Shown: piece by piece, positions 1 through 64,000 of the stretch
Layout of the letters: every line of letters begins with the position of its first letter
Numbering within the stretch: the first letter of the stretch is position 1
Origin: Obelidium mucronatum
Lineage: Eukaryota > Chytridiomycota > Chytridiomycetes > Chytridiales > Chytriomycetaceae
DNA length: 64,000 bases
Direction: 5' to 3'
NCBI GenBank assembly: GCA_025765595.1
Contig: JAIVFH010000009.1
Coordinates: 62,001-126,000 of the forward strand
The notes under the pieces: model-generated
What the model saw: only the letters and a program-made list of their open reading frames with translations
Told to the model about the DNA's origin: nothing
Databases searched by the model: none
Program-made: the position numbers and the translations under genes

Positions 1-739
1 TCGGGATAATAATGTTCCTTCAAAAAAGATTTGACACAGGTAGCAATAAAATCAAAGAGGGTATTCCCATCGCCTGTTCTAGCAGCTTCACTGATTGTGA
101 ATTTCGATTGACGGTTTTGCGCGTTTCCTTTCCCGTCAAAGGTGGTTTCACAGACACGAAAGTTTGTGCCGCCCAAGTCAAGGGCCAGGAAGGAGCCCTG
201 TTCTTTGCCGGAGGGACGACGCGTGACGTGAGACGGCAGCATTTTGATGGCTGGATGGAGAAAGCCAATAAAAAAATCAAAAAACACGTGTTTTAATCAT
301 CGTCCGAGATAAGAGCCGGAATAAGGGGCTGAAACAACGACAGAACTCACGGCCGCCGTCGCTCTCCAGCCCGCTCTTCATGTCGGCCAGAATCTGCTTC
401 ACGATGTGCTGCAGCCGCTCGACGGGCAGCGCAAACATGGATCGCAGGCGCGCGACCGTCTCCGGCTTGGCGTCGTCCGCCTGGCTGGCATCGAGCAGCG
501 ATTGCGCAATCGGCGCCGCCGTTTTTGTTTTTGTTTTTGTTTTTTTTGTTTTTGTTTTCTGCGCTTTCGACAGCGGCGCCGCGAGGAGCAGCGACGACGT
601 CAGGAAAGTCAGCGTGACGCCTGGCTGGCGTTGTTAGGCGCCGGGCGTCGCATGCGGGGACTCGGGGACACAAACCGACGCCAAAGCCGTACAGGAACTT
701 GTGCAGCTCAGAGGGACTCATCTCAAACACAGACGCCAT
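1..739 (-). CDS. Hexokinase, N-terminal part (runs off the window edge)
   Basis: Catalyses ATP-dependent phosphorylation of glucose/hexoses, the first step of glycolysis, in the cytosol. Reading leftward, the exon below position 250 encodes KMLPSHVTRRPSGKEQGSF followed by LALDLGGTNFRVC, the hexokinase phosphate-1/ATP-binding signature. The preceding exon (about 351-520) gives a helical N-terminal segment with LQHIVKQILADMKSGL, as in fungal hexokinases. The two are joined by an intron at 251-350 (GTGAGT...CCAG), which keeps the frame. The far N terminus is uncertain: MASVFEMSPSELHKFLYGFG starts at 739 in another frame, so a further intron must lie about 560-690, a stretch holding a Lys/Thr-type low-complexity repeat. 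The exon at 350-700 is markedly GC-rich. The rest of the enzyme (most of the fold) lies left of base 1. Family call is firm; the 5' model is tentative. Confidence 0.85.
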
Positions 740-842
740 TCTTTTGTGTTCTTTTATAATCACTAATTATTAAAATACATTATTTTGCACTTTATTATTC
801 TACTTATTTTAAATATCTACAGATAACAAATAACAAGTCCAA

Positions 843-1088
843 TCAATGCACCCATCGTCGAGACGCGTGTCTTCGGTTCGACTTGGATCGCTGGCGAACT
901 TCAGAGAATTTGAGCCCGGTCACTCGAAAGTCGGGATGGGAGCATTCGGGAGTCTTTCCAATTCCCACACTGGCTCCGAGAGAGAGAAGCGATTCCTTGA
1001 GTCCACTTCCTAGGGACTGGCTGCGTTGCAGCAACGGGGCATTAGAGTCTGACTTGATTGAAGCAGTGTCCATAGTGAATGCTGGCAT
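843..1088 (-). CDS. Possible small Ser/Arg-rich protein, unknown
   Basis: An 81-codon single-exon frame starting at the ATG at 1088 and ending at 843. The peptide is rich in Ser and Leu in its middle and basic at its C terminus (RQRSKSNRRHASRR). I recognise no family and see no signal peptide or membrane segment. It sits in a roughly 510-base gap between the hexokinase start and the 3' end of the F-box/SPRY gene. A frame of this length could occur by chance; an overlapping plus-strand frame of similar length exists. Reported as doubtful. Confidence 0.25.
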   Translation of the reverse strand: MPAFTMDTASIKSDSNAPLLQRSQSLGSGLKESLLSLGASVGIGKTPECSHPDFRVTGLKFSEVRQRSKSNRRHASRRWVH

Positions 1089-1250
1089 GTTGATTTTCAC
1101 ATTGTGCTTATGACGAGCTCCTCATTTTTATGTGCTTTTGTTGTACAAATCTCCCTCTCGTATTTGATTGGTCAGAAATGTCCGATTAAACAGATAATCT
1201 TTTCTTACTCTTCTCACTTTAACATGACCATTCCTTTATCGCTCTTTTTT

Positions 1251-3475
1251 CTAGTGTTTATACTGAAACTCATTCTCTCCGAAATTCACTTCCACTTCCC
1301 AGAGATGACATGCACTAATGGTTGGATGTAATCTCCACCCATAATATCCAGCAGGAATCACGCCAACAACAGCAGTTAAAGTGCCGTCTGCAGTTTTCAA
1401 TTCACGTTTTGGCCCAACCCGAACTCCATTTTTGGTGAAATAGATGTCCCCAGCCGGTGTTAACCCGCATCCAATGACATCTCCAACAGTGTACGCCTCG
1501 CCCCACTCGAATCCACCTTGACCAGCCCCATCAAACAGTTTTCCATCATCTGAATGATATGCAAAAGAGCCAAAATCTGTATCACATGAAAGTTCCATGT
1601 CAATAAACCTGTCAATTACTGGAATAAACTGAACTCACCCCATCCAACGTGGTAAAAGGGACTATACGGCCGTAGCGCCAGTCCAATTGCCAAGAAGCCA
1701 ACATCCATTCCATGAAACTCGGGAGCATTGTCGTCATTGACGCTTCCCGACCGATTCCGTAAAATCTTGACTTCGAAATACCCCTTCCATCCACTGCTAG
1801 AATACTCGGCCCCATTCGGGGCAACAAGTGGCATTGCGCATTGCACGTTCCGGACGTGAACGTACGTGCTTCCGTTGAACAGAATCCTCTCGTTCGTTCC
1901 CGCTGATACTGATTGCTGGCGGCCATCAACAACAGCAACATTTTCCAGCAACCGTTTCGTGATGGAGACGATGGGCGATTTGCTAGTCCGTCGACCATAG
2001 ATACTGTTTCTACTCATCTGAATATCCGCCGCTGTATCCAAACCAGTCGCGTTCGGAAGAAACGAATACGCCGCCCATCCGAGATTTTTAACAGTCTCCA
2101 TCTGTTTCAAAGAAACGGGCAAGTATCGCGCCTCTACGTGATTCAGTTGATTTTGAATCACGCTGTCGCCACCGCCATCATCCGTTTTCTGTTCCACACT
2201 AGAATCACCTCCCCCACCCTCAAAAAACCCAAAAGGCTCCAAAAACTCCTTCATTTGAAACAAGAACGGACTCTGTCCGAAATTAACCGTCGCCACTACA
2301 GCCGTATCCGCTGTACTAAACCCAATCGTTGGGAACAACGCAGCATCATAATCCACAAGGTCGCTACTAATCCGAACAGGCGCGTCTCCAACCCAATGTC
2401 CATTCAAGGTGAAGAAAACAGTGTTTGTCGGAGGCCTCTTCGATGGGTAGAGGAGAAGATCCGTATCAGCATGGAAACAGGAGACCGCAGTTTGCGACAA
2501 TTCGCTGCCATCAGCAACGGACTCTCTAGAAATAAATCCAACGCCTACTGTATCCCCAAACGTGTAAGGTTTCGCGAATTGAAATCCTTCCCCCTTCCTT
2601 GCCCCAACATTTGCCATTCCATAGATACTTTCAAATGTAATGGAGGAAGGGTCGTTGCTAGGAACGTTTGCATGTTCACTGAGGAATGATTTCCCGACTA
2701 ATCCAACCATCACGTCGAGGGAAGACGGGAGAAGCTCGAAATCAAATGGAGAGTTCTGTTCTTGGGGAGATGATGATGATGATGATAATGAACCGCCGTC
2801 TCCCTTCTTGCTACCGTCTTCCTTGAATGTAACTTCAAAGTAATTAAGACGATTTGCGTTGTTGCTGTTGAAGAAGCACTTTTGAGAAGTCAGGTGCAAT
2901 GGCAACCGGCTTGTACATGACCGCGAAACCTTCAATCTAGGGGACAATTTCACGGGCCGCGTTATTCCGGGAACGTATGCTGGAGTCGCTGCAGCTTTTG
3001 CTGTATTTGCTGTATTTGTTGTGTTTGGGGTTGCCCAAAGCGGCACATACACGCCAGGGATTTCCCATTCTTCTTCGAGTGTCGGTTCTTCATCATAAAG
3101 CGACCATCCATTTGCATTCGCGAACGATACAGGATCATAGCGGATCCTGAGGCCGAGACCATCGTGGTCTGTGATTGTGAGTGGGTCCAGTGTTGATGAT
3201 GACAGGCGTGGCTTTGTTGATGTACTGACAGCTGATTGGTCATCTTCCTTCTCGTCCAATTCTACTTGTTTTAGTTTTTGGGACTTCTTTTCTCGGAGTG
3301 CTTTGGCTAGGAGTGCTTCATATGCAGTTGGGATGTGGTTGAAGGTGGCTGCTCGTGGAATCAAAATGGCCAAATAGAGTTCTTTGCAAGTGGCAGCAAG
3401 GTGTAAGAGGTCGATGGTTTCCAGGTACGAAAGCGAGCAGTGTTGGATGATTTCAGGTGGAAGAGACGTGAGCAT
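1251..3475 (-). CDS. F-box protein with two SPRY domains (720 aa)
   Basis: Likely a substrate receptor of an SCF-type ubiquitin ligase: the F-box binds Skp1 and SPRY domains bind protein ligands. Exons 3475-1639 and 1576-1251; the 62-base intron 1577-1638 (GTGAGT...TACAG) restores SPRY-2 as HVGWDFGSFAYHSDDGKLF, and the exon sum is 721 codons. Residues 1-45 form the F-box (LPPEIIQHCSLSYLETIDLLHLAATCKEL). SPRY-1 spans roughly 200-420 (NYFEVTF...VFFTLNGHWVG...FPTIGF), and SPRY-2 roughly 530-720 (GYFEVKI...GVGW-like turn...IYFTKNGVRVG...YGWRLHPTI). An acidic/Ser low-complexity stretch near 2765-2795 interrupts SPRY-1. Twin SPRY domains behind one F-box are unusual in my recollection. Function is inferred from domains only. 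Confidence 0.8.
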
Positions 3476-3567
3476 CCGTTGTTATTGTTTGGTCTTTTTG
3501 ATCGTTGATTAATTCTGCATAAACTCAAGTGTACTTTGTAAGTATTTATTATTTTTTCGGCCCCCAT

Positions 3568-4456
3568 TCACACAACGACTTTAAAATCATTTTCAATCAA
3601 AGTATTCTTGTTTGGAATATCCATCCCCGAAACAACAGGCGCCCGCTTCGCAATCCGATGCAACCACGCATTCAAGTGAGGAAATGCATCCAACGTGGAT
3701 CCGGTCGAGAACTGGTGCGCTGCCACCCATCCGAACGAGCAAATGTCGGCAATCGAGTATTTGCCACCTGCAAGGTATTCACGAGGGCCTTGGCTCAAGT
3801 GTCGCTCCATGACGCTGTAGAGACGGGATACTTCGTCGTTGTATCTTTTGATTGCGTAGGGGACTTTTTCGGGGGCGAATTTGTTGAAGTGGCCGGCTTG
3901 GCCTTGCATTGGTCCAAGTCCTCCCATCTGTTTTAAAAGAATCGCGTTATAGTCCTTGAAAAAAAAATATGCAGAGAATCGCCACTCAAAAAGCAAAAAA
4001 AAATCACAGAACCTGCCACATGATCCATTGAATCACTTCAGAACGTCCATTGGAATCTTCTGGGAAGAACACGTGTTCAGGATCATAATGTTCGGCAAGG
4101 TACAGCAAGATTGCGCCCGATTCAAAGACGGCAAAGTCTCCACGTGAATGGTCTACAAGGGCTGGGATTCTTCCGTTTGGATTGATTCTGGAAATAAGAA
4201 AGGATTAGTTATCAATCACCCGACAACAAAGTACACCGTTACTTACTTTAGAAACCATTCCTCCTTTTGTTCATTGTTTGCAAAAGAAATAGCGTGGACT
4301 TTATAGTCGAGGCCGTATCGAGCTTTGAGTTCTTCGAGAAAGATTGAGGCCTTTTGGCCGTTTGGAGTTCCTATCATAAGGTTCCATGGTGAGCAAACTG
4401 TTCCGAACTAACGTACCAAAAATTAACTAACCGACAGTATAGAGCGTAAGAGACAT
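3568..4456 (-). CDS. Ure2p-like glutathione S-transferase (227 aa)
   Basis: Cytosolic glutathione transferase/disulfide reductase of the Ure2p/nu-type group, acting on thiols and electrophiles. Four exons: 4456-4432, 4370-4247, 4187-4013, 3927-3568, with introns of 61, 59 and 85 bases; the sum is exactly 228 codons. The N-terminal thioredoxin-like domain shows [27 protein letters not shown] and [15 protein letters not shown] (cis-Pro and Glu-Ser glutathione contacts). The helical C-terminal domain has [14 protein letters not shown] and [11 protein letters not shown]. Intact. A second copy lies at 60133-60887 on the other strand with only one intron and a frame break. A TATATA lies about 35 bases upstream of the start, near 4489-4495, in a short intergenic space shared with the divergent DUF3638 gene. 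Confidence 0.92.
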
Positions 4457-4759
4457 GGTTTGATAGTGGCAGGGTGTAGGAAAGCGTCGTATATAACCAG
4501 TGCTTTGTAAATTCGAAATCAAATCAAATCAAAAGATAATTTTATTACAAAAAATGCCAAGACACTTTTATTTTGAACGTCCTTGCACAAATTTCACTTT
4601 CTTTGTCAGGTCTTTTTCCATAAAAAGCGGCTAGTTTGTTTGGAATGGGTGATCAAATTTCTACATTCAGTTTGGAAGTGTTACTTCGGGTCTTTTTTTT
4701 CCTTGTTTGTTAAAGAAAAAGTTTTTTGCACGTTTTCTCCCTTTTTTTTTCTTCATCCA

Positions 4760-7700
4760 ATGTCAAAAGGTGAGAAAGACCCAAACTCTTGAGTAGGACA
4801 AACGATTACTGAATAGCAAATTGATTCAGAGTTGTTAAACGCAATCTACACGTTTCCACACTGCCAACCGTCAGATGATCAAAGCATTGCGGGAGTTGGT
4901 TCTCTCTTGGACATCTTCAACAGTCTTCTGAGCCATCTCGAAGACCAGAGCCACCAGCCAGTGCCAATCACGTCCGAGTATCTTTCCGCATTCGCTGCGG
5001 CCATGGATGGCATCTCCACAAAACTTCCTACCAAAGAGGTTTCAAAAAGTGTGTACCGCTGGTTTCCAGAATATGGATGTGCGCTTGTAATGGAATGGGT
5101 TGATGTAGATTTGTATTCGTTGTCCTTGTTCTTTCCAGACAACTGGTCGTACTTTACACGCCGTTTGGGGACAAGCGAAAAAGTGGAATTCTCAACACCA
5201 AGTTTGGATAAAACTGGGGTTATCCAGCTTGGTACCGTCGGGAAAGCGCTTTTTGAGAAGCGATTCGCTGTCTGCTTTGAAGAGGCTTTTGCAACATCAC
5301 GTAAACGCAGCGGGGAACAAAGGTCCGCTGCCTCTGGAAATCAGGGACATCAAAAAACTCCGGCTTTTATTAAGGCTGTGGTGCTACAAACGCTGGAACA
5401 AGTTGGTGTGAAGGAAAAGATTATTGACCCATATGTTCCTTTTGGTGCGACCACTGATGTTGGACTTCATACCGGAGGTAAATTCCCTGCCATTCAGCGA
5501 TTTATTGTTTGTTATTAAATTGTAGAATTGAAATGATAGGACGTACAAGATGCACGACATGGCCCCTTGCTATTCACGCGCTCAAAGTCTTTTTGCCCAC
5601 TGAAGACGATTTTCTGCAGACAATATCACTCTTCCACTTATACTGGCTGGAAACCAGAGTGAAAGCGGTTGTCCAATCAGAAGCAGTGTTGGCGAATGAA
5701 ATGGATGAATGCCACGTCATTCTCAAGGCTGCTGGTGCCAGTTTTCTTAAACTCAATCAATGCACTGGAATCCCCATCGAAGCAGCCACTGCTCGAATTG
5801 TCAAGGCAGAAGCGCGTCTGAAAGAAAAAATCGTGAATTTCGTGGAAACAAATGCATTCACTGCTCCCACCAAAGCCGACCTTGCCTTTTCACCTGCAAA
5901 TCTTTTGCCGCAACCAGTTTCCGTTGACTTGGGCGCATTCGGATTGTCCAATAAGGAGGTCGAAGCGATTCGTGACCGTAATATTGGTTAGGATTTGTAC
6001 ACTCTTCTGACGGGTATGCAAGATTTTAACTCTCACCCAAACACGATTAACAGGAGCCCTTCCTTTGTTTGATTTAAACGCGCCAGCCGGTTCGCCAGAC
6101 CGATACATGGCTCTTCTCACTTGGGCCGCAGCCGCTCTTCAGCCCAAAACGGGCGTGGACACAACACAGTCTCGGCTTCTCGTCCTGAGAACTATCGACC
6201 AATTCTTTTGGAAACAAGCAGAGATGCTGTGCGCCACCCACACTGAATTGAACACGGCTACGGCTGACGAAATCAAGCTTATTGTGGATTTGTACCAATC
6301 CACAGCTTCAGAGTGGTTAAAATCTCCTGCAAGTAAATCTCTCCTCAGAGTCATGGAAAGAAGTTACGAGCTGATTGTGGTGGGCGTGGCAACTTCGCTG
6401 GTGCACAAGTTCAACTGCATCAAGTATCCACAAATGAGCGAATTTGCTATCTCGTTGGATTGGAAGAATTTAGAAGCGGTAGTGTTGAAGGACACACGTG
6501 CAGTGGAGGCGTTAAAGTCGTTGAAAATGTATTGGAGTAGTTGTACAGTTGGAAAACGTGAGCCCGTCTTCTCGTTGGCTCGAATGGAGGGAACATTTCA
6601 GTTTGCTTTGGAATTCGCAACTGGGCGGGAGAAAATGGAGAATAGGTGGGAACTTGAAGTCCGCAAGGCCAGACAGAGAAAATCTGAGCATGAGAATCAA
6701 GTTGCCCATAAAAAATCCAGGGCTGCGGTACTCAGAGATGATCTGGACTTTCTTAAATCTATTCGTGGCGATCAAGAAGCTGTTTTACGTGAACGACAGC
6801 AGGAACTGCAGTCTCTTGAATATCGTTCGTATGGGTTTGATGCAGCCAGAGCGAAAGTTTCGAGGGCGCAAATTGAACTCAATGCAACAAACAATTCTAT
6901 TTCGAGGTATATTTCGCTCTTATTGATTTTAATTTTATCTGACTGACCTTCATGACAGCAAAGAATCTGATATACAGAAGACCATAAAGGCACCATCGTT
7001 TGTTAAAAACCCCATGCCTGAAAGAAAGGATGAGGCGATGGTTGCTATTTACTTTGCTTGTATGCCGCACGACCACGAAGTTCTCTCAAAACTGTTGGTT
7101 GCTACCCAGAAAGCATTCAACCCTACCCAAACCCGCACTGGCACATCTCACGATCATTCATGGGTCAGCTATTATCGAACATGTGATCCAGATACCGGAT
7201 TCGCAGTTACCGAATTCAATTTGCATCCTTTGGGTCTGTTTGTTCCAAAATCCCACGGCTCAAATTGTGTTGACTACATTCATGACTCCGACACTTGTAT
7301 TTGGTATCCACGTGGATTAAGAAACTCAATGTCGCTTCGGTGTGGGACAAATCCCTGGAACTTTACGCAAGCTGAAATACACCAAGCGTTTATTGAAGTT
7401 ATCCAACCGCCCAACACAAACCTTCAATGGATGTGGAACTATCCGCAGGATCCAAACAGCTCAACAGACAGAGGAAACAAAGTCTTTGCTTCGTTTGAAG
7501 CCAAACCAGACGAATTTTCTCGGATTCACTTTGAAACTGCAGGCTCATTACGCGCATTCCCAAATCAGCAAATCCGTAAAATTATCAACTTGATATTACG
7601 CGACAAGAAATTCCCTTTGGATAACCCTCTATCCTCTTCTCTCGTCCAACAAGCGCTCTACCAAATCGGCGAAATTTCAGAATCTGGTACAGATCTCGAA

Positions 7701-10700
7701 TGGAAACACGACTTGTACAAGTTGGATGGAGCCGCCTGTTTGGGGCATGAATTGTTGACTTGGCTCAACTTGATTGCACCAACGCCAAAGAACTTCAAAT
7801 CCTTGGTTGTTCTAGGGGAGCTGGTATGCTACCTTTCGCAGCTGGATACATCGGGTTCTACTGAGTTCGCGGACCTAGCTCGCCGATATTCTTTCGTGGC
7901 AGCTGACTGGGCGAAAGGAATTCGACAAGACATCAGCAACGACCCTTCTCTTTCAACCAAAGCGCGATTGGAACTTAAAGCCAAAGAATGCCTGATTAAT
8001 GCCTATGCGATCATATGCTATTCACATTTACCGGTACTTAGCACTGATGATGTTCGGAACTTGAGTCAGCTCCTTGCAAGATACTACATTGGGACTGTGT
8101 TTGCGCCCGATAGTTCCTTTAAACACGAACTTTCTGCCATCAGTACCCTTGTTCAGAACAGTATGGCTCGTCAGATTTCTTTTGTTGATGATTTAATCGC
8201 AACAGGAGACTTGACTGACATTGCAAATGAATTGCTCAACATGGAGCCCCCTTTGCCAAATCAGACCGTTTGGACTCATAGATCCAATTTGAGCTATTTG
8301 GAGACCAGGTTCAATGGACACCTCTATTCCTTTAACTGTTTGACCGGTTGTCTTCTTTTGGATGGAATGCCACCAGGCAGACTGCCAGCTGCGATTTTGA
8401 CAAATCCTTTGTACATAAAACACTTTGGGAATCGTGATTTCGAGGTATGTATCTTTGTCCTAGGTTTTGTTTCGTCTCATTTTGCGTGTTTCCAAGGTTC
8501 GCTTGGTTGGCTCTGTCCTTGAAACCGTTGAACCGCTTGCTGGAAGAAAGTACCATTTTGCATCGCTATCGGGCGAGAAACTGCTTGCTCGGGAAATCGA
8601 TGAACAAGGTCGAATCTTTGAGCTCATCCCTCACACTGAAAAATCATGGTGGAGCGACCTGCCCATTAGCTTGCTCAAACTCTACTCTCATTGGTACTGC
8701 CAAGCAGAAAGACTGATGGTTTTTCGACCGCATAATGTGTTGGACCGGACAATCGCGTTCCTTGTCAACTGGACAGCTTCTGCTGGAACCTGTTATGAAG
8801 TCAAGAGCCATTTATCTGCCTTGAGTCTCGAGACTCTAGTTAATCTAAAGCATCAATTCAACAAATTCGTTGTTTTGAAAGATTCATCGTCTTTGAGATG
8901 CTTTACTAAGCTCGAGCAGACAAAATTTATCCACACCCTGTGTACCCCTGATGATTTAATTATGATTGATTATGCAAGATTCAAGCTTTCTTTCGTGTGG
9001 TGTGGGAAGACGCTTTCTCTCCAATGTAACGAATTTAAGGGATTCGAACTTCGCGAAAATCAGCGACTCGAAAACTCTGCACTGCCTCTGTTCAATAATT
9101 ATATTGTTCTCACTGCGCGTGCTACTCATCAAAACTTTGTTCTCGTGCCTGATGGGATAATTGGGGTGGAAGGGGGGCCGCAGGTCGTTCTGTCTCACAG
9201 TTGTAATTCCAGCTACGAACTCATCACTTACGAAGTCGCCCCGTATTCGAGAGATATTCTATTGGCCAAGAATATTGCTGATCGGCTTCAGTTGGCCGCA
9301 GTTTATGCGGCATCTGGGATGTATCTCCATGATCCAGCATACAAGATGACGGGTTCCGAAATGGCCATTGAGCTTGTGCGACAAAGCTGGATCGGTCAAC
9401 CATATTCTCGTATTGAACTGAAAAAACTCTGTAATGTCATGAAATTCGGATATCGGGAACCCGCTCTGGGTGTGTTGTGTGCTCATGTCAAGTTCTCAGC
9501 ATCGCGGTTGGGCTTTCTGCACACCAAATCCCTGGTTCCTGAAATCGAAAACAAAGAATTTGATCTTGCTGCTAGTTGGGCGGGGAGCCAGTTTGCTGCT
9601 GAATCGCAAGGAGACCTTAATCTGCGCCGAAGGCTGTCTCGGGCAGAACTGGCTCCAACCTTCCAATCTTTGACTTTCTCTTCGGGCTCCAAGCTGTCGC
9701 GAGACAGATCCATGAAAATGGATTCATTTGATCGGTGCAAAATGGATACTGTGTCGATCATGGAACGCAAGCAGGTTGTCAAACTTGCTTGTGCCATCCG
9801 AACAAAAAGCAAGGAATTTCCTCTTAACCATCAAGCCATTGAAGATCCTTTGGGCGAAGCCATCAGAGAAGAACTTGAGACCAGCTGGAATAATCACTGC
9901 CGACATCCGCCAGTAGAGTCAATTTCCGAGAAAGCACTTAGCGAACTAGCAGCCTTGATTAAAAATCAATTCGACGCAACATTCGCAGCCGAAATGCTAG
10001 TTTCTGAATATTTATCCGAGGCTCTCAACAAAGTTCCAAAGAGAGCCCAGTGTTTCGTTGATATCCAAACCGCAGAAAACGCACTTCCACGCCACTCATT
10101 TGCGGATTTCATGAAAATGGCTTGCAATTCGAAACTAATTCGATTTTTTAACCCATACTTAAACGGAGAATCTATCAACCACGTTTACAAAGCGATCCTC
10201 TTGTTACTGCAGCTTTCTGTCTTTAAAACGCGCCTATCCAGAATGCGAAGTCTGCTGGGGGGCAATCGAATTTCAATGCTCATCAAAGAAATTTTTGTAC
10301 GCAAGTGGGATGTTGTCTCACATCCCAAATGGCTCGTCTTTGAAGTGGAAGGCGGGCTTCAGATTAGACCCAACCAATACTCTATCGCCCAACAACTAAT
10401 GAATGATCCAGGTTCGATTATTCAACTTAATATGGGGGAGGGAAAGACACGAGTTATTATGCCCATGGTTATATTAGCGCTCTCTGAAAAAGGGAACCTT
10501 ATCCGTGTTAATGTATTGACGCAGCTTTTTGCCGAAGCTCTTGGCCACTTGCACAGCACTCTTACTGCAAGTGTATTGGGAGTCAAGATTTTATCATTGC
10601 CCTTCCATCGTCTTGTGGCTCTTGATAAAACCAAGATCGAGAAAATTAAACTTGCAGTTGAGATGATTCAGACCCAAGGAGGATTTGTGATTGCGGCACC

Positions 10701-13560
10701 AGAACATCGGCTGTCCCTATACTTGAAAATTGAGGAACTAAAACAGGAAAATTCTGCAATTTATCCGTTGCTGGATTCTTATTACAAGGAAAGAAAATGG
10801 TTTGACTTGTTTGACGAGGTAAGTTTGTTTGGTGGTTATTAGGATCTTTTTTGGAAACCCAGGCTTTGACCACTGATTTATTGTTTGTAGTCGGACGCCA
10901 TCTTGACTTACAAATATCAATTAATCTATGCAATTGGCGGTCATGAGCTGTTACCGCATGGCATTGAAAGATGGTCGATGGTACACGCTCTTCTCCGTGT
11001 TCTCAATAATAACGAAAGCGTGAAGCGCCATTTACGCGCTTCTTCGTTCTCAACCGAACTTACTGGCGTCAAATCTTTTGAGTTCAAGCAGATTCGATTG
11101 ATTCAGGGCCTAGCGGAATCTGTGGACAAGACTGAGTTTTGGGAAACACTCAAAAGGATACTTGTGAAAGAATTGATTGCATCTCCTCCCACCGAACTCA
11201 TCTGGATAACTGAAATGGCGGAAACTCCTGGATTTTTGACGGCTTTGAACCTCACGCTTGTGGATCCACAGAGCCTGGCCACTACTTTGTTTGAAGAGTT
11301 TGAACAGCTCGTTGCTGTCAATCAGGCGCAAATTTTGATGCTTCGCGGTCTTTTAAGCTTTGGTCTTCTTGAGCACTGTCTTTCAATGCGCCATGCGGTG
11401 AACTTTGGAGTCGACGGCAAGCGTTCCAAGAGGATGGCAGTACCGTTCCTGGCTGTTGACGTGCCTTCAGAGGCAGCGGAATATAGTCACGCAGATGCTG
11501 CTATCCTTTTGACATCATTGTCGTATTATTACATTGGTTTGAGTGATGCCGAAATGGTGGAAGCTTTAAAAGCACTTTTGAATTTAAGTGAGTGACAGAA
11601 AAACAAACAATTTCTCACTCTAACTGTACTACTTCTCTTCTCAGCCCAAGAGTCTCAAAAACATCATTACTCTCTTTGGTTCAAGCAGATCGAAGCGTCG
11701 CTCTCAATGAAAGAAAAGAAAACCATCGACTTGGTCGCAAAGCTGGACTTGACAAATTCAAGCCAAGTGGCACTCCTCTGCAAAGTCTACAAGCGGTCCA
11801 CGGAAGCCATCAATTTCTGGTTAGAGAAATGCGTCTTTCCAAAAGACACTCAGCTGTACGCACAGCGGATCATGTCTTCTTCCTGGGATTTGGCATCCAG
11901 TGATCGAGCTGTTGGGTTTTCAGGAACCAAAGATTCCCACTTTTTACTACCGGCGCAAGTTCAGCAGAAGGATCCAACTGATGAAGCTTTGCTGGGAACT
12001 GACGGTATGATGTTGGAAAAGCTGATCGAGACAGTTGAGCAATTCCATGTTTTGGGTGTGACGGAAAGCGCATGCTGGCAAGAATTGGCAAAATATTGCG
12101 CGAAATCTGCCGCTTCTGCGTTGATTGATACGGGTGGCTTGCTTGCCGGGACTACTAATGCTGCTTTTTCGGAATATCTGAAGAGCGAGATGACCTCGGC
12201 AACGCACCTATTAGGCATTCTCTACTTTGACATTCTGAAAAAACAATGGATTGTATTGGAAATTAGCAGTGGATGGAAAACACCAGAAAGTCAGTCGCCG
12301 ATTTTGGCCAAAGACTGTTTTGTAGTGTTTGATGATGCCCGTTGTCGCGGAGTTGATAAAAAGTTGCGACAAGATGCGATGGCTGTTCTGACCCTGGGTC
12401 CTCGACTCAAGAAGGATAAATTGATGCAAGGTGCGGGAAGAATGAGACAACTTGGGTGTGACCAAAAATTGCATGTTGTTGCCACTGACGAAGTTTGCCA
12501 AGGCATCATGAGCTTGTTTGATGAGACTGCAGGCATGAATATTCGAACACAAGAAATTCTGGAATGGACGCTTTCCAACAACAAGGCCGACATGGTCGGT
12601 GGGTTGACTCAATGGATGCAACAAGGTATGCACTTTGAAGCCTGTAAGCAAGACCCAAAAAAGGCCAAAATTGAAGATGACTGGAAGCTAGTGTCTCTGT
12701 ATAATGCTGCTCCGGAAGAAATATTGTTACCAACCTGGCTGGAAACAAAAGTTTTTGATTACAAGACTGTCATCACAAACAAGATTTCGGAGCAAGTAAA
12801 TCAGTATGGACAAGAAATCCAAGTTCTATCCAGCCAAAACGAAGAATGCGAACGTGAACTACAAGAAGAAGCCGAAGAAGAGAAAGAAGTTGAAATTGTA
12901 CAACCAGTACAGCAAGCAATGGTGGAACACCCATGGAGATACGAAGACGCTATCAATTTAAATGCCGCGGTATCTATCACATCAACCAAAGTATTCAAAG
13001 TTCGCACTGCCGTCTCAGCATCTATTTTCAACATTGAGAACTTGCATTCCGCGGATTGGGGCGACAAAGTTTACGGAACAGAAAACTTTTTCCGCACAAT
13101 CAGTTCTTCGGATTCCCAGCCGCTTTTCTTACGCCCTTTGGATGCATTCTTGTACTTTAAACAAACCAAAACGGTTCTTCTTGTTTCAGAAAAAGAAGCA
13201 GATGCGCTTCTTGGCATCTTATGGAAGCAACCGCCAAGCTATTCCATATGTTTTGGACATCTCAGTCAAATCAAGCACACAGATCAGCCAGAGTTGAAAT
13301 TAGACTTGTTGGTGGGACACCCAACTGCTTTTACTATCGGACTGGATCAAAGTCTTGTGATGCAAGTTCTCAATGGTGAAACAAGGTTCTGTGGGGAATC
13401 GACTCCGACTGTACCACGCCCGATTATGACAAGGTTGCGAAAAATGACGTCAAGGGTCGCATCGCGAGAACCATTGTCTAAGCTTGTATTCAACAGGGGT
13501 CGATCATCGGAGTGGGAATTTTCAACGTTGAAGCAAGTTTGTGACAGGATGGTTGTTTGA
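4760..13560 (+). CDS. Giant DUF3638/DUF3645-type protein with helicase-like motifs (2,792 aa)
   Basis: Eight exons: 4760-4769, 4830-5477, 5540-5986, 6054-6906, 6959-8444, 8497-10818, 10891-11587, 11645-13560; introns 52-72 bases; total exactly 2,793 codons with no frame break. The start is a 10-base first exon (ATGTCAAAAG). Around residues 1790-1800 it carries a P-loop-like QLNMGEGKTRVIMPM. Near 1920 it has a DESD box (FDESDAILTYKYQLIYAIGG, split by an intron). Near 2400-2425 it has a helicase C-terminal-like LTLGPRL...QGAGRMRQLG. This order (MGEGK[ST]...DE.D.IL...RMR.LG) is what I know of DUF3638/DUF3645 proteins of fungi, plants and protists, often labelled ubiquitinyl hydrolase in databases without direct proof. 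A coiled coil occurs at 6640-6890. ATP-dependent remodelling is inference; the biochemical role is unknown. Confidence 0.85.
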
Positions 13561-13767
13561 AGATCTGATATGTTTGCGGTGTTGCGTTGATAAATGGTTG
13601 TGTTGATAAATGAGATTTTTAAAATGTCAATGCAATGTCATGGCAATTGGCGCCTCAAATTTTATAACATAAATTGTCTAAGATCGGGCGCAATATGGAA
13701 TCGGGTTTCACTTGGACTAAAAGCCCTATAAACAAGAGGCAACCCCCGCAGTGGACAGAAACAAAGA

Positions 13768-13998
13768 ATGACCACAAAGAAGGATTTGTCAGAACTTTAC
13801 AAATGGGGTGGTGGTGGCGCGTCTCTACGATTGTCTGGAGTGAACTATCCATTTGACGATGATGAAAATCAAGGGGACGAGGAGGCAAAGCCAGCAGAAG
13901 TGCCAGTTGCGCCTCCTTCAACGAAAGAGTCAATATCCAATGCCGTTTCGAAACAAGTAGAGATTCAACCTCCTCTCTCAAGCCGTACAACCAAATGA
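13768..13998 (+). CDS. Small acidic protein, unknown (76 aa)
   Basis: A single-exon frame MTTKKDLSELYKWGGGG... to the TGA at 13998, followed at once by an AATAAA at 14008-14013 that could serve as polyadenylation signal. The peptide has a Gly run, an acidic patch (FDDDENQGDEE) and a Pro/Ser-rich tail, so it is probably disordered. It lies 207 bases after the DUF3638 stop and converges on the WW-domain gene. I do not recognise it. A minus-strand frame covers the same bases but lacks support. Real coding is plausible from composition and the poly(A) signal only. Confidence 0.45.
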   Translation: MTTKKDLSELYKWGGGGASLRLSGVNYPFDDDENQGDEEAKPAEVPVAPPSTKESISNAVSKQVEIQPPLSSRTTK

Positions 13999-14007
13999 TG
14001 GAACACG

Positions 14008-14013
14008 AATAAA
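14008..14013 (+). terminator. AATAAA poly(A) signal after the small acidic protein
   Basis: AATAAA ten bases after the TGA at 13996-13998 (CGAATAAAAG). Consistent with a short 3' UTR. Function inferred. Confidence 0.4.
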
Positions 14014-14188
14014 AGTTATTTAATACTATTGAGATTGATGAACTTGGCAACAGGATGTCAGACAATCCATTCCACACACTTTACACCCAACGAGATTCAA
14101 TACTTTATTTTTTGAAATCACAACAACTTGGAAACCATACCTTTTGTCAAAATTAAATCAAAGCTGCACGGCAGTGACACACCTTTTT

Positions 14189-15073
14189 CTACCATCCATC
14201 ACCATCGTTATCAATAAACGTAGTAGACTCGTTTCCAAAACGGTCTTCTTGGGTAATCGTGGTAGACTCCACATTCCCCCAAAAATCACGCTCAATGTGC
14301 GTTTCTTGAACATTTCCCATGGCATCGACTTGAGTGATGTTGGTGTCATTGTTGAATCCTCCTCCTCCGCCCATATGACCAAAACCACCAGCACCAAAAC
14401 CGTCATTATAACCTCCTCCATAACCACCTCCATACCCGTAACCACCGCCGTAACCGCCTCCATATCCGTGGTGATGATGGCTGTTCATCATGCCGTTGAT
14501 GGCAAGAGCACCGGCAGCACCGGCAAGAACTCCTCCACCGACAGCAAGACCCGTAGAAATTCCAGGTTTAGATGATTGTGGAGCCTGATTTTTTTGGAAT
14601 TGGGGGTAAATAAGGCAGTACGACAAGGGTGTTTCACTTGCAAAGAAAAGGAATACACACCTGAACACCACCAAACATTTTCTGCTGTTGCTGTTGTTGA
14701 ACGCATTGCGGCTGCATTTGCTGCGGTGGGAAAGAGGGAGTCGTAACACGATCCATCTGTTGGGGTGGAGCACCCAGGTATCCACCCTGCTGAGGCTGAG
14801 GCTGGGCCTGGTAAGGCGCACCGGCTGGCTGAGGGAAGCCAGGAGGGGGAGGACCCGCAGGTTCGGCAAACTGCGGTGTTGGAATGTCCCTGGTTACGAA
14901 ATAAGGTTAGTTGTAAATTGGTCATTGGGTTTTTGATCAGCTCTGTGCGTTTGTTGAATTTCGTACCATTGAGACTGTCCGTTTGCGGTATTCACATAAA
15001 AGTATCTGCTGTATTGGTTGCTCCACTGGGCAACGAAGCCAGGCGGAAGCGGTGGTGGCTGTGGCCTTTGCAT
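14189..15073 (-). CDS. WW-domain protein with Gln/Pro- and Gly-rich tail (243 aa)
   Basis: A WW domain binds Pro-rich peptides; this protein is probably an adaptor. Exons 15073-14967, 14889-14661, 14584-14189 (introns 77 and 76 bases); the sum is 244 codons. The WW domain is near residues 8-40 (LPPGFVAQWSNQYSRYFYVN...SQWDIPTP) and is completed only after splicing. Next come a Pro/Gln-rich linker (about 40-110), a small hydrophobic Gly/Ala segment (GVLAGAAGALAI) and a Gly/Tyr repeat (GGGYGGGYGYGGGYGGGY). The C terminus contains two related motifs, ERDFWGNVESTTI and QEDRFGNESTTF. It starts 390 bases from the divergent RS-rich gene. The exact start is uncertain: an upstream ATG at about 15125 would need an implausibly short 29-base intron. 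Similar WW/Gly-rich proteins occur in other fungi; function is unknown. Confidence 0.75.
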
Positions 15074-15463
15074 TAGTTTTAACTTTTGGGATACTTTTTG
15101 ATGAACTTTTCCCACGAATCACTCATCTACGCTTATTAATATTCCTTTTCTATGAATTCTGCCAGAGTTGGAATGTTCTTGGTCTCAAATGATATCCTTT
15201 TTTTTCAAAGAATTCGATAGAACTTATTCGGAAAGATTGTCAGTGTTCGTACACCTACAGGCACTCACTGACCCAGCCGCTTCGCTTTGGCCACAAACCA
15301 GTCCCTTCCCTGGCATCCCAATCCTTGTCCATTTAGACGCTCGAGAAGTGTGTCCTCTGCTTGACTCTTTGCTAACTCGACCCTTCAATCGGTTCAACCA
15401 AACAAACCACCAACCAACCAACCAACCAAGTATCCTCTTTTGCGCCTTTCTCGCTGACTTCAA
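15074..15463. other. Divergent promoter region with CCAA microsatellite
   Basis: 390 bases between the WW-domain gene (minus) and the RS-rich gene (plus). It contains a (CCAA)n run at about 15408-15429, some 35 bases before the RS-gene ATG, probably within its 5' leader. No gene supported here. Confidence 0.6.
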
Positions 15464-17698
15464 ATGGACTATTCGGGCTTTGAAGCCTACGCTTCCTCGT
15501 ACGCCGCAGCTGGCCACGGCACACTAACCCGCGATGACTATGCCCGGCTGTGGCTCTCTGCGCAGAAGCCAGGTGGGTTTCTTTCTTCTTTGGTTCTTAG
15601 TGGTTAAACCATTCAACACACCAACTCCTTCAACAGCACCAACAACAGCGGCTCCACCCGCCTATGTCCAGGCTTACTACTCGAGCGCGTCAGCCAACAG
15701 CGGCATTCCCGTTGGTTTGACCAAAGACGAAATCGTGCTTTACAAGGAAGCGCAGAAGAAGGCCTGGCAAGAATACAGGACTCTGGGTACACTACACACA
15801 CAACTGTCAGTTCTTGTCCGCGTTACTTGCTTTTAACTCTGCTTTTTCGTTTTTGTCTACAGCCAACGCGCATCTTAAGAATCCGTTTGCTGAAGCTGCG
15901 GGACCCTCCACTGCTGAGAAACCTGTAAAACAAAAAGTTGTCTATGATCCATTCAAGGCTAAAAAAGTACTTTCGAGCGCAGAGTCTGCTGCCGCATCAG
16001 CTGCATCTAAACCAAATCCACATGATCCTCTGACCCCCATCTCATCAAAAACCGACATTGTAACCGAGGCGCCTTCTAGTATTCCCACTCCCCCACCGCC
16101 TCCGCCGCCTCTTCCTCTGACTTCTTTAGCATCTTCCGTTTCAGTGTCGAATCCTGCGTCGCTCGTGGAAATTGGGGAACCAATGCACAAGGAGAATAAT
16201 GTGTCTACTCAACCAGCAGCCGCAAATGTGATCACATCTAGTGATCAGGCGCATGTAAATCCTTCTTCTAATTCGCATCAACAACTCGAAAAACAATACC
16301 AGCGAGAGGAACAACAACAAGAACCCTCAACAACAACGCCGACAGCAACAACCAACAAATTCAAACTCGTTCTCAAACCATCTACAGAATCCAAACTTAA
16401 CGCCCCTGTTGCCCTCACAAAAGACCAAGAAATCTTGGCCCAATACGACGCTCGAATTGAGGCGGAAAACGCGGCACTCGCTGCCTTCCTTGTGGAACAA
16501 GAAAAAATCCGCGAACGGGTGGCGAAAGCGATTGAATCTAGAACTAAACAGTGTATGGCGCGTGTGCAAGCCTTGACGGAGGCACGGGAGTTGGAGAGGA
16601 CCAGACAGGAGGAGCGAAGAATTGCAGAGGAGGCCGAATTGAAGCGGAAATTGGAAGAGGAAGCGAGGAAGGAAGAAGAGGAGGAGAAGCGTCTTAAAGA
16701 GATTCAGAATCAAGAAGGGGGGGAAACAAGAATGGATACACCAAAATGTGAAAAAAGCGATGAAACGGGGATTAATGGAGGTAACGAAAAGACACCAACT
16801 GCAGCTTCCAACCGAGAACAGGGACAGGCAAAGACAAGTGGGATTGGGTCAGCAGTATTCGAGACTGGTGCCGAAGACGAAGAGGTGACTGCTTTGCCAA
16901 CAAGGACAACAGTTGGAGGTCGAGAATCTGGTCCCAATTTATTTCTTCCGCCCCCTCCCGAACCAGTTCCTGAAAAATCGAAACGCAGAAGAAGAAGAAG
17001 CAGTGCAAGCAGAAGCAGATCGAGAGACCGTCGCAGCAGTCGTCGATCGCATGGACGTCATCATCGTGATGATTCTGATCGAAGAGAGCGTCACAGAGGA
17101 GGACATGCTGGAGACTTCGAACGAGATGATTTTGATGGGCGCGGCGACGGATATTATCGCGAGTATGATCGGGGTGACGCTACTTACTCGGACAGATATC
17201 GGAACAGGGAAGAATCGCGCCACGAGGAATTTGGCCATCACAGGCGAGAATACTTCAACAATAACGACACCCATCAATTTTCACATTCTGATGCTTCACG
17301 CAGTGAAAGAAGTGAGTGTTTTTCTTGCTGTTTGCATATTTAATTCTTGCTCAAATTATATGAAAAAAGGTCAAGAGTTTAGCAGAGAGCTAAACAGCAT
17401 CAAGGTGCCCGTGGCACCGCCTCCACCACCTCCACCACCTCCAATGGCAAATCTTCCGGACGTATCATTTAATGATGAAAGATGTGCATCTATTCCAACT
17501 GAATCAGACTTTTCGGAAGTAGATGTATTGAAGGTGAGAGGAGAAATGCACCGAGACGAGCGCGATAGCAGCAACAGCAGTAGTACTGGCAACAGTAGCA
17601 GCAGCGGCAACAGCGAGGGAACTGCACGGCGCAAAAGAAAACACAAGAGTAGTCATCGTGATGATCGTAGTCGTGACCGCAAGAGATCCCATTCATGA
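15464..17698 (+). CDS. RS-rich, Pro-rich coiled-coil nuclear-type protein (678 aa)
   Basis: Exons 15464-15572, 15637-15786, 15863-17311, 17370-17698 (introns 64, 76, 58 bases); total 679 codons. Order of features: a short N-terminal region (DYSGFEAYASSYAAAGHG), a repeated Ser/Ala linker, a Pro run (PTPPPPPPPLPL, near 16085-16125) and a charged coiled coil (16430-16720, EKIRERVAKAIE...EEEEKRLKEIQ). Then come an Arg/Ser and Arg/Asp-rich stretch (KRRRRRSSASRSRSRDRRSS), a second Pro run (PPPPPPPPP, near 17415-17442) and a terminal Ser/Arg tail with KKRKHKSSHRDDRSRDRKR-like basic clusters. Such composition is typical of splicing-associated proteins. I see no RRM or zinc finger, so assignment to pre-mRNA processing is inference. 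A poly(A)-type AATAAA follows near 17701. Confidence 0.7.
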
Positions 17699-18058
17699 AA
17701 AAAATAAAGCTTCAAAGAAATTTGTTTCTGAAAAATCATGTGCCGCATAAGATAACTTTTGAGACCAAATGGAAAGAAGAACCGCCGCAATAAAACAGTT
17801 GGTTCGTTGGGAAATTGTCAGTGTAGTCTATCATGAATAGAATGGATTTTTGATCAACGCCGCTGATTGCAACCCTGCATTTGATAATTGATGAGGGGTA
17901 ATAATAATTTTGTTACGAGATTGTATAAATTGGAGGCGATTAAAATGAAGAAGAATTTCTCGTAATTTGGTAATTACAGTTTGTCTCATTTTGTTCATTT
18001 GCAGACAAACTGAAATTCATAATCCGAAAAAAATCTTACTGAAAAAGAGTCTGAAGTA
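17699..18058. other. Intergenic region, 360 bases
   Basis: Between the RS-rich and homeobox genes, both plus strand. AATAAA motifs near 17703 and 17791 can serve as poly(A) signals of the RS-rich gene. The rest is AT-rich without a frame. Confidence 0.5.
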
Positions 18059-19363
18059 ATGCCGCCTGCAACAATGCACAGCAACAGCAACGCACACTTC
18101 AGAAACATTTTCAGCAGTGTTATTCACGGCCAGACCCAACTTCCTTCTTTTGGACGCGGCTCAAGCAAGAAGGAGCAGCGGTATCTAACTGACCCCAATG
18201 GCCCACCCATCCCGCTTAGATCAGATGGAAGGCGGAAAAGAGTGCATCCAACACGCGAGCAGCAGACTTTACTGGAAGCTTTCTTCCAGGCAAATTATAA
18301 ACCATCCTCCAAAGAAAGAGCAGAGATTTGTAAACAAGTGAACATCAACTCGCGGTCTGTTCAGGTACGTAAATAGCCTCTTATATTTCGCTGATTTAGT
18401 GATACGTGTCGAACTGACTGGTATTACGCAGATTTGGTTTCAGAATCGTCGAGCTAAAATGAAGAAGGATGGAGAGATTCCCAACGGTCGAGGAGCGGAT
18501 AAGTCTGATTCCTCGGATGATGAGGACGATGATGAGCAGGAGTCCGTCAGTCCGTCTTCTGAATACAAACTGCCGGTTCCCACCACTCCAAGCAGCGCAA
18601 TAGAATCAAACTCAAAGCAACAGCAGCAGCAACAACAACAGCAACTGTTTCATCAACAGCCCCCCCTACCAGACTCACAGCAATCAGTAGCGCTCCAAAC
18701 TCTTTGGACAACCGAACAAGGGTCTTCCCGAATCCTCGCTTCAGAACTCAACATTGGTGTATGGAGACGCGTAGCAACCACAATGCAGGACTTAACTTGT
18801 CGAAGTCTCCACGTTACAAGGCGTAGTTCGATACTGCCGTCGTCGAAGCTGGATACACCTTCAAGATGGAACTCCCATTATCATCGATTATTGACGTGTC
18901 TATCCACCCCTTCCTCAACAGTACGTCCATGTCGAGTATTGCATTAGACGTGGGTGGGGTGCCCAGCTTCTATCGCGAATTGCGGGATCCACAAGGGGGT
19001 GTGACGGGACTGTTTGCACCGTGTGATGACTTTACGGAATCGAAGCAGGCGTCAGTGTGTACAAGACATGTTCTTCATGGATCCACGATTGAGATGGAGA
19101 GATTGTTTTTGCTGGTTTCGGAATACTTTGATGTTTTGAAGAGGCATCAAGATCAACAGTTTTTGGCGATTCAGATGCAAGCGTATCAGCAGCAGCAGCC
19201 ATATCAGACACAGCCAGCATACCAGCCGGTTCAAATGTTGGTGGCGCATAGTTCAGGGAATAGCAATCCGTTTCCAATCTCTCCTTTGAACACTCCCCAG
19301 TTGCCAAGCAGCAGCAATAGTAGTAGAGATCCACAAGCCGGATTGGGGTTGGAAGGCGCTTGA
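18059..19363 (+). CDS. Homeodomain transcription factor (389 aa)
   Basis: DNA-binding regulator acting in the nucleus. Exons 18059-18364, 18432-18758, 18827-19363 (introns of 67 and 68 bases); total 390 codons. The homeodomain covers about residues 57-116: RRKRVHPTREQQTLLEAFF in the N-terminal arm and helix 1, then the recognition helix SRSVQ|IWFQNRRAKMKK, whose WFQNRR core is split from VQ by intron 1. It is a typical 60-residue domain, not a TALE type. Downstream are an acidic patch (SDDEDDDEQES), a Gln run (18613-18650) and a conserved-looking C-terminal block (AVVEAGYTFKMELPLSSII...LDVGGVPSFYRE), followed by a Gln/Pro/Ser-rich tail. Intron 2 is placed to remove an in-frame TAG at 18824-18826. 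Targets cannot be read from sequence. Confidence 0.88.
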
Positions 19364-19632
19364 AGGCTTTTCTTTTTTTTATTCTAACTTTATTATTGCG
19401 GCTTGTTTCCTCTATTTGCATTTTATTTTATTTTAGTCAAATTGACTTGTTTGTATTTGGTATTGTTTTTTGCTATAAGGCGCGTGCCCGTCTACCGTGC
19501 ACTCAATCAAACGGTTGCAAATCCCAGGTCAAACAACCTCACTTGAAGGCCTCGACTTGAACCAAAGACCCAGACTCAATCACAGCGAGGAGGAACAAAA
19601 GGATTACAAAAAAAAAATCCGTGTTATATACA

Positions 19633-22319
19633 ATGAGGACAGTTTGTGTTGCTGGAGGAGCCTCGTTTCCCGCCCCCGCTTACCTTGCAGCGATATCCGC
19701 CTTCAGACTTCAATTCCCGTCTGCTCCGCAGATTTCATATATTGCGTCCAACTCGGGGACAAGGACAAACCAGTGTTCAGTCGGGAGTCTACCAATGGGG
19801 CGGCAGCGATATTGCACTTCTTGGAAACGCGTCAGCGACCGGCAGTACCAGCAATAGCAATCAGTTGGTTGTGTTACCCGCCATTGGAGGCGGTCTTGTC
19901 ATTGCCTTCAACATTCCCGGTCTGGAAACACTAAAACTCTCGCGCAAAGTGCTTCCCAGATTATTCGATGGAACAATAAAGCAGTGGAACGATGCGCTGC
20001 TTGTGGCTGATAATCCTTCGCTGCGGACAGTTTCTCATCCAATCATGGTCGTTCGAAGAAGTCCTGGGTCTGGGTCCACCGTGAATTTGGTTCAAGGCCT
20101 GAAATCTATGGATGCTTCACTGCAGTATTTAGATTCTCCATTTGTTCGCACAACATCTTCACAGGATTTACCCATCACATTGACCAACAACTCTATTCTC
20201 GTGAATACAAATGGCGCGGCAGGGGTTATCGTGGGCAACTACCCGTATACAATAACATATATGAGTCAGTTTGAGTTTCTCCAAGAACAGAATGTGACGA
20301 GCTCCAACTGCCATTTGGCAAAAGTGCAACATCAAAACGGGGAATTTATTGATTACTCATTGGATTCTGTTGCAATCGCCGTGAATACTGTTGATCAACA
20401 GAAACTGAATCAATTAAACGTTAGGAATCAGTCGATTTCTGTTTTAGACTCGGCGGCCCCGGGAAGTTATCCGTTCACAGTGATTTCGAATATTGTCTTG
20501 AACCTCAAGAATGTTTCTATTGATTATGATACCACTGTTTGGACAGCAAAGTTCTTGTGGTGGTATTTCATGAATCCGAGTTATACACAATCCGAGAGTT
20601 ATATGGCCGTTTTCAATACGTCTATTGGGGATAAGGCGCTTTCCTACCTGAAAGGCATAGAGTATCGGGGAGAGAAACTATATGGTCAATCAATTTGTGA
20701 TCAAACTTTTGAGAATTGGAAGTCTGTAAACCCTTGTCTTCATGGATATTGTCTCGACCCACTTCCTTTCCAAGATCCTCGAACTGAGTGCATTTGCAAC
20801 CTTGGCTATGAAAATGTTCTCTTCAAAGATTGTCGAGAGCCAATGCAGCTATTTCCTGGAAATAATTATTGGCCGGGAGTTGTAAAGTTTGTTCTTTGTG
20901 GTGTCGGGACTCTAGTCACAATCTATTTGGCGGTTCGTGTGTTTTTGAATCACGACGAAAAGCACATGAAGGCGGTGTCACCCTTTTGCAACTACTTTAT
21001 TTTGGCGGGTAGTTTTGTTGGACAGATTTCGATACTGGCATTAGCAGCTTCTGTTTCAAATGAAACTTGTTCGTTGATTGTTGTGCTTCCAGCATTTTCG
21101 TTTGCAGCCATTTTCGGGTTTGTTATCTTTTTCTCCTTTTCTTCAGCCCTGTACTATACGTCCATTGTGTAGTTTTTAATTCTTTGTCCTTTTCGTTAAA
21201 ATGTACAGGATGATTCTCTTGAAGTCACTGCGAATATTCGTCATCTTTCAGTATCGAAGAATGGCGCGTTCTCGAATGCTTCAAGATACATCTTTACTTG
21301 TTATTGCTGGCGTTTTCGCTCTGGTGAACGGTGGTTTTGCGTTTGCAACGGCAAAGGCCGTTGGCTTGCAACCTGTGTTGGCGCAGTACAATAACAGAGT
21401 CGACCATCAGTACATTTGCGCTGCAGCCATTGACTCTCTGTTGTCGACGATCGTTTTTTCTCTGTTTTTGAGCTTGAACGCGTTGTTGATGGTTGCTTGT
21501 CTGGTGTTTTGTTACTTGACTCGAGATACTGTGAAGAGGTTTAACGAATCCAAATCTATTGCTCTTGTCGTCTACGTCAGTGTATTAATCATTGTGCTTT
21601 GTTCGGTATGAATGATTTTTTATTGTTTTTATGTATATATATTTTTTTATTGAGTTACACCCTGTTCAAAGGCGATCGTCTTTGGACTCTCTTCGGAATC
21701 CGTCGAAACGCACAACCTGAGATACCTTTCAATATCCGTGGCGATTTTCTTAGTGTCTGTATTATCCCCCTTGATTTTATTAGCCGAGCCCCTCCAAAAG
21801 GGAAGCCAGGCAGTCCAAAACAACTTGATCCAACAACAACAGCAACAGCAGCAAACAGCCCAAAGCGGACACTACCAGAAAACACGAGAAGCAATATCAG
21901 GAGCTTACCTCTCTGAAATCGCCGAGTACAACAGCGGCCGCGTATCCGCCCACGTGTTCCAAGTGGGATTCAAACGAAAACGCCGTTTCGATTTGTGGGT
22001 TCCCGCCACTCTGATGGTTATCGGAAGCATTCACAGTTTATTCATCATGACCACGTCGTTCCACATGTTTGTTCAACTGGGCAGTGTGAAAATGAAATTG
22101 GCGGAGGAAATACAAGGGGAAGTGCGGCAAACCAACACGACAAGTACTACGATGGGGACTGCATTGGAAATGCAAATTGGCGGGGATTGTTACTTTATGG
22201 AGTTTGATACGCGAGAAAAGATGGAGGAGTTTTTAACGTTTCATACCCAAGCGACTGTTAGTTTTGCCTTGGAGCATCGGGACCCGGATGGCGGATTCGT
22301 GATTGGAGGGTTCAAGTAA
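19633..22319 (+). CDS. PstS-like/EGF-like/7TM chimeric receptor (about 853 aa, one 1-base frame break)
   Basis: Exons 19633-21150, 21209-21605, 21672-22319 (introns 58 and 66 bases). Residues about 5-350 resemble bacterial phosphate-binding PstS: AGGASFPAPAYLAAI, an NSGQGQ...QWGGSD loop matching GSGaG...DFgaSD, LPAIGGGLVIAFNIPGL, RLFDGTIKQWND and VVRRSPGSGSTV (matching hRSDGSGTT). Residues about 354-405 are Cys-rich and EGF-like (CLHGYC...ECICNLGYE...C). Then come seven hydrophobic segments (about 410-690), with a basic loop after TM3 (LLKSLRIFVIFQYRRMARSR) as in class C GPCRs, then a roughly 180-aa cytosolic tail with a Gln run. The frame shifts in GGGG at 19755-19758; dropping one base makes 854 codons. 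No convincing signal peptide follows the chosen ATG, so a 5' exon may be missing. Phosphate ligand is inference. Confidence 0.82.
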
Positions 22320-22443
22320 AAGACAAAAGGAGAGAAAGACCCTCCAAACTGTTTATTTTTATTGAGAATCGATCGTTTTCAAGTAAATCCTCTTTTGCCT
22401 ACGAAAATCCCCCTCACGTTTGGCAAAACACAAAACAAAAAAA

Positions 22444-25400
22444 ATGCACCATGTTGCCAGCCACAGCCGCGCGTCGGTTTTGCAGAAACGATCTGGAACT
22501 GGCGTGAAAAGATCGGCAAACTCCATCGGGGAAATTCCACTGGCTTCGAATGTCGACATGAAAGCTTTGCAGAAGGAACTAGAGAAGGATCCAAAGCACG
22601 AGACTCGGATCGCGAAACAAATCAAGAAAGTCCGCAAGGCTTATTTGGCGCTCAAAAAGGGGTTCTTTGCGACTCTTGTGGCCCTGCTGGTTGAATCCCA
22701 CAACTCGATTGAAACTCTGATTATCATCTTTATTGAGTTTGTCCAGAATCTGGCGTTTTGCTTTGTCGAAGTGGATTGGGGAGTATATGGAAACAAGTAC
22801 GGCTCGATATTGATTCTGTTTCAGGTGAGTGGGGGGATATGGCCAGTGCCGCGTCAAAAATGGTGATTGAGAAGTTCTGATGTAAATCACCCTTGGTGCC
22901 ATACTCTCTCCCTACCTCACGGAAAACAGGTCGAAGAAGCTGTCGTAAAATACACAGTTCCCCAAACAATATTGGTGATTGTTGCCATCGCAGTGATACT
23001 GATTGCAACAATGCTCGTACTAGCAGTCTATGTCGTCCAATCATTCATGAAAAGCGACTTCAACAAAGGAGTTTGGCCACTTAGACTTCTCAGAACGCTA
23101 GGTAATAACGAGGGCTCTGTTTGGAGATTCGCTCTTGGACTTTTTATTTCAATTAACTGACTGTTTGTTTCTTCCTCCTTATTCAGTTTCCATGCTGGCT
23201 TCTATTTTCTTCCTCCCAATCGTTTATTCTCTCTTCAAAATATTCACGTGTCGCCATGGCCTGGAAAATTGCCATCGAGATCCGATATTCGTTGGTCTTC
23301 GAATCATATCCGGCATTGCCCTCCCAGCCTTCTTTGCCTTCACACTCTTGATGAGCATGACGTACTTCAACCCGAACCCAAAAGCAACCTCCATAAGTGC
23401 TCGTCCGACAGCTCGCCTTGAGCTTGTGGAATTGAGTGCGAAAACACTGTTGGCGTGTTTCTTTGTGTTTGCCGAGGATAGTCCTATTCTACGAGAGGCG
23501 GTTACACTTGCTTGTTCTCTATCGACTGCTATTTTCATGTGGGTCTATATTCCGTAAGTAACAAAACCAAACAAAATTCAAGCATAATTTTAAACAGCAC
23601 ATATATGTATCTTTTTTTATTTTAAGGTACTACAAGAAGGAAATCAACCTTTATCGATTCTGTCTTATTTGTCAAGTAATCTGGGGCTCAATACGTTCGT
23701 ATAAAAGAAAAAGAAAACATGTTTTCAAACTAATCGTCTTTTTTTTATTTTCTCCCAAAAAAAAAGTTGCCATCGCTGTCATTGTCAAAGGAGAAGAATC
23801 AGAAGACATGAAAAACTATATATTCTTTGCGTATTGCGCTGGGATCATCCCAGGTGCCTTAATTTCCTACTTTGCCTTCAACGCGCGACAAAATCACGCC
23901 ACTAGTTTCGAAATCGCGTGCAAAAACTTTAAAGTCGATAGCCCCGATGCATTCAACACTTGGGAAGTTGTGGAAGAAGCGAAAGATGGGGAGCATGAGA
24001 AACGGTTTTGGTCTGAATCTCAGGTTTTTTATCCCCCTCCCCCATGCGCTAACCAAATCATTTTTTAAATAATATTAAAAATAATCTTTTTATTTTGTTT
24101 TTATTTTTTTATTTTTGGGCCGCGGCCTCATCTCCCAGGTCGAAATCGCCACTCGCTTTTTAATCACGTCAACAGACCCAAAAGCGTTAGAAATCGCTGA
24201 CAAGATTTATTTATTTGGAACCAAAAAGTTCCCACATTCGTCTAACCTCATGGTTCAATGTTGAGTTTCAATTTTTCTTTCATTCTGTTTTCTTGTTTTC
24301 TCAACGCAAAAAAAAAACATGTATATATACACAAAAAAACCAAACTAGATGCAATCTTTTTTCTGGTGTTCAAGGAAGACTCTTCTGTCGCCGCATCGTA
24401 TTTAAAGAAAGCCGAAAAGGCAACCCAGATGCTAATCGACACTGAATTCACGATTTACCAGCAACAGCAAGAAATCAAAGCAGGTGGAGCTACAGTGGGG
24501 AACAAGAAATTAGATGCAGTAGATCGAGTCGAGTTTAAGCAATTAACAAAAGAGGTATGACAAAAAAAAGTGGAGTTGGGGGCAGTATAAAGTACAAAAT
24601 CCTCCTCTTACTCAACAACATCCCAAATCCAACTTTTTTTTTTTTTGATGTATAATAGGCCAAAAACTCATACGCCGAAGCCCGCGCAAGCATCGCCAGT
24701 TTCTGGCTCGCCATCATGAACGCCGAAGAAGACGAAGCCGTCGACACAGCCATCCTCATGACCCACGTTTCCCAAATGGAACGATCCGACCATAACGCGA
24801 CAGAAGCGTACAACCGCTTGATCCAGCGATACCCTCTCTCCGTCAAAGTGTTGTCCAGCTATGCCGACTTTCTCGATGATATTCATAATAACCATGAGGA
24901 GAGTGAAATGATTCGACGTAGGATGAAGAGGATTTGTGATGCGGGGTTGAGTGATGATGCAAAGTATGGGACCATTGCTAGTAGGGTTGCGCCAGCAAAT
25001 GTGACTGTAGGGTCTTTGGGGGCGGCGGGCTCGACGGCAGTGAATAATAATGCGCCGCCATCGTTAATGCAGGGGAACCACATGACGAAAAAAAGTAAAA
25101 AAGCGTACAAGGAGTATAGAAAACAAGTGTACAACTATTCAAAGGGGAATAGTAAGGTTCTCACTTGGATGATTCGAGGTGAAAAACATTCTTCTCCATC
25201 CAATGCAAAGAAGTTGAAACTAAAATTATCTTTTTTTTCTTTTCAAGGAATCCAAGTGTTTTTCATAACGTTGGCTACATGTCAACTATACGCAAGCTAC
25301 GTAGGAAGCCAAAGAATGAATACAGGCATCACATGGCTCCAGAACGTCAACACATGCAGAAACACGTTCATCAATGTCCACAAAACCATGCGACAGATTC

Positions 25401-27883
25401 AAAGCACATGGATTACAGCAGCAGCAGCAGCATCAGTCGAAAACAATTCAACAAGAGCTGCAGCAGCAGCAGCAGCAGTAGCCGAGCTAGTGGATGCGAC
25501 GGATTCCGCACTTGTTTCGTTGGCGGATAATAGTCTACAGCTTTATACATGGACGAGTCCTCGAGAAGCAGTAAATGATATATGGGCTGTATCCCATGTC
25601 CCCATCACTTTTTTCAATGGAGTTGACGCGGTATCGAATCGGACTGTTTTAAACATGACTTTGATGGACGCAACGTCGGCGTATATCCGACGGACAGAGG
25701 CTGCTTTGAAGAGTCTGAAGGCTGGATATGATCCGTTGTTGGACTCTACGAATTTGGACTGGCGGGTTTGTTGTAGCCCATATAATTTTTTTTTCTTGGG
25801 TGATCAAGCGTAAAACTGTTTTTTTTTTTTGTATTGAAAAACAGTTTACTTTGGATAACGGTCTTGTGACGTTGGTGGATGCGTATACAAAGTTGGAACA
25901 TACCTTATCAGAAGAGATTCGATCTGATATCAGGACTATTCAATATGCTCAAATTGGTATTGTCTTTTTATACTTTCTTTTTTTTTTTGTAATGATTCAA
26001 AATTTTGTTTTTGCTGTGGTTTAACAAGTCGTTTTTATTTATATTGTGTTATAGGAATCATGGCGTTTTGTATCATTTGTCTATTGTTGACTGGGTTTAG
26101 TTTATTTGTTCCAGTGATTAAGAAAGCAAAAACCGAAAGAGAAACATCACTGAAAGCGTTCCTACAGGTTTGTGACATAATGTACCATGTATTATTGGTG
26201 TTCGTTATGTTAACAAATTTCTCAACTCAAAAGATCCCGAGAGATGTCACTCATACACTATATGGAAAATACTTTGATCCAGACAATGCCTCTCGAGAAG
26301 ACTTGAATGATGATAATAGCGATGAAGACGATGAAAAGTCAAGCAAGAACCAGTCAAACAGCATCATGGATCAGTTAAAGGCACAAACGGGATATAAAAC
26401 AATGACCTTGATTGCACGGAATGGACTGCTTTGTATTGGCGTCTTTTTTGCAGCCAGTTTTGTTACTGATTTGATTCTTTTGATTGGCATCATGAGTATT
26501 CCTGGCGGAATTACGGATTCCTTTGATATATCCGCGAGAGCGTCTCGCATTGCGTCTGTTGGAATGGATGTGGCAAAGTGGGGGACATCCACCTATGTCT
26601 ATGACAACCCTAGTCTACCATCGGCATCCTTGAATCACATATTCACACGCGATGTGAATGAAATATTGCAATCTCAAATAGCGCTTCTGTATGGATCTAC
26701 TCAGCCGCCGCATTACATATTAAAGCTGAGTCCGTCTGTTGTTGGCGGGATATCACCGTCCGCGATAGCAGCCACTCATGGAACATATGAAGCAGTAGCC
26801 GAATTGATTGACTTTACAACACTGCTTTCCAACACGAAACCGATTTTGGCGAATGATTCTCGTTTGATTGCTATCGTACATGATCAAGAGTCGATTGTCC
26901 ACGGATATTCATTATTTTCAACCGACTTTATAAGTCAAAGCATGTCCAATACAGCACTGCTGTCGAGCATGGCGTATACCGTGTGGGCGATTATGGTCAT
27001 TGTAGTGTTTGCAACGTATTACATTTACTGGAAGCGGATCTTGAACTACCTCATCAAGACCGAGAACGAACGGACGCTGAAGCTGCTGCTCATGATTCCC
27101 GTTGAGATTGTGGCCGACATTGATTCCCTGCGCGAGCTGCTCCACCTGAAGCGCAACACAATCTCGAGCACGAGCGCGGCGGCGGGGAGCAACGTGGCGT
27201 CGCTGGCGCCGCCCGTGCCGCAGATCAACTACATCCGCTCGCCGCCGCGCGCGTCGGTGACGGGCGCTGCGATGCGCAGCTCGCTCGTTGGCCGCATGGA
27301 CGAGGCTGACGAGAAATTCGGCGACAATTTCGGCGACAAATTTGACAACAAATTCGAGAAAGTCGACAAGGCCGAGCGGCGCGCAAGCTACGTGCCGCCG
27401 CCGCTCGCGCACGCGTACGCGCGGCGGCAGAGCTTCGGCGTCGGCGCCGGAATCAGCATCGCGAGCGACGAGCCGGCGCGCCGCGGCTCCGACGACGATG
27501 CGGCGTCGGCTTCGGCTTCGGCTTCGGCGTCCACGGCGGCGCGCCGCGCGTCGTCCGGCGCCGCGCTGACAACTGCCGCGGTTTATCCGGCCGCGCCGAT
27601 GCCGCGCCTGTCGCAGGGCGTGCAGGCCTTCCTGGCGCGCGAGAGTGCGCGCAGGGGCTCCCACGAGGCGCTCAACAGGGTGTCCGACGTCAGCCACCGC
27701 TCGAGTCAGAGCCAGGGCCAGAGCCAGGCTCAAAGCCAGGCCCAGTCTGACTGCCTCGCAAGTCCCATAAGCGTCAAGGGAAAAGTCGAACGAAAGTCTA
27801 GCATTCGCGCCTCGTCAAACGATAAAAAGACGTCAAAGAGCACCAATGTGCTGCCAAACGCAGAAGAAGAATACATGGAGTAG
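22444..27883 (+). CDS. tmcB-like: TmcB/TmcC-family multi-pass membrane protein (1,516 aa)
   Basis: Related to Dictyostelium tiny macrocysts proteins B/C and their large fungal, ciliate and oomycete relatives. Eleven exons: 22444-22824, 22930-23101, 23187-23553, 23627-23694, 23767-24023, 24139-24259, 24349-24554, 24659-25178, 25248-25765, 25845-25956, 26055-27883; exactly 1,517 codons, no frame break. N terminus: about six membrane segments (for example LVALLVE...TLIIIFIEF). Residues about 400-690 are the TPR-like region, with the family hallmark RYPLSVKVLSSYADFLDDI...NHEESEMIRRR. Further membrane segments occur near 700, 910, 1010 and 1212, flanking a probably extracellular loop with an Ala run. 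The C-terminal tail (from about 1230) is Arg/Ser/Ala-rich, likely disordered and strikingly GC-rich. Role unknown; mechanosensory or signalling roles are speculation. Confidence 0.85.
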
Positions 27884-27960
27884 AGTTGTGAGAATTTGTT
27901 TGTTTGTGTTTCGAAAGAAAAAAAAATTTGTTTGAGCCCAAAGAGAAAAAAAGTTTCACA

Positions 27961-30191
27961 ATGTTCTCCAAACTGCCGCCAGAGCTTCTAGTCCACATTT
28001 TTGGCTTCTTGGACTTTGGCGAGTCGTTTCCTGTAGTTTCAACTGTATCACACAGCTGGAGAATCACTGCTTTCACATTCAAGGTTCCTTTGAACTTGTT
28101 TCCCCCCCACAAAAAGAATACTCATCTGATTTTCCCCGTTTCAGCATGTTTATATCACAACATCTCTACTGAAAACCAAACGGAAAAACTGTTTCTGATG
28201 TTTTGAATCGCTTCAATGTGCTCGAGGTCCTTTCAGTGGATGTGGCATCGGGAGATGATAGTGTTGTGGACTCCTTCTCGGGACATCGCTCCATAAAGTC
28301 CATCACCTCAAACAGCAGCCGCCTTATTGAAAAGGCACTCAAATCAAGTCCGAATTTGTCCATGGTGAATATCCAGTTTTCAGCAGATGAATTTGACGGC
28401 ACCACACTGTCACGAGACGTGGGTCACTTGTTGCGTTTGGGCAAGAAGCTTGCGTGCATCTATATTGAGAATCCAGATTTCATTCTTCAACGAAACGATT
28501 TTGCTCGTGCTGGAGACTCTTTTGTTTTGGAAAAGCTGGTGCTTCAGTCCATGTCCAACGAAGCACTCGACAATTTCCCGCTCTGGCTACAACAAAACAG
28601 ACTACCAGTGCTTGAACAGTTTGATTATTGACGGAGACTAGTAAGTATCTCGATTACATGGTAATACCGCCATAGGCGGTTGTATCTTGTTCTTATAAAA
28701 CTTTTATTGTCTGTCACGTCTCTCTGGCTAACCAAGAAAATTCAAAACCCAAGTTTACATCTTCCTCAGGACACTTTCACACGTTTATCAGAAACGGCTC
28801 CTGGACTCTCCACACTAAAGCTAAAGTACTGCACCATGGCGCCTCGCCATATTCTGGAAATCGCGACTCATTTCAAGGCGCTAAAACACTTGTCCATTGG
28901 AAAATGTGATGCCTGGTTCTATGGCAACTCGACTGCTGTCCAAGTACCAACACCCGCGCCGTCTCTTGATAGTGAGGATGATGAAGTTTTCGCTCAAAAC
29001 TCGGATTCACATAGTACTGTATCCTACTCTGAGCTGGTGCACTTTATTACCTCTCGCGTGCCGGGGCTCTTGTCTCTCCACATTAATCAATGTAGCTTCA
29101 ATGCTCTGCCGCAAAATGGAGAGGAGGAATCGATTCAAAACTTGCCCATCAAGCAACACTCGCTGCAGTCGCTCAAGATTTTTGACGTCAGCGATAGTCA
29201 CCGTGTTTCTGAACGAGAAGCAACGCAATTCATCATGTACTTTCCGCGATTGACAAGCCTAAGAATCGACGTTGACTGTGAGCTGTTTTACAACAACAGC
29301 AGCATGGCCGCATTTTTTTCAAACGACCATCTTCAAGACATCAAGTCCTTGGAACTACGAGGCTCAAAACCCTATCGCCTGAACAACCAAACTCATCAAC
29401 AACTGTTACCTCCTTGTTTCAATACGCTCGAGAGATTATCACTTTGGGCTGCCCCACCAAGCCTTGTTTTCTCGTTGCTTGAAAACTCAAACGTTTCACA
29501 AACCCTCAAATCCCTGTGTTTAAACTATATTCCCATGGAATCCACTCTTTCTCACGGATTTGAACTACCCAACTTACAGAACCTAGAAATTCGAGCAATT
29601 GGGATTTCAGCTGGGAACAACTGCACGCGACTCCTCGATTCCTTAACCATCTCTTCCCCCAACTTAAAAACAGTGGAGCTGGGCTCTTTCAAGAGAGGAT
29701 CAGACATGTTTCCCGGATCCTGCTTACTACAACTCTCTAAGCAGTGCCCCCAAATCACAGCCTTGAAGCTAACCAATTTCAAGCTCTCTGAAGAAACGTT
29801 GATGCATCTCACGACACGGTTATTAAATCTCGAGAGACTCATTATAACAGGGTGTCAAGCAATCAACGTTATTTCCACAACAACCGAAACGAGATTCCTA
29901 TTCCCGTTTCTCACTGCACACCGGAACCTGAATACTTTGGAGATGAGTGTGGGAGGGATCGATACGCGGGAAGCGCAGGTTGGGACAAGTGTTGTTGGTT
30001 CAAAGGAATCGCTGCAGCTTGCTATTCAAGGGTTGGGGTTCCATCAACGGTCGACTGTGATTCGACAGACGCGGTTGTCGGATGTGGAGGTTTATAAATT
30101 GTATGGGAAGAGGCTTTGTGAACGGTTTCGGTGGTTGAAAAATGTAACGATTTTGGGGCCGTTGAGTGGGGCGGATTTGATTCACGAATGA
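27961..30191 (+). CDS. F-box/leucine-rich-repeat protein (about 684 aa, two 1-base frame breaks)
   Basis: Probable SCF ubiquitin-ligase receptor. Exons 27961-28083, 28145-28640, 28754-30191 (introns 61 and 113 bases). The F-box is at residues 1-40 (FSKLPPELLVHIFGFLDFGE), followed by degenerate LRRs over the rest (GLSTLKLKYCTM, ALKHLSIGKCD, SLQSLKIFDVS, NLQNLEIRAIGI, NLKTVELGSF, ITALKLTNFKLSEETL, NLERLIITGCQAI). Exon 2 needs one base fewer in the A run 28184-28188 and one fewer in TTT 28620-28622. With both, the sum is 685 codons and the LRR reads VLEQLIIDGDYLHLPQ. Without them, stops truncate the protein. It may be a pseudogene or carry sequencing errors. It starts 77 bases after the TmcB-like gene. 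Confidence 0.72.
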
Positions 30192-30375
30192 TTGAGTATC
30201 ATTCTTCTCTTCATTTCCCCGTCAATTCGTCATTCCTTCCTCCTTTACATACCAAAAAACAATACTCTTTTTTTTTCTTTTGATACGCTTATTTCCTTAA
30301 GATGACTTTATTTATTTATTTTTATTTTTTTTTTTTATTTTTTTTTTGTATTCGTACAGGTCCATCAAAAAAAAG

Positions 30376-30528
30376 TCACCGTTTCCAACCCAAAGACTTA
30401 TTTTCATTAAACGAAATTGTTTCCAATTTGGCGTTTGGATCTTGCGCGTATTCTTTTGCCATGCTTTCCAGAATCTTTGTTTGTAGTTTTCGGAATTTCC
30501 TACATTTTGTGGGGTTTGACGAAGTGAA

Positions 30529-30570
<42 letters not shown>

Positions 30571-32993
30571 GCAGCTGTACCTCTCCCGCAAATAAGTTGT
30601 GTCAAGTTTTATCAGTTCATTTCGACTCAATAGTCCGTATTCATATGGCTTCAAGCTTAGATTGTAGTTTATCCAATCCCCAACTGCAACCAGAGTAGCG
30701 CATTCAACCTTTTCAAGCCAAAAAAAAAAACAGCATAAATTAAGAAAGAACGACAAAAAAAAAGAGTTTCTTCACCTCATCGCGTGCGACGACAGTGAAT
30801 GCGCTGCCGTTCGGGTTATCATGGTCCTTGAGCAATTGATGATTAAAGTGATGACCAACAGATAGAGTTCCAACCAGCACTCTTTTTTTCCTTCTTTTAT
30901 AGAAACAATTTTAAATGATAAGTGAATATGACCAACTACAAAAAAAATATACAAAAAAAAAAGGGAGGATTACATTTGATTTCCAACTTCAAGTTCCAAA
31001 ACCCTATAAACTTCACAAGTCCCAGCCTTAATAATAAAAATCTGATTCACCCGTTGCTTTTCATCAATAATCGTGGCGTTGGGTGCAAACTCTCTCCACA
31101 AGGCGTGTTCAGAAATCGCATAGATTTGATCGTTTGTCAAACTCTCGAACCACGGGACATAGCGGCGCAAGAATTTGAAAAGTTTGCGTTGCTCAAATTC
31201 ATGTATGAAGCCAGAGATTTTTTTGAAGGCGTCCTTTTCGACTTTTAATAGGATCGTGGGCGTTCTGGTTACGACGGTGGCGCCTCGTGGGATCGAGTTT
31301 ATTAAGGCCATTTCTCCGAATCCTTCGCCGGAGGGGAGGATTCTGACGACTTTTGTTTCCACCAAAAAAAAAGAGATTTAAAACAAGCCAACTATAATTC
31401 TACAACAAGAATAAGCAACTCACGTGTTGAATTCCGGGTATCGACGCCATTGGCAACTCGAATATCGACTCGCCCAAAGAGGGTAATGTACCAAGCGTCT
31501 CCATAATCGCCTTGCTTGAAATAGTATGACCCTTTGGATATTCCACTACAGTAAACGCTAGACAAAGTTGTTCAAACAGAACCTCTGATTTCATTTTCCC
31601 GAAAGCGCTATACATAGCATGAAGGTTGTTTAAGGATATGACAAACAGCAAGTGTAGATAATCACTCAACTTCAACGGTAATAGATGCAACTGCCAAGAA
31701 AAAAAATTTTTAAAAAAAGAATAAATATACAAAAAAAAAAAAAAAAACCTTTAAAAACGTTATATCTGTTTTTCTTCGCTCATACATTGGCCGTTTAAGA
31801 ATCGCAACAACCTTATCCAGATTCCCTCGCAAGCACTTTGGCAGCTCCAGGAAAAGCTCTTTTTGGAATGCGGAAGACGTTGTACTATCTGACCTGCTCG
31901 TTTTGGCTAAATTTTGAAATTGTCGGTGCAAGTCGGCCGTAATGTCCTTGTGTGTGCGTTCCTTCCTTTTGGGTTTTGGTGAGACTTCTCCGACTGGTGG
32001 TGGTGTATTTTCGTTTCGAGTTAGTGGTTTATCAGTGTACAAGCTTTCTGCCTTTTCAAGACCAATGTGAGATATCAAGGCGCGTTTTCCGGCTGAGCCC
32101 ACGAAGGGTTTGTTGGTCAAGTCAACGGATAATGCCAAGTCTTCCATGGTTTTGATATCTACAATGTTTCCCTCGGGTTGAGGAATCAGACTATAAATTG
32201 ATCTTCTTTGTGACTTTTTCAAAGTAGTTGTGCTCTTTGCTGTTGTTTTGTTTAGTCTCAACTATACGTAAAAAAAAAAAACTCACATTCAACCGCAGGG
32301 AGTTTGACATAACTACTAGCTTCCTTCTTTTTCACGATATATTTGGGAACCGCGAGTACTTTTGTACGTTTCCGCCTCCCAACGACTTCTTCAAGTGTCG
32401 GCTCGAAATCGTCAGAACACGGCGCCGGCTTTTTAATCCCATCCCCGACTTTCTTGAAATGGTCTTTAGGGTAATGGTATTGCAAAGCCCAAAATTCTTT
32501 CATGAAGGATTCGTGAACGCGATTTTGGAGCAAGTGGGAGACACGGCCAACCTTTTCCTGTGCAAGAGAGCCATCCACATCGACAACGACTCTCTCGCAG
32601 TCGAAATACTTTTGAGTGAGTTCGCTTATTGATTGCAGGTCTGCTCTGGATTTCAGCTGTTGTCGTTGTTGTTGCTTCGCGCCGTCATGATGCGGTTTGA
32701 AAGTCGGCCTCTGAGTAGTTTGCTTCAGTGCCAGTCTCGGGCAAAACACTGCGCAGATAAATAGCGCCAGTGTCAAAGCACGGCGCGTTGCCCACGTTGC
32801 TGGCGCGTTTCGATGCCTTCTGGACCCCTTTTCTAAAGAATTTGTAGTGCTCTTCGTCAATGTTGGAACGATCTTTGAACTTGGCCGTGTTGGGAACAGC
32901 CAGCGCTTTCGCCAGGAAATTCTCTTCTTCCATGTGATAGATGGCCGAGATGTTCCTGCTGGGGCCGCTCGGCTGTGGGACATTGAGGCTCAT
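30376..32993 (-). CDS. Cyclic-nucleotide-binding protein, CNBD2-like, copy A (about 736 aa, two frame breaks)
   Basis: Exons 32993-32287, 32239-31749, 31690-31424, 31349-30974, 30893-30776, 30708-30581, 30499-30376. The cNMP-binding domain combines EYPKGHTI, FKQGDYGDAWYITLFG and, after an intron, GEGFGEMALINSIPRGATVV, the phosphate-binding cassette with its Glu and Arg. A second, partial domain follows (RRYVPWFESL...ALWREF...FIIKAGTCEVY...VVARDEVECATLVAVGDW). The N-terminal half contains FWALQYHYPKDHF, shared with copy B. One base too many at 32701-32703 and one too few at 31519-31521 break the frame; corrected length is 737 codons. The last introns include a 39-base A run on the plus strand. 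The layout resembles CNBD2, a protein associated with sperm/ciliary function in animals; axonemal function here is inference. Confidence 0.72.
30530..30568. repeat. 39-base poly(A) run inside an intron
   Basis: An uninterrupted run of 39 A on the plus strand, lying inside intron 30500-30580 of CNBD2-like copy A (poly-U in its pre-mRNA, next to the 5' splice site). Length is prone to slippage. Confidence 0.95.
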
Positions 32994-33069
32994 TTTTTTC
33001 GGTTGGAAAGAGTAAGGAAGGGAAATCTAAGGGAAATCGCCATTGTTTTGGCTATTTATCTATTCAAAA

Positions 33070-36000
33070 TCAATATCGCCATTTGACTTTATAATCGGCC
33101 GATGCGACGTGCGCAATGTCATCGACTACGGCATTCGGGTTTTGAGTTTGTTCTTTGGCAATCTCTAGAAGGAGCCGTCTTTGAAGGGCTTGGAATTTCC
33201 TGACAAAAAGTTTAAAATTTGAGTTGTGTTTGAAGTCCTTTCTTCGCAAATAATAGGACCTACCGTTGCCCCTCATCTTGCATCACTATCTTGACAAGGT
33301 CATTCTCTTCATTGTTGCGAAAGGGGAGGGCGGGTGGTGTAGATGGAGGATTCACCCAGTCTCCCTACTGCGATAATAGTCGCACATTCAACTGGTCCGT
33401 CTGCAACAACCCGAAACGGAGCGCCATTGATGTTTCTGGGATCTTCGATAATTTGGTCGTTGAAAGTGGCAGCCTTTGCCCAATGTTCCGACCTGTTTGA
33501 CCGAATTTTGGTTTTTTTTTAATGGATACTATTGCGTATCAATGCAAGGGTACTTACGAGTACGTGTTTGATTTTCCTGGTGTAAATGAAGTACAAGAAA
33601 TGAAAGTCAGCATAAAAACCATGAATTTTCCGATTTTTTACAAAGACAATTTTACCTTCCTGACTCCTCTTCCAAAATTAAGTTGCGGTACACATTGCAC
33701 GTTCCCGATTTGATGATAAACACGTCATTCAAACATCCTTCTTCATCCACAATGACCGCCTTATCAGCAAAGGATCTCATGATAACGTGCTCTGAAACTG
33801 TACGAATTCCAGAATCACTGACTTGCTGGAAGAGTGGAACATATCGTCGCATAAAGTGCCGGATTTGCCGCTTCTGTATTTGATGCGCTGAAATTTTAGT
33901 TGAAAAAAAAAGATTAGGAATATTACCATAAACCCCAAGGACTCTTAATTACTCAACTGAATGTAGATATTTTTTCAAAGTCGGATTTATCAACTTTTAA
34001 CAGAATAACGTCTGTTTTCGCAACAACGGTAGCCAAACGCGGCCCACGATTTACAAGTGCCATTTCCCCAAAAGATTCTCCTGCATTATTGACTTGAACC
34101 ACAACATGACGACTCATGCTTGAATCTGTAGCGACGCAAATGTTGACAGCTCCAAAAAGTATGATATACCAAGCGTCCCCAAAATCGCCTTGTTTGAAAA
34201 CAGTGTGGCCCTTTGGAAACTCGAGAAACTGGAAAGTTTGACACAGCTGGTCGAAAAGAATATCGGATTGAATGTTGTGAAATGCCTTGAGGGGCTTCAA
34301 GCAGACCTGAAATAAAATACCTGTTAGTTCGTGCGCTGACAAGAAAAAGTGCAATGAGCGATTCTGTACCCTTATCACTGCTGCTTCTTCCTCGCTTCGC
34401 GTGCTGAATGGCTTCTTTAACCCGTGGACAACCGCATCGAAATTGAATCTCAGCAGTTTAGGTACAAGCGAAAACAAATTGATTCGAGACACATCCTGCG
34501 GGTTATCTTTCTCTTGGCGCAACGTAGAAGCTCGCTCCTCGGCAGATTTTGAATCATCCGCTAGTATTTGGGGCAATTCGAGAGTCTTTCCTGTTGCTGC
34601 CTGCAGCTGACAGATGCAATCGAGGCTCTCCCTGGATCTTCTGCGGAACCAGTATCTTTGGCAACGATGCTTTTCCGAGAAGTTGAAATTCGAATTTGTT
34701 TGCGCTTCTCTCGCTCCTCTGCTTCTAAACGGGCAGCTTCTCTTTGCTGGTAAACTCCAACCACAGCCTTCTTATTCAACTTTGGTACGATGCCAGCATT
34801 TCCACCGCCATTTCTACCCCCAATACCACTTCTATGAATACTAGCGCTTTTTGGGGCGCAAGAAGTGGGAAGCACTGACGAATCAAGTTCAATCGATGAC
34901 CGAACATCAAACAATTGGGCAATTGCCTTTCTTCCAACCTTGGATTCCAACGCTCGTTCTCCGGCACTTCCAATGCGAACTTTGTCTAATTTAACACTCT
35001 GCCCCAAAGAGCTCAGAAACCGAGAGCTTGATTGAACCGCCTCAGCCGCTGTTCGACGGATCGTGTCGTTTTATTTGAGCAGATTGGAAGCGACTGGGCT
35101 TCTCAAGTTGCGCATTTGAATCGAAGAGGGTGCCCGATTGGAGGATGTTACCAGTCTGGTGAAGTATTGGGTCGTGTTCGATTGTTGGTCACGTGTTTTG
35201 GTTTTGCCAAAGCTTTGGTTCGTCTTGACAGATCCAACGCTTCGGATGGAGACAATCGAAAGTTTTTGGCTGAAGGAGGGGGTCTTGTTATTCCATTTCC
35301 TGGTTTCGGGTGAGTTTCCTTGGGGTAGTGGTAGTGAAGAGCCCAGAAATCAGCCATAAATGCCTGTATCAGGGTTTTTACAGGATATAAAATTCAAAAT
35401 TATTGCCACTATATGAAAAAAAGGAGGGCCAATAGCGATTCTAACCTCATGAACGCGCTTTTTCAATATTTTGCCAAGCTTCTCTGGATTCTTTTGATAT
35501 GCTTCAAGCCCCTCATCAATCTCAACAACAACTTTCCCACCCTCGTCGAAATATTTTTTGCATAAAGCTTCGAGAGATTTCGGGTCTAGTTTAGGTGGTT
35601 TCCACGAAGATCGCCGTAAGGCAATCTCATCAGGCATTTCAAAGTCCTTGCTTCCCACTTCCGAAGGCTGTTCATCAGTCAGGTTATGATCTGAAGCAAT
35701 TGTTTTAATATAAATAGCGTTTGGCTCGGGATTTCTGTTTCGGTAAAAGAAGGATGGACGATGAAGCATGAAGGAGTTTCTCTGAGAAGCCCGTGTTGAT
35801 GACCGGGTGTTATTGTAGACACTGCTTGATCGCCGGTGGAATACATGAGAAGCTCTATTTTCATTGAGTATTGCCTCTTTTTGGAGAAGCATCGCGTCGG
35901 TTAATTGCTGCTCCTGTTTCTTGGATTGTACTATATCGTCAGTCAACCGGCGTCCGTTTCTGAGGTATTTCATGACAGAAGCCGCGATTGGAGGATTCAG

Positions 36001-36073
36001 CAAAGCTTATTTTACGTTCCATGTGGCGGATTAAACGCGGGCCAATGTCGTCAGATCCGCTGTCGGAATCCAT
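33070..36073 (-). CDS. Cyclic-nucleotide-binding protein, CNBD2-like, copy B (about 797 aa, three frame breaks)
   Basis: Nine exons: 36073-35446, 35363-35152, 35026-34650, 34590-34370, 34306-33958, 33887-33656, 33576-33558, 33492-33264, 33199-33070. The seventh is only 19 bases. The cNMP-binding domain is FLEFPKGHTVFKQGDFGDAW...AGESFGEMALVNRGPRLATVV, with the cassette Glu and Arg intact. The second, partial domain is RRYVPLFQQVSD...VFIIKSGTCNVYRN...PVECATIIAVGDW. Copy A matches along the full length (FWALHYHYPKE, GSAGERAL, the C-terminal KFQALQRRLLLEIAKE). Extra bases in AAA 36002-36004, AAA 33463-33465 and CCC 33363-33365 (plus-strand letters) break the frame; removing them gives 798 codons. 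The stop lies 76 bases before the start of copy A: a tandem duplication. The 34591-34649 intron (donor GTTCCG) is the least certain splice. Confidence 0.7.
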
Positions 36074-36154
36074 TGCTTGTGGAAATCAACGATAATTAAA
36101 TATTTTAATAAATAAATTAATAGGCAAATAATGCGAATGAATTGACTGATTCCC

Positions 36155-38087
36155 TCAAGATAGAAGAGAAAGAATAATAGACAAAGAGAGGGTAAGTAGG
36201 ACAAAGGCAAGACAATCTGGGGCAAAAAATTGATTAGCTTTAGCAAGTTAAGAGAAGGAACATACATTCCACTAAAATTACTCCAGCGATCGCATTCGCT
36301 TCTCCTTTGGGATGCCACATTTGCGTAAAGTACACTGTCGATGATGCGGTTGGCATACATGCCTCAAGCTATTTTACAAGAACGGTTATTCAATGCCTCC
36401 AAAATCAGAGGTCTCACCATCAACACGAATCGAAGCATCTTATCAGACGCGTCTAAAACACCATACCCCACCAGCATCTCCACAGCCACAATCCCCAAAA
36501 TAGGCATCACAACTAACCGACACAGAGTTATGCCGAATATAACTCGAAATGAAATTAACGACTGGATGTCGAGCCTTCCGAGAGCAGCACCCAAATTCAT
36601 CAGTCCAAGAGGAACGGCGCCATTTCCCAAGAACTGCAATACCTCAAATAAAAAGCTTAGGGGTGCTTCTGGACCTTGCGGGTTGGATTGTTTGAAGATT
36701 CCTCGAAGGGCAGGGATGCTTGCAATAATTAGCGCCACAATTGTCTGATTACTGTTTTTAGCCGGGTTTTTTTTTTTTTTGAAAATACAAGAGTGAAGAA
36801 AAACATTCGCTTACTGCTGTGTTTGCAGGACTTAATAACGAGGTAACGATAAACTGGAATTGAATAAACAACCAAAGAACCGTTCCCCACACAGTTATTC
36901 TATCTTGTTGCTGATTATCATCCACGATTTGCTGGCCGTCTGGATAAACCAAAGGCTGGGATGCTGTCGGACTACCCCCCTTCTCTGACATTGATCCACT
37001 TCCCAGGATTCGCATTCCACCCACTTCTTCCAATTCCACTTACTCTTGCACTCATTATTTTTGATGATCCCGATCCAGAGGTAAGCAGTTGCTGTTGTAG
37101 CTAAATGGTCCCTGCTGCCATAATTCTTTGGCGACAAGACCGCAACAGAGCCCAAAAGATCATTAATTTTCGCTTTAGAAAGACCCAATGTATTCGCATT
37201 ATCCATGGATGCTTGAGTACTAGCGGTAGAGACGCGACGGGATTCTGGAATGTTGAGGGATTTGATGTCTTTGCCAAAATACGTGTATCCAACAGAAAAG
37301 AAGAACAGGTTTGTGAAACAGAGATAGGCTGATACGTAAACTACTCCAAGTACGCTGTCGCCTTGATTAAAGGGGAGGTTGTTTCCAACGGAGAGGATGA
37401 CTGATCCAGAATGCAGAATTAGTAGCAGGTAAAAACTTTCAAAAAGAGTTGAATTATGCTTACTAGCGAGGGCCACATCGCCGCAATTAGCCATAGTTAC
37501 AGCCACTGTGAGAAACAGAGTTTTTTAAAGGATACACCTCTAACCACTTGAGAAAACAAACATATCGTTCCATAGCGAAATCCAACAGGTGGCTGGGTTA
37601 GGAACATGACTATAAGTCCAAGTATCCAACCCATTGAGATGTGCGTGATTGAGGCAAGATTCATAATGCCGAATTCCGTGATGTTGTCGAAATTAATGCC
37701 AGCAATCACATTGGTAAACAATAGACACGGATTAAGAACCTATGATAGTTTCTGTAAGGATTCGAATAGTCGGACTTAAGTTGTCGCGCTCACCCAAATG
37801 AGAATCTGTAGTTGGACAGGTTGGACCCCATGTCAAAAAGACCTGTTATTGAACATCGCACAACTCCGCCGAGAATCTTCCCCGGCTTTCCGCCAACAAA
37901 CCTTTGCAATTACTTTTGAGCCAGCTGCTTCGAGCACTTTGTTTTTCGCCATAAAGACCCCAATTCCTAATTGCCATTAGTTGCCATTCAAACTCAGGCT
38001 GAAGCAGTTACCCATCACAAAGACCAGCTTCAGGACTGGGCGGCACGCAGCCCACACAATTTCACCGGTCAAATTGATTGTTACCAT
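36155..38087 (-). CDS. AEC (auxin efflux carrier-type) membrane transporter (482 aa, one frame break)
   Basis: Secondary carrier of the AEC/PIN superfamily, probably in the plasma or ER membrane; substrate unknown. Nine exons: 38087-38012, 37966-37902, 37805-37794 (a 12-base microexon), 37739-37464, 37400-37044, 36984-36815, 36744-36418, 36368-36266, 36216-36155. TM1 reads VLKLVFVMGIGVFMAKNKVL. Splicing the microexon yields KVIAKILIWVLNPCLLFTNV, matching the family's spacing before the NPCLLF block. ANCGDVALA corresponds to the conserved NxGN region. The C-terminal half has GAVPLGLMNLGAALGRL and a final membrane helix. A base is missing in the T run 37521-37526; with it the sum is 483 codons. 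It diverges from the Ser/Glu-rich gene (180 bases apart). Confidence 0.8.
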
Positions 38088-38266
38088 CCGCCAGCGGCAG
38101 TTGTTCTGACGGTTGTTGGAGTTTTGTTTTTTTGGCGGGATTCAAAAAAGGATCTTTCAGGGCAACAGCTTGGCATTGGCTTCAGGGCTTACAAACCAGT
38201 TTCACTTGTTCAAGCAACACAGGCTCAAGTCATCGAATACTGCTGCTTCAAATAGCGTGAAAAGCA

Positions 38267-39967
38267 ATGAGCCACAGCACTGCCAGTGCTTCTTGTCAAT
38301 CTTCGAACAGACCATATACCCGCTTCGAAAGACCCCCGGCCCTTGCGCCTTCAAACTACATCACTCTGTATTCAGTCAATAGAAACCATCCAAACCAACA
38401 TGTCTTTGCATCGCAACTGCGCCCACCACCAGTGACTCATCGCAATCAACAACATCAATTACAACAACTTCATCACCAAACATTCTTCTCGAAACAACCA
38501 CATGCTCCTATTGTCCCTGCAATCGATGCTGTTCTTCGCGACGTATTTTCATTCGAAACTGGATCAAACTCAAGCTCAAGCGGCTCTTCAGACGCAACTC
38601 TAGTGGATTCAACATGCTCCAGTAGCATGTACAATGTTCCTCTGGAATTCAAAGTGAAGCGAGGCTCTTGGCCGTATTTGGGACACACCCGATATGCGCC
38701 GAAACCACCACTATCACACCCAGCGGTTACAACAACCGCGAAACATGTTCAATTTGCTCTATTCGATGAAGGAGATATAAGTGATGAGGGTGACGAAAGA
38801 GCAGCTGATAACCGACCCCTTGTTTGGCCAACGAAAACAAAACTCACAAGAGGGTCACGTACCACCATCTCCGCGAAAGGGAATTATGAAAAAACAAAGA
38901 AGTTTCGAATCCAAAGTTGGTCGGACAATCTGGTGATGCTGCTTCCTCGTTAGCTTCAAACTATCTGCCAATGGATCGATTGGTTATACGGCGTGTTTGG
39001 GTCATTAAAGCCGTATCTCAGAAAATAACACCACTTGCAACAAAACCGAAACCTCGATTTTGCTTAGGCCGGTGGGCCGGCCATGTGATCTCTACAGCAG
39101 CTCAGCCAGAAGCGACAAATCATTTGAGTCGACCGACAGACGAAACCTCAACACCTTTTTCTTATATTTCAGATTCTGAGACATCTACAACAACAATTGC
39201 TGCTCCTTTGACCAAATTATCTTGCTTTCCACATGGGCTTGATTTGGCTGTCACTCCACCGCCATCACCACATCCATCATCAGCTCTAAATATGGTGGAT
39301 GATTCTATGAAAGATTTGAGTAGTTCATGTGTCATCAATGATGAGGGAATCGAAAATCCAGAGTGCCGCTCCACTGACTCTCCACCGGATTTACACATTT
39401 CTCTAATTCCAGGGAGTATTGCTTCCACTTTATCAAACGAGTGCCGTGAGTTGAATTCGGAGGACTCGAACAATGCCGTTCATGCGGCATCGAATCAACT
39501 TTCCGAAATGATGGTAACGGACCTGAGCAATGTAAATAAGGAAAGTGATGTTGATTTGCTATCAAGAGAGTGTGCTTGAGAAAGAGAAGGAAGAAAAGAA
39601 AGACAGACACGCAGAAAAAAACAAAGCAGAGGAGGAGGAGGAGGAGGAGGAGGAGGAGGAGGAGGAGGATCCAAAAGTACTTCAAATTCGAATATCACGA
39701 AGTCTCACACCGTTAGAAACCGTCACAAGATTATTGGAAGCAAAAGCGCGGGCTCTCCTGCAGTTGCAATGCAAAATAACACGTGTTCGAATACTGAGTC
39801 CACTCCCACAACGCAGTCGGAATACAATAGTCGCAGAACAAAATACCCTTCCGCCGCATAAACGGGAATGGGTGGATTTAGACATGAACGATGAGATTGA
39901 ATGGAGGATTCGGGTGGGACAAGTTTTTACTGGAAACGAAATGTCCATGTTCATTGACGTTGAATGA
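38267..39967 (+). CDS. Ser/Thr/Pro-rich protein with poly-Glu tract, unknown
   Basis: Three overlapping frames follow one another: 38267-38950, about 38925-39579 and about 39560-39967. Together they look like one gene whose exon joins I can only guess. Possible introns are 42 bases (about 38912-38953, GTTGGT...TTAG) and 49 bases (about 39530-39578, GTAAAT...TTGAG). Features: Gln/His-rich N terminus (QQHQLQQLHHQ), Ser runs, a segment VKRGSWPYLGHTRYAPKP, acidic patches, and a Glu run from the GAG repeat 39629-39668. The C terminus (LQIRISRSLTPLETVTRLL...HKREWVDLDMNDEIEWRIR) looks folded. I recognise no domain. It converges on the secreted/TM gene. Confidence 0.45.
39629..39668 (+). repeat. GAG trinucleotide repeat (poly-Glu)
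   Basis: Thirteen consecutive GAG units (40 bases) encode a Glu run in the Ser/Glu-rich gene. In-frame, so length change would not break the protein. Confidence 0.9.
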
Positions 39968-40088
39968 AAAAAGTGTAGGAATGTATTTAACTATTTATGC
40001 TCTTGGGAACATGACACACAATTGGAACTGCGAATATGCAAAATAAAAACCAAGCGAAAACGTCTCCAACCACCAACGCATAGTTGTT

Positions 40089-41223
40089 CTAGCGACCTGA
40101 CACGGATGTATTTCCCTGTAACCAATGACTATCTGCAGCAGCGTCGTCATTTTCTTCATGCAACGCGTATCCATTCCCACCACGCACCCGCCTTTCATCG
40201 TACAGTTTCTTGGCCAATCGCCGCAATCGCAAATTCCGTTGTCTCATCACAAATACAGCCAAAATTCCAACTAAAACGAGGGACGCAATAACGATTCCTA
40301 CAATCGCACCAATTGAAAGACTTGACGGTGTGTTATTGCTATTGTTGCCGCTCGAATTGCCTGGGACTGAGACCGCCGAAGGAAGTCCCAAAATTACCAG
40401 CTACCAAGTAAGACAAGTAAGAGTTAATTTTCACATTGTTTCTTTGGCGGGTGCATGATTGTACTCACTTCATCAATGGCAACTTGACAGCCTTCTGGTT
40501 TCGTTTGGCCAAACGTAAATGTGAGCCTAGCAGCAACAGTATCCCACACATATCCGCCATGCTAAAGGCGAATAGAGAATTGTTTGAGAGTGGAATTTGA
40601 GCACATACAGACACACCTGCGAAGAATCAAAAATACAAGTATCGACTCTGTTGGTTCGTTCTTTATCGTTAAGGTATGTTGTATTACAGCTGTATGCTTG
40701 AAGCGATTGCAAAAGCCCAGAAGATGTCGATGTAAGCTGAAGATTGGATACTGAGTTGTGTTTGTGTCAGATTGTTTGAGGCGTTTTTTACTTTCATTTT
40801 CGTCTCGACTTACAGGTTGCATAGGCTGGCATTGCGTATTCGATTGAAAACTGAGAGATTGAATAGGCTCCTTTCGAGCTCCAGTCTGCCTTAAGCCTGT
40901 TTTTGGAGGAGTGGGAAGGGCGATGAGAAAACTACTTCAGTAAGAATGAAAACAAACACTAGTCTCACCACACAGAGGTACAAGTTGGATCTAAGATTTA
41001 TTAGCGAATGCATTAGACTCGGCAGTATTTAGCTTATGGAAGACGCAACACTCACCAAGTGCCTGACTGCCACCTGGAAACATCTGTTTCGGCTTTGTTG
41101 ATTCCAGCATCGGCAACGTTTTGAGGATTGCACTTAGTTTGGCGCGCAAGCTGAACTAGTTGTGTCGGTTGACGAGGCGGTGATAACAGCAGCCAAAGTA
41201 ACAGTCAACTTGTGGAGTCGCCA
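40089..41223 (-). CDS. Secreted/single-pass membrane protein with Cys-rich ectodomain, unknown
   Basis: Exons read with confidence, 5' to 3': 40990-40969 (22 bases), 40896-40814, 40750-40617, 40561-40469, 40400-40089. An earlier exon lies about 41056-41160 (CNPQNVADAGINKAETDV), and a hydrophobic Ala/Thr-rich, signal-like stretch precedes it (VTLAAVITASSTDTTSSACA). The ectodomain contains paired Cys (DPTCTSVW, AYSCNTTYL, VDTCIFDSSQ, PEGCQVAIDE). It is followed by an Asn/Ser stalk, one membrane helix (IGAIVGIVIASLVLVGILAV) and a basic cytosolic tail (MRQRNLRLRRLAKKLYDERR). The joins in the first two exons need one base more or less, so the 5' end is unresolved. Not a family I recognise; a surface protein is the safest reading. 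Confidence 0.5.
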
Positions 41224-41373
41224 TTATGGTTGTTATTTTGGGTTCGTTTCAAAACAGATTGAAACAACTTTCCTCAACTTTTCCTTTTTATTAAAATCAT
41301 TATTGAAGGAATTAAAGCTTAAAAGATGGTTGGAAAAAGAAAGAAAATAGAAGAGACAATTGACATGGGTTCA

Positions 41374-43885
41374 TCAGCAGCCTCCATCGTACCATTTTGC
41401 CCAAACCAAGTTGAATCCACTATACTGGCACTGGTACGTGACTCCTTTAGAACACTGAGAAGATCCAAAAATAGCACAAGCTTGGCCAGCAAGTCCACCA
41501 GAGGAGGGGTTGGTGGTAGTTGTTGTAGTGGTGGTTGGCGCAGGGTCAATTGGTCCAGCTGGGCATCCACCATCGTACCACTTTGTCCACGTGTAAGAAC
41601 CTGACGCCGAGTACCAACAAAGGTATGTAACGGCGTTAGAGCACTGTGAAGATCCTGGAGCCGAGCATGGTTTTCCTTCGAGGTTTCCACCGGTGGAAGG
41701 TTTCGTGGTGGTAGTTGCAGGAGCCGTGGTGGTAGTTGGCTTTGGGTTTCCGCCGCTTATGCAGTCAGCAGGAAGATCAAAGTTGTCTTGGTATCCTTCT
41801 CTGGCATTGGAACCAAGTCCTCTTTTTGAAAATGGAGACCAAATGGCGCACCGATACTTTCCTTGGTATAGCTGGGCCTCTGCTTGAAGAATTGCATCTC
41901 TTGCAGTAATAAACGTTGGGTTGCAAGGCTGAATCTTCATGGCGGAAATGATAATGTTGATCAAGGCCGTGTTTCCAGTGCCGGAATTCTTTGCAGTCAC
42001 AATTTGGTCTGCAGCGGTTCTTCCTGAAATGTCGATCATGTTCCACATCACTTCGTAGAGTATTGTGGCCCAAACTCCTCCGACAGCATGTGGTTCCATC
42101 TCCTGTTGACCAGTTTGGGGATTCTTGAAAAGCATGGTGGGGATTTGGGAGTACTTGCGGTTGTCTCTTTGCAAGTTGGTGGAAAGTGGTGGCCTGGATT
42201 TTGGTGCAGCCCAGTTACCCATCAAGTAATCAGTGTCACGCGTAGATCCGGCAGGGAGAGACATAGCATAGCCGAAAAAGTCACTCCAACCTTCACCCAA
42301 ACCACCGGAAGCACCGTTTTGAAGACAGTTGCCAGCCGATGGACCACCAGTGAGTCTGATTGAAAGACCGTGACCCATTTCGTGAATCTGACATACATAT
42401 ATTAAATTAGTACCTATATTATAGTACGTAGTATTGAGCATACCACAATGTCGTTCTGCAAGGCACCATCACGGGTTTGACCAGACACGTCGAAGAAGAA
42501 CATTTTCATGATTCCAGCTCGACCATCAACATCGGCAGCAAACCAGGCGTTGTTTTTGCCTTCAGCGTCTTGACTAAGAGCAATCACTCCATCGTCTTCC
42601 TTGCCTCCCTTCCCGTTGTTGCTGAATTGGAAGTTACCTGCCGCTTCAGTGAAACCGTAGTTGTAAAAAACGTCGTGCATTGTATTAGCCACATAGAACA
42701 TGTTGGTGGTGGCTGCATCAGCGCTGGCGGCAGCATAGTTGAAGTTCAAATCTGGGCGAGTGGGTCTGGCCATTCGAATAACATCATCAAGAGTCCGAGC
42801 ACTTTCAAAAGCCCCCTTCTCATTCGATTGCGCAAGAACATTATTACCAGCTAAATCAGTTCTTTGGACTCCCTTGAAGTTGTGCCAGCCGTTTGGGGAA
42901 GCAGTCTTGTCGCCCTGAGTTCTAACTTGCGCGAAACCACCGTTTTGTGGGTCAGACTTTCCAATTGGGATAACGTTATACACAGCATCAACTGCACGAG
43001 CGACAAGAGATTTCTTGGTTTCTTGAACAGTATTGACACGTCGTCTGGCCAAAACAGCATGGGCGATAGACACATCTTCTAACGTAGTCAAGAGTCCAGT
43101 TAGAAGCTGCAACGATTTCTCCCGTTTCAGCATTGACAAACACATTGGTCCTGGGTAGTGGATATTTGGTAAGCATATAGTTTAATGAACAAGTTTGTAG
43201 AAGGTGCTTACCAAACAGGATTCGTCTTGATAACCAAGTCCCAAACAAGAACCAGTCCAGCCTGGGTTTGATAGTACTTTTGAGATCCACGAATATCACC
43301 AAACTTGACAAACGACGCTCCAGAGACAGAGAACTCGTTCTTGGCCTTTTCGGTAACCACAAGTTTGTCGGAGGTAGAGAAGCCCTTCACTTCCGCAAAT
43401 GCCTGGATGGCTTGCTTGATGCTAATAGTTGGTTGGTCACGCTTTTGGACAAACTTGGCGGTTGCAGATTCAATCATTTGTGCCGGTGCGAAGCTCTGGT
43501 AGATAGAAATAACATTCCCGAAAGCATCCAAATTGGCGTTGGAGACTGCGTTGGCGATTGGAAGTCCATTGAAAGCTTGAGTGAAGTACACGTGATTGAT
43601 TCCATCGGCAAAGTGCGAGTTGGATACAATGACATCGCTAGCGTTGATCTTCAAACCGGCTGCGAGTTGGTGAGCGGCAGTTGAAGTAGCTTGTTCGAGG
43701 TCAACTCTTTCTAGGGCAGCAAAAGCCGCTGGAGCAACAGCAGGGAGAGGTAGTGGAACAGATGGAGGCTGGAAGAATGGTGGAAGCGCAAGAGTGTTTC
43801 TCTTTTGAACAGGACCAGCCTGGGCAATTGAGTTCATAGAGCAAGCAGCGGCCAAAAGACCAAGAAAGTAGCTTGGGGAATGCAT
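41374..43885 (-). CDS. Fungalysin-type M36 metalloprotease with C-terminal Cys-rich repeats (770 aa)
   Basis: Secreted zinc endopeptidase. Exons 43885-43212, 43150-43074, 42991-42444, 42387-41374 (introns 61, 82, 56 bases); 771 codons, no frame break. Residues 1-23 are a signal peptide (SYFLGLLAAACSMNSIAQA), followed by a KR-ended short stretch and an FTP-like propeptide (about 60-260; FADGINHVYFTQAFNGLPI). The catalytic domain has HEMGH at 435-439 and the third zinc ligand Glu465 in GEGWSDFF. Fungalysins usually read HEYTH, so the two middle residues differ, but both His and the Glu are kept. After position 640 come Thr/Pro linkers and two Cys-rich repeats (CSAPGSSQCSNAVTYLCWY... and CAIFGSSQCSKGVTYQCQY..., each ending KWYDGGC), likely binding modules. 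Chytrids often expand this family. Confidence 0.92.
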
Positions 43886-44508
43886 TTGGTTGAGTGTGTG
43901 TTTTGAAGGAAAAAGAGTGAAAAGAGTGCTGGTTTTATAGGCCTCGCGGGTGGCTATAATTGAATTCTTGAAAGAGCTTTGATCATGTGGTCATTGGCGT
44001 GTTGCACAGTGTTGAAGATTCGTAATGAAGAGAATTTTTCTGATGGCCATGGCTTTCAATGGAATTTTCGAAATCTGACGTTTGCACTGCTCGCCTCAAT
44101 GTCTCCAGTATCGATGCGTCTCAAGCTGTAGCTCGAGAAATTCGATTTGCCCTGTGCGTCGTTTCTGAGCTGTGCCGAAGCGCAAGGACTGAACAAATCT
44201 GTTGAACAAAGTCAGGCAACAAATTCTCAATCAGCCACAAAATTGAAATTCCATTGGCGGTGATTTAGATGACCAATTGAATTTTCTTTCTTTCCCATCT
44301 CTCTCGCTACGTCAGCTTTTCTGAAGACACTGAAAGCGTGGCTTGCGTGTTCAAATTCGAGTGAAGTTGTGAATGCCAGGTAGTACACGGGCTATACCCA
44401 CTTTGATAGTGAGCTATCGCCCAAACAAATACATCGGCTTTGTCTTTGCTCAAAGTTCTTTGGTGTTCGTTCGTCAACAAACAAGTTTCCTGACAAATCT
44501 AAAAACAA
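43886..44508. other. Divergent intergenic region, about 620 bases
   Basis: No convincing frame on either strand. It separates the fungalysin start (minus) from the start of the TRPV-like gene (plus) and so should contain both promoters. Apart from the TATA-like box near 43934, I see no repeat or RNA gene. Confidence 0.5.
43934..43939 (-). promoter_or_regulatory. TATA-like box of the fungalysin gene
   Basis: TATAAA read on the minus strand lies about 50 bases upstream of the fungalysin ATG (43885) in the context CCTATAAAACC. Spacing suits a core promoter with a short leader. Position and sequence are seen; function is inferred. Confidence 0.45.
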
Positions 44509-47500
44509 ATGAAAGTGGACGCAATTCCAAAGAAGCTCCACATTAAAGCATCAGCACCAGTCCATCCGTCAGAGACTCATCCGTCGCCTGACAGAGCCGG
44601 TACTCCGAACAGAGGCGCACTGGCGGGACAAACAGCCGACTTCTTTCAGCAGGAAATATGCGTGGTCAGTTTGTTGATTCTAAACACACCCGCCTGCTGT
44701 ATTCTCAAACATGGAAAAACAAAACAAAAAAGGCAATATGTCTCGGAGAACTCTCGCGTGTAATTCGCGTCATCACAAAGTCTCCTGAAGTGATTCTCTT
44801 GCGTGGATCCATGGGCGAAACCATTCTACATGTTGCAATCCTGTTTAAACAAGCAAAAATAGCAGAATGGATCGTTCAGCATCACGGAGAAAGCATGCTT
44901 TCCATTCAGTTTGAAGAAGGAATTGTCAAGAAAATCCGCTTGATTGATGTCGCGTATGGAGAGGGCTTACAGCCTGACTTGAAGCCATATGCAGCCAGGT
45001 TTCTAGGCGAGACGGCTTTGCACCAAGCATGCAAAAACGGATTGACTGATCTTGTGGGGCCCTTTTTCTTCTTTTTTTGTGGTTTTCATTTACACTATCC
45101 TGTAGGTTGCTATGCTAGTAGAGAAGAGAGTAAACATGGATGCCCAAGCAACTGGATTTGAGTTCGAGACGTATAAAATCGATTGGAAGTATCCAAACTT
45201 GTATTCTGGGTCGACGCCTCTGCACTTTGTTGGGACACAGGCCAATAGTCTTGAAATTGTCCAGTTACTCGTCGAAAAAGGAAATGCCAACATATACATA
45301 ACCGATGCATACGGTACAAGCACGTTACAATGAAAACATGTTTAAATTCTAAAACAAAGTTTAAATTACTATAGGAAACAATGTTCTCCACGTTATGGCC
45401 TATTATGGCATGTACAACGAGACATTCAAATACCTGGAAAAAAGGAATCAGTCAGGATCTCGTGCATAATCGCGCTAAGATCCGCCTAACTGTCCAGAAA
45501 ATAATGAAGGACAAACCCCCGCTCAGCTTGGGATTCACTATGGACATGCTGCACTAGTGGAGTCTTTGAAAGAACCTTTGTGGACGGTAACTATTGTGGT
45601 TTGTTGTTTGTGCATTTGGTTAATTTTTTGATTTGGAACTAGTTTGGGAACGAAATCTGCCAATATCAAGTCCCTTTGGATGATATTTGCCCCATCATCC
45701 ATAGTAAAAAAGTAGGCCCGAACTCCAATTCCTTCAAGCCTATTCTCACTGATATAGTCGCAAGAGTGAGTTCGGGATTCTTTTCGTTATCTTATTTCCG
45801 GGATTTAAGTGGGCTTTTTCCAGTGGGATCACAATATGATCGTTCATCCGATTTTCAAGTCAATCATTCGAGTGAAATGGGACGTTTATGTTCGCCGATA
45901 CTTTCTCAGCAAGTTGATTTGGTCTCTGGCGACAGTATTGTCATTCACGTTATCAATTGCCCTTGATTCTGGGACTGCAACAGCATCGACAACTATGGTT
46001 GATGCACAATATGGACTTGTTGTAGTGGCTTTTGTGCTGTCTCTCTGGGGTTACTATGACATTATTGAAGAATATGTAGCTCTCTATAGAAAAACGCACT
46101 TTTTACCTCGTCACTTACGTCGCCTGAAACCGCCTTTCTGGGAATCTTTAGAAAGCCGAATTTCATACATATGGAATTTGGTTCGAAGGGATCTGGATGA
46201 GGATTTGATTTGTCTGTGCTTTTGCATTTGTGTGACTGTGTCCTTTGGACTCAGTACGGCTGCCAGATTCAATTCTTCAATGGAATTAAAAACCTTGGCA
46301 CATGTTCACGGAATTGGCGCCATTTTTGGATGGATTCATATTCTATATTACGCAAGGGGAATGCGAACGATTGGTCCCTTAATTCTGGTTTTAAGACAGA
46401 TGATTGCAAAGTGAGAATTTATATTCACGTTTTTCGATATGTTTCGTTTTAATTTTTAATTAATTAAATAGGGGATTCATGCGATGGATTCTGATTTACC
46501 TTGCAGTCCTTGTTGGATTTTCCACGGCTTTCTATGCCCAAATGAAAAACACAGATTATACCGCATTAGGCTTGGGCTCTGTTCCAGCTGATTGGAATTC
46601 ATATGGAGGATCGTTTCTGTGGACATTGAGGTTTTCAAGTTTTAGATCGCGTCGTCGTAATTTTTGTGATCTGACCTTGTGTTTCGGAAAACAGGTTCCT
46701 GTTTTCGATGGACGACTTTGTTATTCAACGTCAAGTTGGAGGGGTCAGCAACATACTTCTTCGATGTCTTTGGAAAATCTAATCGTTATTTTCCTAGGAC
46801 TTTACCATGTACCTTTTTCTCATGCATCAATTTGTTGTGATTATTGTCCTTCTCAATGTGCTCATTGCATTGCTTGTCGACGTTTTTACTGCCATATCGA
46901 CTCACTACGATTCTTCTTGGCTTTTGCAAATGGCAAGAATTACAGTCAGTTGAGTGGCGTTGGTTCAACTATATGTCGATTTATTATGTCAATTGACTTG
47001 GGTTTTTTTACGTAGACATTGACAGAGACTTGACTCGACATGATAACAGCGTAATTGGAACTCATTTTGGGTTTCACCACAATCCCGTGGAAGTTAAAGG
47101 GCGCCGAATCCGAACCAAGGGATTGCCAGGAGGAGCGTTAAGCCGTGCAGGATCGAGCTTAAGCGCGAATTTTAGTGCGTCAACAGGAATTAACGCAACT
47201 GAAGGCGAACGAGGCACATCTTCAGTAGTTTCGAAACATGGTGGGATGGCGGTAACTCTTGGAAATTGTCCTGGAATTGCCGAAGCGACTGAGTCTCTGC
47301 CTTCAATTATGGGATCAATTCATTCCCTCGCTGCTGTAAAAAACGCTACTTCGACGTTTGGGATTGATGTAGGCGAGACCGTGGCGTCAATTGCAGATTC
47401 TCGGCACTTCTTTTTGTTCTTAGATAGAACGACCCAATCCGAAGAGGGGAAATCAGAAGCAACAACCGTAAGATTGATTACGGGGGTTTTCAAGACACCA

Positions 47501-47632
47501 TTAGGAGTGGAAGATGTTGAGTTCGTGATGGACGAAAAGTACTGGAGCTTCAAGAAGATTTTATGGGATTTACGACATGTTTACTTTAAACAATCAGATG
47601 ATATTTGGGCGAATATTGGCAAGGGCCTTTAA
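44509..47632 (+). CDS. Ankyrin-repeat, TRPV-like cation channel (several frame breaks)
   Basis: First exons 44509-44661, 44733-45053, 45106-45313, then about 45367-45590, about 45643-45762, 45822-46411 and later ones. The N-terminal half holds ankyrin repeats (GETILHVAILFKQAKIAEWIVQ, GETALHQACKNGLTDLV, GSTPLHFVGTQANSLEIVQLLVE, GNNVLHVMAYYGM, GQTPAQLGIHYGHAALVE). A pre-S1 block HPIFKSIIRVKWDVYVRRYF is followed by six membrane segments. S6 reads VLLNVLIALLVDVFTAI, then LLQMARIT and WRWFNYMS, as in TRPV channels. The C-terminal tail (about 200 aa) is Ser/Gly-rich. Frame breaks: A run 45438-45443 (one extra), 45498-45501 (one short), and near 46752, 46797 and 46947. It may be a pseudogene or carry errors; the ion-channel call rests on architecture. 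Confidence 0.7.
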
Positions 47633-47979
47633 TAAAATACTTCACATCTAAAGCGTATTTTGACATAAAATTTCACACGGCAACGACTTTAAACCAAAAC
47701 GATTCGAAATCAAGTTAATCCAGATTCGCAATCATAAAAACACACTGATGCGCTTCTTCTTAGCAAAGAATACTAACGGTGCGTGCCTGCCAATGGTGGG
47801 ATATTATTTGCTGTTTTAAATTGAGAAAATTGCACTTTCTGTTGACCTGGGTCCAAGACAAGTACTTTATCGCGTCTTCTAGATAGTATACCTGTACTCC
47901 CTAGGGAAGGATTTAGTGGCTACTTTTTTGTTTTTCTGTATTATTTACAAATGAATAATTGTCTCAGAAAACAACTCAA
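47633..47979. other. Intergenic region, about 350 bases
   Basis: Between the TRPV-like and CFAP74-like genes, both plus strand. AT-rich; no frame, tRNA or repeat seen. A short upstream ATG at about 47952 leads quickly to a stop. Confidence 0.4.
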
Positions 47980-50900
47980 ATGAAAAAAGGAGCAGCCGCC
48001 GCCTCCAAAGCCAAAAAAGGCGCCAAAGAAGAAGCAGCTATCGAAACATCTCTAGCCCCAACGACCCCGGCGCCAATAGTTGACGAAGTTTTACCCGCCG
48101 AAGTTCCCGCTATGGAGCGAAAGCCTGTGGATCGATCTTTCTTGGACAAATGCGTTGATCCAGCTCAAATAAGTCGCGTTGACCGCACGCTGAAAAAGGT
48201 CTTTTCTTTGCCAGGGCTTTCGTGCTCTCCGCCTACTCCACAAACGAAAGAGTCTTTGTCTCCAGTGGCAGTTCCCCCAGCAGATACTTCAGCCCCATCC
48301 TGGGGATCCCGCAAAGTTTTCAGCCGAACCGGATCTTGACATACCTGAAACACAAGCCCAGAGTGCAAATTTGCAAACCACCCAGAAAACTAAGCGGGTT
48401 GCAACTTCGGCACAAACACTGTCTGTCCAAACAGAAGAGTCACTTCGCGTCGAGAAACCACCTCGAAAAGCAGATGTTGATTTTATGGATTTGCAGAAGC
48501 GACTGAATGAAAATATGGATGACGAGCTGGAGGCGGCGGTATGGAAAATGCATTAATAACTCAACATTGATTAGTATTTAAATTATGCAAAATCAAGATT
48601 CGTCTAAGAGATCGAAGAATCACGAGAAGACGGAATAGAGCTTTAGGTGTCCCTCCAGACCCAAACGACTCCGATGATTCGTTACTGGCCGAGATGAATG
48701 ATACAACAGACGAAAAGCTATTTCCTGGATTCAGCTTTATAAAAAAAGGTCATCGTCAAATCTCCTGGTTGAAGATACACTAACCCTCCTTTACAGATGC
48801 AAAACCAGTATTGAAATCCATCAATCCAGTTAGACTGAACGTACCCCTTTTGAAAGAAAAGGTCGTTCCACGTGAAAATGGGAGCAGCAGAGGTGGCTAT
48901 GAAGATAAAGAGTCGGTTTTCTTGAAGCAACATCCGAAAGAAGTCTTCGCTTCTTTTACGCCAGAGACGAGGAGAGATTTTGAATCCCTAGTTCTTCAAA
49001 AGTTCTACAGGCATGGTGCGATTACAGGATTCAAGGGGAAACAAGACATTCAAAACATGAAACTAAAATCTATCGCCAAGCACGAAATAGAGGATATTCA
49101 ACAAGATGCCGACAAGACTGAAAAGAATTTGCTGGAGTTGAATTCTCATTTAGACGAGTGCAGGGTGATAATTGATTTTTGCGTGCATTATTGTTGAAAA
49201 ACGCATTCTAAAATATGGCCACTGATTTGATAGACCAATGTCACAAAGCACACAGCAAAATGCATAGAAATAATCAAAGAAATCAATCACATGGCCGAGA
49301 CTGAACCTCATCTTCAGATCGAACCTCATTTAGCCAATCCGAAAACTCAACACGCTAAATCAAAAAAAGATGCTCTCAACTTTCCACTTCCGATTGCCCC
49401 ACATCTTCTTCAAAATCGAAAATTTCGAATGCTCAGTAGCGCTTATACTCAAAGCGCTACAATTGCGAAGGACTCGATGCGACTTATACCATATTTGGAA
49501 GCAGAAATTGTACCAGTGGAGCATCATCTAACAATACTTGATCTCCAGCTGTCTCGTCTGGATGGTCTTCGTCAGGATATCCTCGAAAGTGACCTTATTG
49601 ACGCTTTGGAGATGTATGTAGTGGATAAATACAAAAAAGTGGAGGAAAAGAAGAGGAAGGAGAGGATTCGGGCTGCCGAACAGGTAATCGAAGAGGCTAG
49701 TTGTGAAGCGGCAAAAAAAAGGAAGCAATCAATGCAGGCTATGTTCTTAAAAAATCCTCGCTTTGAGGAGTTAGACGAGCATTGCGTTCCTCCTGGTATC
49801 GCTTTCCCTAATATACACAGCCAAAGAGAACCGCTCACGAAACAGGTTTGTAAATGCTGAATTTCATTATTGCTACCCCTTCTTCTGAAGCTCAGCACAG
49901 GAGCACCATCTTGCAGAGCAAGAAACGCGGAAACTCAATTTACAAAAGCTACAAGCGCGGTATGCTTTGAGTTGTTGGTTCGTATCTCTAAGCCTAATGC
50001 AAATTGTGTTTTCAGTGTAACCAAAATTCGCAAGGCAATTGCTGAAAATATTCTCCTGACTCATCACGACGATCAAGATACCTCCGAATTATTTCTCGCA
50101 GACGGAGAAGTTGATTTATCTGAGACCCCCATCGTTCGCGAAACACGTCGAGCCATTGTCGCCAAAAAAGCCGATCTGGAGAAACAGCATATACGTCAAC
50201 TTGAAGAGCAAGTGAAAAGCAAGATGAGAATCGTCCAAAAAGTTATGGACATAGAAGATCTAGAAAGGAAAGATCATGCGGAGCAACAGTCTATAATGGA
50301 GTTGCACAAAGCTTTGGAAAGTTTGGCTCCGCGACCGCAAGCCGCCTTCCCCGTGGAAATAGATCCGAAACAAGTTCAGATATTGAAATCTAGACTCAAG
50401 GAGCGGCCTTCTCCGTCACCTGAATACATGAATAAGGAAGTACCACTGCCAACAAAACAAGTCCCCATCAATTCCTCCACTCCAGAAACAGCCACAAAGC
50501 CAAAACGACCACCTCTACCCCCACCAAATCACAAAGTCGAACCTAGAGTACAAGAAGCACTCCCAACGAAAATCATCAACCCCTTCTTACCCGATCCCCA
50601 CACTGTCATGTTCGTGGACTATGACCCAGAAAAAATATATTCCAAAACTGTCAAAATCACAAACACGTCCTGTCGCGTCAATACATTCAAGTTATTACCC
50701 ATTTCCGTCGAACTCGCAACATTTTTTGAAGTCACAGCACCAACACCAGGACGAATGAGTGCAGGAATGGTTTGTGAAGTTAAATTCACATTCAAGCCTC
50801 CAGCCGGATATAATCAAGACATATCAGACGGAGTTATAGAGTTTGAAGCAGAGTATGGCGGCAAGTTCTTTGTTAAGCTGGGATGTTCATCCAAAAAATG

Positions 50901-53900
50901 TAAACCGCGTATTTCAAGTGTCTGTGGACCGGGATTGATGACTGAAAAACTCGATGCAGAGTTCTCGGGAAACGGAAAGGAGAGAATGTGTGAGGTTTTA
51001 AGCAAAAGCGAAGTTAAAGTAAATTTTGGAGGTTGTGTTCAAGGAGGTACAACGATTCGGACGATTGGAATTCGAAATGATGGCGCCGTCTCTACTGAAG
51101 TGCAGGTTACGAGATGTTTAGATGGTGATGCAGGTGGTCCATTCTTTCTCTCAAATTCAGGAACATCTGTTATGAAAATTGATGGGTATGGGACGCTTGA
51201 TTTGAATTTGGCGTTTCAACCACCTCGTCAATCTGGAAACGTTGATAAAGACGTAGAAACAAGGGGCGTCTATATTCTCAAGTTCAGTACACCTGGTGTC
51301 TTGCCCATTACAATCGCCTGTCACGGAGAAATACTTCATTCCCCACTGAGAATCGATAAGAACAGCTTGGACTTTGGAATCAGTGTTGTAGATTGCACTT
51401 ATCGAGAATCGGTTATTGTCAAGAACCATTCTAATATCGCCATAAAATACTGGGTTGAAATTGAAGGCATGACACTGCGTAGCCAAGTAACCACTGCTGC
51501 AAAAGCAAGTCGGGGAACTGCTTCTTCTGAAAAGAGTGTTGATTGGGGATCAGATATCTGTACTGATGGTGTTGATTCGGATTCTGGTGAAGCTGCGCTT
51601 GAATTGACAAGACTCAGCTTCTTCTCAGAGGATGATATGATAGAGGAAGACGAAACAGCGGATGAGGCTGGAGATACCGTTCCATCGAATCCAGCTGGGA
51701 CGGCAAATCTAACGGCCCCTGCCTTGAAAACAAGAGCTGCCTCAAATAATCTGCTACTTCCAGGAAATGGATATGGTTCCAACTGGTCGGCCGGAGGTGG
51801 GGCCAATCGAGCTGCTTCCTTCATTCTGCATGAGGATCAACAGCAGTTTTCAATACGGCCAATAAAACGTTCAAGTCGTAATCCCGCCGCCATGAGTAAA
51901 CGGACTGACAACTTGGACGTCGAAGTCCAAAATATGGGTAAGAAAAGATAATTTTACGGCAGGATTTCTTTTGGCATTGAACGCTACTTATTTAGGCGAA
52001 TTGGAAATATCTCCAAAGCTGGCAATCATACAACCCTTTGAAACATCAAAAATATGGTTCAAAGTAAAACCGTCACGTTCAGGCCATATTCTATTAAAGA
52101 ACGGAGAAAATCCCTATTCCGTCCAAGTTCAAATCAAATACATGAATCAAGGAGTCGAAACTCCAACTTCGCTCTCATTGACAGGCCGAGTCACAACTTC
52201 AGACATTTCGTTTTCTATTCTTGGCAAAACGGGGAAAGAAGTCTCATTCAATGAATGCACATTGAGCGAAGCAAAAGAAGTCCCCATTAAAATTACAAAC
52301 AACTCTAGGATCCCTCAAAAAGTATGGTTCAATACATCTGATCCATCGATTCGAGTTGTTTTCAAAAAACCTCATGATATACATGGAACCGTCCCTATTG
52401 AACCTCTGGCATCTGAAATAAGGATGGTTCGCTTCGAACCAACAGATCCTGGATCCATAAAAGCAAGGCTAAGTTGCCATTCGATTTGGAACCGAAATTT
52501 CGAACTCAAATGTGCAGGAGTTGGGCTCAAAAACTTGCTGAGGCTTGAAAATTCGGAATTGCGGTTTGGAGCTGTAGGTTTGGGAAGCTCCAAGACTCAG
52601 TCAATCAGAATCTTGTGTCATGGCTCAAAGACTACGAGTTTTGGATCGAGCCTGAATATATCGAAGATATCAAGTGTGGTTAAACAAGTGTGGTCGAAAA
52701 GTAATCCGGCGGTAGTCCACAAACGAGATGACGGCCATTTTGGTAACCATGATGACACAAACCGCCAGAATGAAGAGACTGTAACATTTGAGTTTGGGAA
52801 CCCGAAAATAATCGGAATCTACAAAAGAAACAAACTCCAAGAATTATATGAAGTAACATCAACCGCAACTGACAGAGTCTCAAGAGAAATCTGCTTGGAA
52901 GCCGATGCTGCTGTGCAAAGAACCGACCCAACCCTTCTTCGAGCCTTCCGACCAATATTGATGCCTCCATCAAGCATACCCGAGTTTAACCCGAAGGAAA
53001 TCGATCCAGAGGCTTTATTTTCAGCGGGAAGTTGTGTTGCTGCAAACCCACGGATTCTGGTTCCAGCAGAAGTTGACACGTTCCAGGAAAGTAGCGACAG
53101 TCAGAAGTTGGCATCTATTTCATTCGAAGACCCATCTCCGGTTATTATGTCCCCAAAGAAAGGTATTCTAGGGCCCGGTGATGCATTGGAAGTCGAAGTG
53201 AAGTTGGCAATACCAAGTATCACCCACCTGGCAGTTTATAAAATCATTCAAGATCAGATAAAAGCCGAAGAAGCCGAAGCGAAAGCCGCCGCCGATATTT
53301 TGCTGCCATTGGCAGGAGGAGGGCTTTCAGTCGAGCCTGTCGAGGAGCGCACACGTCGGTCATCTGTAATACCGGCCGAAAAAACTAAAGAGGAGAAGCC
53401 AAAAAAAGAAAAGGAGTCGGACAAGACGAAGGCGGTGTCGTCTGTATCGATAGCTGATATTATCCCAACTGTCGTGGAACCTGTTGTTTATCCTGTCTAT
53501 GATGTTATCAAGTCTGTTTCGCAAGTTCCTGAAACGCTCGTATTTAAGCCACCTATTGTTAAAATTTATGAGAGACTAGACGATACCTGCATATCTATTC
53601 TAGTTCCGTGCAAAACGCATCGTACCACTCCTTCAAAGCGGGGTCATGGAACCGCCCCAGACGATGAAAAGCCAAAGGCTTCAGCAGGAATCAAGAAAAA
53701 ATTTAACGAGCTGATTTATCTGCGAATAATTGCTCCTATCGTAACGCCTGATTTAATACTCGTTGAACCAGAGTCAGGTGTTATTGACTTTGGAACCATA
53801 CCAGTACATAAAGAGGAGGTCCGGGAATTCGTAATTTACAACGAATCCAAATCTGGATTGGAGCTGGGCAATTTCGCCCCATTCCAAAACGGCAGCCCTT

Positions 53901-55534
53901 TCAAACTCTTGACTGACCTCAAGCACAGTTGCATTCAACCCTTCAGCAAATTCACAGTTCAAATTGCATTTGTCCCCAGCCGTGAACTTTCATTTACCGA
54001 ATTTTTCAGCATTTTCTCCACAACATCTCAGATTCAAGTGAGATTGATTGGTCAGGGTGTTGTTCCAACAATTCGCGTTGAGCCCTCGGAGAGCACCGAC
54101 ATATTCATGGGCGACATGGCGATTGGAGATTGCTCAACCAAAAGTTTTAAAGTATTCAACACGAGCTATGACCCTGTGACTTGTCACGTTGAGCTTGCAG
54201 CAGACAAATTCCATGGAACGCAGAACTTCAACAAGACGAATCCGTTTTCAATCACTCCTTGGCACACCAAAATTGAGCCAGACTCTTTCCAAGAATTCAC
54301 GGTAAAAATTTTGTTTTGCTGTTGTGAGTGTGGGTGGTGACCTGTAGCTGAAACCCCCCACTATCTTTAGGTAAAATTCTCACCAGATCGAGAATCAGAT
54401 TTATTCTTTGACACAGTTACAGTGAATCCATGGGGAGCAGTGTCTACAACCTCGTTCCAAGTCCATGGTCGATGTTGGGACACGTCTTCTGTTCTTTTAG
54501 GTTACGATCGTCCATCCACTCTTATCCAAGAGTTTGGATTAGCGCAAACGCCCAGTTTGGAGTATGAATATGCGCTGAAAATGCTGTATGGCGAATTCCC
54601 GAGACCTCAACCAATCACTCTTAAAGATGAAGAAGATGATATCGAAGCGGAAGCAGTTTTACCATCTGCAACTAATTCTACACTTTCTATTGCTGGTGGT
54701 GGTGGTAACGGTCAGGGAGTCACCTCGTTGAAACAACCTGCTGGTTCTGTTATCACAGGATCGACAAGTAAACTTGCTGTTGACAAAAAGAAACCTGCTG
54801 CTGCTGCTGCGGCAGCTCCATCTCCAGCAAAGGACAAAGATTCTGCCAAAGATGCAGGAGCTGCCGCCGCAGGAAAGCAAGAACCTGAAGAAGTAATTGC
54901 TGAAGCAATTCATTTCACGAATCGCGTTCATTCGAGATTTGTAACTTTAACGTGCCCATGGAAACTCAGAGAGGAGGATGGAAAATGGTGCATTGATCCC
55001 AAAAACTTGGTCATTGCGTCCATCAAGCCTGCAAATTTTGTAAAACCGGATACAAAGCGGCCGGCCACTACTGAATATAGTATCGAGGCGTGGAATGGAG
55101 GGGCTTTTGAATATTCAGAGTTGACTCGAGGGTTCTCTGTTGTTTCTCCTGCCCCTAGTGGGAATCCCCATGAGTCCACTGCACACTTTGAGATGGACGG
55201 TGGTGCCAATAGTCGAGGCAGTATTGACTTCGGGGCTTCAAAAGACGTTGTTGTAAAGCTTGTTAATCCAGCACATGATTTTGCAAACGCGCTTTCTAAA
55301 CTGAAACGGTCAGTGATGATGGATAAAAAAACGGGGAGTGAGCGACATCGCGGCGATGATGAAACCCAAGATGCTTGCTTTTTTAACTCCCCCATTCATG
55401 TAGAGACTTACTTTAAAGTGACTCTGAAGGGTGGGTTTAGGTATTCAGAACCAAAGGGGCTTATCCCCCTTGCTGAGAATAGAGTCTGGTATGTGAAAGT
55501 GCAAACAGACGAATCTGCCATTCGACAGAAATAA
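47980..55534 (+). CDS. CFAP74: CFAP74-like axonemal protein with ASH/MSP-type beta domains (about 2,379 aa)
   Basis: Probable flagellar central-apparatus component. Exons 47980-48538, 48598-48748, 48797-49164, 49234-49845, 49901-49959, 50016-51937, 51996-54301, 54371-55534. The N-terminal 600 residues are charged coiled coil (EQETRKLNLQKLQAR, KKRKQSMQAMF, EKQHIRQLEEQVKSKM). Then several Ig-like ASH/MSP domains begin at NPFLPDPHTVMFVDYDPEKI, with YSKTVKITNTSCRVN, MSAGMVCEVKFTFKPPAGY and LGCSSKKCKPRIS, which match my memory of CFAP74. Later repeats (VNFGGCVQGGTTI, IDFGTIPVHKEEV) continue to the end. One extra C in 48293-48296, or alternatively an intron 48199-48292, reconciles the first exon. 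It is longer than animal CFAP74, so CFAP65 or HYDIN-type relatives are alternatives. The stop lies inside a 59-base tandem repeat. Confidence 0.65.
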
Positions 55535-55627
55535 AAAAGAGAGATTTTATGAAGAGAGTGGTCATTATCGAATCTGCCATTCGACAGAAATAAAAAAGAG
55601 AGATTTTATGAAGAGAGTGATCATTAT
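55510..55627. repeat. 59-base tandem duplication across the CFAP74-like stop codon
   Basis: Two copies, 55510-55568 and 55569-55627, identical except one G/A difference near the end. The unit contains the last codons, the TAA stop with its overlapping AATAAA, and downstream sequence. Copy 2 ends at the stop codon of the convergent N-acetyltransferase gene (55627-55629). So the whole 92-base gap between two convergent genes consists of the repeat. Confidence 0.95.
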
Positions 55628-56541
55628 CAGATTTCAATGCCAAACTCTGTCAGCCATACCGTTTTACTTGAGGATAGGGTGGAAACTTCAATTCGTTCTA
55701 CCTTCACACAATTAAATTGATCAGTCGCGCTATCCAGCCGCCATCTTGAAAAGACACCGACGGGAACCGTTTCGTTCTCCAAGAACACTCCATCGACTGG
55801 ATCTTTCCCTGACGCATAAAATGTGATTCTTCCACCAACACCATCGGATAAATACATTCCAATTCCACGCGGTTGACCTCGTACAGGACTTGTGCTTGCC
55901 AAATAGCAGGTTTCTTCGAGGTCACTGGCAGTGCAGTGGTTGCCAAACCGACACATTTGCTCCCACTCATCGTCTTCAAATCGTTCCACTACCCAATTCC
56001 CTTGCAAACAGTTCAAATCGTCTTCAATTGATTGAATACGAAATTTTTCGCCACCAAGACCGCGGCCTTCAAGTCCCTCTTCCTGTTTCAAAGGACAAGT
56101 GGAACCACCACCTCCCCATCCGACATCGACCATCCACCACGACTTGTCCTGTGGCAAAAGAACTAAAATAACAACATGCCCGATAAATGACTTGAATCCA
56201 GTATCGGTACTTCCAAACGCTGGCGAAAGAGTGGCTGTAAATCCAAAAGCTTCAAGAAGGGCGTGGAAGAGAGTGTTCAACTCGAAGCAGAATCCGCCCC
56301 GCTTTGATAAAATCAGTTTCTGAAATAAAGAGTCCAAGGAAAGAACAGGCAAAGGGCCCTTGCGCAACGGTATCCTGTCGTCGGGAGAGTCACTGTTGAC
56401 GGGTATATGCACTGACAGATTCTCGAAGGGAATTGTCGCCAAATGCGCTTGCTGGAGCTGGCAGAGCAAGTCGAGACTCGGGGCTGAGCCAAGGAGGGAC
56501 GGGGGCAGCCCCAAGCGGGAGAGATACATCGCTGTGTCCAT
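55627..56541 (-). CDS. Arylamine N-acetyltransferase (304 aa)
   Basis: Cytosolic enzyme transferring acetyl (or malonyl) from CoA to arylamines. Single exon. It carries the Cys-His-Asp triad: Cys in RGGFCFELNTLF (about residue 86), His in FIGHVVIL (about 122) and Asp in MVDVGWGGGG (about 139). The N terminus (LDLLCQLQQAHLATIPFENLSVH) matches the family's substrate-pocket motif, and length is normal for fungal NATs. In fungi, NATs detoxify plant and microbial arylamines. Its ATG is 48 bases from the ATG of the divergent SSF transporter. No defect seen. Confidence 0.93.
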   Translation of the reverse strand: MDTAMYLSRLGLPPSLLGSAPSLDLLCQLQQAHLATIPFENLSVHIPVNSDSPDDRIPLRKGPLPVLSLDSLFQKLILSKRGGFCFELNTLFHALLEAFGFTATLSPAFGSTDTGFKSFIGHVVILVLLPQDKSWWMVDVGWGGGGSTCPLKQEEGLEGRGLGGEKFRIQSIEDDLNCLQGNWVVERFEDDEWEQMCRFGNHCTASDLEETCYLASTSPVRGQPRGIGMYLSDGVGGRITFYASGKDPVDGVFLENETVPVGVFSRWRLDSATDQFNCVKVERIEVSTLSSSKTVWLTEFGIEI

Positions 56542-56589
56542 GTCCTGTTTTGTCTCTCTTTCTTTTTAACTTCTTTCACAAGCCCTTCA

Positions 56590-58407
56590 ATGGCCTCCAA
56601 CTTCAACAGCGACGCGTTCACTGCCACTTTCCTCGATCCCGAAGCGGCGCGCATCGGCCTCGGTCTGTGTCTGGCAGCGTATGCGGCGTATGGCGCAGTG
56701 GCGCTGGCGCTGTGTTACTTGCGGCCAGAAGAGCGCAACAAAAGCGCGGACTTTCTGATCACCGCAAGAAACAGCCAGCCGCTGCTGTGGTCGTCGTGCA
56801 GCTGGTTTGCAAGCGCGATGGGCGCCTGGACACTGACGGGTCCGGCGTCAATTGCCGTTGGTAACTTGTCCTTGTCTGAGTTGTCTCATATCGCTAATTA
56901 ACAACTGACCTCTTTCCCCTTTCTTCTTTCTTCAAGGCGGGGGAATCGTTGCGCTCGTCAATATGTCGGTATTCACGGGTCTTCCGCTGGTTATGCTGGC
57001 GTTCCTGGGAACCTCAGTCAGAGAGAATGTTCCAAAGGCCACGTCAGTTTCCTCTTACGCAAAATGGCGCTATGGAACTGTTGCTCAAATATTTGTTATG
57101 ATCATCGTTTTGCTTTCTCTTTCTTTGAGCCTCTTGACCGGTAAGGGCATCCAGTGGAAACTCTCGGACCTTGCCCTAAACGCTCTCTTCTCCAGAATAT
57201 CAAGCCATTGGTGGAATATTTTCCACCTTCTTTGGCTGCTCTCCATATGTACCTCTTATTACTGTCGGGATTATTACGTTACTGTACACAACGTTTGGTG
57301 GTTTATACATTTCAATTATCACGGATCTCTATCAAACCATTGTCGTCTGGATTCTTACACTCGGAACTGTAATTTACCTTGCGATTTCTTTCAAGGATCA
57401 GCCGCCCCTAGGGCCGCTGCCCGACTATCTGAGCGTGAACTCTTATGGCTGGGAAACCATAGCAACTATTTCAATTCCTTTTATCTGTGGAACTTTCTAT
57501 GGAGAGGGATTTTGGCAAAGAGTGTGGTTGGTGCAATCTCTCCATATTCCGTTTCTGGCTTTTCTGGCGTTGTTAAATCTCGATTTACAGGTCAGCAAAA
57601 GACAACAAATCTCTTCGATTGGGCGCTATAGCTGGCGGAACTATGGCAACCATCGTTGTTTTTATTTTCGGCTTCGGTGGAATTCTTGCTTATTGGAGCG
57701 GCCGTGCTGATCTGGCCAGCACCAACCCCAGCTATTCCTTCTTTTACGCATTCGCCGACTCCAGCACTGGACAAATCTCTCCAGCACTCACAATCATGAT
57801 TCTCATTGCCGGAAGCATCATGAACGAGTCTGCTGTCGATACATTCCAAAACGCAATCACAGACACACTGTCGACAGTTGCCATTGGACTCTTTGGTTTC
57901 AACATCAAACCAATCCACGTCCGTGCGCTCGTGCTTGTCTCAAATATTCCTCTTATCGCAATAGCCTCATATCTAATATCCTCTCAAGTTTCAATTCTAA
58001 ACACGTTTGGGGTCGTTAACTTGCTCACAACTACGACTTTTGCCCCACTAGCTGCGGGGCTGGTTCCACAGCTCAATAGCTTACTCACAGCGTTTTCAGC
58101 GATCGGTGCTTGTGTTTGCTCATTCTTGGCGACAATGCTGTACGCGACTTTGGAATATGGTTCTGTTTCCAAAGGGTTGACGTGTGTCTGGTGGACTCCA
58201 GTTTACGACTATAAGGCGTTTATTGTTGCGTTTGTGGCGTCGATTGTGTTTATTCCTGTTTGCATTGGTGTGGAGGTTGTCGGTCGGAAACTGCTTGGTT
58301 TGAAAGCCGTTGTTGCGTTTGACCCAGCAAAAGATAAGCCTAAACCCAAGGTGGACGGAGCTTCGTCAGTGGATTCCGCCCTTGCAAATGCGATCCGGAA
58401 GGTCTGA
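56590..58407 (+). CDS. SSF-family sodium/solute symporter (540 aa)
   Basis: Plasma-membrane symporter; substrate not readable (urea, polyamine or similar in fungal relatives). Exons 56590-56860, 56937-57140, 57196-57526, 57591-58407 (introns 76, 55, 64 bases), total 541 codons. SSF features: SADFLITARNSQPLLWSS, WFASAMGAWTLTGPASIAVG in TM2, TEYQAIGGIFSTFFG after splicing, TLLYTTFGGLYISIITDLYQ, and FWQRVWSAKDNKSLRLGAI, a hallmark loop. About 13 hydrophobic segments. The C-terminal tail is short and Lys/Pro-rich. It is shorter than typical Dur3 urea transporters. Intact. Confidence 0.88.
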
Positions 58408-58556
58408 GAGTTCATAAAATTGCAAAACTCGTTGCCTTTGTGTAAACTTTTAGAATAGATGAATGTGTTGATTTTTCTCTCTCCACCTTATTGTGGCTTA
58501 TTTTTGTTTATTTGTATGACTTCTCTATTCATTATTTTGTTTTATCTGAAATAAAG

Positions 58557-59645
58557 ATGTCACATAAGCACCCAGCCCACACCCTCCAGCTGTACACAAC
58601 GAAAGCCGTGATCGTCCTGGACTCTGAAGGCAAACGCCTTCTAGCGAAATACTATTCGCCCGATTACCCATCGCTGAAGGAGCAGAAGGTCTTTGAAAAG
58701 GCTCTGTTTGACAAGACCAAGAAACTCAACAGTTAAAATAACCCCCCTCTTCTTGCAAACCCCGCTGACATGCGCACACTCATACATGTATCTCTCTATC
58801 TGGCTATTTAGGCGAAATTGTGCTGTTGGATAACCAAGTCATCGTCTACAAGAACTCTCATGATGTTTTTATTTACTTTGTCGGGACCATGGACGAAAAC
58901 GAATTGATCCTAATGTCTGCGCTGCAATCCTTCTATGAAGCCCTGTCTATGCTGCTGGGGTATTTGCAACACTACCAGTCTGTCCAACCAAAACGGCGCT
59001 CTAATTTTCTTCCAACCCCAACACTTTGTTAGAGGTCAGGTCGAGAAACGGTCTATTCTTGAAAGCGCTGATTTAGTTTTTCTTGCCTTGGATGAAACAA
59101 TCGATGATGGGTACGCTTTAATTATTTGTGGTTTGCCACTCCATGTTTTTTCTCCCTTTGGTTCCTTGAGGATGTATTGCGAAGGAGTGGAAACAACGCA
59201 TTATGGATATACTTTTGAAGGCGGTTTCATATTTATGGACTTGTAGGGCTGTTTTGTTGGTTGGGACTCATTTATTGGGCAGCAGGGATAATACCCAACG
59301 TTTCCTTATAGCTCCTGTGTATCTATATATCTTTCTGTCTAATCATTCAAAATCTTTCTCACAGTTTTTTTTCTCGTTGTCTGCATATTTTTTTTTGTGT
59401 TTTCAGAATCATTCTGGAATCAGACTCAACCCAAATCGCTGCTCGTGTAACAAAGAAAGACGCCAACGATGGTTCTTCTATTCCATTGACAGAACAGACG
59501 ATCGCTCAAGCGTTGAGACAAGCTCAGGTTATTTGAAAACATTCCCCTTTTTTCTTTTGTTGTTATTTGTCTTCTTTGTGACACATGTATTGAATATTTG
59601 GTTTAACTACTATAGGAGCAATTTACAAAGTCCTTGTTGAAGTAA
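58557..59645 (+). CDS. RET3: Coatomer subunit zeta (183 aa)
   Basis: Small adaptor-like subunit of COPI, acting in Golgi-to-ER vesicle transport. Exons 58557-58731, 58812-58959, 59033-59110, 59407-59527, 59616-59645 (introns 80, 73, 296 and 88 bases), total 184 codons. Longin-type fold features: LYTTKAVIVLDSEGKRLLAKYY, FEKALFDKTKK, IVLLDNQVIVYK, DVFIYFVG, NELILMSALQSFYEALSMLL, VEKRSILESADLVFLALDE, IILESDSTQIAARV. The last exon is only 30 bases. The 296-base third intron is the longest in the window and holds T-rich tracts. Length is typical. Confidence 0.93.
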
Positions 59646-60132
59646 AAAGGGATGATATTCATATTTCAGACTGTTTGTGTGTCTGTGTTGTATTTTTGTT
59701 CTTTGTGTTGTCGCAAGACTTGGGATGATTACTTTATACGCAATATAAGAACAAGAAGTTACCTTACATTGCCTGTTCCGTTGTTTCTTTTGTTGCTACA
59801 TTAAAAGTATCGATTCGATCCTCGACACATGAAAGTCAATTGGATTGACCAAAGTCAAATTTCAAGGGGTTGTTAGTATTCAAAAGTTCAAATTGCTGTC
59901 TTTCAAATCTATCAAATATGGAAGTTGTTGGAAAATACCTGAAGCTATGGCTTTTGGTTGCAACCTTTGATTTTTTTTTTTTTGGAAATGTGGCTGACCA
60001 GTTTTTAAATGATGGCTTACGTCAGGTTTTACAACTTTAGAAATCAAACATTTTTATAAAAAGGCAGCATGTATTCTCATCCGATTCCCAATTACAAGAA
60101 CAGCTTAAGGAAAACCAAAAGACTTCTTTAAA
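59646..60132. other. Intergenic region, about 490 bases
   Basis: Between coatomer zeta and the second GST, both plus strand. AT-rich with a T run near 59970-59983. No frame, RNA gene or repeat that I can support. Confidence 0.4.
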
Positions 60133-60887
60133 ATGGCTATCACTCTCTACACTTATGGGTCTCCAAATGGTTGGAAGGCTTCCATTATTCTTGAGGAGTT
60201 GAAAGCCCACTACGGCCTCGAGTACAACGTGCACTCTGTTTCGTTTGCCAAAAATGAGCAAAAGGAAGAGTGGTATTTGAAGTAAGTCGCGTACTTGGTT
60301 TTTCATGCAGCGTTTTAAATGGTATTCTCCACTCCAATATACAGAATGAACCCCAACGGTCGTATTCCAGTAATCGTTGATCATAACCGTTCTGACTTTG
60401 TCGTTTTCGAATCCGGAGCCATCCTTCTGTACCTCGCAGAACACTACGACCCAGAAAACATCCTCTTCCCAGAAGACTCCAACGCTCGTTCCCAAGTAAT
60501 TCAATGGATCATGTGGCAAATGGGCGGTCTCGGACCCATGATGGGTCAGTCCTGGCACTTTCGCTACGCGTCTGAAAAGGTTCCATACGGAATCAAGAGA
60601 TATGGTGATGAATCCTAAACGTCCTTTTTGGGGTTATGGAGCTCGCTTTGAAGGATGGGCGTGAGTACTTGGTGGGAGACGCTTATTCCATTGCGGATAT
60701 TGCATCGTTTGGATGGGTCGCGTCTCATGAGTATGCTACTGGAGAAACTTTGGATGCGTTTCCTTTGCTCACCAAGTGGTTGCATCGTATTGCATTGAGA
60801 CCAGCTGTTGCTGCGGGATTGAATGTTCCAACCAAGAACACGTGGATTGAAGACGATTTCAAAGCACCAAAGAAAGCTGAGGAGTAA
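60133..60887 (+). pseudogene. Second Ure2p-like glutathione S-transferase, frame broken by 2 bases
   Basis: Paralogue of the gene at 3568-4456. Exon 1 60133-60281, intron 60282-60344 (63 bases), exon 2 60345-60887. N-terminal half intact ([58 protein letters not shown]). After KRYGDES the frame hits a TAA near 60616. The sequence resumes at VMELALKDGREYLVGDAY and runs to the stop. Removing two bases (TA) restores the alignment with the first copy and gives 230 codons. It has lost two of the three introns of the other copy. Either a recent frameshift or a sequence error; the rest shows no decay. Called a pseudogene only because the frame is open-and-broken here. Confidence 0.6.
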
Positions 60888-61295
60888 GTTCATGTAGCCT
60901 TTATTCTTTGAAATGAAAAAAGAAGTAAGAAATAAACAGTTTTTTCGTGTTCAAACTGATTTCTCGGTTTTTTTTTCTGGTTTTTCACTTTTCAAAACCG
61001 TGTCAGTAGCAAACCATAGGAAAAATTTTAAATTGGTAATTCGATTTGAAACATGATTCGAAATTCCAGAATTCTCCGCTAGTAACCTGCAAAGAGCCGA
61101 TTCAACTTTTTCCTAATATTATTATTACTCCCAGTTTATGTGTTGTGAGAACGGTTGTTACGTGCCTATGTTAGATAAAAGTGAAGGTTCGACTGATGGT
61201 TGTGGTAATCAAGTAAATGCAAGGCCGCCAGATAATCGATAAAGAATCATACGGTATCTCAAAACCTATTTATTTATGACACATGATTAAATTTG
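60888..61295. other. Intergenic region, about 410 bases
   Basis: Follows the second GST; an AATAAA near 60930 may be its poly(A) signal. AT-rich, no convincing frame or RNA gene. Confidence 0.4.
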
Positions 61296-62280
61296 ATGAA
61301 CATAAATTGGACACAAACACAACAAGCCCTCAATGTAAGTCCAATCACGCATTGCAACCAAGCGCACTCTGACTGTTACGCGAAATACAAATTGAACCAA
61401 TGCAATGCAATGCAGGATCCAGAACGATCTTCAGCTGGCGTTCTTCTTCGGTGCTCTCTTTGCCGCATCCGCTACTGGCCAACTTCAAGGTCAAAGTCCG
61501 TGGACAGCACCGTCTTTTGTTTATTCGCTTGCTTTTATTGGCCTCAGTAAGTTCCGCTTTGGCTGTGTTGCCTCTCTAACTCTAAGTCTGTATGTTGAAG
61601 TCATGAATCCATGTACAATCTACTTCTTCTGGGATTTTCCAGCCTGGGAAACAATGTTTATGCTTGATCCTTCATCGATTGGGGCGTTGCTTCCGACTCT
61701 CATTTGCGTGGCCAATCTTGTGGCAAGTGTGGCTGGATTTCTCACAACAGTCTACCTGATTAAGACAAAAAGGGATCCAATGCTTCCTTGGATTTACGCC
61801 TTCACTCTGTACATTGCAGTCGTTGGATTGGGATACGAGAGAGTTGGGTACTCTGGCACGTACCAAGATTGGCAGGACGCCAAGGCAATTTCATTTGCAG
61901 AGTTTTTCACCTCGAAGCTGTTTTTCATGCTTTTGGCCATGTTTATGACGTTCTTCGCCGTCACAATGATTCCTTTGCTGAAATGGTTGGGACAAACTTG
62001 GAGCTGCTCACCACTTGGCTTCAAAAAAGCCCGTAGACAAGCCGCCTTTACAACCTTGAAGCACGCTTTAATTGGATACGCCAGCATTCTTGGGCTTTTT
62101 ATTGCTGTGGCATTGTTTTCTGGGGCTGTTCGGTCCAGCTTTCGAAACGCTTGGGGATGGGGAATTGTTACATTTACAATTGCCGAGTTGCTGTTTTTTG
62201 GTGCATTGGTTTCTCCTGTGGCAGTGTTTGTCAAGGAAACGTCAGGAAGAAAACCACCTCCAAAGACTATAGAAGACTGA
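61296..62280 (+). CDS. Unknown polytopic membrane protein (280 aa)
   Basis: Exons 61296-61334, 61423-61546, 61601-62280 (introns 88 and 54 bases); 281 codons. About six or seven hydrophobic segments: AFFFGALFAASATG, FVYSLAFIGLI, ALLPTLICVANLVASVAGFL, WIYAFTLYIAVVGLGY, LFFMLLAMFMTFFAVTMI, ALIGYASILGLFIAVALF, GIVTFTIAELLFFGALVSPV. A conserved-looking loop (DFPAWETMFML) follows the second. I do not recognise the family; rhodopsin- or GPCR-like homology is not evident. The first exon is inferred from a consensus GTAAGT donor and correct phase. Confidence 0.65.
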
Positions 62281-62823
62281 ATTTACAGAGATTATTCAGC
62301 TGGATAATATTGCCCTTATAGCTATATCCAGAAGAACCTCATAAAAGATCAACATCAAAATGAAATCAAGCATTTATTTAAAAAAGATGGCGCTTGATGT
62401 TAACTTCGAATCGCTTTATTTTGTTTCATATGGCAGGAGTTGAAGAATGCTGCGGCATTCCGCAAGTTTTGAGCAGAGGGAGACCTCAAAACTTGTTTAG
62501 ATCCGGCCTTGGATCCAGGGCCAAGATTTTGAGCCGACAAAACTTTTGAATCTGCAGCCAGCCCGTTACCCAAGTGTCTGTCCCTTGTCTTTTGTCACAT
62601 TAATCGAATGATTTAGCCACAGATTTTGAATTTTGTAGCAGTGTTGATTTAGAGCGACCAGAAGACGCTGGGCGGGGAGCAGAAGAAGGAGGACGAGGTA
62701 GTCTTCGGCTCTTGTGGCGGTTTAGAGTCATCTTGGATGGTGGCGGGATTGGAGACTGATTCTGGGGAAACTTCTTCCAAAGTATCCGGAGATGCATCTG
62801 CTGTTTCCGTCACAGGCTCTGAT
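62281..62823. other. Intergenic region, about 540 bases
   Basis: Between convergent genes. Positions 62600-62820 read on the minus strand as Pro/Ser/Glu-rich low-complexity peptide in two frames (for example SSAPRPASSGRSKSTLLQN). This could be a further tail of the NDK gene if its stop at 62824 were caused by a frame slip. Otherwise nothing recognisable. Confidence 0.35.
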
Positions 62824-63933
62824 TCAACCGGCTTCAGGATGGGGCAGTTCTGGCACTGCATCAATGTCCCCAAACACCAACATTATCTCTCTTTCGGCAG
62901 ATGCAAGAGAGTCTGAACCGTGGACAGCATTGTAAGATCCGTCAGTTCCGTATTGTGCACGGATAGAGTATGGTGCTGTTTCTCGGGCGGCGAATCGAGT
63001 TTGTGGGGCCTGCCAGGTTCCTCCATTCAGTTGATTGCAGCGGCTCGCTCTAAAACCAACGCATATATCGGGGCACTAAGTATAACGGGGCTTCAGTAAA
63101 TAACGGATCATGAGAAAAGGCATCTGAATACGGCACCTGCTCATCCAGGTTATCAACTCTTCAAAGAACCCTTTCGCCGAATGTTCTTTGTAGAATTCTT
63201 TCGCCATTGGCATATCGAATTGTACTTCAGCCTCCTTCAGAATATCAAATCCGCCCTTCAGAATCTTTGACACGATTTCCTTTTTCCGCGAGGGATAAGC
63301 GTCTGGCTTGATTAACGCCAACGTTCTCTGGGTTTCAGGTTTGGGTGATACTTCAGAGCCGAAAAAGAATCCAATTTGACGAGCTGCTTCCGCTGGTGAG
63401 TCTGCACCATGGACTGCGTTTCGCAAACCATCTGTTCCAAACAAGGCACGGATACTTGGTAAAAAAAAAAACGAAGAAAATCAGACTCGCAAAGGAAGTC
63501 GGTCGCGTCTCTCACCTTTGAGGAAACTCTTCTCGTGCCTTATCTGAATTGGTGGGTCCCATCAACAATCTCCAACCCTTCACGGCTCCACTTCGCTCAA
63601 GCACCATCGCATAAACCGGTGTACTTTTAAAATTCGCTCGAAATTAAGACGCATTTTTAAGAAAAGGGAAAGGAAACGAAAAAAAAAACTCAACTTGCTC
63701 ATCCAGTTTGTCAAATCTTCAAAAAACGGTTTGCCTTGTTGTTCCCGATAAAACTCGTCTGCGCGACCTTTATCCAAAACAACTTCCTTCTCTCCAACAA
63801 TCGTAAATCCCTCCGCCTTGATTTTTGCCATGATTTTGTCCTTGTGGTCGGGATAAACATCCGGTTTCAATAGAGCCAATGTCCGCTCCATAAAGGGAAC
63901 TCCGCCCAGTCCCATTGTGCTTGTGTAAATCAT
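62824..63933 (-). CDS. Tandem nucleoside-diphosphate-kinase-domain protein (about 305 aa, one frame break)
   Basis: Two NDK domains in one chain, as in flagellar NME8/NME9-type proteins. Exons 63933-63695, 63623-63516, 63454-63137, 63075-62824 (introns 71, 61, 61 bases). Domain 1: MERTLALLKPDVYPDHKDKI...VYAMVLERSGAV...LMGPTN...NAVHGADSPAEA. Domain 2: QRTLALIKPDAYPSRKKEI...IYALVLERA...YNAVHGSDSLASAERE. Both keep the active-site His in NAVHG. Exon 4 lacks one base near 63030 (ATCAACTGAATGG). With it the sum is 306 codons and domain 2 is complete. No thioredoxin domain is seen before 63933, but more exons could lie beyond the window edge. Ciliary function is inference from the family. Confidence 0.78.
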
Positions 63934-64000
63934 GCTTGCAGGCTTTGCTCTTCAGCAGTGAGCGCTCTTTTTCTTGTTGAGTGACACTTGCCCTCATACT

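Follow-up and report, generated by a model that had tools for sequence, protein, structure and literature searches.

A putative phosphate-sensing class C receptor gene with a PstS-like ectodomain in the chytrid Obelidium mucronatum

Related receptors and binding proteins

In bacteria PstS is the partner of the PstCAB importer. It (2abh, 1pc3) is a separate binding protein, whereas in the Obelidium mucronatum gene described here the corresponding domain shares one gene with the seven helices to which it is fused; it is PstS-like, and not itself a PstS. Metabotropic glutamate and GABA-B receptors have a type I ectodomain (ANF_receptor). In contrast the ectodomain of our gene is PstS-like and of type II, and the gene gives no match to NCD3G (PF07562, E up to 0.1), having a six-cysteine EGF-like segment at that place.

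Type II ectodomains have been described in gut fungi by Seppala et al. 2016. In that study almost half of the gut-fungal class C receptors carry a binding domain of type II, with EGF-like domains in a few, and GABA-B receptors are said to lack NCD3G (PMC5168858). The gut-fungal receptors are therefore like our gene in having a type II ectodomain, but it is described there as resembling the binding proteins of sugar uptake and not PstS (PMC5168858). Krishnan et al. 2012 listed PBP_like_2 (PF12849) in the glutamate-family receptor SPPG_06488 of Spizellomyces punctatus (PMC3251606). This is, like ours, a chytrid glutamate-family GPCR with PBP_like_2, the likeness being in the Pfam pair; it is mentioned once in the main text, where the word 'phosphate' is absent (PMC3251606). 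Among the papers listed in our searches, with most subscription journals outside them, none was seen to assign phosphate as ligand, or any phosphate-related function, to a receptor of this kind, and the main text of a December 2025 survey of fungal GPCRs lacks the terms 'periplasmic', 'class C' and 'phosphate' (PMC12842992). An initial annotation of this DNA knew of no named family of this architecture. That claim of novelty is reduced by the 2012 listing of the domain pair and by the frequency of type II ectodomains in gut fungi. The gene belongs to a kind of receptor that is already listed, but uncharacterised.

Organization of the gene and its product

The window is the whole 64,000-nucleotide stretch that was analysed. 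When P0002, a protein of Rhizoclosmatium globosum, is used for a spliced alignment, the gene falls at 19633-22319 on the + strand, with three exons. The order in the product is PstS-type binding domain, six-cysteine EGF-like segment, seven class C helices and cytoplasmic tail. The features are as follows.

19633..21117, + strand: exon 1, coding for the PstS-type domain, the EGF-like segment, TM1, TM2 and the first part of TM3; frame broken by one base at about 19756 (spliced alignment to P0002, ORF listing)
19645..20683, + strand: PstS-type (PBP_like_2, type II) binding domain
19808..19810, + strand: Asp codon of GGSD, equivalent to Asp56 of PstS (alignment rows)
20054..20083, + strand: RRSPGSGSTV anion loop, with the equivalents of PstS Arg135, Ser139, Gly140 and Thr141 (alignment rows)
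20696..20833, + strand: six-cysteine EGF-like segment between the binding domain and TM1 (EGF score below cut-off; six Cys in the rows displayed)
20864..21793, + strand: class C seven-helix domain with two introns inside, ends approximate
21118..21208, + strand: intron 1 with corrected donor, GTTTGT..GTACAG (spliced alignment, profile score)
21209..21605, + strand: exon 2, with the remainder of TM3 to TM6, including LLKSLRI and FNESK (7tm_3 profile, spliced alignment)
21606..21671, + strand: intron 2 (spliced alignment)
21672..22319, + strand: exon 3, with TM7 and the cytoplasmic tail; stop codon at 22317-22319 (ORF listing, spliced alignment)
21909..22316, + strand: conserved C-terminal beta-rich module (P0002 model and alignment; genome matches confined to the subfamily)

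Intron 2 (21606-21671) had been placed identically in the initial annotation, but its intron 1 (21151-21208) was wrong. The true donor lies 33 bases upstream; the 21151 donor was rejected because it gives the lower 7tm_3 score, 75.5 bits compared with 97.0 for 21118-21208. TM3 then reads AIFGMILLKSLRIF.

Could two adjacent genes, for a secreted binding protein and a GPCR, have been misread as one? The annotated Siphonaria ortholog P0001 stops after the binding domain, as would be expected of two genes. Yet a single open frame of 511 codons (19637-21172) runs from the post-break part of the binding domain through the EGF-like segment and the first two helices to the beginning of TM3, which argues against two transcripts. 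Moreover, five relatives from four other chytrid genera are annotated with both domains in a single chain: P0002 (Rhizoclosmatium globosum), P0003 (Rhizoclosmatium sp.), P0004 (Siphonaria), P0005 (Phlyctochytrium) and P0007 (Polychytrium). The shared frame and the single-chain relatives lead us to reject the idea of two transcripts, and we give a two-gene origin almost no credence. Database relatives are a floor, as only candidates sharing most words were scored. They further include P0006 (Chytriomyces), with 7tm_3 only, and P0029, a metagenomic chain of 1292 residues with 7tm_3 and PBP_like_2 in which two tandem PstS-like repeats are seen by eye ahead of the helices. An Obelidium gene model of the window gene is not among the relatives listed.

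Compared with the exon 1 piece, P0001 has 63% identity along 65% of that piece. By eye, its annotation opens with a stretch resembling the homeodomain gene that lies directly upstream of the window gene (18023-19363, PF00046 E = 1e-9, with a poly-Gln tract), suggesting conserved gene order. Downstream, 22444-23560 looks like a spliced membrane-protein gene; the sole stretch of it that was scanned, 22444-22824, gave no Pfam match with E up to 0.01.

The ectodomain motifs named in the initial annotation, and the PstS-type ectodomain proposed from them, are both found in the window where it had put them. PF12849 (PBP_like_2) scores 41.1 bits on 19742-21169, and 39.8 bits on the part that follows the frame break with its introns removed (cut-off 27 in each case). 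Searching PDB sequences with the exon 1 piece gave Mycobacterium tuberculosis PstS-1 (1pc3) as the best match with E = 1.5e-13, Escherichia coli PstS (1ixh) with E = 3.6e-10 and mGlu1 with E = 0.017. P0002 matches PstS (2z22, E = 4.2e-13) and mGlu4 (E = 4.3e-9) over separate parts of its single chain. The predicted periplasmic binding protein fold is seen in structural models of relatives, which have the two lobes of the type II fold. SBP_bac_1 has no matches in this genome with E up to 0.01.

The anion contacts of PstS are T10, F11, S38, D56, R135, S139, G140 and T141 in PstS numbering. At these positions the window gene has S, F, S, D, R, S, G and S when both frames are read, so that six of the eight are identical and the other two are changes of Thr to Ser. 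The Asp56 equivalent is present in all 16 aligned rows; the row of P0006 is empty in the contact table, having no binding domain, and P0029 was omitted from the alignments. The Arg135 equivalent is substituted in P0003 and in one of the Obelidium paralogs (gE, see below), and position 141 is Ala or Gly in four of the 16 rows. Ligand specificity may therefore vary within the family. In a receptor of the same build the PstS-type pocket might bind another ligand such as molybdate, tungstate, sulfate, a phosphate ester or a phosphonate, but we consider this unlikely. Because most residues of the anion site are conserved, our best guess for the ligand is phosphate or an oxyanion close to it, although the fold and contact residues are not proof of phosphate binding.

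The linker is EGF-like, as initially proposed, but by virtue of its six-cysteine spacing only. That spacing is present in all 11 rows displayed; the Pfam EGF score (16.1 bits, or 15.6 on the spliced piece) is below the cut-off of 21.5.

The helical domain was correctly assigned to class C. The 7tm_3 profile scores 55.3 bits on the exon 2 stretch alone, and 94.1 bits on the intron-free sequence that follows the frame break (cut-off 33.5). The motifs of class C are KxxRI in TM3, FNE(A/S)K before TM6, and cysteines at the top of TM3 and in loop 2; in the alignment the row of the window gene has LLKSLRI and FNESK, and both cysteines are visible. By 7tm_3 homology and motifs the product is a class C GPCR, with putative coupling to a G protein. 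There is no Pfam match to ANF_receptor within the gene, which has PF12849 in its stead; this does not exclude it from class C, because gut-fungal class C receptors also lack ANF_receptor.

A module of about 110 residues following TM7, absent from the initial annotation, is common to the relatives. In the model of P0002 it has seven strands followed by a C-terminal helix, and this order, in that one model, suggests that it may be PH-like. Pfam gave no family over the cut-off for the module (WH1 with E = 0.16 in one of seven members), and a PDB profile search returned one weak, unrelated match only. The tail of the window gene has eight matches in this genome with E up to 1, all inside this receptor subfamily and covering five of its six genes (the window gene, gA, gB, gD and gE); gC gives no match. 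Of the seven matches other than the query itself, six have E values above 1e-6.

The reading of this locus as a chimera of PstS-type, EGF-like and class C seven-helix parts is thus supported by the profile scores, the single-chain relatives, the models of relatives and the genomic family. From its sequence and the models of relatives, a single gene carries a predicted binding domain of type II, an EGF-like linker rich in cysteine, the seven helices of class C and a C-terminal module that is conserved.

A receptor subfamily in Obelidium and the integrity of the window copy

Six distinct genes in the genome have this build: that of the window and five siblings (gA to gE). Four of the siblings have a second copy on another contig, with identities of 98% (gA and gD), 94% (gC) and 80% (gB). 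The value for gB is too low, because its copy on contig C57 was mis-modelled past exon 1 and has its 3' exons elsewhere. On C57 (179182-188466) the 3' exons are about 7 kb from exon 1, due to an insertion or an assembly rearrangement, while the C471 copy is compact.

We compared 45 binding domains in an unrooted tree, with P0029 represented by its first PstS-like repeat only. The 12 chytrid receptor rows group together (99/92), with the window gene and P0001 as a pair (100/99), and the 29 bacterial rows form another group (100/97). P0029 has a long branch and does not fall within the chytrid clade, so that the single grouping holds for 12 of the 13 receptor rows. Three binding domains from a second PstS-like group of the same genome are separate (100/100).

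This second group is found on contigs C28, C371, C30 and C482 (loci L022, L023, L026, L029 and L030). By eye, those whose 5' end is available begin with a membrane anchor, and all have a PstS-like domain followed by several hydrophobic stretches; two downstream stretches of L022 were scanned and gave no Pfam family with E up to 0.01. A homolog search with L023 returned P0033, Obelidium mucronatum BDR26DRAFT_895011, whose N-terminal sequence can be read on C28 in L048. In this genome, then, the PstS-like module seems to be carried by two kinds of membrane scaffold.

Counted exon by exon with E up to 0.01, there are at least 150 segments of 7tm_3 and 79 of ANF_receptor genome-wide, a large set of class C GPCR genes. 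The ANF_receptor segments are sometimes just upstream of a 7tm_3 segment, for example at C583:50-541 and 1259-1978. The type I ectodomain therefore coexists with the PstS type in this genome.

The initial annotation made its proposal conditional on translation as one chain. From the binding domain after the break to the start of TM3 the frame is indeed continuous, but the FPAP/NSG and GGSD parts do not share a frame, being separated by a single-base break at about 19756, within a short run of G. The chain is therefore discontinuous in the present assembly. Position 19633 is the sole ATG in 19364-19645, between the homeodomain gene and the binding domain, and consequently all 62 GT..AG candidates for a leader exon, with introns up to 500 bases, begin inside the homeodomain gene. 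None was convincing. Their top hydropathy is 2.02, compared with 2.2 to 3.1 for the best spliced candidates of siblings gA to gD (best 4 of 62). A hydrophobic leader can be proposed for all five siblings, spliced in gA, gB, gC and gD and contiguous in gE. The orthologs P0001 and P0002, as annotated, also start without a leader; these orthologs may have a different N-terminus as a group, or their models may be too short.

These properties might indicate that a real receptor family is represented in the window by a decaying pseudogene, with a break in exon 1 and a lost leader exon. The break itself and the contrast with the five siblings point that way, as does the lack in the assembly of a second copy of the window gene with which the break could be compared. 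The six genes have ten genomic copies between them, and the spliced models of six copies contain one or more breaks. In gC one of two breaks is at the identical place in both copies, so not every break in the genome looks like an error, and this together with the possible leader of gE led us to give decay slightly more weight. But the two near-identical copies of gD have their breaks at different places, indicating consensus errors in the assembly. Furthermore, the remainder of the window gene is open across three exons, its contact residues and class C motifs are intact, and its exon 1 piece retains the identity to P0001 noted above. A consensus error is the more likely source of the break than recent decay, and that the window copy is a pseudogene is in our view improbable.

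A proposed phosphate receptor of chytrids

Judged from sequence and models, the locus probably encodes a chytrid class C GPCR with a bacterial-type, PstS-like phosphate-binding ectodomain that would sense phosphate. Inorganic phosphate or a close oxyanion would close the two-lobed PstS-type domain, and this closure would be transmitted via the EGF-like linker to the seven helices. These would activate a G protein, whereby the fungus might read external phosphate. The beta-rich tail may aid docking to the membrane or to a partner. The receptor might serve a response to phosphate starvation, growth or the guidance of zoospores; a role in zoospore chemotaxis, as first suggested, is speculation. 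More tentatively, we envisage a family of chytrid GPCRs for extracellular inorganic phosphate, with a fusion of PstS and class C parts that probably occurred once for the named chytrid rows, an expansion to six genes in Obelidium, and a PH-like tail linking the receptor to membrane lipids.

What was a brief domain listing in 2012 becomes a defined subfamily with a specific and checkable ligand hypothesis. If it is correct, fungi would have a phosphate receptor that acts through a G protein and differs from sensing based on transporters (PHO-type). Such a receptor would also give a clean test of whether class C activation works when the ectodomain is of type II, and would offer phosphate biosensors a natural scaffold. 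If the pocket does bind phosphate, then a PstS module would have been swapped in for the usual type I flytrap, and flagellated fungi would have a GPCR that directly reads a limiting nutrient.
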